Below, piece by piece: positions 1-64,000 of a stretch of DNA of 64,000 bases (positions within the stretch are counted from its first letter, which is position 1; each line of letters starts with the position of its first letter). The DNA lies in contig NZ_JBFNQN010000004.1 of the NCBI RefSeq assembly GCF_040796495.1, forward strand, positions 186,001 to 250,000. The letters are read 5' to 3'. Position numbers and translations under genes: made by a program. The DNA is from Kineococcus endophyticus. GTDB lineage: Bacteria; Actinomycetota; Actinomycetes; Actinomycetales; Kineococcaceae. Under the pieces are notes generated by a model, which worked only from the letters and a program-made list of their open reading frames with translations, searched no databases and had not been told where the DNA came from.

Positions 1-1
1 C

Positions 2-2713
2 GTGGACAACTCCTCCACGACGCCGATCGCCGCGCTGTCGGCGTACAGCGGCATCTCCAACGCGGCCACCGACCTCACGGTCGCGGTCGCCGAGGACGCC
101 TCCGACCGCGACATGGCGCAGGAGATCGGCTCCTTCGGGTACCTGCTCAAGCGCGTCGACGCCCTCTCGGTCGAGCAGACCGCCGGTGTCCTGGTCCTGC
201 AGGGCCGTTCCTCCGCCGCGCTGGACGACCTGCGCAGCACCGCGATCGAGCGCGGCGCGTACTTCGAGCAGCAGGCCCGCTACCGCCTCGGCGCCCGCGG
301 CGTCGCGCTGCTCGACAGCAAGCTGGAGGGCGGGGCGGCGACGTCCGCGCTGGCCTTCCTCAACCAGGACCGCAACCTCTTCGCCGCCGGCGGCACCCCG
401 ACCCTGGCCCAGGGCGACTGGGAGAGCACGACCGGCGACGTCATCTCGGCCTACCAGGGCGCCACCACGGCCATCGGCGACGACGTCTCCACCCGCGCCG
501 CCGCGGCCGCCCGCAGCGACCTCCTCGGCACGATCGCCCTGCTCGCCGGCACGCTGCTCGTCTTCGCGGCCGTCACGCTCTTCGGTGTCCGCGTCGCCCG
601 CAGCATCGGCCGCCGCCTGCGCGGCCTGGCCGTCGCCGCGACCGAGGTCCGCGACGAGCTGCCCCGCATGGTCGAGCGCATGCAGACCCCGGGCGAGGGC
701 CCGGGCGTGGAGTTCACCCCGCTGGCGATCAGCAGCCAGGACGAGATCGGCGAGGTCACGAAGGTCATCAACGACCTCAACGAGACCACCTTCCGCATCG
801 CCGGCGAGCAGGCCGCGCTGCGCGCCTCCATCGCCGAGATGTTCGTCAACGTCGCCCGCCGCGACCAGACGCTGCTGGCCCGCCAGCTCGCCTTCCTCGA
901 CCAGCTCGAGCGGACCGAGGAGAACCCCGACACCCTCGAGGACCTCTTCACCCTCGACCACCTCGCGACCCGTATGCGGCGCAACGCCGAGTCCCTGCTC
1001 GTCCTCGCCGGCATCAACACCGGCCGCCGCCTGCGCCGGCCGCTGCCGCTGTCGGACGTCGTCCGCACGGCCGCCGGTGAGATCGAGCACTACGACCGCG
1101 TCGACCTCGCCCTCCAGGTGGACCCGCCGGTCGTCGGCCACCTCGCGCTCTCGGCCTCGCACATGATCGCCGAGCTCCTCGAGAACGCGACGAACTTCTC
1201 CGACCCGGGCACCCGCGTCGTCGTCGGCACCGCCGAGACCGACCGCGGCGTCGAGGTCACCATCAAGGACACCGGCCTCGGCATGAACGGCGAGGAGGTC
1301 GAGACCGCCCACCAGCGCATCTCCGGTGGCCGCGCCTCCGAGTTCGTCGGCGCCCAGCGCCTCGGGTTCTACGTCGTCGGCCGCCTCGCCGGCCGCCTGG
1401 ACGTCGAGGTCGAGTTCGAGACGGCCGAGGGCCAGGGCACGACCGTGACCCTCGTCCTGCCCGCCGCCCTCTTCACCCCGGGCAGCGTCAAGGGCGGTCA
1501 GCCCGAGCTCGCCGCGCTGGACTCCGGTCTGCCGCAGCTGGGTCAGCCCGGCCCCGCCGGTGCCTCGGCCCTGCCGCAGCCCTCGGCCCTGCCCCAGGCG
1601 CCGTCAGCCCTGCCCGGTGGCGCCCCGGCCGGCGGCCTGCCGACCCGCACCCCCGCCCCGACCGGGCCGAACAGCATCGTCAGCAACCCGCTGGCGGCCA
1701 CCGGCCTGGGTGACGCGCTGTCGGAGACGCTGTCGAAGTCCGCGGCCGAGGCGGCCGCGAGCTCCGACGTCGGCGTCACCTCGCCGAAGGCGAAGGTCGA
1801 GGGCCGGCAGCTGCCGACCCGCAAGCGGTCCGCGCAGGCGCAGGCCAAGGTCGACGCCGCTCCGGCCCCCGCCCCGGTCCTGCCGGTCGCCCCGGTGCTC
1901 CCGCCCGTCCCCGAGACGGACTGGAAGCCCGCCGCGGCGCCCGCCACCAGCGGTGGCGGGGCGATGCCCAAGCGCGAGCGCAAGGAGCCCGCGCCCACGG
2001 CTCTGGCTGCGGCGCAGGACATCCTGCCCAAGGCCGGCAAGAAGCCGCGTCAGGTCCGCGAGTCCGCCACGCCGCCGAAGACCGCGGCCGAGGCCTTCTG
2101 GACCTCCCGCAAGCGCGCCGACGGCGAGCTCAAGGGCTCGGCGCTGGACGCCCTCGACGCCACCCGCGGCGAGGCCCCGGCCGCCGAGACCCCGGCCCCG
2201 GTCGTCGAGGCCCCGGCTCCCGTGGTCGAGGCCCCCGTGGTCGAGGCTCCGGCCCCGGTCGTGGAGGCTCCAGCTCCCGTCGTCGAGGCCCCGGCTCCCG
2301 TGGTCGAGGCTCCGGCTCCGGCCGTCCCCGTCGCCCCGGTCGTCGAGGCCCCGGTCGCGCCGGTCGCCCCCGCGGAGGGGTCGACGGCGGGTCGCACCGT
2401 CGGCGAGGCCCTGCGCCAGCGCAACGCCCTCGCGGCCGAGGCGCTGAACGCCCTCACCGAGGGGCAGAACTTCACCCCCTCGCGGGGCACCGGCTCGGCT
2501 CCGCTGGTCCGCCGTCAGGCGGGCGCCACGGCGGCCGCGGCCAAGCCCGCCCCGGCCCGTGCGGCGGCCAACCGCCAGCGCCGCGCTCCCGCCGACGTCC
2601 GCTCGATGCTGTCCGGCTTCCAGGCCGGCGTGTCCCGCGGTCGCGCCGGGGACTCCCAGGCCGACGCCCCGGCCGGCGACGCTCCCGAGAGCGGAGCCGC
2701 CGGTGAGGCCTGA
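2..2713 (+). CDS. cvnA: Conservon sensor histidine kinase (nitrate/nitrite-sensing-type), 5'-truncated
   Basis: Membrane sensor kinase heading a conservon. The frame is open from the first bases, so the true start and first membrane helix lie outside the window. Visible residues 1-175 resemble a NIT-type sensor region, followed by a membrane helix near 176-198 and a HAMP-like segment to about 265. A helical segment contains a candidate phosphoacceptor His (about 320, LDHLATR). The ATPase N-box is near 389 (ELLENATNF), with a G1 motif DTGLGM after it. The last 400 residues are a low-complexity Pro/Ala tail containing VVEAPAP repeats. It is followed by roadblock, DUF742 and GTPase genes, the order of Streptomyces cvn operons, where the kinase nucleates a G-protein-like membrane complex. 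The NIT assignment is from general resemblance. Confidence 0.88.
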   Translation: MDNSSTTPIAALSAYSGISNAATDLTVAVAEDASDRDMAQEIGSFGYLLKRVDALSVEQTAGVLVLQGRSSAALDDLRSTAIERGAYFEQQARYRLGARGVALLDSKLEGGAATSALAFLNQDRNLFAAGGTPTLAQGDWESTTGDVISAYQGATTAIGDDVSTRAAAAARSDLLGTIALLAGTLLVFAAVTLFGVRVARSIGRRLRGLAVAATEVRDELPRMVERMQTPGEGPGVEFTPLAISSQDEIGEVTKVINDLNETTFRIAGEQAALRASIAEMFVNVARRDQTLLARQLAFLDQLERTEENPDTLEDLFTLDHLATRMRRNAESLLVLAGINTGRRLRRPLPLSDVVRTAAGEIEHYDRVDLALQVDPPVVGHLALSASHMIAELLENATNFSDPGTRVVVGTAETDRGVEVTIKDTGLGMNGEEVETAHQRISGGRASEFVGAQRLGFYVVGRLAGRLDVEVEFETAEGQGTTVTLVLPAALFTPGSVKGGQPELAALDSGLPQLGQPGPAGASALPQPSALPQAPSALPGGAPAGGLPTRTPAPTGPNSIVSNPLAATGLGDALSETLSKSAAEAAASSDVGVTSPKAKVEGRQLPTRKRSAQAQAKVDAAPAPAPVLPVAPVLPPVPETDWKPAAAPATSGGGAMPKRERKEPAPTALAAAQDILPKAGKKPRQVRESATPPKTAAEAFWTSRKRADGELKGSALDALDATRGEAPAAETPAPVVEAPAPVVEAPVVEAPAPVVEAPAPVVEAPAPVVEAPAPAVPVAPVVEAPVAPVAPAEGSTAGRTVGEALRQRNALAAEALNALTEGQNFTPSRGTGSAPLVRRQAGATAAAAKPAPARAAANRQRRAPADVRSMLSGFQAGVSRGRAGDSQADAPAGDAPESGAAGEA
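2193..2355 (+). repeat. In-frame Pro/Ala/Val/Glu repeat array inside cvnA
   Basis: About seven imperfect repeats of a short unit encode VVEAPAP and variants in the disordered tail of the kinase. Synonymous differences between units show drift rather than recent slippage. The tail is probably a flexible or wall-spanning linker; no catalytic role is implied. Confidence 0.7.
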
Positions 2714-2812
2714 CCCGAACTCCCGGAGGACCCTCCGGGCCAGCACGACCTCGCGCACCACCCACCACCGCACGGACAACCAGCAGATCGCCCCGAGAAG
2801 AGGAACCCCACT

Positions 2813-3259
2813 GTGACCGCGCTTAGCTCCGAGGCCGCCGACTTCAGCTGGCTCCTCGACAACTTCGTCAAGAGCGTCCCCGGCGTCACCCACACCGTCG
2901 TCGTCTCCGCCGACGGTCTGCTGATGGCCATGTCCGACAAGCTGCACCGCGAGGCGGGCGACCAGCTCGCCGCCATCGTCTCGGGCGTCTCCAGCCTGGC
3001 CCGTGGCGCGGCGAACCAGCTGCAGTCCGGCGAGGTGCGCCAGGCCATCATCGAGATGGACGACGCGTTCTTCTTCCTCGTCAACATCTCCGACGGGTCC
3101 GTCCTGGCCGTCGCCGCCGAGGCCGGCTGCGACGTCGGGCTCATCGGCTACGAGATGGCGATGCTGGTCCAGCGCGCCGAGACCGTCCTCACCCCGCAGC
3201 TGGTGTCGGAGATGCGGGCTGCCCTGCCCACGTCGACGCCGGTCGCAGCGCGGTGGTGA
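2813..3259 (+). CDS. cvnB: Roadblock/LC7-domain protein of conservon
   Basis: A 148-residue cytoplasmic protein that is almost entirely one roadblock/LC7 domain (ADGLLMAMSDKL, about residues 31-42, and the following helix). In conservons this family binds the small GTPase and acts as a scaffold or modulator, like MglB to MglA. Start GTG has a GAGAAGAGG ribosome-binding site 10-17 bases upstream. It lies 99 bases after cvnA and 6 before cvnC, so one transcript is likely. No membrane segments or signal peptide. Assignment is firm from sequence pattern plus gene order; the partner is inferred. Confidence 0.9.
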   Translation: MTALSSEAADFSWLLDNFVKSVPGVTHTVVVSADGLLMAMSDKLHREAGDQLAAIVSGVSSLARGAANQLQSGEVRQAIIEMDDAFFFLVNISDGSVLAVAAEAGCDVGLIGYEMAMLVQRAETVLTPQLVSEMRAALPTSTPVAARW

Positions 3260-3265
3260 CATCCA

Positions 3266-3661
3266 GTGACAGCACCTGGTAGCGCGGACCTCTGGTCCGA
3301 CGACGACGACCAGGACGTCGAGGAGTTCACCGTCCGTCCGTACACCGTGACCGGTGGCCGGACCCGCCCGAGCAACGCCGACCTGCCGGTCGAGGCGCTC
3401 GTGGAGGCCGTGGCCGTCCCGGAGATCGGGATGACCCCGGAGCGGCGCAAGATCCTCGAACTCACGAAGACGTCCTACCTGTCGATCGCGGAACTGTCCG
3501 CCCACGTCCACCTGCCGGTCGGAGTCGTGCGGGTCGTGGTGAGCGACCTCGCCCAGTCGGGCAAGGTCCGCATCCACGGCCTGACCATGACCTCCGCCCC
3601 CCAACCCGCGACCACCATCAGCGTCCTGGAGAGTGTTCTCAATGGCATTTCCTCGCTCTGA
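3266..3661 (+). CDS. cvnC: DUF742 protein of conservon
   Basis: A 131-residue DUF742 protein. Residues 60-120 form a winged-helix-like region (ILELTKTSYLSIAELSAHVH, then LPVGVVRVVVSDL) typical of the family, suggesting DNA or protein binding. It starts with GTG 6 bases after the cvnB stop and its end overlaps the start of the GTPase gene, as in other conservons. The exact biochemical role of DUF742 is not established; in cvn operons it interacts with the other members. Confidence 0.9.
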   Translation: MTAPGSADLWSDDDDQDVEEFTVRPYTVTGGRTRPSNADLPVEALVEAVAVPEIGMTPERRKILELTKTSYLSIAELSAHVHLPVGVVRVVVSDLAQSGKVRIHGLTMTSAPQPATTISVLESVLNGISSL

Positions 3662-4262
3662 CGTGAGCCCCGCCGGAGCCGGAGCGCCCGCGGGAACCGA
3701 CGTCCAAGCGCCGCCCACCGTCGTCAAGATCGTCGTCGCCGGCGGGTTCGCCGTCGGCAAGACGACGTTCATCGGCTCGATCTCGGACATCGAGCCCCTG
3801 CGCACCGAAGCCGCCATGACGGAGCACTCCGTCGGCGTCGACGACGCGGGCCAGAACTCCGACCGCAAGACGTCGACCACGGTCGCCATGGACTTCGGCC
3901 GCATCGCGCTGCCGGGGAACCTGTGGCTGTACCTGTTCGGCACCCCCGGCCAGGACCGCTTCCTCTTCATGTGGGACGACCTGGTCAAGGGCGCGATCGG
4001 CGCGGTCGTCCTCGTGGACACCGACCGCCTCGACCAGTGCTTCCCGGCCGTGGACTACTTCGAGTCCCGCGGCATCCCGTTCGTCGTCGCGGTGAACTGC
4101 TTCGACGGCGTGGCCCAGCACGACCTGGACTCCGTCCGCGAGGCCCTCGCGGTGCCGGACCACGTGCCGCTCGTCTACACCGACGCGCGCTCCAAGGCCG
4201 CGACCAAGCACAGCCTCATCACCCTCGTGCAGACCGCTCTGGCCCGGCTCAACGCCTCCTGA
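3642..4262 (+). CDS. cvnD: Conservon small GTPase (Rab/MglA-like, ATP/GTP-binding)
   Basis: A P-loop GTPase of 206 residues. G1 is GGFAVGKTT near residue 33, the G3 region is FGTPGQDRF and the G4 equivalent is NCFDG, a relaxed form of NKxD usual in this actinobacterial family. ATG at 3642 is chosen because GGAGAG sits 8 bases upstream; an in-frame GTG at 3633 is possible. The start overlaps the cvnC stop by 20 bases, implying translational coupling. A strong hairpin terminator follows. By analogy with MglA/MglB and Cvn systems it is likely a membrane-signalling switch regulated by cvnB and cvnA. Confidence 0.92.
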   Translation: MAFPRSDVSPAGAGAPAGTDVQAPPTVVKIVVAGGFAVGKTTFIGSISDIEPLRTEAAMTEHSVGVDDAGQNSDRKTSTTVAMDFGRIALPGNLWLYLFGTPGQDRFLFMWDDLVKGAIGAVVLVDTDRLDQCFPAVDYFESRGIPFVVAVNCFDGVAQHDLDSVREALAVPDHVPLVYTDARSKAATKHSLITLVQTALARLNAS

Positions 4263-4279
4263 GCCACCGCACGAGAACT

Positions 4280-4310
4280 GGGCCGGCTCCCGTCGATCGG
4301 GAGCCGGCCC
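4280..4310 (+). terminator. Terminator of the conservon operon
   Basis: A perfect 13-bp inverted repeat (GGGCCGGCTCCCG and complement) with a 5-base loop begins 17 bases after the cvnD stop. It has no long T-run, as is common in actinobacteria. It also lies just past the stop of the opposing minus-strand gene and may serve both. Confidence 0.8.
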
Positions 4311-4318
4311 TCCTGCGT

Positions 4319-5872
4319 TCAGCGACGTCGTCGTTTCTCGGGGAACCTGGCACCACGTCCGTACTTCACGGCACGCCCGCGCGTCTGGGTCGACGTCCGG
4401 GTCAGGATCTCTCGGCCGACCAGGTCTCGGAGGATGTCACGAGCCTGGTAGACGTCCACGTCGAAGATTCGCTGGATGGTGGCGTTGTTGATCGACTCGT
4501 ACTCCTGGACGTGGTCGACGACCTTGGTGTCCGTGTCACTGGGGTTGCGTCGGTGGTACGTGACCGCCGGTCCCAGAGCTGCGAGCGCTTGGCCCCGCAG
4601 ACGGTAGTTCGGGTTGCGTCGGGCGTGGGTCCCGGCGGTCGCCTCCAACAGCCCAGCGGGTCCGTGGACGAGACGACGCAGGATGTCTTCGGTCGCGGCC
4701 ACATCTCGTTGCACCACTGGGGCGACGTCCTTGGCGGTCACGGACCGCTTCTCGCACAGCATGAGGAGGATGAGCAGGGCATCGGTGTCGTTCCGCTCGG
4801 CGTCCGGGAGCTCCGCGACGAAGCGGGCGATGCGGACGTTGGGCGGACCGCCGCGGAGGACCACGGTGGTCTCGGGTTCTCCGCCGCCGCTGGCGACGAG
4901 GACTTCAGGTGCCTGGCGCCCGGAGCGGACCATCTCGCGGTACATCCGGTCGACACCTTGACCCAGCTCCTCGGCGAGGCCCAGTTGCCGAAAGGAGCCG
5001 GCAAGCGCTGGGAACCTGGCTTTGGATCCGGCAGTCAGGATGTTGGCCGGCGTGATGCCGGTCACCAGGGGCCCCGGGGATCGAACGTGCAGCGTGGAGG
5101 GGGAGTGTTCGATGTGCACGGGCCGGCGTTCCCGGTGGTCTCCGTGGAGCAGTGCGTTCGCCACCGCCTCGCGGACAGCTGCCAGGGGGAAGTCCGCGAT
5201 CTGGAGCACTTGGCCCCGCACGGTGTTCAGGGGGGTGATCTCGGACCGGGCGGAAACCGCGTCGAGTGCCTCTGCGAAGGCCGTGACCAGTGGGGTACCC
5301 CAACGTCGTGAGGCCGTGGCTTCACCTCCTGGCGTCGCGCGGTACTGGTAGACGAGGACGTCCGCTGCCGCGGCGACCGCGTTCCGGCAGAGGAGCACCT
5401 CGCCGGCGCGGTTGAGCTCGTTCCCACCGACGTCGAGGCGCAGAGCGGTGATCAAGTCCTGGTCGGAGGCCGACGCGAGCCGAACTCGTGTCTCGTCTCC
5501 CGTCTGACGCAGGAGCTGGCGGACGCGGTGCATGGCGTCCGGGTCGACCTCGGTCGTCGATCGCCCGCTGCGCCCAGCAGACCAGTCGGTACCGCGTCGC
5601 TCGTCGTCCAGTCGGCTCACCCCGGTGGGGCTGAGGGGCAGGCACTGGTCGTTCCAGCGACGGAGCACGAGTCCCTTGCGTGTCGCGTAGACGTCGAGGC
5701 CCGCGGGCACGACGACCGCCAGCAGGCGGTGGCCGTGGAGCGAGACGTCCTGGACGTCGACGACCATGGCCGGCTCAGTCAGTTCGTGGATCTTGGACCG
5801 GAGGAGGTCGCGACTGATCGTCGCGTCGATGAACGCCTCAGGCCCCGTCGTCCGGTCTCGCACACCGACCAC
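4319..5872 (-). CDS. AlbA_2 / GHKL ATP-binding transcriptional regulator-like protein, N-terminus lost
   Basis: Reading from the first usable start (GTG 5872) gives 517 residues. The N-terminal part is the second half of an AlbA_2 (Schlafen-type putative DNA-binding) domain. The middle contains a GHKL ATPase N-box (REAVANALLHGDHRE) and a RecG-C-terminal-like region, and the C-terminus has winged-helix-like segments. The natural start is very probably ATG 6049, which has a good ribosome-binding site, but codon 8 is TAA, so the first 59 codons are disconnected and the AlbA_2 fold is incomplete. Either this is a recent pseudogene, a sequencing error, or the stop is read through. Family members act as DNA-binding regulators, often near stress or defence genes; the function here is unknown. 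Confidence 0.65.
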   Translation of the reverse strand: MVGVRDRTTGPEAFIDATISRDLLRSKIHELTEPAMVVDVQDVSLHGHRLLAVVVPAGLDVYATRKGLVLRRWNDQCLPLSPTGVSRLDDERRGTDWSAGRSGRSTTEVDPDAMHRVRQLLRQTGDETRVRLASASDQDLITALRLDVGGNELNRAGEVLLCRNAVAAAADVLVYQYRATPGGEATASRRWGTPLVTAFAEALDAVSARSEITPLNTVRGQVLQIADFPLAAVREAVANALLHGDHRERRPVHIEHSPSTLHVRSPGPLVTGITPANILTAGSKARFPALAGSFRQLGLAEELGQGVDRMYREMVRSGRQAPEVLVASGGGEPETTVVLRGGPPNVRIARFVAELPDAERNDTDALLILLMLCEKRSVTAKDVAPVVQRDVAATEDILRRLVHGPAGLLEATAGTHARRNPNYRLRGQALAALGPAVTYHRRNPSDTDTKVVDHVQEYESINNATIQRIFDVDVYQARDILRDLVGREILTRTSTQTRGRAVKYGRGARFPEKRRRR

Positions 5873-6049
5873 GATGGTGCCCCCCGATGCGTTCGCGAAG
5901 CAGACAGCTGCCTCGGCGAGGTCCTGCGCGGTCTCCTTGTCGTTGCTCTTCTCGGTCGTGAAGTCGAGCGTCTCGTCCTCGAGGCTCGCTGCGGACCGGC
6001 GCCCGGAGTGGATGGCCTCGAGGGCTTAGGTGATGCGCGGATCGGTCAT
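5873..6049 (-). pseudogene. Severed 5' segment of the AlbA_2 gene with in-frame TAA at codon 8
   Basis: On the minus strand AAGGAG (6064-6059) precedes ATG 6049 by 9 bases. Translation runs MTDPRIT, then TAA (6028-6026), then continues in the same frame without another stop for 51 codons into the long open frame. The post-stop peptide includes ALEAIHSGRRSA, LEDETLDF and EAAVCFANASGGTIVVGV, the latter the typical AlbA_2 core. No ATG, GTG or TTG lies in frame between the stop and GTG 5872. The single nonsense codon is thus the only lesion seen. Confidence 0.7.
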
Positions 6050-6318
6050 CGCTTTGAGCTCCTTTTGAGGGGAGTGACAGTTTGTCGGCGTCCTCAAAGT
6101 CCTGTCAATGTCCGATGCCTTGCCCATCGGGGGGCCCACCGGCGACGTTCACGCAGGCCATCGCGAGCAGCTGGTCGCTACCACCTCGACGTCGGCTGAG
6201 TCGAGGCGCCGGGCGGGCGCGTTTCAGCTTTCCCCGGCCAGTGCCGATGAGTCTCCAGAGCACGAGAACAAGCGGTCCCACAGCCGGGGCCGTCCGACGC
6301 GAGAAGTGGGAGCGCCAC

Positions 6319-8691
6319 GTGGACGACATGGACGAGATCGTCCAAGAGTTCCTCGTCGAGAGCTACGAGAACCTGGACCAGCTGGACTCCGACCTCGTGG
6401 CGCTGGAGCAGCAGCCCGGTTCGCGGGAGCTGCTCGCCAGCGTCTTCCGCACCATCCACACGATCAAGGGCACCTCCGGGTTCCTGGCGTTCTCCAAGCT
6501 GGAGTCCGTCGCCCACGTCGGTGAGAACCTGCTCGCCCGCCTCCGCGACGGCCAGCTGGTCATGACGCCGACCACGACCGACGTCCTGCTGCGCATGGTC
6601 GACACCATCCGCGCGCTGCTCGCCTCCATCGAGTCCTCGCACTCCGAGGGGCCCGTCGAGGTCGCCGAGGTCGTCGCCGCCATCCGCGCCGTGCTCGACG
6701 GTGAGGAGCCCAAGCTGCCGCCGTCGGCCGGCGCCGGTGCCGAGGTCGAGGCCCCCGCCCCGGTCCACGCGCCCGTGGCCGCGCCCGCTCCCGTCGTGGA
6801 AGCGCCCGTCGAAGAGCCCGCCGCCGAGGTGACCCCCGAGCCGGAGCCCGAGCCCGAGCCGGCCCCCGCGCCCGAACCCGTCGTCGAGGCGGCTCCCGCG
6901 CCCGTCGCCGCGCCTGCGCCCGTGGCGGCCCCCGCCGCCGCCCCTGCGCCCGCCGCGGGTGCGCCGTCGGAGAAGGCCTCGGCCGCCGACGCCACCATCC
7001 GCGTCGACGTGGAACTCCTGGAGTCCCTCGTCCGCCAGGCGGGCGAGCTCGTCCTGGCCCGCAACCAGATCCTCCAGCGCGCCGGAACGCTGCGCGACGA
7101 GGACCTGACCCGCGCCTGCCACCGCCTGAACCTCGTCGCGAGCGAGATGCAGGAGACGGTCATGCGGACCCGCATGCAGGCCATCGACCACCTGTGGTCG
7201 AAGCTGCCCCGCGTCGTGCGCGACCTCGGGAACATGCTGGGCCGCAAGATCAAGCTCGAGATGGAGGGTGGCGAGACCGAACTCGACCGCACCCTGCTCG
7301 AGGCGGTCAAGGACCCGCTGACCCACATCGTCCGCAACGCGGTCGACCACGGCATCGAGCCGCCGGAGGTCCGTCGCGCGGCCGGCAAGAACGAGGTCGG
7401 CACCCTGAAGCTGCGCGCCGCGCACGAGGGTGGCCAGGTCGTCGTCGAGATCCGCGACGACGGCAAGGGGATCGACCCCGCGATCATCGGGGCCAAGGCC
7501 GTCGAGAAGGGCCTGGTCTCGGCCGGCAAGCTGGAGTCGCTCACCCCGAACGACATCCTGCAGTTCCTGTTCCTGCCCGGTTTCTCGACCGCCGCCAAGG
7601 TCACGAACGTCTCCGGCCGTGGCGTCGGGATGGACGTCGTCAAGACGAACATCGAGCGCATCGGCGGGTCCGTCGACGTCGAGTCCGTCAACGGCCAGGG
7701 CACCGTCTGGCGCCTGCGCATCCCGCTGACCCTCGCGATCGTCCCGGCCCTGACCGTCGAGTGCGCCGGTCAGCGCTACGCGATGCCGCAGGTGAACCTG
7801 CTCGAACTCGTGAGCCTGGACACCGAGCGCATGAGCAAGGCGATCGAGGACGTCGGTGGCGCCAAGGTGTACCGCCTGCGCGGCGCCCTGCTGCCCCTCA
7901 TCCGCCTGGAGGAGGCGCTGGAACTGCAGCGCCCCGCCGACGTGGAACTCCCGACGAACCTCGTCATCGCCGTCCTGGAGTGCGACGGACGCCGGTTCGG
8001 CCTGCTGGTCGACCGCGTGCTGGACACCGAGGAGATCGTCGTCAAGCCGCTCTCGGGCGCGCTCAAGGCGATCGGTGCCTACGCCGGCGCGACGATCCTC
8101 GGTGACGGGCGCGTCTCGCTCATCCTCGACGTGCAGTCCCTCGCCCGCCGCACCATGCGCTCGGACGGCATCGAGCACGCCTCCGACGAGGCCGCCACGC
8201 AGCAGACCGCGACCGGCGACGGTCAGCGCCTGCTGGTCGTCGGCCTCGGCGACAACCGCCGGGTCGCGATCCCGCTGGACGTCGTCACGCGCCTGGAGGA
8301 GTTCCGCACCGAGTCGATCGAGCGGGTCGGCCGGCGCGAGGTCGTCCGCTACCGCGGCGAGATCCTCCCGCTGGTGCGGTTGTCCCACCACCTCGGTGGC
8401 GGCGCCCGCGCCTCCTACGGCGGCCAGGAAGCCGCGTCGGTGCCGGGTGTCGTGTACTCCGCGCGCGGCCGGTCGGTCGCGATCGTCGTCGACGAGATCG
8501 TCGACATCGTCTCCGGGCAGGACGCGCACAGCGACATCGACGACGCCGGCCTGGTCGGGTCCGCGGTCATCCGCGACCGCGTGACCGAACTCCTCGACGT
8601 CCGTTCCGCGATCCTCGCGGCGGACCCGAACTTCTTCACCGAGCAGGCTCAGCACGAGCTCGCCGAAGCTTCCAAGCGACTGGGGGTCTGA
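6319..8691 (+). CDS. cheA: Chemotaxis histidine kinase CheA with two CheW-like domains
   Basis: A 790-residue cytoplasmic kinase that phosphorylates CheY and CheB in response to receptors. The P1/HPt domain has the phosphoacceptor His47 (IHTIKGTSG). A Pro/Ala/Glu-rich linker (about 135-215) follows where a P2 domain would be. Then come P3 dimerisation (about 225-290), the P4 ATPase with N-box HIVRNAVDHG, DDGKGID and SGRGVGMD, and two successive CheW/P5-like modules (about 470-615 and 635-770). Start GTG 6319 is preferred over ATG 6328 because GGGAG lies just upstream. cheW follows after one base. The tandem second CheW-like domain is unlike the E. coli layout and may add array contacts. Confidence 0.93.
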   Translation: MDDMDEIVQEFLVESYENLDQLDSDLVALEQQPGSRELLASVFRTIHTIKGTSGFLAFSKLESVAHVGENLLARLRDGQLVMTPTTTDVLLRMVDTIRALLASIESSHSEGPVEVAEVVAAIRAVLDGEEPKLPPSAGAGAEVEAPAPVHAPVAAPAPVVEAPVEEPAAEVTPEPEPEPEPAPAPEPVVEAAPAPVAAPAPVAAPAAAPAPAAGAPSEKASAADATIRVDVELLESLVRQAGELVLARNQILQRAGTLRDEDLTRACHRLNLVASEMQETVMRTRMQAIDHLWSKLPRVVRDLGNMLGRKIKLEMEGGETELDRTLLEAVKDPLTHIVRNAVDHGIEPPEVRRAAGKNEVGTLKLRAAHEGGQVVVEIRDDGKGIDPAIIGAKAVEKGLVSAGKLESLTPNDILQFLFLPGFSTAAKVTNVSGRGVGMDVVKTNIERIGGSVDVESVNGQGTVWRLRIPLTLAIVPALTVECAGQRYAMPQVNLLELVSLDTERMSKAIEDVGGAKVYRLRGALLPLIRLEEALELQRPADVELPTNLVIAVLECDGRRFGLLVDRVLDTEEIVVKPLSGALKAIGAYAGATILGDGRVSLILDVQSLARRTMRSDGIEHASDEAATQQTATGDGQRLLVVGLGDNRRVAIPLDVVTRLEEFRTESIERVGRREVVRYRGEILPLVRLSHHLGGGARASYGGQEAASVPGVVYSARGRSVAIVVDEIVDIVSGQDAHSDIDDAGLVGSAVIRDRVTELLDVRSAILAADPNFFTEQAQHELAEASKRLGV

Positions 8692-8692
8692 C

Positions 8693-9133
8693 GTGTCCAC
8701 GCAGTACGCCACGTTCCACCTCGCCGGGCACCTGTTCGGTGTCGAGGTGCGGCGCGTGCAGGAGGTGCTCACCGAGCAGCCCCGCACGCCCGCCCCGCTG
8801 GCGCCGTACGCCGTCGCGGGTCTGATCAACCTGCGCGGTCAGGTCGTCACGGCGCTGGACCTGCGCCGCCGGCTGAACATGCCCGACCGCGAGGAGGGCA
8901 AGGTCGCGATGAACGTCGTCGTCCGTGCCGCCGAGGAGGTCTGGAGCCTGCTCGTCGACTCCATCGGGGGCGTCATCGAGGTCACCGACTCGACGTTCGA
9001 GCCGCCGCCGGACACGCTGTCCGGGCCGATCCGCGAACTCATCCGCGGGGCCTACAAGCTGGACGGTGCGCTGCTGCTCGTCCTCGACGTCGACAAGGCG
9101 CTCGAGATCGAGGGTGCGGAGACCGCGGCCTGA
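8693..9133 (+). CDS. cheW: Chemotaxis coupling protein CheW
   Basis: A single CheW domain of 146 residues linking receptors to CheA (FHLAGHLFGVEVRRVQEVL at the start, then GLINLRGQVVTALDLR, the conserved core). It begins one base after the cheA stop, so co-translation is likely, and it is followed by a hairpin terminator. Length is normal for the family. Confidence 0.95.
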   Translation: MSTQYATFHLAGHLFGVEVRRVQEVLTEQPRTPAPLAPYAVAGLINLRGQVVTALDLRRRLNMPDREEGKVAMNVVVRAAEEVWSLLVDSIGGVIEVTDSTFEPPPDTLSGPIRELIRGAYKLDGALLLVLDVDKALEIEGAETAA

Positions 9134-9146
9134 CGCAGTGCACGTG

Positions 9147-9178
9147 GACGGGGTGGGGCCTTGCGGCTCCACCCCGTC
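9147..9178 (+). terminator. Terminator after cheAW
   Basis: A 14-bp stem (GACGGGGTGGGGCC against GGCTCCACCCCGTC, one G-T pair) with a TTGC loop starts 13 bases after the cheW stop and 17 bases before the end of the converging gene. It probably works in both directions. Confidence 0.8.
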
Positions 9179-9194
9179 CTGCGTTCCCGCTCGT

Positions 9195-10022
9195 TCACCC
9201 CGGGCGGCGGTACAACGCGCGCTCGGCGTCGGACACCGTCGGGGGACCGGCGGGCGGTTCCGGAACCTCCTGCAGCGCGGGGGGTTCCCGCACCTCCTGG
9301 GGTTCCGGCAGTTCCCGGGCGTCCCGAGGTTCCTCGAGCTCTCGCGCCTGCCGGGGTTCTGCGAGTGCCCGCCGTTCCCCGTGCCCTCGGGCGGGGACGC
9401 GCCAGAGCACGGCCCCGGCGACGGCCGGGACGACGAGCGCGGGGACGAGCACCGCGAGGGCCCCGGCCACGCCCGGCAGGTCGTCCGGCAGGCCGGTGCG
9501 CAGGAAGAACCGCAGCGCTCCCGGGCCCGCGTCGTCGGCCGGTGCGCTGGCGTGCTCCACGACCCCGACGAGGGACCCCAGCGCCAGCGCCGCCGACACC
9601 CACGACCCGACGGCCGCGACGCGGCGGCCCCACCGGTCCGGCACCAGCCACGACGGCCGGCCCGCGAGCACGACGACGAGCGCGAGGAGGGCGGCGACGA
9701 CGCCACCCCACAGCGGTGCCGGCGCCCCCACGAGCGCCCACAGGATGCCGAACCGCCGTCCCGTGGAGATCTCCGGCGCCGCGCCGTCGAACGCCCCGGC
9801 ACCGGAGGGGTAGCCCCCGTAGAACTCCTCGTCGTAGGCGCCGGTCAGCACACGGCGCGCGGCCTCGGCCAGGACCAGCGGCGGGACCACGCACGCGGCG
9901 ACGAGGACCCAGGACGGCCAGCCCCCGCGCGGCTCCTCGGTGGTCCCGTCGCGGTCGGGGTCGTCCGCAGGGATGCGCTCCGCGGTGGCGCCCGCGCCGG
10001 TGACCTGCCCGTCGTCCCTCAC
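9195..10022 (-). CDS. Hypothetical membrane protein, four predicted helices
   Basis: 275 residues. A charged N-terminus (about 33) precedes four hydrophobic segments: near 36-58, a loop with tyrosine/glycine-rich YDEEFYGGYPSG, then about 92-118, 132-152 and 182-207. The C-terminal 60 residues are a Pro/Glu/Arg tail with imperfect ARELEEPRD-like repeats, likely cytoplasmic and disordered. I recognise no family. It converges on cheW and is probably monocistronic. The start is the most upstream in-frame initiator giving a sensible N-terminus. Confidence 0.7.
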   Translation of the reverse strand: MRDDGQVTGAGATAERIPADDPDRDGTTEEPRGGWPSWVLVAACVVPPLVLAEAARRVLTGAYDEEFYGGYPSGAGAFDGAAPEISTGRRFGILWALVGAPAPLWGGVVAALLALVVVLAGRPSWLVPDRWGRRVAAVGSWVSAALALGSLVGVVEHASAPADDAGPGALRFFLRTGLPDDLPGVAGALAVLVPALVVPAVAGAVLWRVPARGHGERRALAEPRQARELEEPRDARELPEPQEVREPPALQEVPEPPAGPPTVSDAERALYRRPG

Positions 10023-10222
10023 GACTCGACGTTACGACCGGACCCGGCCCACGTCGCCCGGACGGCGCAGCGCCGTCGCCCTGGGTGGGCCGAGCGGAGG
10101 GTCCGACACGCCGGGGCAGGGCCGGACGGTGGACGTTGCCTGGTCCGAGGCGTCACGCAGTGTCAGGGTGGTTCCACTCCGCCGGACCGGCGGTGGTGGT
10201 TCCAGGCCTGGAGGCGACGACC

Positions 10223-11164
10223 GTGCACTACTCCCTGGTGAGTTCCCCCGTCCTGGGGTTCGACCTGGTGCGCCTGCCCCACGGCGACTCCGCCGCCGAG
10301 GTACTGCTGCGCGCCCTGGACTGCGGCCCCCGCGAGATCGACGTCCTCGCCGCGCGCCACGACGCGGCCACCCGCACCCGCGCGTGGGAGTCGGTCCGCG
10401 CGGCCGCCGGCAACGTCCCCCAGATCACCGACGTCCTGCACCAGGTCGCCAACGGCCTGGCCCACGGCGACTTCACGGGCGAGGCCACCGACGAGCAGAC
10501 CGCCGCGCGCGTCGAGGCCGGCGTCGTCCGCGTCCTGCAGACGAGCACCATCGCCGACGCCGACGCCCTCGTCCGGCTCGTCCACCACGACGTCTTCGAC
10601 TGGACCTGGTCCTCGTCCCTGGACGGCGGCCCGCGCCTGCGCACCGAGGACGCCGGCCGCGCCGCCGACGTCCTGGCCGACGCCGCCGTCTCGGCCTACC
10701 TCGGCGACCGGCTGCCCGACCACGTCCGCCGCGTCCTGGCCCACCCCTACCTGCAGGCCTCCCGCGACCTCGCCCCGCTGCCGGAGCACCCGGTCGGCCT
10801 CGGGCCCGAGCAGGCCGGGGTCGCGCGCGTCCTCGACACCCTGCGCCGCCTCGACGGGACCGACCGCGCGTGCCTGCGCGCCGTCGCCGCCACCAGCCGC
10901 CCGTCGGCGGGGGAGTGGGCGAGCGCCGTCCACGACGCGTCCTGGGCCGTCCACCTGTCCGACCGCGTCCGCACGGCGGCCGTCGCCCAGCTCCTCGCCG
11001 TCCGCGCCTTCCGGGCCGGGGGCCTGGAGGCCGCCGACGGCGCCGAGGGCCTGTGGAACGTCGTCAGCGGTGTCGTGCACGCCGAGGTCGTCGCCGACCT
11101 GCTGAGCTCGGACGCGCGCGCGGTCCTGCTGCGCCCGTGGGAAGCCGCCTTCGGCGCCGCCTGA
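10223..11164 (+). CDS. Hypothetical alpha-helical soluble protein
   Basis: 313 residues, Ala/Arg/Asp-rich and without signal peptide or membrane helices. GTG 10223 has GGAGGC 9-14 bases upstream; the frame is open further upstream, but without family support. The predicted character is mostly helical, with segments such as DVLHQVANGLAHGDF and GVVRVLQTST. No catalytic motif or family recognised. Codon-position GC bias supports real coding. It is followed after 30 bases by a membrane protein gene on the same strand. Confidence 0.7.
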   Translation: MHYSLVSSPVLGFDLVRLPHGDSAAEVLLRALDCGPREIDVLAARHDAATRTRAWESVRAAAGNVPQITDVLHQVANGLAHGDFTGEATDEQTAARVEAGVVRVLQTSTIADADALVRLVHHDVFDWTWSSSLDGGPRLRTEDAGRAADVLADAAVSAYLGDRLPDHVRRVLAHPYLQASRDLAPLPEHPVGLGPEQAGVARVLDTLRRLDGTDRACLRAVAATSRPSAGEWASAVHDASWAVHLSDRVRTAAVAQLLAVRAFRAGGLEAADGAEGLWNVVSGVVHAEVVADLLSSDARAVLLRPWEAAFGAA

Positions 11165-11194
11165 GCGCCCCGGCCCGCCGGGTACCGTGATCCG

Positions 11195-11824
11195 GTGCCC
11201 AGCCCGCTGCCAGGACTCCCGGACGGGACCGGCCCCGCCGGTCCGTCCCGCGGGGCGTGGCGAGGGGTGCGGGCCGGAGCCGTCACGGCGACCGTCCTCG
11301 GCCTCGCGGCCGGGGCGCACCTGAGCGCCGGGGGAGACCTGCCCGGCCCCTTCCTCCTCTCCGCCGTCGCGCTCCTGCTGGGCGCGGTCTGCCTCCTGCT
11401 GGCCGGACGGCGGTTCTCCTGGCCCGTCCTCACCGCGCTGCTCGGCGGCGGCCAGGTCGCGCTGCACACGGTCTTCGACGCGTGCGCCGGTCCCGCCGCC
11501 ACGGTCGTCGGGACGGGGCACCACCAGACGCTCGCGTTCTCCGGCCCGTCGGTCGCGTCCGCCGACCCCGGCGCGGCGATGACCCTCGCGCACGTCGCGG
11601 CGACGGGGCTGGCCCTCGCGGCGCTGCTGCACGGCGAGTCGCTGCTGTGGTCGGTGTGGGCCTGGTTGCGACCGGTGGTGCGGCTGCTCGTGCGGCTCGT
11701 CCGCACGGTCGCGCCGCGGCCGGTCGCGCCGGCCGCCGAGCCCACGCGGCCGCGGTCGGTCGTCGCGCGCCGGGTGCGCCGGCGAGGTCCACCGAGGGTT
11801 CCCGCCCTCGCGACCTCGTCCTGA
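11195..11824 (+). CDS. Hypothetical membrane protein upstream of YcnI-like gene
   Basis: 209 residues with about four hydrophobic helices (near 28-45, 51-68, 74-92, 126-146) and a basic Arg-rich C-terminal tail of about 40 residues. Histidines cluster in HTVFD and GHHQT and in the helix THIS-like region LAHVAAT; such proteins recur beside ycnI/copC-type genes in actinobacteria, suggesting but not proving a copper-related role. It lies 23 bases before the ycnI start and is probably co-transcribed with it. Confidence 0.68.
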   Translation: MPSPLPGLPDGTGPAGPSRGAWRGVRAGAVTATVLGLAAGAHLSAGGDLPGPFLLSAVALLLGAVCLLLAGRRFSWPVLTALLGGGQVALHTVFDACAGPAATVVGTGHHQTLAFSGPSVASADPGAAMTLAHVAATGLALAALLHGESLLWSVWAWLRPVVRLLVRLVRTVAPRPVAPAAEPTRPRSVVARRVRRRGPPRVPALATSS

Positions 11825-11847
11825 CGACACCCCCTGGAGAAACCTCC

Positions 11848-12594
11848 GTGAAGCGCTCCACCCTGCCCACCCGCGCCCTCGCCGTCACCCTGGCGACCGC
11901 TGTGACCGCCTGCGGCGCACTGGTCCTGGCGGCCGTGCCGGCCTCCGCGCACGTCCACGCCGACCCGTCCTCGACCGCCGCCGGCGGCTACAGCGTCGTG
12001 ACGTTCCGCGTGCCGAACGAGTCCGACTCCTCGGCCACCACCTCGGTCCGCGTCTCGCTGCCGACCGACCACCCCCTCACCTACGTCGCGACGAAACCCG
12101 TCCCCGGGTGGGTCGCGACCGTCACGAAGGGTGCCCTGCCGAAGCCGGTCACGGCCGACGGCGTGACGCTCACCCAGGCCCCGCTGTCGATCACCTGGAC
12201 CGCCCAGCCCGGCGCCGCGGGGATCGGCGTGGGGCAGTTCGAGGAGTTCGAGGTGAACGTCGGCCCCCTGCCGGACGCGGGCACGCGCGTCCTGCTGCCC
12301 GCCGTCCAGACGTACGCCGACGGCGAGGTGGCGAACTGGACCGATGTCGCCGCCGCGGGTGCCGCCGAACCCGAGCACCCCGCACCGGAGTTCACGACGA
12401 CGGCCAAGGCGTCCGGCGACGGGGACGGGGACGACCACGCCGCCCACGGCTCGACGGAGGCGGTGTCGGCCACCTCGGCGAGCACGTCGCAGGCGTCCGG
12501 GTCCGACCCGGTCGCACGCGGGCTCGCCGGCGGCGGCCTCGTCCTCGGCCTCGCCGCGCTCGTCCTCGTCCTGCTGCGCCGCCGCCGCGCCTGA
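11848..12594 (+). CDS. ycnI: YcnI-like exported protein (DUF1775), C-terminal membrane anchor
   Basis: 248 residues. A Sec signal peptide ends near residue 33 (AVPASAHVHA), leaving the mature N-terminus with His at its start, as in YcnI proteins whose N-terminal His binds Cu(II). The DUF1775 domain spans about 34-180 (PNESDSSATTSVRVSLP, WTAQPGAAG). A Gly/Asp/Ser-rich linker leads to a single C-terminal helix and an Arg tail, anchoring it outside the membrane. GTG 11848 has GGAGA 9-13 bases upstream. The preceding membrane protein gene probably shares its mRNA. Role: likely copper handling in the cell envelope, by family. Confidence 0.88.
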   Translation: MKRSTLPTRALAVTLATAVTACGALVLAAVPASAHVHADPSSTAAGGYSVVTFRVPNESDSSATTSVRVSLPTDHPLTYVATKPVPGWVATVTKGALPKPVTADGVTLTQAPLSITWTAQPGAAGIGVGQFEEFEVNVGPLPDAGTRVLLPAVQTYADGEVANWTDVAAAGAAEPEHPAPEFTTTAKASGDGDGDDHAAHGSTEAVSATSASTSQASGSDPVARGLAGGGLVLGLAALVLVLLRRRRA

Positions 12595-12614
12595 CGCGTC
12601 GCCTGCCTGTCCGT

Positions 12615-12660
12615 CCTCGTTGGCTCCCCGCGGTCGGTGATCGGCCGCGGTGGGCCAGCG
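12615..12660. repeat. Palindromic repeat unit, copy 1
   Basis: Starts CCTCGTTGGCTCCCCGCGG and is identical to copy 2 for 43 bases; its right arm differs by one base from a perfect complement (CCAGCG instead of CCAACG). Period to copy 2 is 58 bases. It lies 20 bases after the ycnI stop. Confidence 0.75.
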
Positions 12661-12672
12661 TGGTGCGAGACG

Positions 12673-12721
12673 CCTCGTTGGCTCCCCGCGGTCGGTGATC
12701 GGCCGCGGTGGGCCAACGAGG
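12673..12721. repeat. Palindromic repeat unit, copy 2
   Basis: A 49-base unit with perfect 10-bp terminal arms (CCTCGTTGGC and GCCAACGAGG) and an inner pair of CCGCGG blocks around CGGTGATCG. It can fold into a long stem and looks like a REP-type extragenic element; no encoded protein is seen. Confidence 0.75.
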
Positions 12722-12840
12722 ACGTCTCCGGCGCGGGCGATCGCCCTCGCGGAGGCAACGAGGCCCCCAGCGGCGGGGGCCGCCCCCGGCGCGGCGACGA
12801 GTCCGCCCTGGTGCCCCACCGCCCGGAACCGGCTCCCGGA

Positions 12841-12859
12841 AAAGGATAGGCTAGCCTCA
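12841..12859 (+). promoter_or_regulatory. DtxR/IdeR-type iron box
   Basis: The 19 bases AAAGGATAGGCTAGCCTCA match the consensus TTAGGTTAGGCTAACCTAA at 14 positions, including the central core. It lies 54 bases before the start of an iron-siderophore importer operon. Iron-dependent repression by a DtxR-family protein is inferred. Confidence 0.72.
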
Positions 12860-12912
12860 CTGACGCCCTGGAACTCGTCGAGGGACAGCCCTCGCCTGCC
12901 CTGGAGTCGTCG

Positions 12913-13965
12913 ATGCGTCCCCTCTCCCGCCGCGAGCTCGGTCCGCTGACCGGCGCCGCCGTCCTCGCCCTCGCCGGGTGCGGAGCCTCCGAAGCCGTTC
13001 CGCCGCAGAGCACCGCGAGCGCCGGGGAGGGCGGGACGACGTACCCGCTCGTCCTGCGCAACGGCGACCGCGAGGTCCGGTTCGAGCGGGCCCCCCAGCG
13101 CGTCGTCTCCCTCGACCAGGGCTCCACGGAGATCCTGCTCTCCCTCGGCCTGGCCGACCGGATCGTCGGCACGGCGTCGTGGACGGACCCCGTCCTGGAC
13201 TCCCTGGCCGCCGCGAACGAGGGGGTGCCGCGGCTGGCCGACAACGCGCCGACGTACGAGGTGCTGCTCGGCGCGGACCCGGACCTCGTCACCGCCTCCT
13301 TCGGCCGGCACTTCGCCGAGCAGGGCGGGGTCGTCACGCGCGACCGCTTGGCCGAGACGGGGATCGCGAGCTACCTCTCGCCCACCGACCTCGACGACGG
13401 CCAGAGCGTCAACGGCGGGAAGAAGGCGCGGACGACGCCGCTGACGGTGGACAGCCTGTTCCAGGAGGTCCGCGAGCTCGCGCAGGTCTTCGACGTCGCC
13501 CAGCGCGGCGAGGACCTCGTCGCGGACCTGCAGCGGCGGGCCCGGGAGGCCACCGAGGGCGTCGACGTCGGCGGTCGCACCGTGGCGTTCTGGTTCGCCA
13601 ACCTCGACACCCCGTTCGTGGCGGGCGGCAAGGGCGCGGCCTCGCTGCTCGCGACGTCGACGGGGCTGCGCAACGTGTTCGCCGACCAGGCCGAGGACTG
13701 GCCGTCGGTGTCCTGGGAGTCCGTCGTCGCGGCCGACCCCGACGTGCTCGTCCTCGGGGACCTGCGCCGCGACCGCTTCCCGGGGGACCGGCTCGCGGCC
13801 AAGGAGGAGTTCCTGCGCACCGACCCGGTGGCGAGCGTGCTGTCCGCCGCGCGGGCGCAGCGGTACGTCGCGCTGCACGGCGCGGAGCTGAACCCGTCCA
13901 TCCGGTACGTCGACGGCCTGGCGAAGCTCGGCGCGTGGTGGCGCGAGCACGGTCAGGACCTGTGA
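12913..13965 (+). CDS. Iron-siderophore ABC transporter substrate-binding lipoprotein
   Basis: 350 residues, a periplasmic-binding (FecB/FepB class) protein. A lipobox ALAGCG places the lipidated Cys near residue 17. The binding domain follows with RVVSLDQGSTEILLSLG near 60 and ADPDVLVLGD near 275, typical of class III siderophore binders. ATG 12913 lies 53 bases after an iron box. Its last bases overlap the permease start (GTGA), so the three importer genes form one operon. The transported siderophore cannot be told from sequence. Confidence 0.9.
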   Translation: MRPLSRRELGPLTGAAVLALAGCGASEAVPPQSTASAGEGGTTYPLVLRNGDREVRFERAPQRVVSLDQGSTEILLSLGLADRIVGTASWTDPVLDSLAAANEGVPRLADNAPTYEVLLGADPDLVTASFGRHFAEQGGVVTRDRLAETGIASYLSPTDLDDGQSVNGGKKARTTPLTVDSLFQEVRELAQVFDVAQRGEDLVADLQRRAREATEGVDVGGRTVAFWFANLDTPFVAGGKGAASLLATSTGLRNVFADQAEDWPSVSWESVVAADPDVLVLGDLRRDRFPGDRLAAKEEFLRTDPVASVLSAARAQRYVALHGAELNPSIRYVDGLAKLGAWWREHGQDL

Positions 13966-15007
13966 GCGTCCAGGCCCCCGTCCGCCCCCAGGTCCTCGAG
14001 CGCCGCCGGCTGCACCCGGCCGTCCTCGTCGTGGGCGGTCTCGTGGCGCTCGTCCTGTCCGTCGGTGCCGCGGCGACGCTGGGGGCGGCGGACGTGTCCC
14101 TCGTCAACGTCCGCGACGTCCTGCTCAACCACCTCGGGCTCGCCCAGGTGCCCGTCCGGGTCTCCGAGGACGCGATCGTCTGGCAGGACCGGGTGCCCCG
14201 CGCGCTCGTCGCCGCGGCGTGCGGGGCGGGTCTGGGCCTGTGCGGCCTGGTGCTGCAGTCGTTGCTGCGCAACCCGTTGGCCGACCCGTTCGTCCTCGGC
14301 GTCTCCTCCGGCGCCTCCACCGGCGCGGTGGCCGTGGCCGTCCTGGGGATCGGCGGGATCGGGCTGTCGGGCGGGGCCTTCGTCGGCGCCTGCCTCGCCT
14401 TCGCCCTGACGCTCGCCCTGGCCCGGGCCACCCGCGGCGGCACGGCCGGGATCCTCCTCGCCGGCCTGGCGGGAACCCACCTGTTCTCCGCCCTGACCTC
14501 CCTCGTCGTGTTCGCCGTCGCCGACTCCGACGAGACGCGGGGGGTGATGTTCTGGCTGCTCGGGTCGCTGGAGGGCGTGCGCTGGGACGACGTCGTCCTG
14601 TGCTGGGCGGTCGTGGCCGTCGGCGCCGCGGTGTGCCTGGGGTACGCGGGCCGGCTCGACGCGTTCGCGTTCGGGGAGGAGATCGCCTCCTCCCTCGGCA
14701 TCCCCGTGGCGCGGACCCGCGCGGTCCTGCTGCTGCTGACGGCCCTGGTCACCGCGACGCTCGTCAGCGTCACCGGCGCCGTCGGGTTCGTCGGGCTCGT
14801 CCTGCCGCACGTCGCGCGCCTGCTCGTCGGCCACGCCCACACCCGCACGGTGCCCGCCACGATCGTCGTCGGCGCCGTCGCGATGGTGTGGGTGGACGCC
14901 GGTTCCCGCGTCGCCTTCGCCCCGACCCCGTTGCCCGTCGGCGTCGGGACGGCCCTCGTCGGCGTCCCCGTCTTCGCGCTGCTCCTCGTCCGCCGCGGGC
15001 GGGCGTC

Positions 15008-15011
<4 letters not shown>
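13962..15011 (+). CDS. Iron-siderophore ABC transporter permease (FecCD family)
   Basis: 349 residues with about nine to ten membrane helices. FecCD signatures are visible: RVPRALVAAACGAGLGLCGLVLQ-like segment near 70-90, NPLADPFVLGVSSGAS after it, and GAVGFVGLVLPHVAR near the end, which carries the coupling helix contacting the ATPase. It presumably acts as a homodimer since only one permease gene is present. GTG 13962 overlaps the binding-protein stop by 4 bases; its own stop overlaps the ATPase start. Confidence 0.92.
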
Positions 15012-15949
<938 letters not shown>

Positions 15950-16994
15950 TGGGCGCCGACGTGGCGCTCGCCGGCCAGCGGCGGGACGAGGTCGCGGGCC
16001 ACCGGTCGGGCCAGGGCCGACCCGAGGTGCAGCACGACGACGAACCCGACGGCCGGGGCCAGGGCCGGCACGAGGTCCGGGCGGGGCAGGACGGTGGCCG
16101 CCGCGACGAGCGCGAAGGCGAGCGCCGTCACGGCGAACCCCGCGGGCAGCGCGTGCCGGGCCCCGCGCCGCCGGGCCCACCGCGCGACCGGCACCTGCAC
16201 GAGGACGGTGACGACCGCGGCCACGACGAACATCGCCCCGAGGGCGCGCTGGGACCCGGTGGCCCGCACCAGTTCCACGGGCAGCGCCAGGTACATCTGG
16301 TTGTAGGCCAGCAGCAGCGTCGAGTACAGCGCGGCGAAGACGAGGAACCGCCGGTTGCGCAGCACCGATCCCCAGCCGGCCGTCACCGACGTGCTGCGCG
16401 GCACCCCGTCGACGCGCGGGGCCCAGCGCGCGTTGGCCACCAGCACGACGGCGAAGACCCCGGCCGCGACGAAGCACGTCGTGGAGAACGGGACCCCGAG
16501 CAGGGCGGCGCCCAGCACCGGCCCGGCGAGGGACCCCACCTTGCTGACGACGTCGTCGAGGGCGAACAGCTCCGCGCGCGTCACGGCGCCCGCCTCCTCC
16601 AGCCGGGCTCCCGCGTGCGCGAGACCCGTCTCGACGGCGGGGGAGAAGAGGGCGGCCGCGAACCCGGTGAGCACCGTGCCGGCGAGCACGCCCGGCAGGG
16701 ACTGGCCCACGGCCAGCGTGCAGAACCCCGCGATCCGCACGAGGCAGCCGGTGAGCAGGACCGGCCGGACGCCGAACCGGTCGGTGAGGGCCCCGCCGAC
16801 GAAGAAGAACCCCTGCTGGCTGAAGGTGCGCAGCCCCAGCACGAGGCCGACGACCCAGCCCGCCATGCCCAGGCCGGAGGACAGGTGGACGGCCAGGAAC
16901 GGCACGACGAGGTAGAAGCCGGTGTTGAAGGCGAACTGGCTGAACAGCAGCAGGCGGACCGGTCCCGGCACCGCCCGCCAGGTGGAGCGAGCCG

Positions 16995-17654
16995 TCACGC
17001 GCTCAACCCCTCGACGGCGTGGACGACGGCCTCGTGCAGCCGCGGGTCGCCCAGCAGCCGGAAGTGGCCGTCGAGCGGCACCTCCACCTCGACCGCCCCG
17101 GCCAGTGCGGCCGCGTCGACGGCGCGCGGGACGTGCGGGTCGTACCGGGGCCGGATCGCGACGATGCGCGGGTGCGCGGTGAGGTCGGCGGCCAGCCGGC
17201 GGATGGCCGGGTCGCGCGGGGACAACCGGCGCACCGACCGGGCCGGGAACCACGTCGCGTACCGGGACCCCTCGAACGGGGTGGCCACGGCGACGAGGCC
17301 GGCGACCCGCTCGGCCACCCCGGGCAGGGCGAGCGCGGTCTTGGCGATGAGGCCGCCCTTGGAGTGGGCGACGACGACGGCACCGTGCAGGTCGAGCCGC
17401 TCGACGGTGCGCCGCAGCACTTCCGCGCCCACGGCGAGCTCGGCCGAGTTGGTGCCGAGGCCGGGCAGGACGTGCACCCGGTGGCCGGCGCGGTGCAGGG
17501 CGTCGCCGAGGTCGCGGAGGACGTGCCACGTCTCCCAGATCCCCGGGACGAGGACGACGGGGCACCCCTCGCCCCCGGTCCAGTCGGGACGGCCGGGGCG
17601 CAGCTGGGCCCGGGCGAGCCAGGCGTAGTCGGCGAGCCGGGCGGTCACGTCCAC
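16995..17654 (-). CDS. Alpha/beta hydrolase (lipase-like)
   Basis: 219 residues. The fold begins VVLVPGIWETWHVL near 33; the nucleophile elbow is AHSKGG (Ser near 97); an acidic residue candidate is in RPRYDPHVP, and the catalytic His is likely in PLDGHFRLLG near the end. No signal peptide. It sits 16 bases after another hydrolase gene and overlaps the MFS gene, suggesting a common pathway whose substrate is not evident. Start GTG 17654 is followed by an in-frame GTG two codons later, so the precise start is uncertain. Confidence 0.82.
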   Translation of the reverse strand: MDVTARLADYAWLARAQLRPGRPDWTGGEGCPVVLVPGIWETWHVLRDLGDALHRAGHRVHVLPGLGTNSAELAVGAEVLRRTVERLDLHGAVVVAHSKGGLIAKTALALPGVAERVAGLVAVATPFEGSRYATWFPARSVRRLSPRDPAIRRLAADLTAHPRIVAIRPRYDPHVPRAVDAAALAGAVEVEVPLDGHFRLLGDPRLHEAVVHAVEGLSA

Positions 17655-17670
17655 GGGGTCACCTCCACGG

Positions 17671-18480
17671 TCACCGCCCCACGAGGTCGGCGAGCTGCTC
17701 GACGACCTCCTCGGCGTGGTCGAAGACGACCGAGTGGGCCCCGGGCACCTCCGCCCAGCGACCGCGCGGGGCGCGGTCGGCGAGCATCCGGACCCAGGGA
17801 GCGGGAGCGACGGCGTCGTGCCGGCCCCGCAGGACGAGGACGGGCACCTCCAGCTCCCGGATCCGCTCCTCGATGGGGTAGGTCATCATCGACGGCAGGG
17901 TGTGGGCGAACCAGCGCCACCCGCAGCTGGCGTAGCCCTCGAGCGACATCCGCCGCACCGCAGCGGGTTCGAAGACGGCCGACTGCAGCAGCCGCAGGCC
18001 CTGGCGGGGCACCGACCGCTCCTGCAGGTTCACCGGCGGGCCGATGAGCGCGACGTGGGCGACGGCGCCCGGGTCGTCCAGGGCCGCCTCCGTCACGACC
18101 TGCGCCCCCATCGAGTGCCCCACGAGCAGCACGGCGGTCAGGTGCTGGTCCCGGATCCAGGACGCCACCAGCGCGCCCATCTCCTGCGTGGACATGCGCC
18201 GGTCGGGGTGGGGGATGCCGGCGAAGCCGGGGAGCTCGACCAGGTGGACCGTCCCGAACCGGGCGAGGACGACGGCGAGGCGCTGGAAGTACGCCGAGGA
18301 GACCCCCAGGCCGTGCACGAGGACCACGTCGTGCCGGTGCTCGGGCGGGACGTCCTCGGTCTCGGCGATCCACATCGTCCAGGTGCGCAGCCAGACGCCG
18401 CCCCGACGGACCCGGTCGATCCGGACGGTCAGTCCGCTGGGCATGTCCTCGGGGGTCAGGCGACGCACGGGCCACATCAT
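17671..18480 (-). CDS. Alpha/beta hydrolase
   Basis: 269 residues. VVLVHGLGVSSAYF near 52 gives the oxyanion HG motif, nucleophile elbow VGHSMGAQ (Ser near 125), acid RGRHDAVAP near 217, and His in PGAHSVVFDH near 245: a complete triad. Tandem ATG codons at 18480 and 18477 form the likely start, though no strong ribosome-binding site is seen. First gene of the hydrolase-hydrolase-MFS operon. Substrate unknown; the sequence resembles general esterase or C-C bond hydrolases. Confidence 0.85.
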   Translation of the reverse strand: MMWPVRRLTPEDMPSGLTVRIDRVRRGGVWLRTWTMWIAETEDVPPEHRHDVVLVHGLGVSSAYFQRLAVVLARFGTVHLVELPGFAGIPHPDRRMSTQEMGALVASWIRDQHLTAVLLVGHSMGAQVVTEAALDDPGAVAHVALIGPPVNLQERSVPRQGLRLLQSAVFEPAAVRRMSLEGYASCGWRWFAHTLPSMMTYPIEERIRELEVPVLVLRGRHDAVAPAPWVRMLADRAPRGRWAEVPGAHSVVFDHAEEVVEQLADLVGR

Positions 18481-18739
18481 CCCGGTCGTGGCTGGACCGA
18501 GCCTGCGAGGGGCGGCGAGGGCGTGACGACGCGGGTCCGCTCGACGCTCCCGCCGGGCCCGCGCCACAGTGGAGGTGTACGGATCGTCACGACGAACATG
18601 CCGAGGGTGACAACGGGTCGGACACCGGTCGGGGTCGGGGTTCAGGGTTGCGGGCCAGGCGCCGATGAACAGGGAGCCACCCGCTCCCGGGTGGTGTTCC
18701 ACGGCGCGGAGCGCCGGCGGCAGGAAGGTCAGGTGCGAC

Positions 18740-19993
18740 GTGGGCCCACGCATCCGGGTGCTCACGGTGGACGACTCCGTCGTCGTCCGCCGGATCGTCA
18801 CCGACGTGCTGGCGTCCGACCCGGCCATCGAGGTCGTCGGAACGGCCCCCAACGGCAAGATCGCGCTCGACAAGATCGTCCAGCTCAAGCCCGACGTGGT
18901 GACCCTGGACATCGAGATGCCCGTCATGGACGGCCTCGAGGCGATCAAGGAGATCCGCAAGATCGACCGGAAGCTCCCGGTCATCATGTTCTCCACGCTC
19001 ACCGAGCGCGGCGCCACCGCGACCCTGGAGGCCCTGTCCTCCGGTGCGTCCGACTACGTCACGAAGCCGGCCAACGTCGGCAGCGTCAACGAGTCGATGG
19101 AGTCGGTCCGCCAGCAGCTCATCCCCAAGATCAAGGCGCTCGTGCCGGGGATTGCGGCCGCCGCCGCGCCCGTCGCCGCGGCCCCCGCTCCGGCGCGGCC
19201 CGCGACGCCCGTCACGACCCGCACGCGCACCTCGGCCGCCAAGGCCCCGCGCGCCCTCGTCATCGGCTCCTCCACCGGTGGGCCCGAGGCCCTGTCGGCG
19301 GTGCTGGCCAAGCTCCCCGCCGGTCTCGGCGTCCCCGTCCTGGTCACCCAGCACATGCCGCCGGTGTTCACCCGGCTCTACGCCCAGCGGCTCGACAAGT
19401 CGTCCGCGCTGCGGGTCGTGGAGGCCACCGACGGCGAACCCGTCGTGGCGGGCACCGTCTACGTCGCCCCCGGTGACTTCCACATGGAGGTCGTCCGCCG
19501 GGGCCCGGCGATGGCGATCAAGTTGAACCAGGGTCCTGCCGAGAACTTCTGCAGACCCGCCGTCGACGTGATGGTGCGTTCGGCGGTCGCCGCCTACGGC
19601 GGCGAGCTCCTGGCCGTGATCCTCACGGGCATGGGCTCGGACGGGAAGCTCGGCTGCAAGGCCCTGGCCGCCGCAGGGGGGCAGGTCCTGGCGCAGGACG
19701 AGGCCACCTCGGTGGTCTGGGGGATGCCGGGAGCCGTGGCCCGCGAGGGCGTCGCGGACGAGGTCCTGCCCCTGGGGTCCATCGCCGACGCCATCCAGCG
19801 CCGGCTCGGGCCCGCCCGGTCGGTGTCCGCACCGCCACCGCGGGCGACCGCGAGCACCACCCCGAGCAGCACCACCCGCCCCGCCCCCAGCACCACCCCC
19901 AGCCCCGCCCGCACCAGTTCCCTTCCGCCGGCACGACCGCCGGCGTTCCGTCCGGCCGCCCCCGCGGCCCGTCCCTCCCAAGGCAGGTGGTGA
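18740..19993 (+). CDS. cheB: Chemotaxis response regulator protein-glutamate methylesterase
   Basis: 417 residues. Receiver domain (5-125) with phosphoacceptor Asp57 (TLDIEMP), an Ala/Pro linker, then the methylesterase domain with Ser178 (GSSTGGP), His205 (TQHMPP) and Asp301 (MGSDG), the full CheB triad. It removes methyl groups from chemoreceptors for adaptation. The last 60 residues are a Pro/Ser/Thr/Ala tail not typical of the family. GTG 18740 starts just before the receiver domain; the frame is open upstream but non-homologous. cheR follows after one base. Confidence 0.94.
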   Translation: MGPRIRVLTVDDSVVVRRIVTDVLASDPAIEVVGTAPNGKIALDKIVQLKPDVVTLDIEMPVMDGLEAIKEIRKIDRKLPVIMFSTLTERGATATLEALSSGASDYVTKPANVGSVNESMESVRQQLIPKIKALVPGIAAAAAPVAAAPAPARPATPVTTRTRTSAAKAPRALVIGSSTGGPEALSAVLAKLPAGLGVPVLVTQHMPPVFTRLYAQRLDKSSALRVVEATDGEPVVAGTVYVAPGDFHMEVVRRGPAMAIKLNQGPAENFCRPAVDVMVRSAVAAYGGELLAVILTGMGSDGKLGCKALAAAGGQVLAQDEATSVVWGMPGAVAREGVADEVLPLGSIADAIQRRLGPARSVSAPPPRATASTTPSSTTRPAPSTTPSPARTSSLPPARPPAFRPAAPAARPSQGRW

Positions 19994-19994
19994 C

Positions 19995-20825
19995 ATGGCA
20001 CTCACGACCACAGCCTTCGACTGGGTCTGCACACTCGTGCGCAAGGAGAGTGCGATCGTCCTCGAGAAGGGCAAGGAGTACCTCGTCGAGTCGCGTCTGG
20101 TCCCGCTGGCGCGGGCCGCCGGCGCGAGCGACGTCTCGGCCTACGTCGACGGGATCCGGCTGCGTCCGGACCGTCGTGCGCAGACGGCGATCGTCGAGGC
20201 GCTCACCACGAACGAGACGTCGTGGTTCCGCGACGGCGCCCCGTTCACGGCCTTCTCGACCTCGGTCGTGCCCGCGCTGAAGCAGGCGCGCGCCACGACC
20301 CGGTCGCTGCGCATCTGGTCGGCGGCCAGCTCCACCGGCCAGGAGGCCTACAGCCTGGCGATCTCGCTGCAGGACAGCCTGATCGCCGAGGGGTGGCGGG
20401 CCGAGATCATCGGCACCGACCTGTCCAACGAGGTGCTGGAGAAGGCCAAGGCCGGCCGGTACTCGCAGTTGGAGATGAACCGCGGGCTGCCGGCCCCGAT
20501 GCTCGTGCGCCACTTCACGCGCGTCGGGACGCAGTGGCAGGTGAACGACGACATCAAGCGGATGGTGCGCTTCCAGCAGCTGAACCTCACGAGCTCGTAC
20601 GCGGCCCTGGGCCAGTTCGACGTGGTGTTCCTGCGGAACGTCCTCATCTACTTCGACCTCGAGACCAAGCGCGACATCCTGTCCCGCGTGCGCAAGGTGC
20701 TCAAGCCCGGGGGATACATGTTCCTCGGGGGTGCAGAAACGACGCTGGGCGTCGATGAGAACTGGGACCGCGAACTCATCGGACGGGTTTCGGTCCACCG
20801 TCCCAAGAACGGAGGTCAGGCATGA
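19995..20825 (+). CDS. cheR: Chemotaxis protein methyltransferase CheR
   Basis: 276 residues, SAM-dependent methylation of receptor glutamates. The N-terminal helical domain (to about 75) contains NETSWFRD; the catalytic domain has WSAASSTGQEAYSLA (SAM motif I) near 100 and FDVVFLRNVLIYFD near 205. ATG 19995 lies one base after cheB, and its stop overlaps cheY (ATGA). Balanced with cheB it sets receptor adaptation. Confidence 0.95.
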   Translation: MALTTTAFDWVCTLVRKESAIVLEKGKEYLVESRLVPLARAAGASDVSAYVDGIRLRPDRRAQTAIVEALTTNETSWFRDGAPFTAFSTSVVPALKQARATTRSLRIWSAASSTGQEAYSLAISLQDSLIAEGWRAEIIGTDLSNEVLEKAKAGRYSQLEMNRGLPAPMLVRHFTRVGTQWQVNDDIKRMVRFQQLNLTSSYAALGQFDVVFLRNVLIYFDLETKRDILSRVRKVLKPGGYMFLGGAETTLGVDENWDRELIGRVSVHRPKNGGQA

Positions 20826-21205
20826 AGGCTCTGGTCGTGGATGACTCCCGCGCCATGCGGAAGATCATCGCAGGTGCACTGCGCAAGCTCGGGTACGAGA
20901 CGGTCGAGGCGGCCGACGGCGCCGAGGCGCTGAAGGTCCTCGAGGCGGGCCCCCTGCCCGACCTCGCGACGGTCGACTGGAACATGCCGGTGATGGACGG
21001 TCTCACGTTCGTCACCCAGGTCCGGGCGAACCGCGACTACCGCGCGCTCACGCTGATGATGGTGACCACGGAGGCCGAGCACGGGCAGATCGTCCGCGCC
21101 CTCGCCGCCGGTGCCCACGAGTACCTCATCAAGCCGTTCACGGTCGAGTCGCTGGAGGAGAAGCTCTCCCTGCTCGGCCTGCTCCCGGAAGGGGTCCAGG
21201 CATGA
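20822..21205 (+). CDS. cheY: Chemotaxis response regulator CheY
   Basis: 127 residues, a stand-alone receiver. Acidic pair VVDDSRAM near 6-9, phosphoacceptor Asp52 (TVDWNMPVMDG), Thr near 82 (MVTTEAEHG) and Lys104 (LIKPF). It carries the CheA phosphate to the flagellar switch. Its start overlaps cheR by 4 bases and its stop overlaps the cheX-like gene by 4, indicating tight coupling. Confidence 0.93.
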   Translation: MKALVVDDSRAMRKIIAGALRKLGYETVEAADGAEALKVLEAGPLPDLATVDWNMPVMDGLTFVTQVRANRDYRALTLMMVTTEAEHGQIVRALAAGAHEYLIKPFTVESLEEKLSLLGLLPEGVQA

Positions 21206-21708
21206 CCGAACTGGTCGAGGAGTTCTACGACGAACCCACCGACTACGTCGAGGACGAGGCCCTGGGCCAGATCGTCGACGCGATGTGGGCGTCGTACTTC
21301 GCGCACACCGAGTTCCTGCTGCCGTCGTTCGACCAGCACGACATCGAGGGCGACATCTTCTGCGCGTCGGTCACGATCTCCGGCGCCCGCCCGGGCATCG
21401 TCACCGTCAGCGTCGAGCGCACGCTCGGTCTGCCGCTGGCGCAGGCCCTCCTCCAGGAGGACGGCGAGCTGACCGACGAGGACGTCTACGACTCCCTCGG
21501 CGAGGTCGCCAACATCGTCGGCGGCAACATCAAGGCCCTCGTCCCCGACGCGGGTCCGCTGGGTCTGCCGGTCGTCTCCACCGCCCTGCCCCTGCACGGC
21601 GCCTCCGACCGCCTCGCGGCGCGTCTGGACGCCAACTGGAAGGGTCAGTGGCTGACCTTCGAGGTGTGGCTGGCCGGCGGCAACGGTTCCGAGAACGTGG
21701 GGGGATGA
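21202..21708 (+). CDS. cheX: CheX-like chemotaxis phosphatase
   Basis: 168 residues of the CheC/CheX/FliY phosphatase class, which dephosphorylates CheY-P. The signature Glu-x-x-Asn is Glu101 and Asn104 in SLGEVANIVGGN, followed by a proline-containing strand region. Only one such motif is present, as in CheX. ATG 21202 overlaps the cheY stop. Since no cheZ is visible, this and the next gene are the best candidates for signal termination. The acidic N-terminus (EEFYDEPTDYVEDE) is unusual. Confidence 0.85.
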   Translation: MTELVEEFYDEPTDYVEDEALGQIVDAMWASYFAHTEFLLPSFDQHDIEGDIFCASVTISGARPGIVTVSVERTLGLPLAQALLQEDGELTDEDVYDSLGEVANIVGGNIKALVPDAGPLGLPVVSTALPLHGASDRLAARLDANWKGQWLTFEVWLAGGNGSENVGG

Positions 21709-21712
21709 CGAC

Positions 21713-22609
21713 GTGAAGGCCCTCGTGGTCGACGACAGCCGCGTCATGCGGCAGATCGTCATCCGCACCCTCCGCCAGGCCGGGTACGACTGGGTCGAGG
21801 TGGTCCAGGCCGAGAACGGCAAGGAGGGTTTCGACGCGGTCCGCAAGGAGAACCCGGACATCGTCCTCTCCGACTGGAACATGCCCGAGGCCACGGGGAT
21901 CGAGATGCTCCAGAACCTGCGCGGTTCCGGCATCGACGTGCCGTTCGGCTTCGTGACGTCGGAGGGTTCGGAGGAGATGCGGGACAAGGCGGCGGCCGCC
22001 GGCGCCCTGTTCCTCATCGCCAAGCCGTTCACCCCCGAGGCGTTCGCCGCGGCCCTGGCCCCGGTCCTCGGTGGTGACGCCGGTTCCGGTGCCGTCGAGA
22101 CGTCGGTGGCGCAGGGCGAGGTGAAGTTCGACGTCAACCCGTTGCCGTCGAACCTCGCGATCCGCAACCTGCTCTCGGACCTGCTCAACCGCGACGTCGA
22201 CCTGTCCGACGGGCGTCCGCTGCCCGTCGGCGGCAAGCCCGGGTCGCTCGTCGGCCTGTACGTGGACGACCACCTGAAGTCCAAGGCCGTCGTGGTCTTC
22301 GACTTCGCGCTGGCCGCCCACGCCGGTGCCGCGATCGGCCTGCTGCCCCCCGGGGCCAGCGAGGACGCCATCGACGACAAGGAACTGCCGGAGAACCTCG
22401 CGGTGAACTCGCGCGAGGTCCTCAACATCATGGCGTCGCTGTTCAACGTCGAGGGTGCCGCGCACCTGAAGCTGTACGCGTCCTACGTGCCCGGCGAGGC
22501 CCTGCGCCCCGACGTGGCCGACTGGGCGACCCGCACGGGCAGCCGCCTGGACCTCACGGTCTCGGTCGCCCGCTACGGCAAGGGCGCGCTGAGCATCGTC
22601 ACGTTCTGA
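21713..22609 (+). CDS. Response regulator fused to a CheX-like phosphatase domain
   Basis: 298 residues. N-terminal receiver (1-122) with Asp54 (LSDWNMPEATG) and Lys in LIAKPF. After a linker the C-terminal part (about 140-298) contains NSREVLNIMASLFN, where Glu235 and Asn238 fit the Glu-x-x-Asn motif of CheC/CheX proteins. The layout suggests a phosphatase whose activity is set by its own receiver, or a CheY sink with built-in turnover. GTG 21713 is 4 bases after cheX. It is the last gene of the cheB-R-Y-X operon and is followed by a terminator. Confidence 0.82.
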   Translation: MKALVVDDSRVMRQIVIRTLRQAGYDWVEVVQAENGKEGFDAVRKENPDIVLSDWNMPEATGIEMLQNLRGSGIDVPFGFVTSEGSEEMRDKAAAAGALFLIAKPFTPEAFAAALAPVLGGDAGSGAVETSVAQGEVKFDVNPLPSNLAIRNLLSDLLNRDVDLSDGRPLPVGGKPGSLVGLYVDDHLKSKAVVVFDFALAAHAGAAIGLLPPGASEDAIDDKELPENLAVNSREVLNIMASLFNVEGAAHLKLYASYVPGEALRPDVADWATRTGSRLDLTVSVARYGKGALSIVTF

Positions 22610-22621
22610 CGCGCTGGACCA

Positions 22622-22653
22622 GGAACCCCTCGCCCTGCCGGGCGGGGGGTTCC
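22622..22653. terminator. Terminator between the che operon and the converging EAL gene
   Basis: A 14-bp stem (GGAACCCCTCGCCC against GGGCGGGGGGTTCC, one T-G pair) with a TGCC loop begins 13 bases after the operon's last stop and ends 23 bases before the end of the converging gene; likely bidirectional. Confidence 0.8.
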
Positions 22654-22675
22654 CGTCGTTCCCGCGGGGTGCGCG

Positions 22676-23794
22676 TCAGCTCGTGACGACGGCGGTCGTC
22701 GCGTCCGGCCCGCCGCCCCAGACGGGGTCCGTGGTCGGGCGGCCCAGCAGGTACCCCTGACCGCACTCGACGCCGAGCTCGCCGAGCACGGTCAGCTCGT
22801 CGGGACGCTCGACGCCCTCGGCGACCATCGTCGAGCCGAGTTCGGAGGCGAAACCCACCAGCGCCCGGGCCACCGCGCGCCGGGCCGGGTCGCCGTCGAT
22901 GCCGCGCACGAAGGCGATGTCGAGCTTGACGATGTCCGGGGTCAGCTGCAGGACGTGCTGCAGGCTGGCGAACCCGGCGCCGGTGTCGTCGACGGCGATG
23001 CGGATGCCGTGCCGGCGCAGTTCCGCGGTCGCCTCGGTGAGGGCGTCGTAGTCGTCGACCGGGTCGTGCTCGGTGATCTCGACGACGAGCCGGTCCGGCA
23101 ACCCCGAGAGCAGCAGGTCGTGGGTGGAGCCGTCCAGCAGGGCCTCGGCGGAGGCGTTGACGCTCAGGTAGGCGCCGGCGGGGACGGACCGCAGCAGGGG
23201 CAGGGCCGAGGCGATGGCCGCCTGCTCGAGCCGGACGCCGACACCGGAAGTCCGGGCGTCGGTGAAGACCTGCTCGGGGCGGCGCGGCGACCCCTCCGGC
23301 CCGGTGAAGCGGCTCAGCGCCTCCGCCCCGACCGTCGCGCCCGTGCGCAGGTCGACGATCGGCTGCAGGACGGTGGTGCGGCCGGCGCCGGCGACGAAGG
23401 CGTCGAGGGAGGCGAGCCGGTCGTCCCGCTCGGCGCGGCGGCGGTCCCGGTGGTGCAGCACCCCGGCGACCAGCGCCGCCACGACGTGCAGGGCCTCGAG
23501 CTGGCGGGAGGCGAGGTCGTCCTCGGACGTGTCGGCGGGGCCGACCCCCACGAGCCGGCCGCCGGGCACCCCGTCGGGCCGGACGACGTCCACGCCCAGC
23601 GGTGCGGCGGCGAGGTCGGTGTCGGCGAGCAGCCGGACGGTGGCGTGGGGGTCCAGCACGCTGCTCGTCTGCTCGACGTGGTGCGGGCTCGCGCGGGTCG
23701 GTCGCGTGAGGGCGGCGACGGGGGTGCCGAAGATGTCCCGGGCCAGGTCCAGGAGCTGGGCGACGGCGTCCGCGTCGTCGCCCTGACCTCGCAC
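22676..23794 (-). CDS. EAL-domain cyclic-di-GMP phosphodiesterase with N-terminal sensor region
   Basis: 372 residues. Residues 1-115 resemble a GAF-type sensor; the EAL domain spans about 135-365. Catalytic residues look complete: EAL in GAEALSRF, Asn in SVNASAE, Glu in VVEITEH, the Asp pair in AVDDTGAGFASL, Lys in VKLDIAF and Glu in VAEGVE. It should hydrolyse c-di-GMP to pGpG. No membrane helices. Placed next to the chemotaxis operon, it may tune motility. Confidence 0.88.
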   Translation of the reverse strand: MRGQGDDADAVAQLLDLARDIFGTPVAALTRPTRASPHHVEQTSSVLDPHATVRLLADTDLAAAPLGVDVVRPDGVPGGRLVGVGPADTSEDDLASRQLEALHVVAALVAGVLHHRDRRRAERDDRLASLDAFVAGAGRTTVLQPIVDLRTGATVGAEALSRFTGPEGSPRRPEQVFTDARTSGVGVRLEQAAIASALPLLRSVPAGAYLSVNASAEALLDGSTHDLLLSGLPDRLVVEITEHDPVDDYDALTEATAELRRHGIRIAVDDTGAGFASLQHVLQLTPDIVKLDIAFVRGIDGDPARRAVARALVGFASELGSTMVAEGVERPDELTVLGELGVECGQGYLLGRPTTDPVWGGGPDATTAVVTS

Positions 23795-24066
23795 CGGTGG
23801 TCCTCCCGCGGTCGTGCCGTCCGTCGCTGGTCGTGTCGTGGTGACCGCGCGGACCCGACGGAACGCACCGTGCGGGAACGGCGCGAACTGCCCGTGACAC
23901 TGCTGTCCGCTCGACCATCCCAGACCGGTCGGGTCGACACAATCACGAAGAGGTCACAGTCACCGACCGTCACTCCCCGCAGTCCGGCGGCGGGCTGCCT
24001 CTGGTCGCGGGGCCCGTGGCCCCAGTAGCTTCACGGGGTCCGGTCCGTGCGTCCCAGGAGGCCGTC

Positions 24067-24486
24067 GTGCCCTCGAACCTGTCGCCCTACCTCAGCTTCC
24101 GCGGCCAGGCGAAGGAGGCGATGACCTTCTACCGCGACGTCCTCGGTGGCACCCTCGACCTGACGACGTTCGGCGAGTTCGGCGCCCCGCCCGGCGTCGA
24201 CCCCGAGCTCGTCATGCACTCCCAGCTCTCCACGCCGCAGGGCTGGCTGCTCATGGGCTCCGACGTGCCGCCCGGGATGGACTTCACCCCCGGCGCCAGC
24301 ATCACCGTCGCCCTCACCGGCGACGACGCCGACGTCCTGCGCCCCGCCTTCGCCGCCCTGGCCGAGGGCGGGACGGTCGAGACGCCGCTGGAGGCGCAGA
24401 TGTGGGGCGACGAGTACGGCGCCCTCGTCGACCGGTACGGGATCCACTGGATGGTGAACCTCTCCGCCCCCGCCGCCTCCTCCTGA
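24067..24486 (+). CDS. VOC-superfamily protein, PhnB-like
   Basis: 139 residues of the glyoxalase/bleomycin-resistance fold (PhnB/YjdN group): PYLSFRGQAKEAMTFYRDVLGG at the start, MHSQL strand near 55, and WGDEYGALVDRYGIHWMVNL at the end. The function of this subgroup is generally unknown. GTG 24067 has AGGAGG 6 bases upstream. It is divergent from the EAL gene across a 270-base region in which I see no further gene. Confidence 0.85.
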   Translation: MPSNLSPYLSFRGQAKEAMTFYRDVLGGTLDLTTFGEFGAPPGVDPELVMHSQLSTPQGWLLMGSDVPPGMDFTPGASITVALTGDDADVLRPAFAALAEGGTVETPLEAQMWGDEYGALVDRYGIHWMVNLSAPAASS

Positions 24487-24551
24487 CCCACCTGCCGGGG
24501 GCGCGCCCCAGATCGGTGCGACGGGGGTGGGAGACGGGGGGTGAGGGGGCG

Positions 24552-25292
24552 TCAGGGACGGCCGGAGGGGCCGTGGCGGCGCATCCGCAGCACCGCGACC
24601 ATCGCCTCGCGGATGATCGCCTTCGACATCTTCGACGTCCCGTGCGTCCGCTCGGTGAAGAGGATCGGCACCTCGCGCACGGTCGCGCCCTGCTGCAGGG
24701 CGGCGAGCGTCGTCTGGATCTGGAAGGCGTACCCCGCGGCCGTCAGCTGCGAGAGGTCCAGCGAACGGAGGAGGTCGGCGCGCCACGCCTTGAACCCGCC
24801 GGTGAGGTCGGCGACGGGGGCGCGCAGCAGCACGCGGGCGTAGACGTTCGCGCCCCGCGAGAGCGCCTTGCGGTACCAGGGCCACGCGTCGTCGAGGGCG
24901 CCGCCGGGCACGTACCGGGCGCCGAGGACCAGGTCCGCACCCGCCGCGATCTGCGCCAGCATCCGCTCCAGCGCCTCGACGGGGTGGGAGCCGTCGGCGT
25001 CCATCTGCACGACGACGTCGTGGTCGCCGGTGGCCAGGGCGTGCGCGAAACCGGCGCGGTAGGCGGCGCCGAGGCCGTCCTTCGTCGTCCGGGTCAGCAA
25101 CCGCACGCGCCCCTGCGCGTACTGCGCCGCGGCCTGCTCGACGAGGGCGCCGGTGCCGTCGGGGGAGGAGTCGTCCACCACGAGGACGTCGGGGGCGACC
25201 GGTGAGCCGAGGATCCGCTCGAGCATGCCGGTGATGTTGTCGGCCTCGTCGTACGTGGGCAGGACGACGACGCAGCGGAGGGCTTCGGCCAA
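24552..25292 (-). CDS. ppm1: Polyprenol monophosphomannose synthase (GT2)
   Basis: 246 residues. GT2 fold with VVLPTYDEADNI at the N-terminus, VVDDSSPDGTG near 38, the metal-binding QMDADGSH near 90 and GYAFQIQTT near 175, the pattern of dolichol/polyprenol-phosphate mannose synthases. It moves mannose from GDP-mannose to a polyprenol phosphate for mannosylated cell-envelope products. No ATG or GTG lies near the domain start; TTG 25292 gives the expected N-terminus and is my choice. No membrane domain is attached, so it is catalytic only. Confidence 0.86.
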   Translation of the reverse strand: MAEALRCVVVLPTYDEADNITGMLERILGSPVAPDVLVVDDSSPDGTGALVEQAAAQYAQGRVRLLTRTTKDGLGAAYRAGFAHALATGDHDVVVQMDADGSHPVEALERMLAQIAAGADLVLGARYVPGGALDDAWPWYRKALSRGANVYARVLLRAPVADLTGGFKAWRADLLRSLDLSQLTAAGYAFQIQTTLAALQQGATVREVPILFTERTHGTSKMSKAIIREAMVAVLRMRRHGPSGRP

Positions 25293-25454
25293 CGGGAACT
25301 CGCTCGGTGATCGGCGGACGGGTCGCCCGACGCTACCCCACCCGCACCGCCCGTCCCGCCGGGCGCGGCGTGTCCGCGCGGCGGTCCGGGCGTCGTGTCG
25401 CACCCGTGCGGCACGATCGGCCCCGGGCTGGACGACTGCTGCGGAGGGGGTCGC

Positions 25455-26516
25455 GTGATCAAGTACCTGGGCTCGAAACGACGGCTCGTCCCGGTCCTGG
25501 GCGAGCTGTTCGCGGGCAGCGGCGCCCGCACGGGTCTGGACCTGTTCACGGGCACGACGCGCGTGGCGCAGGAGATGTGCCGCCGCGGGATGGACGTCAC
25601 GGCCGTCGACACCGCCAGCTACTCGGAGGTCCTCGCGCAGTGCTACGTGGAGGCCGACGCGGACACCGTCGACGCCGCCGAGGTCGCCGGGGCGCTGGAC
25701 CGCCTGGCGTGTCTGGAGCCCGTCCGCGGGTACGTCACCGAGGTGTTCTGCGAACGCTCGCGGTACTTCCAGCCCCGCAACGGCATGCGGATCGACGCCG
25801 TCCGGCAGGGCATCGACGACCTGTACGGCGACTCCCCGCTGCGGTCGCTGCTGCTGACGAGCCTGCTGCGCGCCGCCGACGCCGTCGACTCCACCGTGGG
25901 GGTGCAGATGGCCTACCTCAAGGAGTGGTCGCGCCGCTCGGCCCGCGAGCTGGTCCTGCGGCCGCCCGTCCTCACGCCGGGGGCGGGACGCGCGGTCCGC
26001 GCCGACGCGGCGAGCGTCGTCGACGACCTGCCGCACGTGGACGTCGCCTACCTCGACCCGCCGTACAACAAGCACCGTTACTTCGCGAACTACCACGTCT
26101 GGGAGACGCTCGTCCGCTGGGACCGCCCCGAGCCGTACGGGGTCGCGGCCAAGCGCGCCGACTGCCGGGACGCCGTGAGCCGCAGCGTCTTCAACGGCCG
26201 ACGGACGATGCCGGCCGCCCTCGCCGAGACGGTCCGCCGGGTGCGGGCCGACACCGTCGTCCTCAGCTTCTCCGACGAGGGCTACGTCGCCCTGCCCGAC
26301 CTCGTCGAGATGTGCCGCGCCCGGGGCCAGGACGTGCGGACCCTGTCCTTCGAGAGCGACCGCTACGTCGGCGCGAAGATCGGCATCCACAACCGGGCGG
26401 GGGAGAAGGTCGGGTCCGTGGGCCGGCTGCGCAACGTCGAGCACCTCGTCCTCGCCGGCGACGGCGACCGGCTCGACGCGATGGTCGCGCGCGTCGCCGC
26501 GCTGCAGGAGGCGTGA
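25455..26516 (+). CDS. DNA adenine methylase (D12 class), orphan
   Basis: 353 residues. IKYLGSKRRL at the N-terminus and motif I LDLFTGTTRVAQEM near 37 bind SAM; catalytic motif IV is DPPYN starting at Asp201, specific for N6-adenine methylation. GTG 25455 follows GGAGGGGG by 6 bases. The stop overlaps by one base the start of a small HTH gene. No restriction endonuclease gene is adjacent, so it may be an orphan epigenetic methylase or half of a split system. Target sequence unknown. Confidence 0.85.
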   Translation: MIKYLGSKRRLVPVLGELFAGSGARTGLDLFTGTTRVAQEMCRRGMDVTAVDTASYSEVLAQCYVEADADTVDAAEVAGALDRLACLEPVRGYVTEVFCERSRYFQPRNGMRIDAVRQGIDDLYGDSPLRSLLLTSLLRAADAVDSTVGVQMAYLKEWSRRSARELVLRPPVLTPGAGRAVRADAASVVDDLPHVDVAYLDPPYNKHRYFANYHVWETLVRWDRPEPYGVAAKRADCRDAVSRSVFNGRRTMPAALAETVRRVRADTVVLSFSDEGYVALPDLVEMCRARGQDVRTLSFESDRYVGAKIGIHNRAGEKVGSVGRLRNVEHLVLAGDGDRLDAMVARVAALQEA

Positions 26517-26740
26517 TGGGACTGGAGGACCTGCCGCCCGCCGAGCTCGGCGAGTGGTTCACCGAGGAGAAGCGCCTGCTCGCCCAGCGGGTCCTGCGCG
26601 AGCAGTACGAGCAGGGCCGCAGCATCGCCCAGATCTCCCTCGACACCGGCTACAGCCTGACCCGCGTCCGCAAGCTCCTGCTGCGCGAAGGGGTCGTGCT
26701 GCGCTCGCGGGCGGGAACCCGGTCGAGGGCGTCGGGCTAG
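26516..26740 (+). CDS. Small helix-turn-helix protein coupled to the methylase
   Basis: 74 residues. An N-terminal helical stretch (EEKRLLAQRVLREQYEQG) precedes a clear HTH: SIAQISLDTGYSLTRVRKLL (about 38-57). The start codon shares a base with the methylase stop (TGATG), so the two are co-translated. It could direct or regulate the methylase, or be an independent DNA-binding regulator; neither is shown by sequence. Confidence 0.75.
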   Translation: MGLEDLPPAELGEWFTEEKRLLAQRVLREQYEQGRSIAQISLDTGYSLTRVRKLLLREGVVLRSRAGTRSRASG

Positions 26741-26790
26741 CTGGCAGACTGGGCCCCGCGCCGACCCGCTCGTGGGGGACGGAGCGGCCG

Positions 26791-26883
26791 GGAGGGCTGG
26801 CCGAGTGGTTGAAGGCGGCGGTCTTGAAAACCGCTAGGGAGGTACCCACTCCTTCCTCATGGGTTCGAATCCCATGCCCTCCG
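26791..26883 (+). tRNA. tRNA-Ser (anticodon TGA)
   Basis: Acceptor arms GGAGGGC (26791-26797) and GCCCTCC (26876-26882) pair perfectly; the anticodon stem GCGGT/ACCGC encloses loop CTTGAAA with anticodon TGA at 26825-26827; a long class II variable arm and the T-loop GTTCGAATC are present. Discriminator G at 26883 is followed by genomic CCA (26884-26886). The long variable arm fits serine. Confidence 0.95.
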
Positions 26884-26909
26884 CCACCGCCGACGGCCAT
26901 GATGGCCGC

Positions 26910-27761
26910 GTGCGGTCGTCGGTCGTGGTCGGTTCCGCGGTGCCCACCCGGATCGGGATCGCGGGTGCGCGTGCCTTCTACGCGGGGCCCGGCCTGGACC
27001 TGAGCCCGCACCGCAACGCCGCCGCGACCCTCGTCGTGACGCTCGACGCCCCCTTCCGGCTGTGCCTGCCGGACGGGGGTGGGACGGCGCTGGGTCCGGC
27101 CGCGTCCCGGTCCGCCGCGTTCGTGCCGCCCGGGACGCTGCACCGGGTCCGGGCCACCGGCCCGGTGCTGTTCGCCTACCTCGACGCGCTCAGCGACGAC
27201 GTGGCGGCGCTCGCGCACCACCGGGACGGGGACGTCGCAGTGCCGGACCTCGACCTCGACGGGGGCGTGGAGGAGGTCTTCGACGCGCTCGGCGTCCGGC
27301 GTCGTGCTCCGGTGGACCCCGGGCTCGTGGCCGCCGTCCGGCGCCTCGACGTCCGCCCCCAGGACGTGCCGTCCGTGGCCGCGGCGGCCGCGCTCGTCGG
27401 GCTGTCGCCGTCGCGGTTCCAGGCGCGGTTCCGGCGTGCGGTGGGGGTGCCGTTCCGCCGCTACCGGCTCTGGCGGCGGCTCGCCGTCGCCATCACGGGA
27501 AGCGCTGCGGGACAGTCGTTGACGGAGGCCGCGCACGCCGCCGGGTTCGCCGGGTCGGCGCACCTGAGCGGCACGTTCCGGACAATGTTCGGGCTCACGC
27601 CGTCCGACCTGCTCGCCCTCGGGGCCACGGTCCGGTCCGACCTCCCCGTCCCTCACGCGCGCCAGGCGGACCACACCGCGACGGTGAGCGGAGGCAGGAG
27701 CAGCGCGTCGGTCAGCGCCACGGTCCGCAGGGCACCCGCCGGCGCTCCGGCCCCCACGTAG
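26910..27761 (+). CDS. AraC-family transcriptional regulator
   Basis: 283 residues. Residues 1-110 form a cupin-like sensing region (FVPPGTLHRVRATG); the C-terminal 100 contain two HTH motifs, SVAAAAALVGLSPSRFQARFRRAVG and SLTEAAHAAGFAGSAHLSGTF-like, the AraC signature. GTG 26910 avoids overlap with the tRNA; upstream frame runs into it. Its 3' end overlaps the converging membrane protein gene by 109 bases, so the last 36 residues may not be conserved. Ligand and targets unknown. Confidence 0.82.
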   Translation: MRSSVVVGSAVPTRIGIAGARAFYAGPGLDLSPHRNAAATLVVTLDAPFRLCLPDGGGTALGPAASRSAAFVPPGTLHRVRATGPVLFAYLDALSDDVAALAHHRDGDVAVPDLDLDGGVEEVFDALGVRRRAPVDPGLVAAVRRLDVRPQDVPSVAAAAALVGLSPSRFQARFRRAVGVPFRRYRLWRRLAVAITGSAAGQSLTEAAHAAGFAGSAHLSGTFRTMFGLTPSDLLALGATVRSDLPVPHARQADHTATVSGGRSSASVSATVRRAPAGAPAPT

Positions 27762-28021
27762 AGGACGAGGAAGCCGACGACGCTCACGGACACGACGAGG
27801 CCCGCGGCTCGGCGACCGTCCGGGGCGAGGGCCGCGTAGGCGCACACCAGGGCCACCGCGAGGAACAGGGCCGCCCGGTGCCGCAGCAGCAGGCCGGCCC
27901 CGCTCGCGGGGTCGACGTCGTAGAGGGGCACCAGCAGGGAGGGCTGGAGGAGAGCCGCCGCCGGGACCAGGTGGGCCAGGCAGAGGAGCGACCAGCTGAG
28001 CTTCACGAGGAGGTCCGGCAC
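27653..28021 (-). CDS. Small four-helix membrane protein, unknown function
   Basis: 122 residues with four hydrophobic helices covering nearly the whole length and short loops; RHRAALF near 47 is a recognisable conserved patch of a family of small actinobacterial membrane proteins without assigned function. GTG 28021 start. Monocistronic and converging on the AraC gene with an overlap of 109 bases. Nothing indicates substrate or partner. Confidence 0.72.
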   Translation of the reverse strand: MPDLLVKLSWSLLCLAHLVPAAALLQPSLLVPLYDVDPASGAGLLLRHRAALFLAVALVCAYAALAPDGRRAAGLVVSVSVVGFLVLYVGAGAPAGALRTVALTDALLLPPLTVAVWSAWRA

Positions 28022-28189
28022 GGGGCCAGCCTCCGGCCCCTGCAGGTCGCGGCGCTTCCACGAACGGACTGACCTGCACGGGCCGGAGCCCGTCCGCGCC
28101 CGGCGTTAGGGTGAGGCCGCGCCGGGCGGGAACGACGGCACCCGCGGACGCCGAGGCGCGCGGACGGACGGCAGCAGGGGAGCAGGACG

Positions 28190-28591
28190 ATGGGCGCGGT
28201 CGTGGGGCCGGAGATGACCCCCCAGCGGCGGGAGACGGCGTTGCGCGCCTTCCACACGTTGCCGCGGGAGGACCGGCAGGACGCGATCGCCCTGGCCCGG
28301 CAGGGCCGGCGGCACCCCGACGAGCGCGTCGCGGCCGTCGCCTGGTGGTACGCAGCGGCGGTCCTGCAGCCGCGCTGGTACAACCGCGTGCCGCTCGTCG
28401 TCCCCGTCGTCGTCGTCCTCGCGCTGCTCGGTGTCGCCTTCGCCACGAACTTCTGGCCGCTCGCCTTCCTCGGGCTCGTCGTCCTGCTCGCGTCGGCCGC
28501 GCTCGTCCGGCAGCGGCTGACCACCGCGCCGCTGCTGAGCCTCATGCGCCCGCCGAGCGCCGGCGACGTCCCCGGGGCGTCCGAGGGCTGA
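28190..28591 (+). CDS. Hypothetical protein with two membrane helices
   Basis: 133 residues. A helical, charged N-terminal 65 residues (RRETALRAFHTLPREDRQ) precede a tight pair of membrane helices near 69-88 and 90-108, then a Pro-rich tail. ATG 28190 has GGGGAG about 9 bases upstream. No family recognised. Divergent from the previous gene. Confidence 0.7.
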   Translation: MGAVVGPEMTPQRRETALRAFHTLPREDRQDAIALARQGRRHPDERVAAVAWWYAAAVLQPRWYNRVPLVVPVVVVLALLGVAFATNFWPLAFLGLVVLLASAALVRQRLTTAPLLSLMRPPSAGDVPGASEG

Positions 28592-28676
28592 CGCCCCACC
28601 GCCGGACGGGTGACACCACCCGGCCGACGGGTGACGGGGGGTCCAGTCGGCGAGCACCTGGGACGATCGACAGATC

Positions 28677-30230
28677 GTGCGGACCTGGTCGAGGCGAGGG
28701 TGGGACGCGCTGAGCGCCACCGGTCGCCTCGGCGCGGACTTCGGCGTTCTCGCCGCCGTCCTCGTCGGCCTCGCCGTCGCCCAGTCCCTCTTCGGGCGCG
28801 GGTCGACGACCTCGCTGCTCCTCTTCGGGGTGGGCGAGGCCGTGGCGGCCTTCCTCGCGGCGGGGCTGCTGGCCCGGTCGGCGTGGCGGGACGTGCCCTC
28901 GGGCTGGGCGCGCCGCAGCTGGGTGCTGCTGGCCTCGGCCTGCGGGCTGTGGGGGACGGGCCAGGTCGTCTACACCGCGCAGGACGTCCTGGGCCTCATC
29001 GAGGACGCGACGACGTGGGCCGACGGTCCCTTCCTCGGGTTCTCCCTCGCCCTCGTCGGCTCCGGCCTCGTCCACCTGTGGGGCCGCGCACGTTCCCACC
29101 TCGGTCTGGCCGCGCTGCTCGACGGCCTGCTCCTGGGCACCGCCCTGCTGACGGTGGTCTGGGTCGGCTGGCTGGGGGAGGCCGTGCGGCTCTCCTCCTT
29201 CCGTCCTGCCGAGCTCGTCCTGCCGTTGAGCTACCCGCTGCTGGACCTCGTCTTCCTCACCACGACGATCATCCAGATGGCCCGCCTCGGGGCGACCCGG
29301 GTCGGCGTCTTCTGCCTCGTGGCGGCCAGTGCGCAGACCCTGGCCGACGCCGTCTACGTCTACGGCGTCCTGGCCCAGGGCGGTTTCGCCACCGGCGGGT
29401 TCTCCGACTTCGCCTGGATCGTGGCCTTCGGGACGTTCGCGATCGGCGCGCGCCACCACCCGCACCGGCCGCGGGTGGACCGGGCGCCGAGCGTCGGGTC
29501 CCTCGGCTGGTTCGTGCCCTACCTGGCCATGGGCCCGGCGACGGTGCTCGGCGCCGTCCGGTTGTGGGCGACGTCGGACCGCCTCGTCCTGGTGGCGCTG
29601 CTCCTCATGGCCGTCCTCGTCATGGGCCGGCAGTTCCTCGCCCTCGACGAGCACCGCCGCCTGCTGCTGACGGCCGAACGGCAGCGACGCCAGCTCGACG
29701 TCCTGGCCCACGTGGACCCGCTCACCGGGCTGGAGAACCGACGCCGCTTCTCCGAGCGCACGGCCGAGGCCGTGCGCTCGTCGCTGCGCACCGGGGGCAC
29801 CGTCGTCGTCGCGTTCGTCGACCTCGACCGGTTCAAGGCCGTCAACGACACCCTCGGCCACGCCGCCGGCGACGAGCTGCTGCGCGGGGTCGCGGCCCGG
29901 CTGCGGGCCTGCGTCCGCGAGGAGGACTGCGCGGCCCGGTGGGGCGGGGACGAGTTCGCCGTCCTCGTCACCGACCCGCAAGCGCGCGCCGACGCCGTCG
30001 TCGACCGGCTGCGGGCGGCGCTGACCGAGCCGTTCACCGTCGAGGGCACCGTCGTCCAGGCGTCGGCCAGCATCGGCGCCGTCCGGGAGGAACCCCGTGC
30101 GCTCGCGACCGGGCGACCGGACGACGCCGACCTCGTCCCCGCCGTCGTCGAGGCGCTGCTCGCCGCGGCGGACGCGCGCATGTACGTGGTGAAGCGGGCA
30201 CACCGGGGGCCCGTGGGGGTCGAGCAGTAG
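28677..30230 (+). CDS. Membrane-bound diguanylate cyclase
   Basis: 517 residues. About eight to nine membrane helices (20-325) form an integral sensor of unknown ligand. The GGDEF domain follows: DPLTGLENRRRF, FVDLDRFKAVNDTLGHAAGD, and the active-site loop GGDEF at 423-427 (WGGDEFAVLV), intact, so it should make c-di-GMP from two GTP. No RxxD inhibitory site is obvious immediately upstream of the loop (CVREEDCAARW). A hydrolase gene follows after 9 bases. Confidence 0.9.
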   Translation: MRTWSRRGWDALSATGRLGADFGVLAAVLVGLAVAQSLFGRGSTTSLLLFGVGEAVAAFLAAGLLARSAWRDVPSGWARRSWVLLASACGLWGTGQVVYTAQDVLGLIEDATTWADGPFLGFSLALVGSGLVHLWGRARSHLGLAALLDGLLLGTALLTVVWVGWLGEAVRLSSFRPAELVLPLSYPLLDLVFLTTTIIQMARLGATRVGVFCLVAASAQTLADAVYVYGVLAQGGFATGGFSDFAWIVAFGTFAIGARHHPHRPRVDRAPSVGSLGWFVPYLAMGPATVLGAVRLWATSDRLVLVALLLMAVLVMGRQFLALDEHRRLLLTAERQRRQLDVLAHVDPLTGLENRRRFSERTAEAVRSSLRTGGTVVVAFVDLDRFKAVNDTLGHAAGDELLRGVAARLRACVREEDCAARWGGDEFAVLVTDPQARADAVVDRLRAALTEPFTVEGTVVQASASIGAVREEPRALATGRPDDADLVPAVVEALLAAADARMYVVKRAHRGPVGVEQ

Positions 30231-30239
30231 GTTCGGCCG

Positions 30240-31049
30240 GTGCCGACCGACCCGACCGAACGTGTGGTGGTGCCCGTCGACCCGGCCGGGGCGGACGGGC
30301 CCGTCGAGGTCGCGGCCGACGTGACCGGCACCGGTCCCGTCCTGCTGCTCCTGGCGGGACAGAGCCTGGGACCCGCGACGGCCGCCGGCCTGGCGGACGC
30401 CCTGCCGGGGCTCACCCGCGTCGTCGTCCACACCCGCGGGACGGGGGCGAGCACGGGTGTGCCGGGTCCGGCCGGCTGGACGACGACCCTGTTCGCCGCC
30501 GACGCCGTCGTCGTCCTCGACGCCCTCGGGGTCGCCCGGGCCCACGTCCACGGGTTCTCGATGGGCGGCCGCGTCGCGCAGGTGCTCGCGGCCCGCGCCC
30601 CCGAGCGCGTCGACCGGCTGGTGCTCGGGGCGACCGGACCCGGTGGCGCGCAGGAGGTCCCGTGCGACGACGACGTGTCCCGGACCCTGCGGCACGCCGG
30701 GTCGCCCGCCGGTCGGCAAGCCCTGGCCGACCTGTTCTTCACCCCGGCGTGGTCGGCGCGGAACCCCGAGGTGGCGGCCCGGTTCGCCCCGACCGGGACG
30801 CCCCGCGTGCGGCGTGCCCACCACGGCGCCAGCACCGGCCACGACGGTTGGGACCTGCTGCCGCTCGTCCGCGCCCGCACCCTCGTCGTCCACGGCGGTG
30901 ACGACCGGCTGACGCCCCCGGCCAACGCGCGGCTGATCGCCGACCGCGTCCCGGCGGCCGAGCTCGTCGTGCTCGACGGCGCCCGGCACGGGTACGTCGA
31001 GGAGTTCCGGACGCAGGTCGCGGGCCTCGTGGGCGGGTTCCTCGCCTGA
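30240..31049 (+). CDS. Alpha/beta hydrolase
   Basis: 269 residues. Nucleophile elbow HGFSMGGR (Ser near 106), acid in HGGDDRLTPP near 222 and His in GARHGYVEE near 248 make a complete triad. No signal peptide. GTG 30240 is 9 bases after the diguanylate cyclase stop, suggesting co-transcription. Resembles 3-oxoadipate enol-lactonase-type hydrolases in outline; substrate not determinable. Confidence 0.85.
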   Translation: MPTDPTERVVVPVDPAGADGPVEVAADVTGTGPVLLLLAGQSLGPATAAGLADALPGLTRVVVHTRGTGASTGVPGPAGWTTTLFAADAVVVLDALGVARAHVHGFSMGGRVAQVLAARAPERVDRLVLGATGPGGAQEVPCDDDVSRTLRHAGSPAGRQALADLFFTPAWSARNPEVAARFAPTGTPRVRRAHHGASTGHDGWDLLPLVRARTLVVHGGDDRLTPPANARLIADRVPAAELVVLDGARHGYVEEFRTQVAGLVGGFLA

Positions 31050-31091
31050 AACCCCTGGACACCGCCCCGACGCTGCGGTGAGGCTCCCCGG

Positions 31092-31943
31092 GTGTCCCCG
31101 GACCTGAACACCCTGAAGAGCCTGGCCGACCGCCTCGTCCGCGTCCCCGGGATCGTCGGGGTGAGCCTGGGCGGCAGCCGGGCCCGCGGCGAGCACACCC
31201 CCGACTCCGACGTCGACCTCGGCCTGTACTACCGCGCGCCCCTGGACCTCGACGCCCTCCGGTCCCTCGCCGACGACGTCGCGGACGTCCCGGCCGGTCT
31301 CGTCGACCCGGGCGGGTGGGGGCCGTGGGTCGACGGCGGCGGCTGGTTGCGGGTGGACGGGACGGCCGTGGACTGGCTGTACCGCGACGTCGACCGCGTC
31401 GCCCGCAGCTGTTCCGACGCCGTCGCCGGACGGTTCGAGTGGCACTTCCAGGTGGGGCACCCGCTGGGTTTCCCGGGCACCACCTACGCCGGGGAACTCG
31501 CCCACGGGGTGCTGCTCGCGGACCCGACGGGAGAGCTCGCCTCGGTGCGGCGCAGCGTGGAGGAGTTCCCGCCCGCCCTGCGCGACGCCGTCGTCGGGCG
31601 GCTCGACGAGGCGCGGTTCCTCCTCGGCGGGGCGGCGAAGGCCGTGCCCCGCGGGGACAGCGCCTACGTCGCGGGGTGCCTGTTCCGCGTCCTGCTGCTG
31701 TGCGCGCACGCCCTGCACGCGGGCGCCGGCCGGTTCGTCCTCAACGAGAAGGGAGCCGTCACCGCGACGGGTCGCCTCCCCGGCGCACCGACGGGTTTCA
31801 CCGAACGGGTCCACACCCTGCTGGCCGCGCCGGGACGAGGGCCGGCCGCGCTCGGCGCGTCCCTGCGGCGCGCCGGGGAGGTCCTCGACGAGACGCAGGA
31901 CGCGCTGGGCCGCACCGCGTCAGGCGACCGTGCGCAGGGCTAG
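31092..31943 (+). CDS. Nucleotidyltransferase-domain protein
   Basis: 283 residues. The N-terminal domain has GVSLGGSRARGE and SDVDLGLYY, the GS...DxD pattern of pol-beta-like nucleotidyltransferases, with metal-binding Asp residues near 38 and 40. The C-terminal half is helical (DAVVGRLDEARFLLGGAAKAV), as in enzymes that bind the acceptor there. Possible roles include antibiotic adenylylation or a toxin-like NTase; no direct evidence. Its end overlaps the converging lipid kinase by 24 bases. Confidence 0.83.
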   Translation: MSPDLNTLKSLADRLVRVPGIVGVSLGGSRARGEHTPDSDVDLGLYYRAPLDLDALRSLADDVADVPAGLVDPGGWGPWVDGGGWLRVDGTAVDWLYRDVDRVARSCSDAVAGRFEWHFQVGHPLGFPGTTYAGELAHGVLLADPTGELASVRRSVEEFPPALRDAVVGRLDEARFLLGGAAKAVPRGDSAYVAGCLFRVLLLCAHALHAGAGRFVLNEKGAVTATGRLPGAPTGFTERVHTLLAAPGRGPAALGASLRRAGEVLDETQDALGRTASGDRAQG

Positions 31944-32789
31944 CGGTAGGCAGCGCACCGTCACGGTCGACCCGCCGTCGACGTGGAACACCTCGCCGTC
32001 CAGCTGCAGCGGCATGGGGGAGTGCGTGAGGAACTCGAAGGGTTCGGACCGGGACTTCACCGGGTGCGTACCGCGCAGGACGCGGGTGAAGTCGGCCAGC
32101 AGGCGCAGCTTGCTGCGGTGCGGGATGAGCAGCGTCTCGTACCGGCCGTCGTCGGGCGCGGAGTCGTCGGACAGCTGCGCGTACTTGCCCATCCGGTCGA
32201 TGTTCGCGAACACCAGGCTGTCGAGGCTGATCTGCTGCCCGTCGTGCGTGATGGTCATCGGGCGGTAGCGCCAGAACGCCCGCACGACGAGGAACGACTC
32301 CTTCACCGCGTCGAGGTCGTGCTCGTTGAGCGCGGCCGCCGCGACGGGGGTGATGCCGACGCCCGCGTAGGAGTGCGCGACCCGCGACCGGCCCTCACCG
32401 CTGACCTGCAGCAGGTCGATGCGCGTCGGGCGCCCGCCCTCGACGACGTCCCGGATCGCCTGCGCCAGAGGGCGGTCCTGCGTCGCTGTGGCGTGGTCGT
32501 TCGCGTTCCCCGACGGCAGGACGGCGGCCATCCCGCGCCCCGCGGTGGTGACGCCGTTGACGACCTCGTGGTACCCGCCGTCGCCGCTGGCCGACACGAC
32601 GAGCGTGCCGTCGTCCTCGCGCACGGCGTCGCGGGCGATCTCCTCGGCGTGCCCGGCGTGCTGGGTCTCCACGAGTTCGACGGGGACGGTCCCGTCCAGT
32701 TCCCCGCGCAGCCGTTCGGCGTTCGCGGGCCCGTCACCGGTGCTGTTGGGGTTCAGGACGACGACGACACGACGGATGTCCGAGCTCAC
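31920..32789 (-). CDS. Diacylglycerol/lipid kinase family protein
   Basis: 289 residues of the DAGK catalytic family. VVVLNPNSTG at the N-terminus, SASGDGGYHEVVNGV near 67 (the GDG nucleotide-binding motif) and LPSGNANDHA near 90 are diagnostic. It phosphorylates a lipid such as diacylglycerol; the exact substrate is open. GTG 32789 overlaps the upstream dehydrogenase stop by 4 bases (GTGA), so the two are co-translated. Confidence 0.87.
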   Translation of the reverse strand: MSSDIRRVVVVLNPNSTGDGPANAERLRGELDGTVPVELVETQHAGHAEEIARDAVREDDGTLVVSASGDGGYHEVVNGVTTAGRGMAAVLPSGNANDHATATQDRPLAQAIRDVVEGGRPTRIDLLQVSGEGRSRVAHSYAGVGITPVAAAALNEHDLDAVKESFLVVRAFWRYRPMTITHDGQQISLDSLVFANIDRMGKYAQLSDDSAPDDGRYETLLIPHRSKLRLLADFTRVLRGTHPVKSRSEPFEFLTHSPMPLQLDGEVFHVDGGSTVTVRCLPLALRTVA

Positions 32790-33766
32790 GCGCTCACCGT
32801 AGGGGTGATCGCGTACCCGTGCTCCTTGTCGACCACGTGCAGCAGCTCCGCCCGGGTGACGAACCGGCGCACCTGCTCGTGCAGCAGCGCCTCCAGGCGC
32901 TCGCGGAAACCCGCCGCGTCCCCGGCCAGGTGCGGGGAGACCACGGCACCGGGCTCGTCCCACCACGGGCTGCCGGCCGGCAGCGGTTCGCGGGTCCACA
33001 CGTCCAGGACCACCCCGCCGAGCCGCCCCGCCCGCAGGGCCCGCAGCAGGGCGTCCTCGTCGACGACGGGCCCGCGGCCCACGTTGACGACGACCGCCCC
33101 CGGGCGCAGCGCGTCCACCACGCGGTGGTCGACGAGTCCGCGGGTGGCCTCCGACAGCGGTGCGGTCACGAGCAGGTGGTCGTAGTCACCCGCCACACGG
33201 GCCAGGTCGCCCGGGCCGAACAGCCCGCCGAAGGGGGCGGTCGCGGGCCGGGGCGTACGGACGACCCCGTCGACGGCGACCCCGAGGGCGGCGAACACCT
33301 GCCCCACCCGCGTCCCGATGGACCCCGCGCCCACGACGAGCGCCCGGGTCCCGGCGAGGCTGCGCGTCGTGCGGTGCTCCCAGCGGTGCTCGGTCTGCCG
33401 GCGCACCGTCCCCGGCAGGTCCTTCAGGACGGCGAGCACGCCCGCCAGGACGTACTCGGCGATGTCGGTGTCCAGCACGCCGCGGCTGCACGTCAGGACG
33501 CACGGGTGGGCGCGCAGGGCGGGGAACAGGAGGCGGTCCGGCCCGGCGCTGGAGGTGTGGACCCACCGCAACCGCCGCGGGTCCGCGAGGGCCCACGCGC
33601 GTTCCAGCGCGGGGTGCACGCCGTCCCAGGCGACGAGGCCGTCGGCGCGGGCGAGGGCGTCGGGGAGTCCGGCGTCCTCGGGGCCGCGGACCTCGACGTC
33701 GGCCAGCGCGTGCAGCGGCGCGACGTCGGGGGTGCTGCCGACGGGGACGACGAGGATCCGGGGCAC
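32786..33766 (-). CDS. D-2-hydroxyacid dehydrogenase
   Basis: 326 residues. NAD-binding motif VVGAGSIGTRVG near 143; catalytic Arg in NVGRGPVVDE near 230, Glu in WTREPLP near 259 and His in VVSPHLAGD near 277. It interconverts a 2-hydroxy acid and a 2-keto acid with NAD(P). Length and motif spacing are normal. First gene of a two-gene operon with the lipid kinase. Specific substrate unknown. Confidence 0.9.
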   Translation of the reverse strand: MPRILVVPVGSTPDVAPLHALADVEVRGPEDAGLPDALARADGLVAWDGVHPALERAWALADPRRLRWVHTSSAGPDRLLFPALRAHPCVLTCSRGVLDTDIAEYVLAGVLAVLKDLPGTVRRQTEHRWEHRTTRSLAGTRALVVGAGSIGTRVGQVFAALGVAVDGVVRTPRPATAPFGGLFGPGDLARVAGDYDHLLVTAPLSEATRGLVDHRVVDALRPGAVVVNVGRGPVVDEDALLRALRAGRLGGVVLDVWTREPLPAGSPWWDEPGAVVSPHLAGDAAGFRERLEALLHEQVRRFVTRAELLHVVDKEHGYAITPTVSA

Positions 33767-33796
33767 GGTCCGGAGTCTGCCCGGGGCGGGGCCCGG

Positions 33797-35401
33797 TCAG
33801 ACGCGGAAGCGCCCCACCGCCGCCCGCAGCTCGCCGGTCAGCCCGGCGACCTCGACGGCGGCCTCCCCGCTGCGCCGGCCCCGGTCGGCGGTCTCCCCGA
33901 CGCTGGCGGCCAGCGTCGTCAGGTCCTGCACGGAGGTGCGGGTCGACGCGGCCACGAGCGCGACCTGGCGGCTGGTGTCCGCGCTGACCTGCGTCTGCTC
34001 CTCGGTCGCCGCGGCGATGGAGCCCTGGAACTCCGAGACGCGGTCGACCACGGCGGCGATCTCCGCGATGCGCTCCCGCGCGCCCGCGCTGTCGGCCTGC
34101 AGGGCCGCGACGGTCCGGGTGATCTCCTCCGTCGCCGTGGCCGTCTCCATCGCCAGCGTCTTGACCTCGTCGGCGACGACGGCGAAACCGCGTCCGGCGT
34201 CCCCGGCCCGGGCGGCCTCGATGGTCGCGTTGAGCGCGAGCAGGTTCGTCTGGGCCGCGATGGAGGCGATGGTCTGCACGACCGAGCCGATCTCCTCGCT
34301 CGACGCGGCGAGGCGGTGGACGGCCTCCGTCGTCGCCTGCGCGGCCGTGACGGCCTGCCCGGCGACCTCGCGGGAGGCGTGCGCGTTGGAGGAGACCTCG
34401 GAGATCGCTCCGAGCATCTGCTCGCCCGCGGCGGCCATGCCCTCGGCGGCCGTGGAGACCTCGTGCGCCTCGTCGACGGCGGAGGTGGCGAGCCGGCGGG
34501 AGTCGGCGCTGGAGCGCTCGATCTCCGCGGACACCGTGCTGAGGTGCCCCGTCGCGGCCTCGAGGCGGTCGGCGGTGCCGCCGATGCCGCGGACGAGGTC
34601 GGCGAGGACGTCGAGGGCCTCGTCGAGGGCGGCGCCGGTGCGGCCCACCTCGTCGCGCGCCTCGGGACGGCTGCGGCGGGTGAGGTCGCCGTCGCGCATG
34701 GCCGCGACGACGTCACCGACGCGGTTCAAGGGGTGCACGACGCTGCGGGTGACCTGCCAGGCGACGACGATCGCGGCGAGGACGGTGGCGCCCGCGACGC
34801 CGCCGAGGACGCGGTAGCTGCGCGCGCGGGTGGCCTGCACCTCGTGCGTCTGGGCGGTGACGTGGGTGGCCACGGTGTCCGCGACGGTCGGCAGCAGACC
34901 CTCGACCTCCTCGAACCGGTCGAGGAACGCCGGGTAGGCCTCGCGGGCCGCGGCGGGGTCCTTCGCGGCGAGGTCGATGAGGTCGCGACCCGCTGCGCCG
35001 TAAGCGGTCACGGCCGGTTCCGCGGCGGCGACGGCGGAGTCGACGTCGGCGCCGATGCGGCCGTCGTGGACCGTGGAGAGCTGGTCGAGCAGGCTCGTCG
35101 CGGCCTCGGCGCCGCCCTCGCGCGCCTGCTCCCAGCGCTCGCCGGTGCCGAAGAGCAGGGCCTGCAGGACCGAGGCGCGCAGGGCGTCGTGCGCCATGTC
35201 CGCCTCGAGCGTCGCGCGCGTGGCCGTCGTGGCCCGCTGCAGCTCGTCGGTGGCGGTCGCGGTGTCGCGCAGCACGCTGACGGTGAGCACGCTGAGCGAG
35301 GCGACGGCGACGACCGCGACGGCGGTCAGGGCGTTGAGCTTCCGGCGCAGACCGGCGTCGCGCCAGGCGTGGCGCAGCCGGGTACCTCCCGCGGGGGTCA
35401 T
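33797..35401 (-). CDS. Methyl-accepting chemotaxis protein
   Basis: 534 residues. Membrane helix about 24-45, an extracellular helical four-helix-bundle-like sensor (about 46-200), a second helix near 205-225, HAMP to about 280, and a long cytoplasmic coiled coil with the conserved hairpin tip [20 protein letters not shown] and [13 protein letters not shown]. It feeds the CheA-CheW pathway. ATG 35401; the frame is open upstream but non-homologous. No C-terminal NWETF-like pentapeptide is seen. Ligand unknown. Confidence 0.93.
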
Positions 35402-35439
35402 GCCTGGTGATCGACACGTTCCGCGGGAGGCTTGACGGT

Positions 35440-36111
35440 CTAGGCGCGGAACTCCGCGGGACGTTCGGCCGGGGCGTCGGCGAGGGCCTTCGTGATGCCC
35501 TCCACGCCGGCCTCGGCGCCGTACACGGGGGTCCCGGGCTGCTGGCGCCAGGAGTCGGCGAGGGAGCCCGCGTCCACGACGTCGAACCCGAGCTCGTCGA
35601 CGAGACCGCCCACGACCTGCTTGGCGTCGGCGGAGTCCCCGGCGACCGGCAGGGCGCGCCGTTCGAGGTCGCCCGGCTGCCGGCCCGCCGTGAGGAGGTG
35701 CTCGGCCATGATCCCGTTGAACGCCTTCACCCACTGCAGGCGCCCGCGCGGGTCGAGGTGCTGCGCCGTCCACACCGTCTCCGGGGTCCCGTCCTCGATG
35801 GCGTCGATCCTGCCGTCGCGCTGCTGCGGGTAGTAGTTGCCGGTGTCCACGACGACCGCGCCGTCGGGCAGCGGGTCGAGGAGGGTGGTGGGCAGGTCCG
35901 GGACCTTGCCCTGCGGGATCGTCACGACGACGAGTTCCACGCCGCGCGCGGCGTCCTCCGCGGTGACCGCGGTCGCCCCCGTCTCCTCCGCGAGGTCGGC
36001 GAGCGTCTCGGGTCCGCGGGAGTTCGCGACCTTGACGGTGTGGCCGAGGCGCGAGAACGCGCGGGTGAGGTTTCCGCCGATGTTGCCGGCGCCGATGATG
36101 CCGATGTCCAT
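35440..36111 (-). CDS. F420/NADP-reductase-like NAD(P)-binding protein
   Basis: 223 residues of the NADPH-dependent F420 reductase superfamily. [16 protein letters not shown] binds NADP, with [12 protein letters not shown] after the second strand (the SRGP/NSRG patch contacts the 2'-phosphate); AFNGIMAEH and [12 protein letters not shown] near 140-165 match the family. It could use F420 or another hydride carrier. ATG 36111 starts directly at the fold. Downstream of it is the chemoreceptor gene, 38 bases away on the same strand. Confidence 0.85.
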
Positions 36112-36142
36112 GGTCGCGACGCTACGTCCGGGGAACGGCGAA

Positions 36143-36201
36143 CGCCCTCCGGGGCGGGATCGTCGTCTAGCGCTGGACAACGATCCCGCCCCCGGAGGGC
36201 G
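36143..36201 (-). terminator. Large hairpin downstream of the alcohol dehydrogenase
   Basis: A 20-bp stem (CGCCCTCCGGGGCGGGATCG against its complement with one extra C) surrounds an 18-base loop. It lies 24 bases after the dehydrogenase stop and 32 bases before the next gene's start, so it should end dehydrogenase transcription. Confidence 0.7.
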
Positions 36202-36224
36202 CGGTCAGGCGGTGTGAGCGGTCG

Positions 36225-37268
36225 TCAGAGCGTCGCGGTGTCGATGACGAACCGGTAGCGGACGTCGGAGGCGAGGACGCGCTCGTACGCCTCGTTCACC
36301 GTGTCGGCTGCGATGACCTCGACCTCGGAACCGATGCCGTGCTCGGCGCAGAAGTCCAGCATCTCCTGGGTCTCGCGGATGCCGCCGATGTTGGAACCGG
36401 CGAAGCTCTTGTTGCCGCCGACGACGGAGAACATGCTGAGGGACAGCGGCTTGTCGGGCAGGCCGACGTTCACCATCGCGCCGTGGGGCCGCAGGAGCGA
36501 CAGGTAGGCGTCGAAGTCGAGCATCGCGCTGACGGTGTTGAGGATGATGTCGAACTGCCCGCGCAGGGCCTTGAAGGTGTCCGGGTCGGACGTCGCGTGG
36601 TAGTGGTCGGCGCCGAGGCGCAGACCGTCCTCCTGCTTCTTCAGCGACTGCGACAGCACGGTCACCTCGGCGCCCAGGGCGTGGGCGATCTTGACGCCCA
36701 TGTGGCCGAGCCCGCCGAGGCCGACGACGGCGACCTTCTTGCCGGGGCCGGCGCCCCACTGCTTCAGCGGCGAGTACGTGGTGATCCCCGCGCACAGCAG
36801 GGGCGCGGCGACGTCGAGGTCGATGCCCTCGGGGATCCCGCAGACGAAACCCTCGGTGACGACGATGGCCTGGGAGTACCCGCCGTGGGTGGGCTGGCCG
36901 TCCTTGCCGACGCTGTTGTAGGTGCCGATCATGCCCTTGACGCAGAACTGCTCGTCGCCGGCGACGCAGTTCTCGCACTCCCCGCAGGAGTCGACCATGC
37001 AACCGACGCCGACGCGGTCGCCGACCTTGAACTTCGTGACCTCCGAGCCGACCTCCTCGACGATCCCGGCGATCTCGTGGCCCACGACGACGGGGTACGT
37101 CGCGGGGCCCCACTCGCTGCGGGCGGTGTGGATGTCGGAGTGGCAGATGCCGGCGAACTTGATGTCGATCTTGACGTCCTTGGGTCCGACGTCGCGACGC
37201 TCGACCTCGAAGGGCGTCAGCGGGTCGGTCGGGGACGTGGCGGCGTACGCCTTGACGGTGGTGGGCAC
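36225..37268 (-). CDS. Zinc-dependent alcohol dehydrogenase, YahK/AdhC-like
   Basis: 347 residues. Catalytic zinc ligands Cys in GICHSD near 46 and GHE in VVGHEIAG near 68; structural zinc cysteines in GECENC and the flanking Cys ([13 protein letters not shown]); Rossmann [11 protein letters not shown] near 180. This is the NADP-preferring cinnamyl-alcohol/aldehyde reductase branch. GTG 37268 has GGAG 6-9 bases upstream. Single gene ended by a large hairpin. Confidence 0.92.
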
Positions 37269-37443
37269 GACTGCTCCATGGGGTCGGATGGACGGGGGGA
37301 CGTGCGCACCGTTGCGCTCGTGCACCACGCTAACCCCGGGCAACCGGTGCCGCCCCTCGGGGTGGTTGCACGCTCTACCAGAAGCGGGGACGGTCCCCGG
37401 GCCGCACGATGGTGGGGTGTGCAGAACCACTCCGGGAGCGGAC

Positions 37444-37806
37444 ATGGACCTCCCCGCGGACCTCAGCGCCGCGCGTCGGGCCCGCGCCTTCGTCCGGGAC
37501 AGCGCCTGCCCCGACCACGGCGGCGAGAACCTCGACCGCGCCCTGCTGGCCGTGTCGGAACTGACGGTCAACGCCGTCGAGCACGGCGCCCCACCGCTGC
37601 ACGCGCACCTCGACTGCCGCGACGGCGTGCTGCACCTGGAGGTCAGCGACGGCAGTTCCGCTCCGCCGCAGCACACCTCACCGGACACGTCGGCGGAGTC
37701 GGGCCGGGGCGTGGGTCTGGTGGCGGCGGTGTGCGCCGACTGGGGCGTGCGCGAGGAACAGCCCGGCAAGACCGTCTGGTGCGACCTGGCCGAACGGGCC
37801 GACTGA
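37444..37806 (+). CDS. RsbW-like anti-sigma/ATP-binding kinase domain
   Basis: 120 residues, a HATPase_c_2 domain. N-box [10 protein letters not shown] near 40, a G1-like VSDGSSAPP and a G2 loop [10 protein letters not shown] near 87. Such stand-alone domains phosphorylate STAS antagonists and bind sigma factors in partner switching. ATG 37444 has GGGAG upstream; an in-frame GTG at 37417 is an alternative. It converges with the LOV-PP2C gene with only 9 bases between stops, suggesting a functional pair. Confidence 0.84.
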
Positions 37807-37815
37807 CCGGACCGG

Positions 37816-39918
37816 TCAGCCGACCCGGACCGCGACGATGGCGACGTCGTCGTCGCTGCCGTCGGGCAGCATCCGGTCCAGCAGTGCGTCGCAGACCATC
37901 TCGACGTCGAGGTCGGACAGGTCGCACACGACGGACCGCAGCTCGGCGAGTCGGTCCTCCATCGAGCGGTCGCGGCGCTCGACGAGGCCGTCGGTGTAGA
38001 GGAGCAGCAGGGACCCGGGCGCGAGGACGTCCTCGTGCTGGTCCCGCTGCTGTCCCGAGCCCAGGCCCAGCACGATGCCGTCGCCCTCGAGCATGCGGAC
38101 CTCGCCGTCGGGAGCGGCGGCGACGGGGGGCAGGTGGCCCGCGGTGCACCAGCGGATGCCGCGTTCCCCGGGACCCGCGTCGAGCTGCAGGACCACGCCC
38201 GTCGCCAGCGTCGTGACGCCCAGACCCTCGAGCAGTTCGTCGAGGCGGCGCACGACCTCGGCCGGCTGGGCCGAACGGTCGTAGGCCAGCGCCCGCACGA
38301 GCGTGCGCAGCTGCCCCATCGCCGCGGCGGCCAGGACGTCGTGGCCCATGACGTCGCCGATGACGACGACGGTGGACCCGTCCGGCTGGGTGAACGCGTC
38401 GTACCAGTCGCCACCGACCTGCGCGGCCTCGGCCGCCGGGTGGTACCGCGTCGCGACGGACAGCCCCGGCGACGGCGTGGGTGGTGTCAACAGGCTGCGC
38501 TGCAACGTCTCCGACGCCATCCGTTGTTGCGCGTAGAGCCGGGCGTTCTCCAGGGCGACGCCGGCACGGGCACCGAGGTCGGTGGCCGTCGCGAGGTCGT
38601 CGGGCGTGAACGGCGGGCGGTCCGGACCGGACAGCAGGGTCAGGGACCCCGTCACGGCTCCCCGCGCGCGCAACGGCACGACGACCGCGCTGCCGAGCCC
38701 CAACCGGCGCAGGACGTCAGCCGTCTCGCGGGTGGCGGTCACGACGTCGACGTGGTCGTCCTCGAGGGAGACGAGGGTGGGGCCGAGGTCACCGCGCAGG
38801 ACCCGCATGGAGATCGAGTTGTCGCCCAGGTCGGCGTGCATCTCCTGGAAGCGTGCGGCGTCCGCGGCCATGGCCGGGTCCGCGTGGGAGGCGCGGATGT
38901 GCCGGGTGCGTCCGGTGGTGTCCAGGAGCGTCGCGAACGCCCACTCGGCGAACTCCGGCACGACCAGGGAGGGCAGGAGGTCCTGCGCCGCATCGGGATC
39001 GAGCACCTCGGACAGCTGGTCGGTGACGCCGGAGAGGAACTCCAGCCGGCGGCGGGCGTCGCGGGCGGCCGCGAGGGCCTCGTCGCGTTCGCGCTCGGCC
39101 TGCACCCGGAGGGTCACGTCCGACTGGACGCCGACGTGGTGGGTGACGGTCCCCGCCGAGTCCCGCACGGGGGAGATGACGACCTCGTTCCAGAAGGCCG
39201 TCCCGTCCTTGCGGTAGTTCAGGAGGAGCTCGGTGACGGTCTCACCCGTGTCGAGCGCCGCCCGGATGCGGCGCACGGCCTCGCGGTCGGTCTCCGGCCC
39301 CTGGAGGAACCGGCAGTTGCGCCCGAGGACCTCCCGGCCGTAGCCCGTCACCTTCTCGAACGCCGGGTTGACCCACACGAGCGGGTTGTCGGGCTGGTTG
39401 GGGTCGGAGATCGTGAACGAGAGGTCGCTGGCGAGGACCGCGCGCGAGTGCAGGCGTTCGGCGGACTGCTGGGCGTCGCGGACCATGCCCGCTTCCCGCA
39501 GCGGCAGCAGTGCGACCAGGGCCAGGCTCGTCAGGGCGTCCACGGGCGCGTCGGTCAGCGGCAGCCCGATCACCCACAGCGCCTCGCGCTCGTGGGACAT
39601 GTCCGACGACCGGGCGGCGGTCACGCGCTCGCCGTGGACCGGCTCGCCGTGGGCGATGCGCGACAGCGGGGACGCGTCGTTGGCGGGGTCGCTGATGTCG
39701 TCGCCCGTCGAGCTCTCCAGGCCGGCGCGGCGGGACCACTCGTCGACCGGGCAGGGGAGCTTCACGCCGGGGGCGAGCTGCTCGGCCAGGGGGTTGGCGA
39801 ACAGGACGGTGCCGTCCTCGACCCGCACCAGGAGCACCGCCCCCGGTTGCCCGTGCAGGACCTGCGGCAGGCCCTCGCTCAGGGCGCCACCGGCCACGGT
39901 CACGCTCGTCCCGTCCAT
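37816..39918 (-). CDS. LOV-GAF-PP2C (SpoIIE-type) phosphatase, putative blue-light receptor
   Basis: 700 residues. Residues 20-140 are PAS-like. Residues about 170-280 form a LOV domain with the photoactive-cysteine motif GRNCRFLQG (Cys202) and the other FMN contacts [12 protein letters not shown] and HHVGVQSD. A linker helix and a GAF domain (about 300-460) follow, then PP2C/SpoIIE from about 490 with metal ligands in VGGDWYD, GDVMGHD and LYTDGL. In this architecture light on LOV is expected to change phosphatase activity toward a STAS-type protein. ATG 39918 chosen; GTG 39924 is two codons upstream. Convergent with the RsbW-like gene. Confidence 0.92.
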
Positions 39919-40096
39919 CGTCACGCACCCTAGCCGCGGGTGCTGACACCCGCGAGCGACGGCGGGGGAGGGGCGTCCCGTGGTCGCGCGCATCCGCTCC
40001 GTGAGGGACGCCGCGCCGTTGGAGTGACGTCGATGGTACGTCCGGTGACCGTTGCGGCGCAGCCTCCGACGGGTGTCGTCCGCGTGAACCGGGGCA

Positions 40097-40369
40097 GTGC
40101 ACACTGTTCACGTGATCGCCTCGCACGACCAGTGGCTCGACGGCCTCGACGACGTCCTGCGCGCCGAAGCCCTGCACTGCCTGCTGGCCGGCACCTACTC
40201 GCGGCAGCTGCTGGAGTCCCTGCGTCGGGACGGCCCGGCGATCTCGCGCCGCGAGCGCGGCCTGGACGACCCCGAGAAGGCGCAGCCGGGCGATCCGCTG
40301 GGCGCGAACCTGCAGACGTTCCTGCGCGAGCGGCTCGTCATGCAGGCCCCCGAACCCGCGCCCCTCTGA
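40097..40369 (+). CDS. Small hypothetical protein
   Basis: 90 residues, charged and helical (SRQLLESLRRDG, LQTFLRERLVMQ), with strong third-position GC supporting coding. It starts at GTG 40097, or GTG 40112. Divergent from the LOV phosphatase across about 180 bases and convergent to a GGDEF-EAL gene. No family recognised. Confidence 0.55.
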   Translation: MHTVHVIASHDQWLDGLDDVLRAEALHCLLAGTYSRQLLESLRRDGPAISRRERGLDDPEKAQPGDPLGANLQTFLRERLVMQAPEPAPL

Positions 40370-40376
40370 GGCCGGC

Positions 40377-42614
40377 TCAGACGACGACGGTCCTGCGCAG
40401 CAGCGCGGGGACCTCCCCGGCGGGGACGGGACGCGAGAACAGGTAGCCCTGGACCAGGTCGCACCCGAGGCCGCGCAGCAGCTCCACCTGCTCGGGCCGC
40501 TCGACACCCTCCGCGACGACGACCAGCCCGAACGTGTGGGCGGCGTGCACCATCAGACCGACGAGGGCCACGTCCTGCGGCGCGTCCGCGACGATGAAGC
40601 TCCGGTCGATCTTCAGGGCGTCCAGCGGCAGCGTGCGGAACTGCTCGATCGAGGTGTAGCCGGTCCCGTAGTCGTCCAGGCTCAACCGGACGCCGAGGTC
40701 GCGGACCGCGTGCAGGTTCGGCAGCATTGCGGGGCCGTCGAGCACGACCGTCTCGGTGGCCTCCAGGACGAGCAGGTGCGGGGGCAGCCCGCTCGTGGCC
40801 AGGACCTCCGCGACGTCCGCCACCAGCGTCGTCTCGGCCAGGTGCCGGCCGGACAGGTTGACCGCCACGTGCACGTCCTCGTCCACCGTGCCGTCGGCGC
40901 GCCACCGGGCGAGCTGTCCCGCGGCCTGCGCCATCACCCAGCGACCGAGGTCGCAGACGAGGTCGCTGCGCTCGGCGACGGGGATGAACTCGTCCGGCGG
41001 GACGAGGCCGTGACCGGACCGGTGCCAGCGCACGAGCGCCTCGAAGCCCCGCGTGCCCCCGGTCTGCAGGGAGACGACGGGTTGGTAGTGCAGCACGAGC
41101 TCGCCGGCCACCAGCCCGGCGCGCAGGGCGTCCTCGAGGGCCGCCTGCCCGCTCAGCTCGGTGCGCAGCGCGTCGTCGAAGAACCACGTGCGGGCCCCGC
41201 CGGCCGCCTTGGCGCGGGCGGCGGCCGTCACGGCCTCGTGCAGCAGTTCGGTGGCCTCCGTGCACCGGCCGGCGTCCTGGAGGGCGACGCCCACGCTGCA
41301 GGTGAGGTCCAGGGTCCGGCCGGCGGCCTGCACGGGGAAGCGGCACAGCCGCTCGGCGACGCGGGCCAGCGCCGCCTCGTCCTGCACGTCCTCGACCACG
41401 ACGACGAACTCGTCACCCCCGAGCCGGCCGACGCGGTCGAGGGGGCCGACGACGTCCTCGACCGTGCGCGCGACGGCGCGCAGCACCCCGTCGCCCACCT
41501 CGTCCCCCAGGGCGTCGTTGACGCGGGCGAGGCGGTCGACGTCCACGACGAGGACGCCGGTCGTGGACCCGCTGCGCGAGGCCCGCTCCTGCGCCTGGCG
41601 CAGCAGTTCCAGCGCGCTCGCGCGGTTGGGCAGCAGCGTGAGCGCGTCGTGCGCGGCCCGGTGCTCGACCTCGGCGCGCAGCCGTTCGGTGCGCCGGGCC
41701 CAGCGCAGCGCGGACGTGAGCGCGAACTGGGTGCGCGTGGCGCCGAGGACGATGATCAGCAGCGCGACCAGGGCGGTGTCCAGGAGGTGGTGGCCGGTCG
41801 CCTCCACCGCCTCGAGCAGCAGCATCCCGGGCACCACGAGCATCGAGACGACGACGAGCCCCAGCCGCCGCCGTCCCGTCGGGTCGGGCCGGACGTCGGG
41901 GTGGGCGACCGCGCGCATCGAGGGGTGCAGACCGGCGGCGCCCCAGGACAGGTAGGCCAGGAGCCAGCACGCCGAGTTCAGGACCAGCAGGTGCCCGTCG
42001 CTGCGGAACAACGCGAAGGTCAGGTCACCCACCGGCAGCACGAGGGCGCCCAGGGCCAGCAGCCGCGAGGACAGGTTGTACCCGCCGGCGATCGCCCCCA
42101 GCCGGACGACGAGCGCGAGGACGACGAGGTCGCACAGGGGGTAGGACAGGTCCGCCGCGCGCTGCAGCAGGGTTCCGCCGCCCTCGACCGTCGGTTCGAC
42201 GAGGAAGGCCCACAGCGGCAGCGCCATGGCCACGGTGACGAGGGCCACGTCGATGCGGCCCGCCCGGTCCAGCCGGCGGCCGCGGGTCAGCAGGACCAGC
42301 GCCACCGCCTGGAGGGGGTAGGCGGCGAGGTAGCCGAGGTCGGCCACCGACGGGTAGGGCTCGACCTGCAGGACCACCTGCAGCCAGGCGAAGGCGAGGT
42401 CCCCGCCGGCCGAGCACAGCTGCCCGGCGGCGAGCAGGAACCACGGCAGGCGCTGCGGCGGACGCCACCGCAGGGTGCCCACGACGATCGCCACCGCGGA
42501 GGCCACGGGCAGCACCTCGTAGACGACCGCCCGGAGCACGCCCACGGGCAGGGCCAGGCACCACAGGAGCAGGGCTCCCCCGACGACCAGGTACCCGGTC
42601 CACGCACGACGCAC
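40377..42614 (-). CDS. Membrane GGDEF-EAL protein, both motifs intact
   Basis: 745 residues. About eight to nine membrane helices (8-315) form the sensor. GGDEF domain about 330-485 with an intact loop GGDEF at 399-403; EAL domain about 500-740 with FEALVRWH, NLSGRHL, LSLDDYGTGYTS, LKIDRS and VAEGVE all present. It could both make and degrade c-di-GMP, with one activity probably dominant. GTG 42614 is 23 bases after the stop of the MASE1-GGDEF gene on the same strand, so they are likely co-transcribed. Confidence 0.9.
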   Translation of the reverse strand: MRRAWTGYLVVGGALLLWCLALPVGVLRAVVYEVLPVASAVAIVVGTLRWRPPQRLPWFLLAAGQLCSAGGDLAFAWLQVVLQVEPYPSVADLGYLAAYPLQAVALVLLTRGRRLDRAGRIDVALVTVAMALPLWAFLVEPTVEGGGTLLQRAADLSYPLCDLVVLALVVRLGAIAGGYNLSSRLLALGALVLPVGDLTFALFRSDGHLLVLNSACWLLAYLSWGAAGLHPSMRAVAHPDVRPDPTGRRRLGLVVVSMLVVPGMLLLEAVEATGHHLLDTALVALLIIVLGATRTQFALTSALRWARRTERLRAEVEHRAAHDALTLLPNRASALELLRQAQERASRSGSTTGVLVVDVDRLARVNDALGDEVGDGVLRAVARTVEDVVGPLDRVGRLGGDEFVVVVEDVQDEAALARVAERLCRFPVQAAGRTLDLTCSVGVALQDAGRCTEATELLHEAVTAAARAKAAGGARTWFFDDALRTELSGQAALEDALRAGLVAGELVLHYQPVVSLQTGGTRGFEALVRWHRSGHGLVPPDEFIPVAERSDLVCDLGRWVMAQAAGQLARWRADGTVDEDVHVAVNLSGRHLAETTLVADVAEVLATSGLPPHLLVLEATETVVLDGPAMLPNLHAVRDLGVRLSLDDYGTGYTSIEQFRTLPLDALKIDRSFIVADAPQDVALVGLMVHAAHTFGLVVVAEGVERPEQVELLRGLGCDLVQGYLFSRPVPAGEVPALLRRTVVV

Positions 42615-42637
42615 GTCAGTGTTCTCGTGCCGGCGTT

Positions 42638-44992
42638 CTAGAGGCTGAAGACCTCCGGCGCCGACGTCACCGGTTCGGCCGACCCCACGACCGTCGTGTT
42701 GCGCGTGGCCTTGCCCGCGTAGAGGGCGCGGTCGGCGGCCGCGTCGACGGCGAGGACGTCGAGGCCGGGAACCCACTCGCAGACCCCGACGGTGCAGGTC
42801 TGCCCGTCGGGGACCGCGGCGCGGATCCGGTCGACGACGGCCACGGCGTCCGCCGCCGAGCAGTCGGGGAGCATGAGGGCGAACTCCTCCCCACCCCAGC
42901 GGGCGAGCGTGTCCACCTCCCGCAGCTGCGCCCCGGCCGCGGCCGTGAAGGCGCGCAGGAGGTCGTCCCCGGCGAGGTGGCCGCGGGTGTCGTTGTAGCG
43001 CTTGAAGTGGTCGAGGTCGATGAGCGCGAACGTCAGCGGCGTCCGCGACCGGGTGGCGCGGGCGATCTCGGTCCGCGCGAGGTCGTCCCAGCGCCGCCGG
43101 TTGACCGCGCCCGTCAGCGGGTCGTGCTCGGCGGCCTGCGCCAGCCGGCGCAGCAGGTCGGCCCGGGTGAACGCGTGCGAGGCCTCTGCGGCGAGCCCGG
43201 ACAGGACGGCCGCGGTCGTCGGGTCGAGGCGCGCGACGCGCTCGCGCCAGACGACGCACAACACCCCGACGACGCCCCCGTCGGCGTCGACGACCGGCTG
43301 CCAGGCTCCGGAGACCTGTCCGCCGACGGCCGCGAGACGGGCGTTGGCCTGCGGGTGCATGGCCACGTCCGCGACGAAGAGCGGTTCGCAGAACAGGTAG
43401 CTCGACAACGTCAGACTGGTGTCCCGCCGGACGTCGAGGTCGAGGCGGAAGCCGTCGGGCATCCCGGTGGCGGCGGTCGCGACGAGGCGGCCTGCACCGT
43501 CGGGCTGGGCCAGGAACGCCGCCTGCGCCCCGGCGACCTCGATGGCTGCCTCGCAGACGGCCTGCCGCGGGTCGTCGGCGACGAGGACGGCGCGGGAGGC
43601 CTCGGCCAGCCGCTCGACGCGGGTCGCGTGCAGCTCGAGCTGGGCGTTGGCCCGCGCGAGCTGGGCCTCCCGGGAGCGGACCTCGGTGAGGTCGTGCATG
43701 GCGACGACGGCGCCGAGCACAGTGCCCGCCTCGTCGGTGACGGTCCGGCCGCTGCAGACGACGGGCACGGAACCCTCGCCGGGACGGGAGATGACGATCT
43801 CCGCGCCGCTGACGGAACCCTCGGCCAGGGTCCGCAGCAGGGGGATCTGCCCCGGCGTCAGCGGGGTCACCCCGTCCGGCCCGTAGAGGTGGTAGTTGTC
43901 GGCGTGGTGGGCCGGGTCGAGGCTGTCGTCGGCGTCGAGACCGTGCCACGCGCGTGCGGTGTCGTTGAACAGCAGGAGACGGCCGTCGGGGTCGGCGACG
44001 ACGATGCCGCTGCCGACGCTGGCGAGCACGGCGTCGGAGAACCGGGCGCTGCGTTCGGCCTCCGCGCGGGCCTGCTGGGCCTGCGTCGTGGCGGCCGAGA
44101 GCCGGGCCAGGAGCACGGCGCGTTCGTCGCGTCCGACCGCCAGCGCCATGCCCAGGGCGGCGACGAAACCCACGTGCACCTGCACCACGAGGGCGCGGGC
44201 GGCCTCGTCGTGGATGCCCGCGAACGGGCCGATCCCGTGGAACGTGCCGACGACCGTGACCGCGGCCACGACGAGGTCGGTGACGACGACGATCGTCGTG
44301 TCGAACCGCAGGGCCAGCCAGATCGTCGCCGCGAGCGGCAGGAACGACAGGGGGATCCCGGCCGGCCCCCAGAACACGGCTGCGTAGGCGAGGCAGGACG
44401 TCGCGACGGCCGCTGCGAGTTCGACCCGCCCGCGACGCGTGCGGGGCCACGCGACGTGAACGCGGGCCTCGAGGCGCAGGACGACGGGCGCGACGAGCAG
44501 GATGCCCGCGAAGTTCCGGGTGAACCACACGGCCGCCCCGAGCCAGCTGGGCTCCCCGCCTGCGGCCGCCACGGTGACCGTCCCCCCGACGGTTCCCACG
44601 GCGCAGGCCGTCGCCGCCGTGCCGAGCAGGACCGCGAGCTGGCGGGTGCCGAGCCCGGAACCCGGGGAGAACCAGCGGCGGCGCAACGAGGCGAACAGCT
44701 GGGCCTGGCCCAGGTTCGTGACCACGAAACCCACCAGCAGTGCCGGGCCGGCGCCCGTCAGGGCGTTGACGACCACCGTGACCGCGGCCAGGAGCGCGAT
44801 GTCGAGCCACCGGTTCCGCGTCCCGCAGAACCACGCGGCCGCCACCCCTGCGGCGGGCCAGACGAGGCTGAGGCTCGTGCCGTCCAGGATCGTGAGGCGG
44901 CCCAGGAACACCGCCACGGCGAACAGGGCCGTGAACGTCAGGCTCCGCACCGGCAGGGCCGCGCGGCCCGGGGCGGCGTCAGGATCGTTCAC
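42638..44992 (-). CDS. MASE1-PAS-GAF-GGDEF diguanylate cyclase
   Basis: 784 residues. Residues 10-300 are a MASE1-type multi-helix membrane sensor (SLVWPAAGVAAAWF near 42). A PAS domain (about 335-440) begins SVGSGIVVADPDGRLLLFND; a GAF-like domain spans about 460-600; the GGDEF domain at the end has ALIDLDHFKRYNDTRGHLAGD and the active loop WGGEEF. The catalytic loop is the functional GGEEF form. Start GTG 44992. It lies 55 bases after the neighbouring GGDEF-EAL gene and 23 before the next, giving a possible three-gene c-di-GMP operon. Confidence 0.9.
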   Translation of the reverse strand: MNDPDAAPGRAALPVRSLTFTALFAVAVFLGRLTILDGTSLSLVWPAAGVAAAWFCGTRNRWLDIALLAAVTVVVNALTGAGPALLVGFVVTNLGQAQLFASLRRRWFSPGSGLGTRQLAVLLGTAATACAVGTVGGTVTVAAAGGEPSWLGAAVWFTRNFAGILLVAPVVLRLEARVHVAWPRTRRGRVELAAAVATSCLAYAAVFWGPAGIPLSFLPLAATIWLALRFDTTIVVVTDLVVAAVTVVGTFHGIGPFAGIHDEAARALVVQVHVGFVAALGMALAVGRDERAVLLARLSAATTQAQQARAEAERSARFSDAVLASVGSGIVVADPDGRLLLFNDTARAWHGLDADDSLDPAHHADNYHLYGPDGVTPLTPGQIPLLRTLAEGSVSGAEIVISRPGEGSVPVVCSGRTVTDEAGTVLGAVVAMHDLTEVRSREAQLARANAQLELHATRVERLAEASRAVLVADDPRQAVCEAAIEVAGAQAAFLAQPDGAGRLVATAATGMPDGFRLDLDVRRDTSLTLSSYLFCEPLFVADVAMHPQANARLAAVGGQVSGAWQPVVDADGGVVGVLCVVWRERVARLDPTTAAVLSGLAAEASHAFTRADLLRRLAQAAEHDPLTGAVNRRRWDDLARTEIARATRSRTPLTFALIDLDHFKRYNDTRGHLAGDDLLRAFTAAAGAQLREVDTLARWGGEEFALMLPDCSAADAVAVVDRIRAAVPDGQTCTVGVCEWVPGLDVLAVDAAADRALYAGKATRNTTVVGSAEPVTSAPEVFSL

Positions 44993-45047
44993 CCGATGGG
45001 TGTCGGCACCCCCAGCTACCCGGAACAGTCTAGATACCGCGGGTTCC

Positions 45048-47294
45048 TCAGGCGCCGTCGACCGTCAGGAGCTCCGGCACCGGGTAGACGCGGGCCAGCT
45101 GCTCACCGAGGAGTTCGCGGGGGACGGCGGGGGAGTACAACCAGCCCTGGCCCAGGGGGGCGGCGATGAACCGGCAGATCGCGGCCTGCTGCTCGGTCTC
45201 CACGCCCTCGACGACGACGGTCAGCCCGAGCCGCGTCGCGAGGTCCACGACGCACGTCACGACGGACTGGCCGTTGACGTCGTCGGTGATCGACTGCGTG
45301 AGGGACCGGTCGATCTTCAGGACGTGGACGGGCAGGCGGCCGAGGTACCCGAACGCCGAGTACCCCGTCCCGAAGTCGTCGATGGCGATCTGGCAGCCGA
45401 GGCCGGCGAGTTCGGTGACGACGCGTTCGGCGGGGGAGTCCTCGTCCAGGAACACCGACTCGGTGAGTTCGAGCGTCAGCAGGTGAGGGGCGATCCGGTA
45501 CTGCTCGACGAGCTCGACGACGATGTCCGCGAAACCGGGGGACTGCAGCTGCACGACGGAGACGTTGACGGCCACGCCGACACCGACGGAGAACACCCCG
45601 GCCTCGTAGGCCGAGCGGACGGCCGAGCGCAGGACGTGCTCGCCGAGGGCCACGACGAGGTTGGACTCCTCGGCGACCGCGATGAACTCGACCGGGGAGA
45701 TGCGGCCCAGGACGGGGTCCTCCCAGCGGGCGAGCGCCTCGAACTTCTCGACGCGGCCCGTCGTGAACGAGACGACGGGCTGGAAGTGCACGTCGACCTC
45801 CCCGCTGCGGACGGCCTGCGTGAGCCGGTCGCGCAGCAGGCTGCGGCGGGCGTGCTCGGCGGCCACGGACCCGGTGAAGACCGAGATGGAACCCGGCCCG
45901 AGGTGCTTGGCGTCGCGCAGGGCGATGTCGGCCTGCACGAAGGGCTTCATGACGTCGGTGGGGTCGTAGTCGTCACCGAACGGGCAGCTCGCGACGCCCG
46001 CGGCGGCCGACAGCGGGAACCGCGCCGCGCCGGGAACCGTCGCGGGGGCCGTGGTGACGGCCGCGACGACGCGTTCGGCGTGGCGCAGGACCTGGGCGGG
46101 GTCGCCGGGGAGCACGACCGCGATCTCGTCGCCCGCGGTGCGGAACGCGTCGCCGCCGAGTTCCTCGGCGACCAGGCCCACCTCCCGGGCGGCCGCGGCG
46201 ATGACGGCGTCACCGGCGCTGACACCGAGGACGTCGTTGATGTCGTCGAGGCCGACGAGTTCGACGAGGACGAGGGAGGAGGCGCGGTCGGGTTCGGTGA
46301 GCGCGCGTTCCAGCAGGGCCCGGTTCCCGAGCCCGGTGAGGTTGTCGTGCAGCGCCTGGAACGTCAGGTGCGCGGTGGTCCGGTCGATGGAGCGCGCCGT
46401 CGCGGCGTGCCGGACGGTGAACGTCACCAGGACGGTGATGTACAGGCCGTACAGGACGGAGTCGCCGCGCGGGTCGATGACGAGCAGGACGAGGTCGATG
46501 AGCAGGATCGGCCCGGGGACCAGCGAGGCGATCTCGAGGCGGCGGGCAGCGCGTTGCGCGGCCTGTCCCCCGTGCCGGACGACGCCGTCGCGGGGCAGGC
46601 CCAGCAGGCCCACGGCCCCGCCGACCGCCGCCACGGCGCACGCCACGTACGCCACGACCGACTGGTGGTGGAAGCAGACGGCGGCGAGCGCCGTCCCGAC
46701 GCCGTTCACGGTGAGGCCGGCGGCGGCGACGCGCAGCCGCGGCTGCTCGACGGCCAGCGCGATGGCCGAGCAGGCGACGAGGGAGCTCACGACCAGCACG
46801 AGGACGACCGCCGCCGTCCAGCCCGCCGGTCCGTGGTGGCCCGTGCGCGCGAAGGCGTCCCAGCCGGCGGTGGCCAGGGCGCTGCCGAGCATGAGGGCGT
46901 CGACGACCAGCGGCGGGTCGTCGCTGCCCGCGCGGGCGCGCACCAGCAGCTGCAGCAGCACGACGAGCAGGCCCAGACCGGCGACGGCGAAGGCCAGCAG
47001 GGGCACCGGGAACGGCCCGAGGTCCGTCCCGGGGAAGAGGCCCGCGGTGAGGGCGCCGAGACCCCACAGCATCGCGGCGCCGAGGTACTTGTGGGAGTTG
47101 TGGCCCTTGTACAGGACGATCAGCGCCAGGGCCGCGGCCGTGATCGCCGCGGCGCCGATCGCCACGAGGGGCGTCCGCACCACGCCGGGCAGCGCGACGG
47201 CCAGCGCCGTCAGCGCGCCCGCGAGCGCCAGCATGGCCAGACCGCCGACGACGCGACCCGGCGTGGGGCGCGTCGGGGCGAGCGGGGAGGCCAT
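45048..47294 (-). CDS. Membrane protein with degenerate GGDEF and intact EAL domain
   Basis: 748 residues. About eight membrane helices (15-300). The GGDEF region is degenerate: the loop reads AGDEI (RTAGDEIAVVLP), so cyclase activity is unlikely, though GTP binding may remain. The EAL domain has FEALARWE, NVSVVQL, LTLELTES, AIDDFGTGYSAF, LKIDRS and VVEGVE, consistent with an active phosphodiesterase. ATG 47294 is the simplest start; in-frame GTG 47333 is possible. It is a close paralogue of the protein at 49436-51664. Confidence 0.88.
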   Translation of the reverse strand: MASPLAPTRPTPGRVVGGLAMLALAGALTALAVALPGVVRTPLVAIGAAAITAAALALIVLYKGHNSHKYLGAAMLWGLGALTAGLFPGTDLGPFPVPLLAFAVAGLGLLVVLLQLLVRARAGSDDPPLVVDALMLGSALATAGWDAFARTGHHGPAGWTAAVVLVLVVSSLVACSAIALAVEQPRLRVAAAGLTVNGVGTALAAVCFHHQSVVAYVACAVAAVGGAVGLLGLPRDGVVRHGGQAAQRAARRLEIASLVPGPILLIDLVLLVIDPRGDSVLYGLYITVLVTFTVRHAATARSIDRTTAHLTFQALHDNLTGLGNRALLERALTEPDRASSLVLVELVGLDDINDVLGVSAGDAVIAAAAREVGLVAEELGGDAFRTAGDEIAVVLPGDPAQVLRHAERVVAAVTTAPATVPGAARFPLSAAAGVASCPFGDDYDPTDVMKPFVQADIALRDAKHLGPGSISVFTGSVAAEHARRSLLRDRLTQAVRSGEVDVHFQPVVSFTTGRVEKFEALARWEDPVLGRISPVEFIAVAEESNLVVALGEHVLRSAVRSAYEAGVFSVGVGVAVNVSVVQLQSPGFADIVVELVEQYRIAPHLLTLELTESVFLDEDSPAERVVTELAGLGCQIAIDDFGTGYSAFGYLGRLPVHVLKIDRSLTQSITDDVNGQSVVTCVVDLATRLGLTVVVEGVETEQQAAICRFIAAPLGQGWLYSPAVPRELLGEQLARVYPVPELLTVDGA

Positions 47295-47393
47295 GGTGGA
47301 GGTGTCGGCGCCCGGAGTCGTGGACTTGACCACTCCCACGGTGCGGGAGGATGGACCCCGCACGGTCTCGATGAGCTGGAAGTGGTGGGTGCA

Positions 47394-47804
47394 GTGGCCA
47401 AGGGCAAGGTCCGTTCGTACGACGAGGAGCGCGGGTTCGGCTTCATCCGGAGCCCCGAAGCGCCGGACGACGTCTTCTTCCACTTCAAGGACATCGTCGG
47501 CGGCGCCGAGGACGGCTCCCTCGAGGGTGCGGTCGTCGAGTTCACCCTCGGTGAGGGCGAGCGCGGCCCGAAGGCCTCCGATGTGAAGGTGGAATCCCGC
47601 CGCAGCGGCCCGCCGCCGGAGCAGCGCCGCCCCGCGGCCTCGAACTCCCAGCGTCCCGTGTCGCTGCGCGAGTTCCGCCGCGAGGTGACCGAGATCCTGC
47701 TGAGCGTCGACGGGATCGGGTCCTCCCAGATCCGCGCCGTGCGCGACTTCCTGTCCGACTACGGCCTGGACCGTGGGTTCGTGGTGGAGGACACCCGCCG
47801 CTGA
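47394..47804 (+). CDS. Cold-shock-domain protein with C-terminal extension
   Basis: 136 residues. The cold-shock domain (1-70) begins VAKGKVRSYDEERGFGFI with RNP1 (GFGFI) and RNP2 (VFFHF) motifs for single-stranded RNA/DNA binding. Residues 70-136 add a charged linker and a helical domain (EFRREVTEILLSVDGIG), as in the longer actinobacterial proteins. GTG 47394 starts at the domain; GTG 47382 is in frame upstream. It is divergent from the GGDEF-EAL gene and ends inside the left palindrome of the next locus. Confidence 0.9.
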   Translation: MAKGKVRSYDEERGFGFIRSPEAPDDVFFHFKDIVGGAEDGSLEGAVVEFTLGEGERGPKASDVKVESRRSGPPPEQRRPAASNSQRPVSLREFRREVTEILLSVDGIGSSQIRAVRDFLSDYGLDRGFVVEDTRR

Positions 47805-47857
47805 TGTGCTGCGTTCCGACACCTCCGCAGCGTCGCGGGGTGTCGGAACGTCACACA
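47805..47857. repeat. Palindromic hairpin, left of the nuclease-like gene
   Basis: A perfect 12-bp stem CGTTCCGACACC (47812-47823) and GGTGTCGGAACG (47839-47850) with a 15-base loop, extended beyond a 3x3 internal loop by TGTG/CACA. It starts right after the cold-shock stop and the converging gene's stop codon (47851-47853) lies in its right arm, so it may also act as a terminator. The same 12-bp arms recur at 48820-48880. Confidence 0.85.
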
Positions 47858-48765
47858 CGGGCGACGTGCCAGCGCCGCGGCCCGGTGGTCGCCAGCCCGC
47901 GGCGGTGAGCGTCCTGGAGGCGGTGCACGGTGCGGCGCCGGTGGGCCGGACGGGTGTCGATCGCGGTGAACCGGGCGATGACGAGCCCGTGACGTTCCAG
48001 TCCCTCCTGGCGCACGTTGTCCACCGTCGCCACCTCCAACGCGAGGTGGCCGCGCCCGTCGTACTCGCCGGCCAGACCCGCCTCCTCGTCCAGCAGGTCG
48101 ACGCGGCCCAGGTGCCCTCCTTCCTCGTCCACGACGCGCTCGTTGACGAGCGGACGCGGAAGGCCGGCGTCGAGGGTCCAGATCATGCGCAGCTCCGTCT
48201 CCTGCGGGGAGCGGACACCGGCCGCCGCCAGCTCGGCGGCGCGGCGGGCCACCGGGGTGCCGCGCAGGCGTCGTTCGTCGAGGTGCGCGAGGACGGCGGG
48301 TCCGGTGGTGGCGCCCGCGGCCCACAGCGCGTCGACGGCGATGACGCCCCGTCGGGGCTCTCCGCTGAGACGGGCCAGGTCGACGGCGGTGCGCACGGCG
48401 CTCGTCACCGGGACGCCACGGACGACGGTCACCTCCTCGGTGGCCAGGTCCGAGCGCAGGACCCGCAGGCCGGGGCGGGGTCGCACCGACCTCGTCCTGG
48501 GCACGCACACGAGGACCGGGAGCTCACCGTCGCGCCCCACCCCGTCGAGGTCGCGGGCCCCGTGCCACCAGGCGGCGGCCCACCCGCCGACGGCGGCGCC
48601 CGGCGGCAGCAGCGGCACCACGTCGCGGATGCGGCGCTCGACGCTCGGCGGGATCGAAGCGTCGGCGTGCACTCCGCGGAACGGGGAGCGGTAGGCGCTG
48701 GCCCGCAGCTGTCCGTCCGTGACGCCGAGAGCTCGAAGCGTGGCGCGGCGGGCGGCGTCTGGCAC
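47851..48765 (-). CDS. DUF559-type nuclease-like protein with AbiEi-like N-terminus
   Basis: 304 residues. The N-terminal about 75 residues (ARRATLRALGVTDGQLRAS, YRSPFRGVHA) look like the winged-helix region of AbiEi-type antitoxin relatives. The C-terminal region (200-290) carries a PD-(D/E)xK-like set: Glu in SPQETELRM, Asp in GRVDLLDEE and the pair in GEYDGRGH, as in DUF559/Vsr-fold nucleases. GTG 48765 chosen. The gene is bracketed by two hairpins with identical 12-bp arms, one overlapping its stop and one 55 bases upstream of its start. Activity is inferred from motifs only. Confidence 0.78.
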   Translation of the reverse strand: MPDAARRATLRALGVTDGQLRASAYRSPFRGVHADASIPPSVERRIRDVVPLLPPGAAVGGWAAAWWHGARDLDGVGRDGELPVLVCVPRTRSVRPRPGLRVLRSDLATEEVTVVRGVPVTSAVRTAVDLARLSGEPRRGVIAVDALWAAGATTGPAVLAHLDERRLRGTPVARRAAELAAAGVRSPQETELRMIWTLDAGLPRPLVNERVVDEEGGHLGRVDLLDEEAGLAGEYDGRGHLALEVATVDNVRQEGLERHGLVIARFTAIDTRPAHRRRTVHRLQDAHRRGLATTGPRRWHVARV

Positions 48766-48819
48766 GGGCGCAGCCTGTCCCAGCCGGTGGGCGTCACGCT
48801 CCGTCCCTGTGGAGCACTT

Positions 48820-48880
48820 CCACTGCGGTGCGTTCCGACACCCTGACGGTCGATCGAGGTGTCGGAACGTCGCGCAGTGG
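48820..48880. repeat. Palindromic hairpin, right of the nuclease-like gene
   Basis: Inner arms identical to the left copy (CGTTCCGACACC 48831-48842, GGTGTCGGAACG 48858-48869), a 15-base loop of unrelated sequence, a 4x4 internal loop and outer arms CCACTGC/GCAGTGG. The outer arms differ from those of the left copy yet still pair. It lies in a divergent promoter region, upstream of both flanking genes, so a terminator role does not fit. Confidence 0.85.
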
Positions 48881-48904
48881 GGGCCGTCCCGCCACCCTGT
48901 CCCC

Positions 48905-49432
48905 GTGACCACGTTCACCGCCTGCCACACCGCCGACCTGTCCGCCGCCACCCGCACCGAGCTGCGCGCCCTCCTGGACGCCGCGTTCGGGGACTTCACC
49001 GACGAGGACTTCGAGCACGGCCTCGGCGGGTGGCACGTCCTGGCCCACGACGACGGCGTGCTCGTCGGGCACGGGGCGGTCGTGCGGCGGCAGTTCCTCG
49101 TGGGTGGGCGGGCGCTGCCCGTCGGGTACGTCGAGAACGTCGCGGTGGCCGCCTCGCACCGCCGACGCGGGGTGGCGTCGGAGGTCATGGGCGAGCTGGA
49201 GCGGGTCGTCGTCGCCGGGCACGGGGCGGGGTTCCTCGCCGCGTCCGAGGAGGGTGCCCCGCTGTACGAGCGGCGGTGGCGGGTGTGGCGCGGTCCGCTG
49301 TCGGTGCTGACCGTCACCGGCGCGCAGCGCACCCCGGACGAGGACGGGGGCGTCCGCGTCCTGGACCCCGCCGGGACGTGGGACGTGGACCAGGAGCTGG
49401 TGTGCGAGTGGCGCTCCGGGGACGTCTGGTGA
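48905..49432 (+). CDS. AAC(2')-type aminoglycoside N-acetyltransferase (GNAT)
   Basis: 175 residues of the GNAT fold closely patterned on mycobacterial AAC(2')-I: HTADLSAATRTELRALLDAAFGDF-like start, YVENVAVAASHRRRGVAS (acetyl-CoA loop) near 82, and the C-terminal ending CEWRSGDVW, nearly the AAC(2')-Ic ending. It would acetylate aminoglycosides, though chromosomal family members may have cell-wall substrates. GTG 48905 lies 24 bases after the right hairpin. Convergent with the GGDEF-EAL gene with 3 bases between stops. Confidence 0.85.
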   Translation: MTTFTACHTADLSAATRTELRALLDAAFGDFTDEDFEHGLGGWHVLAHDDGVLVGHGAVVRRQFLVGGRALPVGYVENVAVAASHRRRGVASEVMGELERVVVAGHGAGFLAASEEGAPLYERRWRVWRGPLSVLTVTGAQRTPDEDGGVRVLDPAGTWDVDQELVCEWRSGDVW

Positions 49433-49435
49433 TGC

Positions 49436-51664
49436 TCAGCGGACGGCTTCGGGGGAGACGGGGTACTCCCGCTCGAGTTCGGAGATGATCCGGTCGGACG
49501 TGACGGCCGCGGAGTAGAGCCAGCCCTGGCCCAGGCCCGCGCGCATCGAGCGGCAGATCGCGGCCTCCTCGTCGGTCTCGACGCCCTCGACGACGACGGT
49601 GAGCCCGAGGTTGTTCGCGAGGTCGACGACGGCGGTGACGACGGAGCGCCCGTTGCCCTCGCCGGTGAGCGACTGCGTGAGGGAGCGGTCGATCTTCAGC
49701 ACGTGGACGGGCAGGCGGTCGAGGTAGCCGAACGCCGAGTAGCCCGTGCCGAAGTCGTCGATGGCGATCTGGCAGCCGAGGCGCGCGAGTTCGGTGACGA
49801 CGCGCTCGGCGGGGGAGTCGGAGTCGAGGAACACCGACTCGGTCAGCTCCAGGGTCAGCAGGTGGGCCGAGATGCGGTAGCCCGAGAGGATCTCGCGCAC
49901 GACCTCGGCGAAGCCCGGCGACTGCAGCTGCACGACGGAGACGTTGACGGCGAGGCGGACCTCGGCGTCGAAGACCCCGGCTGCGTGCGCGGTGCTGACG
50001 GCGCGGCGCAGGACGTGCTCGCCCAGGGCGACGACGAGGTTGGACTCCTCGGCGACGGCGACGAACTCGACGGGGGAGACGCGGCCGAGCTCGCGGTCGT
50101 CCCAGCGGGCCAGGGCCTCGAACTTCACGACCCGGCCGGTGGTGAAGTCGACGATCGGCTGGAAGTGGACGTCGATGCAGCCCTCGGCGACGGCGGACGC
50201 CAGGCGCTCGCGGACGAGAAGGCGGCGGGCGTGCTGGGCGGCGACGGCGCCGGAGTACACCGACCAGCCCAGGAGGCCGGGGTTGCTGCGGGCGTCGCGC
50301 AGGGCGAGGTCGGCGTGGACGAGCGGCAGGGTCGCGTCACCGGCGGCGCGGGCCCCCGGGTCGACGCGGGCGACACCGGCCACGGCCGCGACGGGGAAGC
50401 GCCCGGCGCCGGGGACCTGCAGCGGGGCGGCGCTGACGGCGGCGAGGACGTGCGGGAGGTGGCGGACGGACTCATCGGGGCTGCCCGGCAGGAGTACGGC
50501 GAACTCGTCGTGGCGGACGCGGTAGGTGGTGCCGTCGAGGGGCGTGACGTGCTCGCGCAGGTTGGCGGCGGCGGCGCGCAGGACGTCCTCGCCGACGGCG
50601 ACGCCGAGGACGTCGGTGACGTCGTCGAGGCCGCTGACCTCGAGGATGACGAGCGACTGGGTGCGGTCGGGTTCGACGAGGGCGTCGGCTAGTGCCGTCC
50701 GGTTCTGCAGGCCGGTGAGCGGGTCGTGCTGGGCCTGGAAGGACAGCGTCTGGCGGGTGCGGTCGATGGCGCGGGCGGTGGCCGCCTGGCGGACGGCGGC
50801 CGCGACGATCGCCGCGCCGTAGTAGGCCGAGAGGAGGCCGTCGACGCGGGGGTCGACGGTGTTCACGGCGATGTCGAGGAGCATCGCCGCCCCGGGCAGC
50901 GTCACGGCCAGGCGGAGCCGGCGCGCGGCCTGCGTGACGGCCACCCCGCCGTGGCGGACGAACCCGCCGCGCGGCTGGAAGACGAGCAGCAGCAGGCCGC
51001 CGACGAGGGCGAGGAGGACGGCGACGTCCGCGGCGCGGGGGGAGTGCGCCGCCGTGACGGCCGTGACCTCGGTGGCGACGGCCGCGAGCCCGAGCCCGAA
51101 GCAGGCCAGTCGCAGGGCGCCGTGCTCGACGGCCAGGACGACGGCGGACGCTGCCACGAAGGACGCGATGAGCACCACGAGCGAGGCGCTCGCCTGCCAC
51201 CAGCCGTCGCCGACGTGGCCGGTACGGCCGAAGACGTCCCACGACAGGGCGGCCATGACGGTGGCGAAGAGGGACGCCTCGACGAGCAGGGGCTGGTCGT
51301 CGCCTGCGACGCGGGCGTGCCGGAGCTGCTGGAACGCGATGTACGCCAGACCGGCCAGCGAGACCGCGTGCGCCAGGTGCGGGAACGGCACCGGCCCGAC
51401 CGTCGCGGTGGGGAAGGCGCCGGCCAGGACCGTGCCGGCGCCCCAGAGCGTGGCGGAGGCGGTGAAGCGGACGACGCCGCTGCGGGTGCCCTTGAGGGCG
51501 AGGAAGGGCATGAGCACGGTGACGGCCAGCCAGCCGAGGCCGGTCGCGAGGAGGACCGGGCGCCCGTCGTGCCAGTGCTCGGACGCAGCCACCAGCAGCG
51601 GGGCGGACACGACGAGCACGGCGGCCGAGAGGGCCGCCCGCCAGGCGTGCTGGTGAAACGTCAT
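49436..51664 (-). CDS. Membrane protein with degenerate GGDEF and intact EAL domain (paralogue)
   Basis: 742 residues with the same layout as the protein at 45048-47294: about eight membrane helices, a degenerate GGDEF whose loop reads RHDEF (YRVRHDEFAVLL), and an EAL domain with FEALARWD, NVSVVQL, LTLELTES, AIDDFGTGYSAF, LKIDRS and VVEGVE. Long blocks are identical between the two, so they arose by duplication. Expected to be a phosphodiesterase or c-di-GMP effector. ATG 51664; upstream frame is non-homologous. It faces the S-layer gene across 516 bases. Confidence 0.88.
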   Translation of the reverse strand: MTFHQHAWRAALSAAVLVVSAPLLVAASEHWHDGRPVLLATGLGWLAVTVLMPFLALKGTRSGVVRFTASATLWGAGTVLAGAFPTATVGPVPFPHLAHAVSLAGLAYIAFQQLRHARVAGDDQPLLVEASLFATVMAALSWDVFGRTGHVGDGWWQASASLVVLIASFVAASAVVLAVEHGALRLACFGLGLAAVATEVTAVTAAHSPRAADVAVLLALVGGLLLLVFQPRGGFVRHGGVAVTQAARRLRLAVTLPGAAMLLDIAVNTVDPRVDGLLSAYYGAAIVAAAVRQAATARAIDRTRQTLSFQAQHDPLTGLQNRTALADALVEPDRTQSLVILEVSGLDDVTDVLGVAVGEDVLRAAAANLREHVTPLDGTTYRVRHDEFAVLLPGSPDESVRHLPHVLAAVSAAPLQVPGAGRFPVAAVAGVARVDPGARAAGDATLPLVHADLALRDARSNPGLLGWSVYSGAVAAQHARRLLVRERLASAVAEGCIDVHFQPIVDFTTGRVVKFEALARWDDRELGRVSPVEFVAVAEESNLVVALGEHVLRRAVSTAHAAGVFDAEVRLAVNVSVVQLQSPGFAEVVREILSGYRISAHLLTLELTESVFLDSDSPAERVVTELARLGCQIAIDDFGTGYSAFGYLDRLPVHVLKIDRSLTQSLTGEGNGRSVVTAVVDLANNLGLTVVVEGVETDEEAAICRSMRAGLGQGWLYSAAVTSDRIISELEREYPVSPEAVR

Positions 51665-51897
51665 GGCCAGGGGTTCGACGGGCCGGTCCACCCGCTGGAT
51701 CGCCCGACTGCGTGACACCCGGTCCCGTTGGGCCGGACCCCGAGGGAGCCAAGCCAAGATCGCCGACGTCACAGAGCGCGACGACCACCCGTTGGGGTCA
51801 GCAGAGCATGGTCCGAAGAGGGTCACCCACATGAGCCACAGAGCGTCATGGTTCGTGCGTGGGTGGTGACCCCATCCCGTGTGACTACTCCAGATGG

Positions 51898-52031
51898 GTT
51901 ACCTGGGGCCGTCGAGACGGGTGAGGCTGCCCGTTACCAAACTGTAACCAGAACCTGTGAGACGTAAAACCGCAGGTCACAGCCCGTGTGCGCCACCCGA
52001 CACGCCGGTCTGCGAAGAGATCTTCCGTTAC
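51898..52031. promoter_or_regulatory. Cluster of GTTAC/GTAAC motifs upstream of S-layer-like gene
   Basis: GTTAC occurs at 51898, 51933 and 52027 and GTAAC at 51944; the middle pair forms an inverted repeat with 6 bases between. GTTAC/GTAAC repeats are the type of site bound by the actinobacterial envelope regulator MtrA. Binding is inferred from motif likeness only. Confidence 0.35.
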
Positions 52032-52084
52032 TCCCCGTGTTGCTGGTGTGACTCTCGTGTACGTTCAGATCTGTCACCAGGTCA

Positions 52085-52146
52085 CTCCGCTGAGTAGCGG
52101 AGCGGCTGGTGTCGCAGGCCCGAAACCGGGCCGGCCCCTCACGGGG
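52085..52146 (+). promoter_or_regulatory. Three consecutive hairpins in the mRNA leader
   Basis: CTCCGC/GCGGAG with loop TGAGTA, GGCCCG/CGGGCC with loop AAAC, and CCCC/GGGG with loop TCAC follow one another 35 bases before the start codon. They may stabilise an abundant transcript or act as a regulatory element; I could not match a known riboswitch. Confidence 0.45.
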
Positions 52147-52180
52147 GGGAACATCACTTTCACATGCCTTGGAGGCAATC

Positions 52181-54805
52181 GTGACCGCAGCAACCTCCCG
52201 GTTGCGCCGGCGTGGTATCGGGGCCGGCGTCGCGGCTCTTGTTGGTCTGTCCGGCCTTGGCTTCGCCGCCATGCCGGCCCAGGCTGCAGCTGGTTTCGAC
52301 CCCGCCGCTTCGCAGGTTTCCGGTGTTGACCGCTTCGACACTGCTGCCCAGATCGCCGTCAAGGCGTTCCCCGGTGGTTCCTCGACCGTCGTCGTCGCCA
52401 ACGGCGACCGCGCGATCGACGCGCAGGCCGGCGCCTACGCCGCGGGTCTTAACAACGCGCCGATCCTGCTCACGCAGAAGAGCAACGTCCCGGCCTACAC
52501 GGTCAACGCGATCAAGACGCTGAAGGCCACCAAGGCGATCGTCCTGGGTGACTCGAACTCCGTCGATGCGACCGCCATCGCGCAGATGACCGCCGCGGGC
52601 CTGCAGGTCCAGGTCGTCTCCGGCTCGGACCGCTTCGCCACCGCCGCCGCGATCTACAACCTCGGTAGCACGAAGTCGTCGACGGTCTTCCTCGCCCGCG
52701 CGGACCTCCTCGCCGGCCAGGTCTCCCCGGACGCCCTCGCGGCCTCCCCGCTGTCCTTCGACGGCACCCCGGTCCTGCTGACGAACGCGGGCTCGCTGCC
52801 GTCGGCCACCGCCAACGCCATCACCTCCGGTGGCGTCAAGAACGTGGTCGTTCTGGGCAACGCCATCACCGACTCGGTGAAGAACGCCGTCACCGCCCTC
52901 GGTGCGACGGTCACCACCATCGCCGGTGACGACCGTTCGCTGACCGCCCAGAAGATCGCCGAGTACGGCGTCGCGCAGGGCAAGTACGGCAAGACCACCG
53001 CCACGATCGCCAACGGCGACAAGATCGACGCCCTCGCGGCCGGCCCTTGGGCCGCCAAGAACAGCGCGCCGATCCTTCTGACGCTGGGGACCAACTCGCT
53101 CGGCACCGGCACGACGAACTACCTGACGGCCAACGCCTCGACGCTGACCACTGCGGTGGCGTTCGGTGACACCAACAGCGTCCCGGCCTCGCTTTCGGCT
53201 GCAGCCAAGACGGCGGCTGGCGGCAACGTCACCAGCCTCCAGACCATTGCTGTCTCGCCGAGCACGTCCGTGACCCAGACGGTCGTCGGCGACACCGGTG
53301 GTACGGCGGACGCCGCTGACGACCGTGTCTACACGGCCACCGGCCTCACTGCGGGTACGACTTACCGCATCACGCTGGTGAACGCCGACAGCATCCGCAC
53401 GGCGGCTGACGGTTCCGTCACCTTCTTGACCAGTTCTGACCAGGACTCGGCCGGCAAGAACCTGGTCGACCCGGGCGCCGACGTTGCCGACATCACGTCG
53501 GTGAACAACGCCACCCCCACGTTCCCCTCCGGTGACACGGCCCTCCGTTCCACAACGGTGCAGCCTGTCAATGGCAGCATCACCTTCACGGTTGACGGAA
53601 CCAACCCGGGCGCTGTCGTCCCGGTTGTGTACATCAACGGTGGGGCTGGTGGCACTTCGTCCACCGGTGGCGTCAACGGTCGCCTTGAGACCAGCGCCAC
53701 GACGGCTGGCGTGTACGCCGCAGCCACGGAGAACTTTGGCCTGGGCGGCGCTGTCGTCTACGTCGCCACCCGCGCCGCGAACGGCCTCATCGGTGCTGCG
53801 GTCGACAGTGGTGCTGGCACGGCGACGGCGGCCACCATCACGGCGGTTGACAAGACCGGCAACACGTTCACCGCAACGGTTGACCCGGACCAGAGCTCCA
53901 CGACGGGCACGCTGGTTGCGCGTTCCTTCGCATTCGACGCGAACGACACCTACACAGTCGGTGGCGTCTCGGTCGGGTTCGACACCTTCAAGGCCGCGCT
54001 GAGCGCCGGCGACACCATCACCGGCAACTACACCACCGACGCGGGCGGCGTGAGCTCTTTCGCGCTCACCGACTCCAACCCGGTTCTGACCGGCACCGCG
54101 ACCGCCACGGCGGGCTCGGGCGCCAGCGTCAACGACATCACCCTCGCGGCGACCTTCGGGGCCAACAGCCTCGACTCCGTCACCATCGAGCGTGCGCCCA
54201 GCACCTCGGGCGTGACCGCGACGACCGGATTCGTCCCCGTGACCACGGTGACGCCGACTGTCTCGGCCACTTCGCTGAGCTTCGTTGACAACGACGTGGC
54301 GGCGGGCTCGTACACCTACCGCTTCACGCCCATCAACGACGGCGACCCGGGCACCGCTCAGACGGCCAACATCAACGTCACCTCGCCCGCGGCCGTCGAC
54401 AGCACTGCCCCCACCCTGATCAACACGGTCCAGACCACGAGCGCCGGTCTCGCCGGATCCCTCGACCAGGGTGACGTCGTCAAGCTGGTGGCCTCGGAGG
54501 CGCTTGCCGCCCCCAGCTCCACCAGCCGCCTGCGGGTGACGGACGCCGACGGCACGATCGTCGACATCACGAACGTGTCGGGTAACGCAACCTTCACGCT
54601 CAACTCGGCGGACGAGACGGTCGGCGGGGTCGTTTACCCGGCCAACCGCGTCCTGACGGTCACCCTGCTCGCGACGCAGACGTCCATCGCGAACGGTACG
54701 ACCGCTGGTGTGCAGCTGCCGGCCACCATCACCGACTCGGCGAGCGTCACCGACGTGGCGGGCAACGCGCTGAGCCTGGCGTCGGGCGACCGTCAGATCG
54801 GCTGA
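52181..54805 (+). CDS. Large S-layer-like surface protein with three cell-wall-binding repeats
   Basis: 874 residues, exported. Signal peptide ends near 38 (MPAQAAAG). Residues 45-375 hold three cell-wall-binding repeat 2 domains (SGVDRFDTAAQIAV, SGSDRFATAAAIYN and AGDDRSLTAQKIAE starts; ANGDRAIDAQ, NAPILLTQ cores). The rest is Thr/Ser/Val/Gly-rich beta-type sequence, probably Ig-like or assembly domains (SVTIERAPSTSG, TYRFTPINDGDP). Cysteine-free, as is usual for S-layers. Codon use has more T-ending codons (GTT, GCT, GGT) than neighbours, especially after residue 350. GTG 52181 has GGAGG 5 bases upstream. A 16-bp terminator follows. Confidence 0.88.
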   Translation: MTAATSRLRRRGIGAGVAALVGLSGLGFAAMPAQAAAGFDPAASQVSGVDRFDTAAQIAVKAFPGGSSTVVVANGDRAIDAQAGAYAAGLNNAPILLTQKSNVPAYTVNAIKTLKATKAIVLGDSNSVDATAIAQMTAAGLQVQVVSGSDRFATAAAIYNLGSTKSSTVFLARADLLAGQVSPDALAASPLSFDGTPVLLTNAGSLPSATANAITSGGVKNVVVLGNAITDSVKNAVTALGATVTTIAGDDRSLTAQKIAEYGVAQGKYGKTTATIANGDKIDALAAGPWAAKNSAPILLTLGTNSLGTGTTNYLTANASTLTTAVAFGDTNSVPASLSAAAKTAAGGNVTSLQTIAVSPSTSVTQTVVGDTGGTADAADDRVYTATGLTAGTTYRITLVNADSIRTAADGSVTFLTSSDQDSAGKNLVDPGADVADITSVNNATPTFPSGDTALRSTTVQPVNGSITFTVDGTNPGAVVPVVYINGGAGGTSSTGGVNGRLETSATTAGVYAAATENFGLGGAVVYVATRAANGLIGAAVDSGAGTATAATITAVDKTGNTFTATVDPDQSSTTGTLVARSFAFDANDTYTVGGVSVGFDTFKAALSAGDTITGNYTTDAGGVSSFALTDSNPVLTGTATATAGSGASVNDITLAATFGANSLDSVTIERAPSTSGVTATTGFVPVTTVTPTVSATSLSFVDNDVAAGSYTYRFTPINDGDPGTAQTANINVTSPAAVDSTAPTLINTVQTTSAGLAGSLDQGDVVKLVASEALAAPSSTSRLRVTDADGTIVDITNVSGNATFTLNSADETVGGVVYPANRVLTVTLLATQTSIANGTTAGVQLPATITDSASVTDVAGNALSLASGDRQIG

Positions 54806-54834
54806 TCTAGCACGATCTGCGATCCATAGGTAAA

Positions 54835-54869
54835 AGAGGGGCCCGCGACCACCGGTCGCGGGCCCCTCT
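54835..54869 (+). terminator. Strong terminator of the S-layer-like gene
   Basis: A perfect 16-bp stem (AGAGGGGCCCGCGACC and complement) with a 3-base loop starts 29 bases after the stop codon, preceded by an A-rich stretch and followed by TCTCC. The strongest hairpin in the window, fitting a highly expressed gene. Confidence 0.88.
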
Positions 54870-55326
54870 CCGCTCTAGTCGGTCTGTCGGATACCTCACG
54901 GACCTAAAGCGAGGGGCTGAGGGTTCGGCCCGTGCCGACCACTCCTGGGTGGAGTCGTTCGCGCCCAACTGCATCGGCAACGGGGGCGGACGTCGCCGCT
55001 CTGGCCGAACTCAGCTCGCTCGCCGGGATCACCGGTGCGGGCCCAAGGCCGCATCCAACTTCGACCCGGCTGCGGCGTCGGTCCACGTCGCCGTTGTCGA
55101 CCGTCACGAAACCGTCGCAAATCTCGTCCGCAAGGGACCTTTCGGGCAGGCTCAGTGATACCAAGGGCCGCAGGCTGGCCGGTCCGTCGGCGCCGGACCC
55201 TCGCCACGCTCTTTGACCGGCCCAGTGGCTGCTAGGAGGGCCTCGTGTTGCCCACCTCGTCGGTGACAACAGGGCGCGCCCCACGCGCTCCCCCAGCCGT
55301 CGATCCCTCAGTCCTACGCTCATCCC
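54870..55326. other. Region without an intact gene; holds a possible decayed remnant
   Basis: About 450 bases between a terminator and a glycosyltransferase gene. Short open frames on both strands lack coherent features except for the remnant described at 54992-55155. No repeat, tRNA or clear promoter noticed. Confidence 0.5.
54992..55155 (+). pseudogene. Possible decayed cell-wall-binding repeat gene start
   Basis: In one frame DVAALAELSSLAGITGAGP resembles the signal peptide of the intact gene (GVAALVGLSGLGFAA); one frame over, NFDPAAASV, VVDRHETVANLV and RKGPFG line up with FDPAASQV, GVDRFDTAAQIAV and KAFPGG of its first repeat. A frameshift near 55050 separates them. Likeness is at residue-pattern level and could be chance. 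Confidence 0.35.
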
Positions 55327-56331
55327 ATGCCCCACACGACCACCCCCGTCCCGCACGTCGCGGTGATCCTTCCGTGCCTCAACGAAGCAGCCGCGGTCGG
55401 CCACGTCATCGACGACGTGCTGGCGGCGCTGCCGGAGGCGACGGTCTACGTCTACGACAACCGCAGCACCGACGACACCGCTGAGGTGGCGCGGGCGCAT
55501 GGGGCGCTGGTTCGGTACGAGCCGCGGCCGGGGAAGGGCAACGTCATCCGCCGCGCCTTCGCCGATGTCGAGGCGGACGTCTACGTCCTGCTGGACGGGG
55601 ACGACACCTACGACGCCTCCGTGGCGGGGGAGCTGGTCCAGAAGCTGATCACCGAGGGGCTCGACCACGTCGTGGGGGCGCGTCGGGCCAGCACGGTCAC
55701 GGCGTACCGGCGCGGGCACGCGGCGGGCAACAGGATGCTCAACCAGGTCGTCTCCACGGTCTTCGGGGAGCCGGTCACGGACATGCTCAGCGGGTACCGC
55801 GTCATGTCGCGCCGCTTCGTGAAGTCCTTCCCCGCCATCTCCCGCGGCTTCGAGGTCGAGACCGAGCTCACCGTGCACGCCGTCAACCTGCGCGTCCCGC
55901 AGGCCGAGGTTCCCGTCGGCTTCAAGGACCGCGCGGAGGGGTCGGCGAGCAAGCTGCGCACCTACCGCGACGGGTGGGCGATCCTGCGGTGGATCGTCCG
56001 GCTCGCCCGGTACGAGCGGCCCACGCTCGTCCACTCCCTGCTCGGCGGTTTCATCGCGCTCGTCGCCGTCGTCCTGGGCATCCCCGTGGTCGTCGAGTTC
56101 GTGCAGACGGGGCTGGTGCCGCGGTTCCCGACGGCGATCCTCGCCTCCGCGCTCATGATGATCGCCGTCGTCGTCACGGCGGTCGGCGTCATCCTCGAGG
56201 CGGTCCGGCACGCCTCCGACGAGGCCTCGCGCCTCGTCTACCTCGAGTACCCCAGCCCGCTGACGCTGCTCGACGGCGTGCGCCCGGCCCCCGAGGTCGA
56301 CGTCCGGCACGACCGCGCGGCCCGTCGGTGA
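55327..56331 (+). CDS. GT2 family glycosyltransferase with C-terminal membrane helices
   Basis: 334 residues. GT2 fold: VAVILPCLNEAAAVG at the start, YDNRSTDDTAEVA near 40 and LLDGDDTYD near 87 (metal-binding DxD), then FEVETELTVHA near 178. Two membrane helices near 245-265 and 275-298 anchor it. Resembles dolichol-phosphate-type glycosyltransferases acting on envelope glycans. Its stop overlaps the next start (GTGA), so it is coupled to a large membrane protein. Confidence 0.88.
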   Translation: MPHTTTPVPHVAVILPCLNEAAAVGHVIDDVLAALPEATVYVYDNRSTDDTAEVARAHGALVRYEPRPGKGNVIRRAFADVEADVYVLLDGDDTYDASVAGELVQKLITEGLDHVVGARRASTVTAYRRGHAAGNRMLNQVVSTVFGEPVTDMLSGYRVMSRRFVKSFPAISRGFEVETELTVHAVNLRVPQAEVPVGFKDRAEGSASKLRTYRDGWAILRWIVRLARYERPTLVHSLLGGFIALVAVVLGIPVVVEFVQTGLVPRFPTAILASALMMIAVVVTAVGVILEAVRHASDEASRLVYLEYPSPLTLLDGVRPAPEVDVRHDRAARR

Positions 56332-57641
56332 ACGGCGTGCTGAGGTTCGCCGCGAAGGCCGTCGCCGGGCTCGTCGCCCTGCAGGTCGTCTTCTTCGTCC
56401 TGCTCATGGGCGCGCAGGCCGTCCCGAACGAGCCGATCATCAAGCACCTCGCGCAGGCCATCCAGACCGGGGACTACGGCGCCCCCTACGGTCCCGACGG
56501 TGTGGGCGGCACCGCCGACCGCTTCACCGAGTGCGCCGAACTCGGGTACGGCGTCACGACGCCGGACGACCCGCGCAGCCTGTGGAACCTCACGACCGGT
56601 GGGCCGCGCCTGTCCTCCTGCGACGACGGCAAGGGGGAGATCCAGCGCCTCGCCGCGGGGGAGGACTTTCAGACGCCGGCCACCTACTTCCGCTACTGGT
56701 CCGGGTACTCGATCCTCACCCGGCCCGTGCTCGCCCTCACCGACGTCCCCGGTTTGCGGCTCGTCGTCACAGGGGTGTTCGCGGCCGCCGTGCTGGCTGC
56801 GTTCCTCGCTGTGACGCGTCGGCTCGGTGCAGTGGCGGGATTCGCGCTCTTCCTGCCGATCGCGGCAACGACGAACGCGCTCGCCATGCCCGACAGGGCG
56901 TTCACCCACGGCATCGCCCTGGCGACGGTGGCGGCCGGCGTCGCGGTGACGGCGGTGGCGGCCTCCCGCGGGTGGCGCGCAGCGGTGGTCGGAGCCGGGT
57001 TCTCGGCGGCGCTGTTCTGCTACATGGACCTGCTCACCGTCCCGCCGATGGCCTGGGCGCTGTGCGCGGCGGTCGCCGCAGCGGTGGTGCACGCGACGAC
57101 CCGTGACGTGCGGGAGACCTGGCGGACCGTCCTCGCCGTCGGCGCCGCGTGGCCGGTCGCGTTCGGGTTCACGTGGGTGTTCCGCTGGTTCATCGGGGCG
57201 CTCGGACAGGGGTTGTCGGTGTTCTCCCGCGTCCAGGAGGTCAGCCAGTTCCGCCTCGACGGCGGGGACGTCTCCCACGCGTTCGGCGCGGGGGTCACGG
57301 CGAACTGGACCTACTGGACCGAGCACTCCGTCACGGCGGTCCCCGTCGTGGTGGCCTCGACGGTGCTGCTCGTGGTCCTCGTCGCTCTGACGTTCGTGCG
57401 TCACGGGCTGCGCGGACTGGCCACGTTCGCGGCCGTCGCCCTCCCGGCGCTCGTCGTCCCGGCCTGGTACTGCGTGCTGAGCAACCACTCCCAGATCCAC
57501 GCGTTCTTCGTCTACCGCAGCCTGCCGGCGGCGGTGGGGGTGCTGCTCCTGGCGGGGGTCGTGGCGGCTCGACGGTCGAGTGTGGGGCTCCGACGCCGAG
57601 AGGACGCGACTGCGGAAGGTCAGGTCTCGTCGCTCTCCTGA
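56328..57641 (+). CDS. Polytopic membrane protein coupled to GT2, function unknown
   Basis: 437 residues with about nine to ten membrane helices; a first helix near 7-28, then a large extracytoplasmic loop (about 30-130) with two Cys (TECAEL, SSCDDG), then the helical bundle (YMDLLTVPPMAW, WVFRWFIGAL). The layout is like polyprenol-phosphate-sugar-dependent (GT-C) transferases, but I see no definite acidic motif in the first loop, so that is only a suggestion. GTG 56328 overlaps the GT2 stop by 4 bases. Confidence 0.75.
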   Translation: MNGVLRFAAKAVAGLVALQVVFFVLLMGAQAVPNEPIIKHLAQAIQTGDYGAPYGPDGVGGTADRFTECAELGYGVTTPDDPRSLWNLTTGGPRLSSCDDGKGEIQRLAAGEDFQTPATYFRYWSGYSILTRPVLALTDVPGLRLVVTGVFAAAVLAAFLAVTRRLGAVAGFALFLPIAATTNALAMPDRAFTHGIALATVAAGVAVTAVAASRGWRAAVVGAGFSAALFCYMDLLTVPPMAWALCAAVAAAVVHATTRDVRETWRTVLAVGAAWPVAFGFTWVFRWFIGALGQGLSVFSRVQEVSQFRLDGGDVSHAFGAGVTANWTYWTEHSVTAVPVVVASTVLLVVLVALTFVRHGLRGLATFAAVALPALVVPAWYCVLSNHSQIHAFFVYRSLPAAVGVLLLAGVVAARRSSVGLRRREDATAEGQVSSLS

Positions 57642-57738
57642 GAGACGACTGGGCCGGACAGGCGCTTCTCACTGTTCCGGCACAGCAGGTTCCGGGCTCG
57701 TGCCAGGCTGCCCGGACCGCCTGACCCGAGGAGAAGAA

Positions 57739-58698
57739 GTGCCGCACCGCCGCCGTCTGTTCACCGTGCTCGCCGCGTCGACCGTCCTGGCCCTGGCCGC
57801 CGCTCCGGCCGCGCAGGCCGCCGACAAGCGCCTCGCCGGCAACGACCGCTACGAGACGGCGGCCGCCGTCTCCCAGGCCTTCGAGGGGGCGCAGTACGCC
57901 CCCGTCTTCCTCGCGACCGGTGAGAACTTCCCGGACGCGCTCGCTGCGGCCGCCGCCGCGGGAGCCGACCAGAGCCGCGTGCTCCTCACCGGCCGGTACA
58001 CGCTCCCGGCGGCCACGCTGGCCGAGCTCAAGGCCCGCGAGCCCCTCGGCGTCTACATCGTCGGTGGCACGTCGTCGGTCAGCGCCGAGGTCGAGACGTC
58101 GCTCGAGCGTCTCGGGTACTCGACCCTGCGGCTGTCCGGGGAGGACCGCTACGACACCTCGGCCGTGGTGGCGCAGATCCTCTTCGACGACCCCGACACC
58201 GTGTTCCTCGCCACCGGCGAGAACTACCCCGACGCGCTCTCGGGTGCGGCGGCGGCCGGCAGCATCGGCGCCCCCGTCCTGCTCGTGCGCCCCAACAGCC
58301 TGCCCGAGCCGATCCGCGCCGCGCTGACCGACGAGTTCCTGCCGCTGAAGCCGAGCCGCTTCATCGTCCTCGGCGACGAGAAGGCGGTCTCCGGCGCCGT
58401 CCTCGACCAGATCAAGGCCCTCGGCTTCCAGGGCGCGACGTTCGAGCGTCTCGCCGGTGCTGACCGCTACGCCACGGCCGTCGCGGTGGGACGCCGGTTC
58501 TTCCCCACCAGCACCTCGGCCGTCCTCGCGGTCGGCGACAACTTCCCCGACGCCCTCGCGGCCGGCCCGTTCGCCGCGGAGACCGGGGCCCCGCTCCTGC
58601 TCACGCAGAAGACGACGACCCCGGCGGCGACGCAGGCGGAGCTCGACCGCCGCCAGCCGACCGACCGCGTCTACGTCGGGGCGGCCCAGCCCAGCTGA
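57739..58698 (+). CDS. Secreted cell-wall-binding repeat 2 protein
   Basis: 319 residues: signal peptide to about 29 (PAAQAADKR), then three cell-wall-binding repeat 2 units filling the rest, beginning RLAGNDRYETAAAVS, RLSGEDRYDTSAVVA and RLAGADRYATAVAVG, each followed by FLATGENFPDALA-like cores. No other domain, so it may be a wall-attached accessory or a scaffold. GTG 57739 has GAGGAGAAG just upstream. Possibly transcribed with the preceding membrane protein (97-base gap). Confidence 0.88.
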   Translation: MPHRRRLFTVLAASTVLALAAAPAAQAADKRLAGNDRYETAAAVSQAFEGAQYAPVFLATGENFPDALAAAAAAGADQSRVLLTGRYTLPAATLAELKAREPLGVYIVGGTSSVSAEVETSLERLGYSTLRLSGEDRYDTSAVVAQILFDDPDTVFLATGENYPDALSGAAAAGSIGAPVLLVRPNSLPEPIRAALTDEFLPLKPSRFIVLGDEKAVSGAVLDQIKALGFQGATFERLAGADRYATAVAVGRRFFPTSTSAVLAVGDNFPDALAAGPFAAETGAPLLLTQKTTTPAATQAELDRRQPTDRVYVGAAQPS

Positions 58699-58721
58699 CG
58701 GCAGGGGGTGGTCGCGGCAGG

Positions 58722-58740
58722 CAAGGTGAGGCTAACCTCT
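58722..58740 (+). promoter_or_regulatory. DtxR/IdeR-type iron box abutting a start codon
   Basis: CAAGGTGAGGCTAACCTCT matches the consensus at 14 of 19 positions with the core AGGCTAACCT intact. It ends 6 bases before GTG 58747, so repressor binding would cover the start region and the mRNA is probably leaderless or nearly so. Confidence 0.72.
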
Positions 58741-58746
58741 GCCGAT

Positions 58747-59829
58747 GTGACCACCCCTCCCTCTCCTGGGCGCTCGGCCCCCACCCGCCGCACGGTCCTG
58801 TCCCTCGCTGCGGCGGCGTCCGCGTCCACCGCGCTCGCCGCCTGCGGCAATGCGGAATCGCAGTCGGGGGCGGAGGCATCGGTGCCCGCCGGCTCCGGTG
58901 GGGCGACGGACGCGTTCCCCCTCACCGTGGCGCACCAGTTCGGCGAGACGGTGGTGCCGGCCAAACCCCGCCGCGTCGTCGTGGTGGGACTCACGGAGCA
59001 GGACGTCCTGCTCGAACTCGGGGTCGTCCCCGTCGCGACCACCGAGTGGTACGGGGAACGGCCGCACGCCGTGTGGCCGTGGGCGGAACACCTGCTGGGC
59101 GGCGCGGAACCGGAGGTCCTCAGCCAGTCCGACGGCCTGCAGCTCGAACGCATCGCCGCCCTGGCCCCCGACCTCATCGTGGGCACGAACGCCGGGCTCG
59201 ACCGGGAGCAGTACGACAAGCTCACGGCGATCGCGCCGACCGTCACGAGCATCGCGGGTTCGGAGAAGTACTTCTCGAACTGGGCCGACCAGACCCGACA
59301 GGTGGCCCGGGCCGTCGGGAGGTCCGCCGCCGGGGACGCCCTGGTCGCGGAGGTCGAGGACGCCTACGCCCGCACGGCGGCCGCTCACCCCGAGTTCGCG
59401 GGCAAGCAGGCGACGTTCTCGCAGGGCGAGCCCTACGAGGGTGTCCTGTACGTCTACCCGGACGGGGTGAACACCGACTTCCTCACGGAACTGGGGTTCC
59501 GGATGACCCCCGGTCTGGAGACGTGGGCGGCCGAGGCGGGACAGCAGGCGCAGATCTCCGCGGAACGCACCGACCTCCTCGATGCCGACGTCGTGGTGTT
59601 CGCGACCGAGGAGGAGGGAGCGGTGGACCGGCTCCTGGACTTCGGGACGCTGCGCTCCCTCGACGCCGTCCAGCAGGGTCGGGCGGTGTTCACCGATCCC
59701 GTCCTGGCCGGCGCCATCTACTTCCTCACGCCGCTCAGCACCACGTACGTGCTGGAGCACCTCACGCCTCTGCTCGCCGAGGCGGTGGCGGGCAGGTCGC
59801 CGCAGGAGATGGCGATCGCGACCGCCTGA
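58747..59829 (+). CDS. Iron-siderophore substrate-binding lipoprotein, orphan
   Basis: 360 residues. N-terminal RRT motif and hydrophobic helix lead to lipobox LAACG (Cys near 35), perhaps Tat-exported. Class III binding protein body: RRVVVVGLTEQDVLLELG near 78, ALAPDLIVGTNAGL near 138 and the C-terminal AIYFLTPLSTTYVLEHL. No permease or ATPase is adjacent, so it probably shares a transporter encoded elsewhere, perhaps the one at 13962-15949. Preceded directly by an iron box. Confidence 0.88.
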   Translation: MTTPPSPGRSAPTRRTVLSLAAAASASTALAACGNAESQSGAEASVPAGSGGATDAFPLTVAHQFGETVVPAKPRRVVVVGLTEQDVLLELGVVPVATTEWYGERPHAVWPWAEHLLGGAEPEVLSQSDGLQLERIAALAPDLIVGTNAGLDREQYDKLTAIAPTVTSIAGSEKYFSNWADQTRQVARAVGRSAAGDALVAEVEDAYARTAAAHPEFAGKQATFSQGEPYEGVLYVYPDGVNTDFLTELGFRMTPGLETWAAEAGQQAQISAERTDLLDADVVVFATEEEGAVDRLLDFGTLRSLDAVQQGRAVFTDPVLAGAIYFLTPLSTTYVLEHLTPLLAEAVAGRSPQEMAIATA

Positions 59830-59862
59830 CGGTCCACGAGGTCCTGCCGGGGAGGAGCCCTG

Positions 59863-60396
59863 TCATCGCGCGCGGTAGCTGCGCGGCTGGGTGAGGAATC
59901 CACGGGCCGGGGGTTCGTGGGGTTCCAGACGGAACCACCGAACACGGCCTCGGACGTCCATGACCCTGATCTGCCGACGACCGACCGCTCGCGCGTCGGT
60001 CAGGGTGAACCGTTCGAAGGACGGTTCTTCGAAGGGCGAGGACACGTCCCCGGTGGAGAAGACGACCACGTGCGTAGACGTCAGCGCCAGCACGACGCGG
60101 ACCGGGCGCCACGGCAGGGGCCGGCGCACGAGCGCCGAGAGCGGGGACTGCGTCACCCGCGCCTGGGAGACCCACGCGACAGGTTCGTGCAGAACGTTGT
60201 GGATCTCCCGCTTCAGCTGCTGGTAGGGGTTGAGCGTGGTGAACAGCTCGCTGTCCAGGGCCAGGCCCCGCGCGAGCGGTCTACGGCGCTGTCTGCGCCA
60301 CATCCAGACCTCGTTGCTGTAGGGAACGTCTTCGGCCCCGTCGACGAAGAACCACCGGCTTCCGCTGAGCGGACATCGGAACCGCTCGTGGGGCAC
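59863..60396 (-). CDS. Hypothetical soluble protein
   Basis: 177 residues, basic and aromatic-rich (SRWFFVDGAEDVPYSNEVWMW; arginine-rich RRQRRRPLARG). The C-terminal part reads like alternating beta strands (VRVVLALTSTHVVVFSTG, RRQIRVMDVRGRVRWFRLEP), possibly a PH-like or small barrel fold. No signal peptide or membrane helix. Start GTG 60396. Convergent with the siderophore-binding gene. Function unknown. Confidence 0.65.
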   Translation of the reverse strand: MPHERFRCPLSGSRWFFVDGAEDVPYSNEVWMWRRQRRRPLARGLALDSELFTTLNPYQQLKREIHNVLHEPVAWVSQARVTQSPLSALVRRPLPWRPVRVVLALTSTHVVVFSTGDVSSPFEEPSFERFTLTDARAVGRRQIRVMDVRGRVRWFRLEPHEPPARGFLTQPRSYRAR

Positions 60397-60506
60397 CCCG
60401 ATCGTTGCGATCGGCGTCCCGGGCCGTGCGTCATCAGCGGTGCCGGCACCGCACGGCAGTTCCTCGTCGCACGTCCGTGCGGTGACCGGCAGGAGATCAG
60501 TGGGGG

Positions 60507-61343
60507 TCAGGAGGCGAGGAACTCCAGCAGGACGCGGTTGAACTCCTCGGCGTGGCTGACGTTGAAACCGTGCGGGGCGCCGGCCACGACGTGCAGCCGG
60601 CTGCCCGGGACCGCGGCGTGGGTGAGGGCGCCGGAACCCTCGAGCGGGACGACCGCGTCGGAGTCGCCGTGGATGACCAGGGCCGGCACCGTGACCTTCG
60701 GCAGGTCCCCGCGGAAGTCGGTCGTGCCGAAGGACTCCATCGCCTTCAGCGCCGCCGTGTGGTCGGCCTGCTTCGTCAACGCGATCGCGTCCTGGCGCTG
60801 GGCCTCGGTGACCTTCAGGACGCCGTCGACGGAGAAGAAGCCCGTGACGAACCCGTCGTAGAAAGATGCCTCGTCGGCCTTGAGGCCGGCCTCCATCTCG
60901 TCGGCGAGCTCCTTGGTCAACGGTCCCTGCGGGTTGTCGTCGGTCTTGGCCATGTAGGGGGGCACCGCACCGGCGAAGACGACGCTGTGCAGGCGTCCGG
61001 TGCCGTGGTTGCTCACGTACCGCGCGACTTCACCGCCGCCCATCGAGAAGCCGACGAGGGTGACGTCGCGCAGGTCGAGCTGCTCCAGGAGGGCGTGCAG
61101 GTCCTCGGCCAGGGTGTCGTAGTCGTAGCCGCTGCGGGTCTTGTCGCTGCGGCCGAAACCCCGGCGGTCGTAGGTGAGGACGCGGTACCCCGCGGCGGCC
61201 AGGGCCGGGACCTGCTCGGACCAGGACTCGCCGGACAGCGGCCAGCCGTGGATCAGCACGACGGGACGACCGTTGCCACCGGTGTCGTCGACGTGCAGGT
61301 TCGTGTCCTTGAACAGTCCGTGGTGCGCGGTGATGTCGGTCAT
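60507..61343 (-). CDS. Alpha/beta hydrolase, cofactor-free haloperoxidase-like
   Basis: 278 residues. Oxyanion region VVLIHGWPLSGESW near 28; nucleophile elbow GFSMGGGEVARYV (Ser near 98); acid in HGDSDAVVP near 228; His in GAPHGFNVSH near 257. The block GGGEVARY...KTDDNP is typical of non-heme chloroperoxidase/esterase enzymes of actinobacteria, which hydrolyse esters and can form peracids. ATG 61343. Divergent from a VOC-family gene across 150 bases. Confidence 0.92.
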   Translation of the reverse strand: MTDITAHHGLFKDTNLHVDDTGGNGRPVVLIHGWPLSGESWSEQVPALAAAGYRVLTYDRRGFGRSDKTRSGYDYDTLAEDLHALLEQLDLRDVTLVGFSMGGGEVARYVSNHGTGRLHSVVFAGAVPPYMAKTDDNPQGPLTKELADEMEAGLKADEASFYDGFVTGFFSVDGVLKVTEAQRQDAIALTKQADHTAALKAMESFGTTDFRGDLPKVTVPALVIHGDSDAVVPLEGSGALTHAAVPGSRLHVVAGAPHGFNVSHAEEFNRVLLEFLAS

Positions 61344-61496
61344 GGGGTGTGTTCGGAGCCGACACCCCTGTGGTCTGGTCTGCACCAAGAGGCAACTGTC
61401 AGTGCGCAACCCATCACTCCGGGCCGTCGGTCGGCGCCGAGTCGTCAGCTGGAGTTCCGGGTGCGCCTCGGCGGTGCGCGCAGCATGCTCACCAGC

Positions 61497-61961
61497 ATGA
61501 CCAGCTCCACTGCCTCCGCGGCCGACCAGCCGGTGTCCCGGCCCACCGGGTTGCACCACGTCCGCCTGTCGGTCAGCGACATCGAACGGTCCCGGACTTT
61601 CTACAGCCACCTGCTGGGCGCTGATCCGGCCATCGACAACACGTCCGAACTGACTGACCCCACCGCCGTCGACGACCCGCAGCGCCTCTACGGCGGTGTC
61701 GTGTTCGAGGTCGGGGACCAGATCCTCGGCTTGCGCCCGGTTCCCGGTGCTGCCGGTGAGACCTTCACACCCAGCCGCGTTGGTCTGGACCACGTGAGCT
61801 TGGCGGTTTCCTCGCGCGCCGACCTGGAAGCGGCGGCCGCGCGCATGTCCGCGGCAGGGGTGGAACACGGGGAGATCATCGAGCTGTCCGAGCAGAACAT
61901 GCAGATCCTGTCGATCCAGGACCCGGACGACATCAACCTGGAACTGACCGCCCCGCTCTGA
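61497..61961 (+). CDS. VOC-family (glyoxalase fold) protein
   Basis: 154 residues with two beta-alpha-beta-beta-beta modules: LHHVRLSVSDIERSRTFYSH near 19 and LDHVSLAVSSRADLEAAAAR near 97, ending QDPDDINLELTAPL. Metal ligands expected at the His of HHVRL and the Glu of NLELT are present, as is HVSLAV. ATG 61497 chosen (ATG 61485 possible). Function in this large family is not determinable. Confidence 0.85.
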   Translation: MTSSTASAADQPVSRPTGLHHVRLSVSDIERSRTFYSHLLGADPAIDNTSELTDPTAVDDPQRLYGGVVFEVGDQILGLRPVPGAAGETFTPSRVGLDHVSLAVSSRADLEAAAARMSAAGVEHGEIIELSEQNMQILSIQDPDDINLELTAPL

Positions 61962-62013
61962 CCGCCGGGTGTGGGGTGGCTCAGGCCGCGGAGCCGTCGC
62001 GACCAGCTCCACG

Positions 62014-62058
62014 CAGCCGTGCGGTGGCCCTGGAAACTTCAGGACCACCGCACGGCTG
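62014..62058 (+). terminator. Terminator after the VOC gene
   Basis: A perfect 14-bp stem CAGCCGTGCGGTGG/CCACCGCACGGCTG, extended past one mismatch by CCTG/CAGG with loop GAAACTT. It lies 52 bases after the VOC stop. Confidence 0.8.
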
Positions 62059-62076
62059 TGTCACTGCGTCGAACGT

Positions 62077-62102
62077 CCCGCGAGGGCTAGTGCCCTCGCG
62101 GG
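62077..62102 (-). terminator. Terminator of the minus-strand cell-wall-binding gene
   Basis: A perfect 11-bp stem CCCGCGAGGGC/GCCCTCGCGGG with a TAGT loop, 19 bases downstream of the stop at 62122. Back to back with the preceding hairpin, each probably serving its own convergent gene. Confidence 0.78.
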
Positions 62103-62121
62103 GAGTCGCTCCCTCGTGCCG

Positions 62122-63156
62122 TCACTGCACGGCGGCGGTGGCGGCGTCGGCCGCGGCCTGCGGGACGGACGGGGTTCCACCGAAGATCCAGCCGGTGCCG
62201 CGGCCGGTGTAGCTGGCCTTGTGCGCGGACAGGTAGGCGGTGGTGGTGGCGCCCAGGGAGCCGTTGAAGTCGATGAACAGCAGCGGCACCCCCTGCGACC
62301 CGGCGACGGGTGCGGCCGACAGGGCGTCGGCCGCCGTGTTGTCGGCGCCGCCGACCAGGGCGACGGACTGGGTGTCGAAGTTCTGGCTGCTGGTGGCGTA
62401 GTCGGCGATCTTGGTGGCGGTGTCCTGACGGCTGGTGCCGCCCAGCCGCGACGTACCCTTGGCCTGCGCGTAGACGGCGTCCGAGACCGAGCTGGTGCTG
62501 CCCAGGACGACCCGGTCGGTGGTGCCGAGCTTGGTGAGCGCGTCGGACGTCGCGGTGGGCAGGGACCCGGCCTCGGTGAGCAGGATCGGGTAGTTCTTCG
62601 CCCAGGCGACGGGTCCGGCGGCCAGGGCGTCAGCGGTGGAGGTGCCCGAGGCGATGAAGACCTGCTCGGGCGCGTCCCCGGAGTCGTCGGCCTCGGCGAC
62701 CAGGGCGGCGGTCTGGTAGCGGTCGGCGCCGGCGATGCGGGTGACGTCCTTGCCGGCGGCCTTCCAGGCGGCCTCCTGCGCGGACGAGACGCGGTTGGTG
62801 CCGCCGATGATCCACACGTTCTTCGCGCCCAGGCGGGCGATCTCTGCGGCGGTGACCGCCGGGACGGCGTTGGTGTCGGTGTAGAGGATGGGCGCCGACT
62901 TCAGGCCGGCCAGGTAGGAGGCGGTGAGGCCGTCGACGGTGGCGTACCCGTTGACGATGACGACGTCGGTGGCCGACCCGTCGACGGGTTCGAGCAGCTT
63001 GGACGCGGCGACGGCGGTGGCGAACCGGTCCGAGCCGGAGATGCGGTCGTCGAACTTGAAACCGGTCGCGGCCTGGGCGGGGGCTGCCACGGCGGCAGCG
63101 CCGCCGAGGCCGACGAGCAGGGCCAGCCCGGCGGTGGCGAAGGTGTGCTTCTTCAC
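62122..63156 (-). CDS. Secreted cell-wall-binding repeat 2 protein
   Basis: 344 residues: signal peptide to about 29 (AAPAQAATGF), then three cell-wall-binding repeat 2 units starting RISGSDRFATAVAAS, RIAGADRYQTAALVA and RLGGTSRQDTATKIA. The third repeat is divergent (TSRQDT instead of xDRYxT). GTG 63156 is chosen because GGAG lies 10 bases upstream; TTG 63171 is also in frame. It lies 62 bases after the ferritin-like gene on the same strand, so they are probably co-transcribed, with a hairpin after it. Confidence 0.88.
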   Translation of the reverse strand: MKKHTFATAGLALLVGLGGAAAVAAPAQAATGFKFDDRISGSDRFATAVAASKLLEPVDGSATDVVIVNGYATVDGLTASYLAGLKSAPILYTDTNAVPAVTAAEIARLGAKNVWIIGGTNRVSSAQEAAWKAAGKDVTRIAGADRYQTAALVAEADDSGDAPEQVFIASGTSTADALAAGPVAWAKNYPILLTEAGSLPTATSDALTKLGTTDRVVLGSTSSVSDAVYAQAKGTSRLGGTSRQDTATKIADYATSSQNFDTQSVALVGGADNTAADALSAAPVAGSQGVPLLFIDFNGSLGATTTAYLSAHKASYTGRGTGWIFGGTPSVPQAAADAATAAVQ

Positions 63157-63218
63157 GGTCGTGTGCTCCAAGGTGTGCGGAAGGTCGAGAGTGGGTGGAT
63201 CAGCGACACGGGTGCCGG

Positions 63219-64000
63219 TCAGCTGGTGGCGATCTCGCCGTTGAGGCCGTTGGGGTAGAACCCGCCCTTGGTGACCCCGGTGCCCGGCGTCAGGTACACG
63301 ATGTTCAGGACCTCCTGCGGGGTGCGGCTGAACGCGATGCTGTTGGCGTCGGTCGGGACGAGGTTGGCGCGGCCGCCGGAACCGACGGTGATGCCCTGGT
63401 CCTTGTCGGCGCCTGCGCCGTCGAGGGAGTCGCGGGCGTCGGAGATGAGGTTGGTGGGGGCGTCCAGGCCGTTCTCGTACAGCAGGGTGCGCACGATGCC
63501 GGAGTGGTAGGCCTCGACGGCGAGGATGCCGGCGGCGGCTTCGAGGTAGGCGGGGGTGGAGATGAGCGGGGCGGCGCCCTTGTAGGCGGTGACCCCGACG
63601 TCTTCGAAGAGGAAGGCGCCGAGGAGGAAGAACGCCTCGGAGGAGAAGGGGTCGAACGTTTCGCCCTGCTTGATGACGCCGGCGGCGACGGCGGCTCCGG
63701 TGAAGGACTCCTGCAGGTTGATGGCCGGGCGGGAGACGGCGGCCGAGCCGAGGGCGGTGCGCAGGAACTTCACGTGGGCGATCTCGTCGTTGGCGATCTC
63801 CTCGGCGTAGTAGCGCATCGCCTTGGACTTGAAGGGGACGCGGTGCCCGCCGGTGACCCCGCCCTGGGTGCCGGTGCCCGTGGCGAGGGCGTCGGCGAGG
63901 CCGTGGCCGTAGGCGGCGTAGCAGTAGAACTCGGCTTCGAGGTACTCGAGGTTCAAGGCGAAGTTGAGGACGCTGCCCTCGCTGGGGGTCGCCGCCGAGG
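63219..64000 (-). CDS. Ferritin-like-domain protein (PF13668-type), 5' end outside the window
   Basis: At least 260 residues; the frame is open to the window edge, so start and any signal peptide are missing. The helical bundle has [16 protein letters not shown] near the first metal site, [15 protein letters not shown] for the second and [18 protein letters not shown] for the third: repeated Glu and ExxH patterns of a four-helix diiron fold. This group includes the plant desiccation-related protein PCC13-62. The extracytoplasmic location and stress role are inferred from relatives. Followed by a cell-wall-binding protein gene. Confidence 0.87.

Follow-up and report, generated by a model that had tools for sequence, protein, structure and literature searches.

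Sequence-matched palindromes private to the genes of a predicted AbiEi-like/Vsr-like nuclease family in Actinobacteria

The window analyzed here, a 64,000-nucleotide stretch of a Kineococcus endophyticus contig (NZ_JBFNQN010000004.1, positions 186,001 to 250,000), contained a minus-strand gene at 47851..48765 for an AbiEi-like/Vsr-like (EDxHD-type) nuclease of 304 amino acids, with GTG at 48765 as the presumed start codon and a TGA stop codon at 47853-47851. The gene was situated between two plus-strand neighbors, a cold-shock domain gene (47394..47804) and a GNAT acetyltransferase gene (48905..49432), and was bracketed by two palindromes without assigned strand, a 3' copy with an imperfect span of 47796..47866 (core, 47812-47850) and a 5' copy with a 61-nt imperfect span of 48820..48880 (core, 48831-48869). 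Both cores had the form CGTTCCGACACC-N15-GGTGTCGGAACG, with perfect 12-bp arms that were identical in the two copies. As an earlier note on this DNA had described for its two matching hairpins, the 15-base loops were unlike each other, and the outer stems differed (TGTG/CACA versus CCACTGC/GCAGTGG) but both paired. The 3' core abutted the nuclease stop codon, where the cold-shock and nuclease genes converge, and the 5' copy lay where the nuclease and GNAT genes diverge, which agrees with the earlier placement of the right-hand hairpin in a divergent promoter region. A minus-strand TCCACAG motif (48807..48813), which we take to be DnaA-box-like, was present between the 5' palindrome and the nuclease start codon. 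The block of cold-shock, nuclease, and GNAT genes was itself enclosed by two minus-strand GGDEF-EAL genes (45051-47294 and 49439-51832), which were 58% identical over 676 columns.

The nuclease gene is real, to judge from homologs in the genus at 74, 56, and 44% identity and from a confident predicted fold. The structure predicted for the window protein (mean pLDDT, 92.5; 39-sequence alignment) consisted of two parts. Residues 186 to 292 aligned to the catalytic domain of I-Bth0305I (3r3p; Z, 12.4; 2.4 A; 95 aligned), residues 1 to 181 aligned to the antitoxin AbiEi (6y8q; Z, 7.5; 5.5 A; 167 aligned), and residues 1 to 201 aligned to the AbiEi relative Rv2827c (1zel; Z, 7.0; 4.8 A; 182 aligned), with the latter two Z values falling below 8, where by the comparison tool a mere common arrangement is possible, and being modest taken alone. 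A Foldseek search with the model returned zero matches at an E value of ≤0.001. The only Pfam match was to AbiEi_1, slightly under the cut-off, and PADLOC AbiEi models matched the protein with a best E value of 2.3e-9. Residues E189, D223, and D236 were invariant and E234 was near-invariant in the 39-sequence alignment, a pattern that fits a nuclease site and a predicted nuclease activity. The window protein is predicted to join an AbiEi-like DNA-binding region to a nuclease domain of the Vsr-like/EDxHD homing-endonuclease type. The gene had been called DUF559/Vsr-like in the earlier note; the Vsr-like fold was recovered, an assignment that rests on structure comparison, but the window protein was below the reach of the Pfam DUF559 model. 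Among other family members, the C-terminal domain scored to the MTES_1575/DUF559 models in 5 of 10 scanned proteins, nearly all sub-cut-off, and those models hold no function for this layout and nothing on palindromes. Y1 transposase was absent from the Pfam scan of 10 family proteins at an E value of ≤0.1.

Of 149 genomes from across the phylum, 78 contained relatives of the window gene, with at least 15 in one genome. A first set of loci comprised the genus homologs and 46 named loci from other actinobacteria, and the layout in many cases was a gene between matched flanks, with a palindrome sequence that differed by locus. When each upstream flank was compared with each downstream flank by best local match (threshold, 18), 38 of 56 loci in this set matched their own other flank, versus 5 of 448 mismatched pairs and 17 of 344 control intervals; L078 (contig edge), the repeats L010, L012, and L013, and one of 57 loci (short flanks) were left out. 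The second set, drawn from the phylum sample, contained one locus from each of 29 genomes, the best among the matches listed, with the window gene (L116) left out of this round, and own-flank matches were found at 17 of 29 loci versus 0 of 812 mismatched pairs. Flank matches were below threshold at 18 of 56 and 12 of 29 loci, respectively, and since the flank windows depend on estimated gene starts and stops, some real matches are hidden, such as that of L007. Within single genomes, 11 of 14 paralogs in G085 (14 of at least 15 matches) matched their own other side compared to 0 of 182 cross-pairs, and 3 of 6 paralogs in G131 (6 of 10 matches) did so compared to 2 of 30 mismatched pairs. Two loci (L122/L146 and L141/L160) each belong to two of the three sets (phylum, G085, and G131). 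Mismatched pairs are the better control, because the control windows of the flank and size tests were random and mostly coding. Matched flank sequence is private to each gene, and the association of palindrome and gene generalizes beyond the window, in support of part of the earlier note. Chance likeness of the flanks was rejected, chiefly because so few mismatched pairs reached the threshold. When the family loci analyzed were tested by k-mers for further copies, the count was 106 versus 20.5 expected, and 55 of the 106 came from one locus.

These comparisons also bear on whether the hairpins are ordinary bidirectional terminators, with an incidental likeness to each other. The position of the 3' window copy between convergent genes would suit a terminator, as would the predicted RNA folding of both copies, which was stable (-46.5 and -42.3 kcal/mol), and other congeners also had a hairpin (by eye) after the same cold-shock gene. 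A terminator has no evident place in a divergent promoter region, however, where the 5' copy is situated, nor does it account for side-to-side matching that is private to each gene even between paralogs of one genome (0/182). The terminator reading was rejected mainly on the mismatched-pair controls and is considered highly improbable.

Inverted repeats scoring above the control (95% point of 87 random control windows) were detected in 55 upstream and 44 downstream flanks among 103 loci, with windows of 600 bases for the control and 340 bases downstream. The median palindrome span was 63 nt, and 37 of 99 spans were between 60 and 69 nt. Tandem repeats upstream, with their reverse complement downstream, were present instead of single palindromes at some loci, such as those in Williamsia and Isoptericola. 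I-Bth0305I dimers are reported to use a target of nearly 60 bp (PMC3943268), and AbiEi-family sites are reported to consist of paired 23-bp inverted repeats with 3 or 13 bp between them (PMC7319586; PMC3985639); the match in size between these sites and the ~60-bp family palindrome is suggestive only.

Cross-flank scores of ≥18 were obtained for 5 of 8 locus pairs with at least 70% protein identity (4 of 8 without L006/L007, a pair that scores through the neighboring DNA of an inverted locus), 4 of 11 pairs at 60 to 70%, 5 of 88 pairs at 50 to 60%, and about 2% of pairs below that, and the overall correlation between protein identity and unit sharing was weak (Spearman, 0.16). L003, L116, L122, and L141 were left out of these analyses and of the size analyses. 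The palindrome-gene unit appears from these alignments to be common to loci only when the proteins are close, with sharing that fades below about 60% identity. Between L077 and L095, from Curtobacterium and another Microbacteriaceae member, the upstream DNA of one nuclease gene and the downstream DNA of its counterpart showed a reverse match, and this is possibly another inverted locus.

Homologs of the window gene in the genus amounted to 14 matches in 8 of 11 genomes, including those in G003 (74% identity) and G005 (56%). At the window locus, the nuclease gene of G003 was inverted and had palindromes of its own, and G001, G004, G005, and G009 had the cold-shock gene but no adjoining nuclease; the 56% homolog of G005 and its cold-shock gene were on separate contigs. 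A hairpin was seen by eye at the 3' end of the cold-shock gene in each of these four congeners examined. The earlier note had looked for empty sites with one palindrome, and the four congeners did provide loci without the nuclease; G001, with a single hairpin, was considered as such a site or a remnant and was rejected as not clean, because the hairpin arms were by eye unrelated to the window palindrome. Words like ACGTYCCG were common to the hairpins after the cold-shock gene in G003, G004, G005, and G009 (by eye).

Exact 12-base window arms with a loop of 8 to 30 nt were found at 2 places in the genome of the window (G000), both at the window locus, and exact 11-base arms with a loop of 6 to 32 nt were found in none of 10 congeners. 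The search of relatives for the palindrome that the earlier note had suggested was thus negative for the exact arms in these congeners; many relatives' genes were bracketed by palindromes of their own. At ≤3 mismatches and a fixed 15-nt loop, limits outside which more diverged copies would fall, the window type was found at 5 places in G000, 3 of them solo, and in none of three congeners, with a reversed-pattern control of 0. The palindrome type beside the 74%-identical gene of G003 was found in G003 and G000 only (2 of 11 genus genomes), with one solo copy in each, and at one solo site in G000 the window type and the G003 type were side by side. A related palindrome was found at 4 places in G009, with two of these following the cold-shock gene, and was absent from 5 other genomes searched. 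A second paralog in G000 (L017; G000:C1:282483-283211) was flanked on each side by inverted repeats whose arms, TGGGACCGG/CCGGTCCCA, differed from those of the window palindrome.

Solo copies with presence/absence differences occurred in other genera as well. Sanguibacter gelidistatuariae (G011) and Sanguibacter suarezii (G012) each contained 7 places of the GGTCGTCTAT palindrome with exact arms, 2 flanking the nuclease gene and 5 solo. The spacer inside the palindrome was TTTTGCTTGG in 6 of 7 G011 places and close to CAGGTGCGA in all 7 G012 places; copies, flanking and solo, are therefore alike within a species and different between species. One solo site was at the same place in both species, which favors change in place over new insertion there. 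Six of 7 G011 places, including both flanking ones, were no more than about 131 kb away from the nuclease gene (contig C17, 89873-221248), and solo copies may therefore spread locally.

The CGAGTGGCCA palindrome was found at 6 places in G085 (2 flanking the cognate gene and 4 solo) and at 2 places in G052 (one before the cognate gene and 1 solo) and was absent from two other genomes of that genus. All 8 copies were exactly 57 bases long in a search that let the gap vary by 45. According to ORF-based gene calls, 3 of the 4 solo copies in G085 were directly after a stop codon, between apparently convergent ORFs; the fourth reproduced the upstream module of the nuclease gene over 90 nt at 91% identity, and the ORF behind it had no detectable likeness to that gene. 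Orthologous loci were available for 2 of the 4 solo sites, each with 13 of 14 other genomes readable once L198 and L203, where the locus ended, were left out, and the own-type palindrome was present in 0 of 13 readable relatives at each, although relative L200 came close at the second site (score, 12.0; palindrome threshold, 13). At the 3' site orthologous to that of the G085 solo L171, two other species (L179 and L176) had ~60-base palindromes of a different kind after the gene, and that of L179 resembled by eye the unit beside the G085 paralog L157. A Cellulosimicrobium solo (L072) was compared with L076, in which the intergenic stretch is ~120 bases shorter, and was rejected as a candidate insertion, the junction being blurred.

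Matched ends, the inversion of the gene between G000 and G003 at the same locus, and a patchy presence in the genus, with the 56% homolog of G005 off the contig of its cold-shock gene, could be expected of a whole-unit mobile element, with the palindromes serving as terminal repeats and travelling together with the gene in the manner of an insertion sequence. Ordinary recombination between inverted repeats can also give an inversion, however, and 9 of 9 locus pairs with ≥69% protein identity in the first-set comparison shared flanking DNA, as vertical inheritance predicts. The most alike within-genome paralogs compared were 67% (G085) and 81% (G131) identical, and these pairs do not share the unit. 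With one genome per species, neither near-identical full copies of the gene and its palindromes nor, at junctions too diverged to read, target duplications or clean junctions were seen. No family relative was found in one scan of viral contigs, a weak negative because the alignment was reduced to a single conserved peptide pattern, and no match was found in phages or plasmids with the window protein as the sole query. Movement of the whole unit in this way is considered very unlikely. The mobile or self-targeting unit proposed in the earlier note is retained in part: the homing-endonuclease-type domain and the restriction of solo copies to genomes with the cognate gene, among the few relatives searched, are in keeping with it, and the results on target duplications, full copies, and viral or plasmid matches lend no support to whole-unit movement.

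From the pairing, its privacy to each gene, the two predicted folds, and the solo copies with their presence/absence differences, we infer protein binding, cutting, movement, and repair-driven copying. It is somewhat probable that each two-domain protein and its ~60-bp palindrome form a private pair, with binding as a dimer, probable cutting or nicking, and repair-driven copying and homogenization at a low rate. Two protein molecules would bind the two palindrome halves through their AbiEi-like regions, and the two bound Vsr/EDxHD-like nuclease domains would be placed near the variable center of the palindrome and would cut or nick there. Repair of the break from another copy would homogenize the copies within a genome (left flank, right flank, and solos) and may occasionally seed a new solo copy, often directly after a stop codon. 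Protein on the promoter-side palindrome would also regulate the nuclease gene. The low copy number of the palindromes weighs against this private-pair reading, as do the many loci with flank matches below threshold, the loss of unit sharing between more distant proteins, the negative Foldseek search, the AbiEi Z values under 8, and the failure to see target duplications or clean junctions.

Autoregulation is the main rival and may hold alongside the cutting model. The AbiEi-like region would repress its own gene through the 5' palindrome as an operator, the 3' copy would be a second operator or a roadblock/terminator, and the nuclease would have its target elsewhere, for example, in foreign DNA. 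Each of the two proteins AbiEi and Rv2827c is reported to bind inverted repeats of its own promoter and did not bind those of the other (PMC7319586; PMC3985639), and the operator reading stands for that reason. The N-terminal part of the window protein aligns to both of these proteins, and the 5' copy lies in a promoter region, where an AbiEi-type operator would sit. The TCCACAG motif was also in keeping with a regulatory region: in the first set, it was present upstream of 39 of 57 relatives versus 39 of 1,140 control windows, and of 33 of 55 loci versus 7 of 217 other long ORFs, and 18 of these 33 motif-bearing loci had it between -47 and -59 relative to the estimated start codon. The motif was present at 8 of 14 loci in G085, and it is not a defining part of the unit, because it was found at only 5 of 29 loci in the phylum set and 0 of 6 in G131. 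An operator needs no sequence-matched second copy after the stop codon, however, and solo copies near unrelated genes are left unexplained by autoregulation, which is considered fairly unlikely as the account of these palindromes.

The private-pair reading invites comparison with REP/RAYT (TnpA-REP, or REPtron) systems, in which two inverted palindromes are reported to enclose the gene in every case and to change along with it (PMC2817692; PMC8266576) and nonautonomous palindrome copies are found elsewhere, mostly downstream of coding regions (PMC2817692; PMC3733652). The window and many, though not all, relatives likewise have a single gene between two inverted palindromes, with nonautonomous copies elsewhere in the genome. 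Gene and palindrome may also change together, in that G000 and G003 each have their own palindrome type and the unit is common to 4 of 8 pairs at 70% or more identity, but the overall correlation is weak. The REP/RAYT enzyme is a Y1/HuH transposase, to which the AbiEi-Vsr-like enzyme is unrelated, and REP palindromes exceed 100 copies per genome, whereas 5 places were found in G000 and 7 each in G011 and G012. The family palindrome, with its ~60-bp span, is unlike REP, the GTAG or CGTC foot of REP was not seen by eye beside the two window copies, and the family is found in Actinobacteria, a word absent from the REP/RAYT text of PMC3733652. Given the unrelated enzyme, the low copy number found, and the absence of the GTAG foot from the window copies, the family is not a member of REP/RAYT.

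The EDxHD homing endonuclease I-Bth0305I is alike in the predicted fold of its catalytic domain (Z, 12.4), and its reported dimer on a nearly 60-bp target (PMC3943268) would correspond to a dimer on the ~60-bp palindrome here. A homing endonuclease gene splits its own target, whereas the window gene appears to be free-standing, with complete palindromes on both sides (the one hairpin at the gene-free G001 locus having unrelated arms), and the AbiEi-type binding region is a further difference. The AbiEi antitoxins (AbiE and Rv2827c) share the N-terminal structure match, the PADLOC AbiEi matches, and inverted-repeat sites of similar overall size but differ from the family in its C-terminal nuclease domain and in repeats that are also downstream; an AbiEii toxin gene was not found beside the window gene, whose two neighbors are the cold-shock and GNAT genes. 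The likeness to the MTES_1575/DUF559 families of Pfam is confined to the C-terminal domain of half of the 10 scanned proteins, with the window protein itself unmatched.

Literature searches, the coverage of which excluded subscription journals and most preprints, found no title or abstract with an account of an association between such palindromes and nucleases, and the accessible part of a stem-loop survey covering mycobacteria (PMC2267715) contained nothing on it. The results suggest a family, so far undescribed, whose nucleases evolve jointly with their recognition sites. It is possible, if somewhat short of probable, that this is a second, independently evolved REP-like class, in which private ~60-bp palindromes are maintained and spread in actinobacterial chromosomes by a nuclease of homing-endonuclease type that carries an AbiEi-type reader, with many mutually independent pairs per genome. 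If so, systems of a palindrome and its nuclease would have originated on at least two occasions, on the basis of unrelated enzymes, and a testable role could be assigned to a large group of actinobacterial genes, most of them unnamed. The family would also supply a range of naturally occurring DNA-reading nucleases, each paired with a ~60-bp site, and could account for hairpins that are found after actinobacterial genes in particular lineages and might otherwise pass for terminators.
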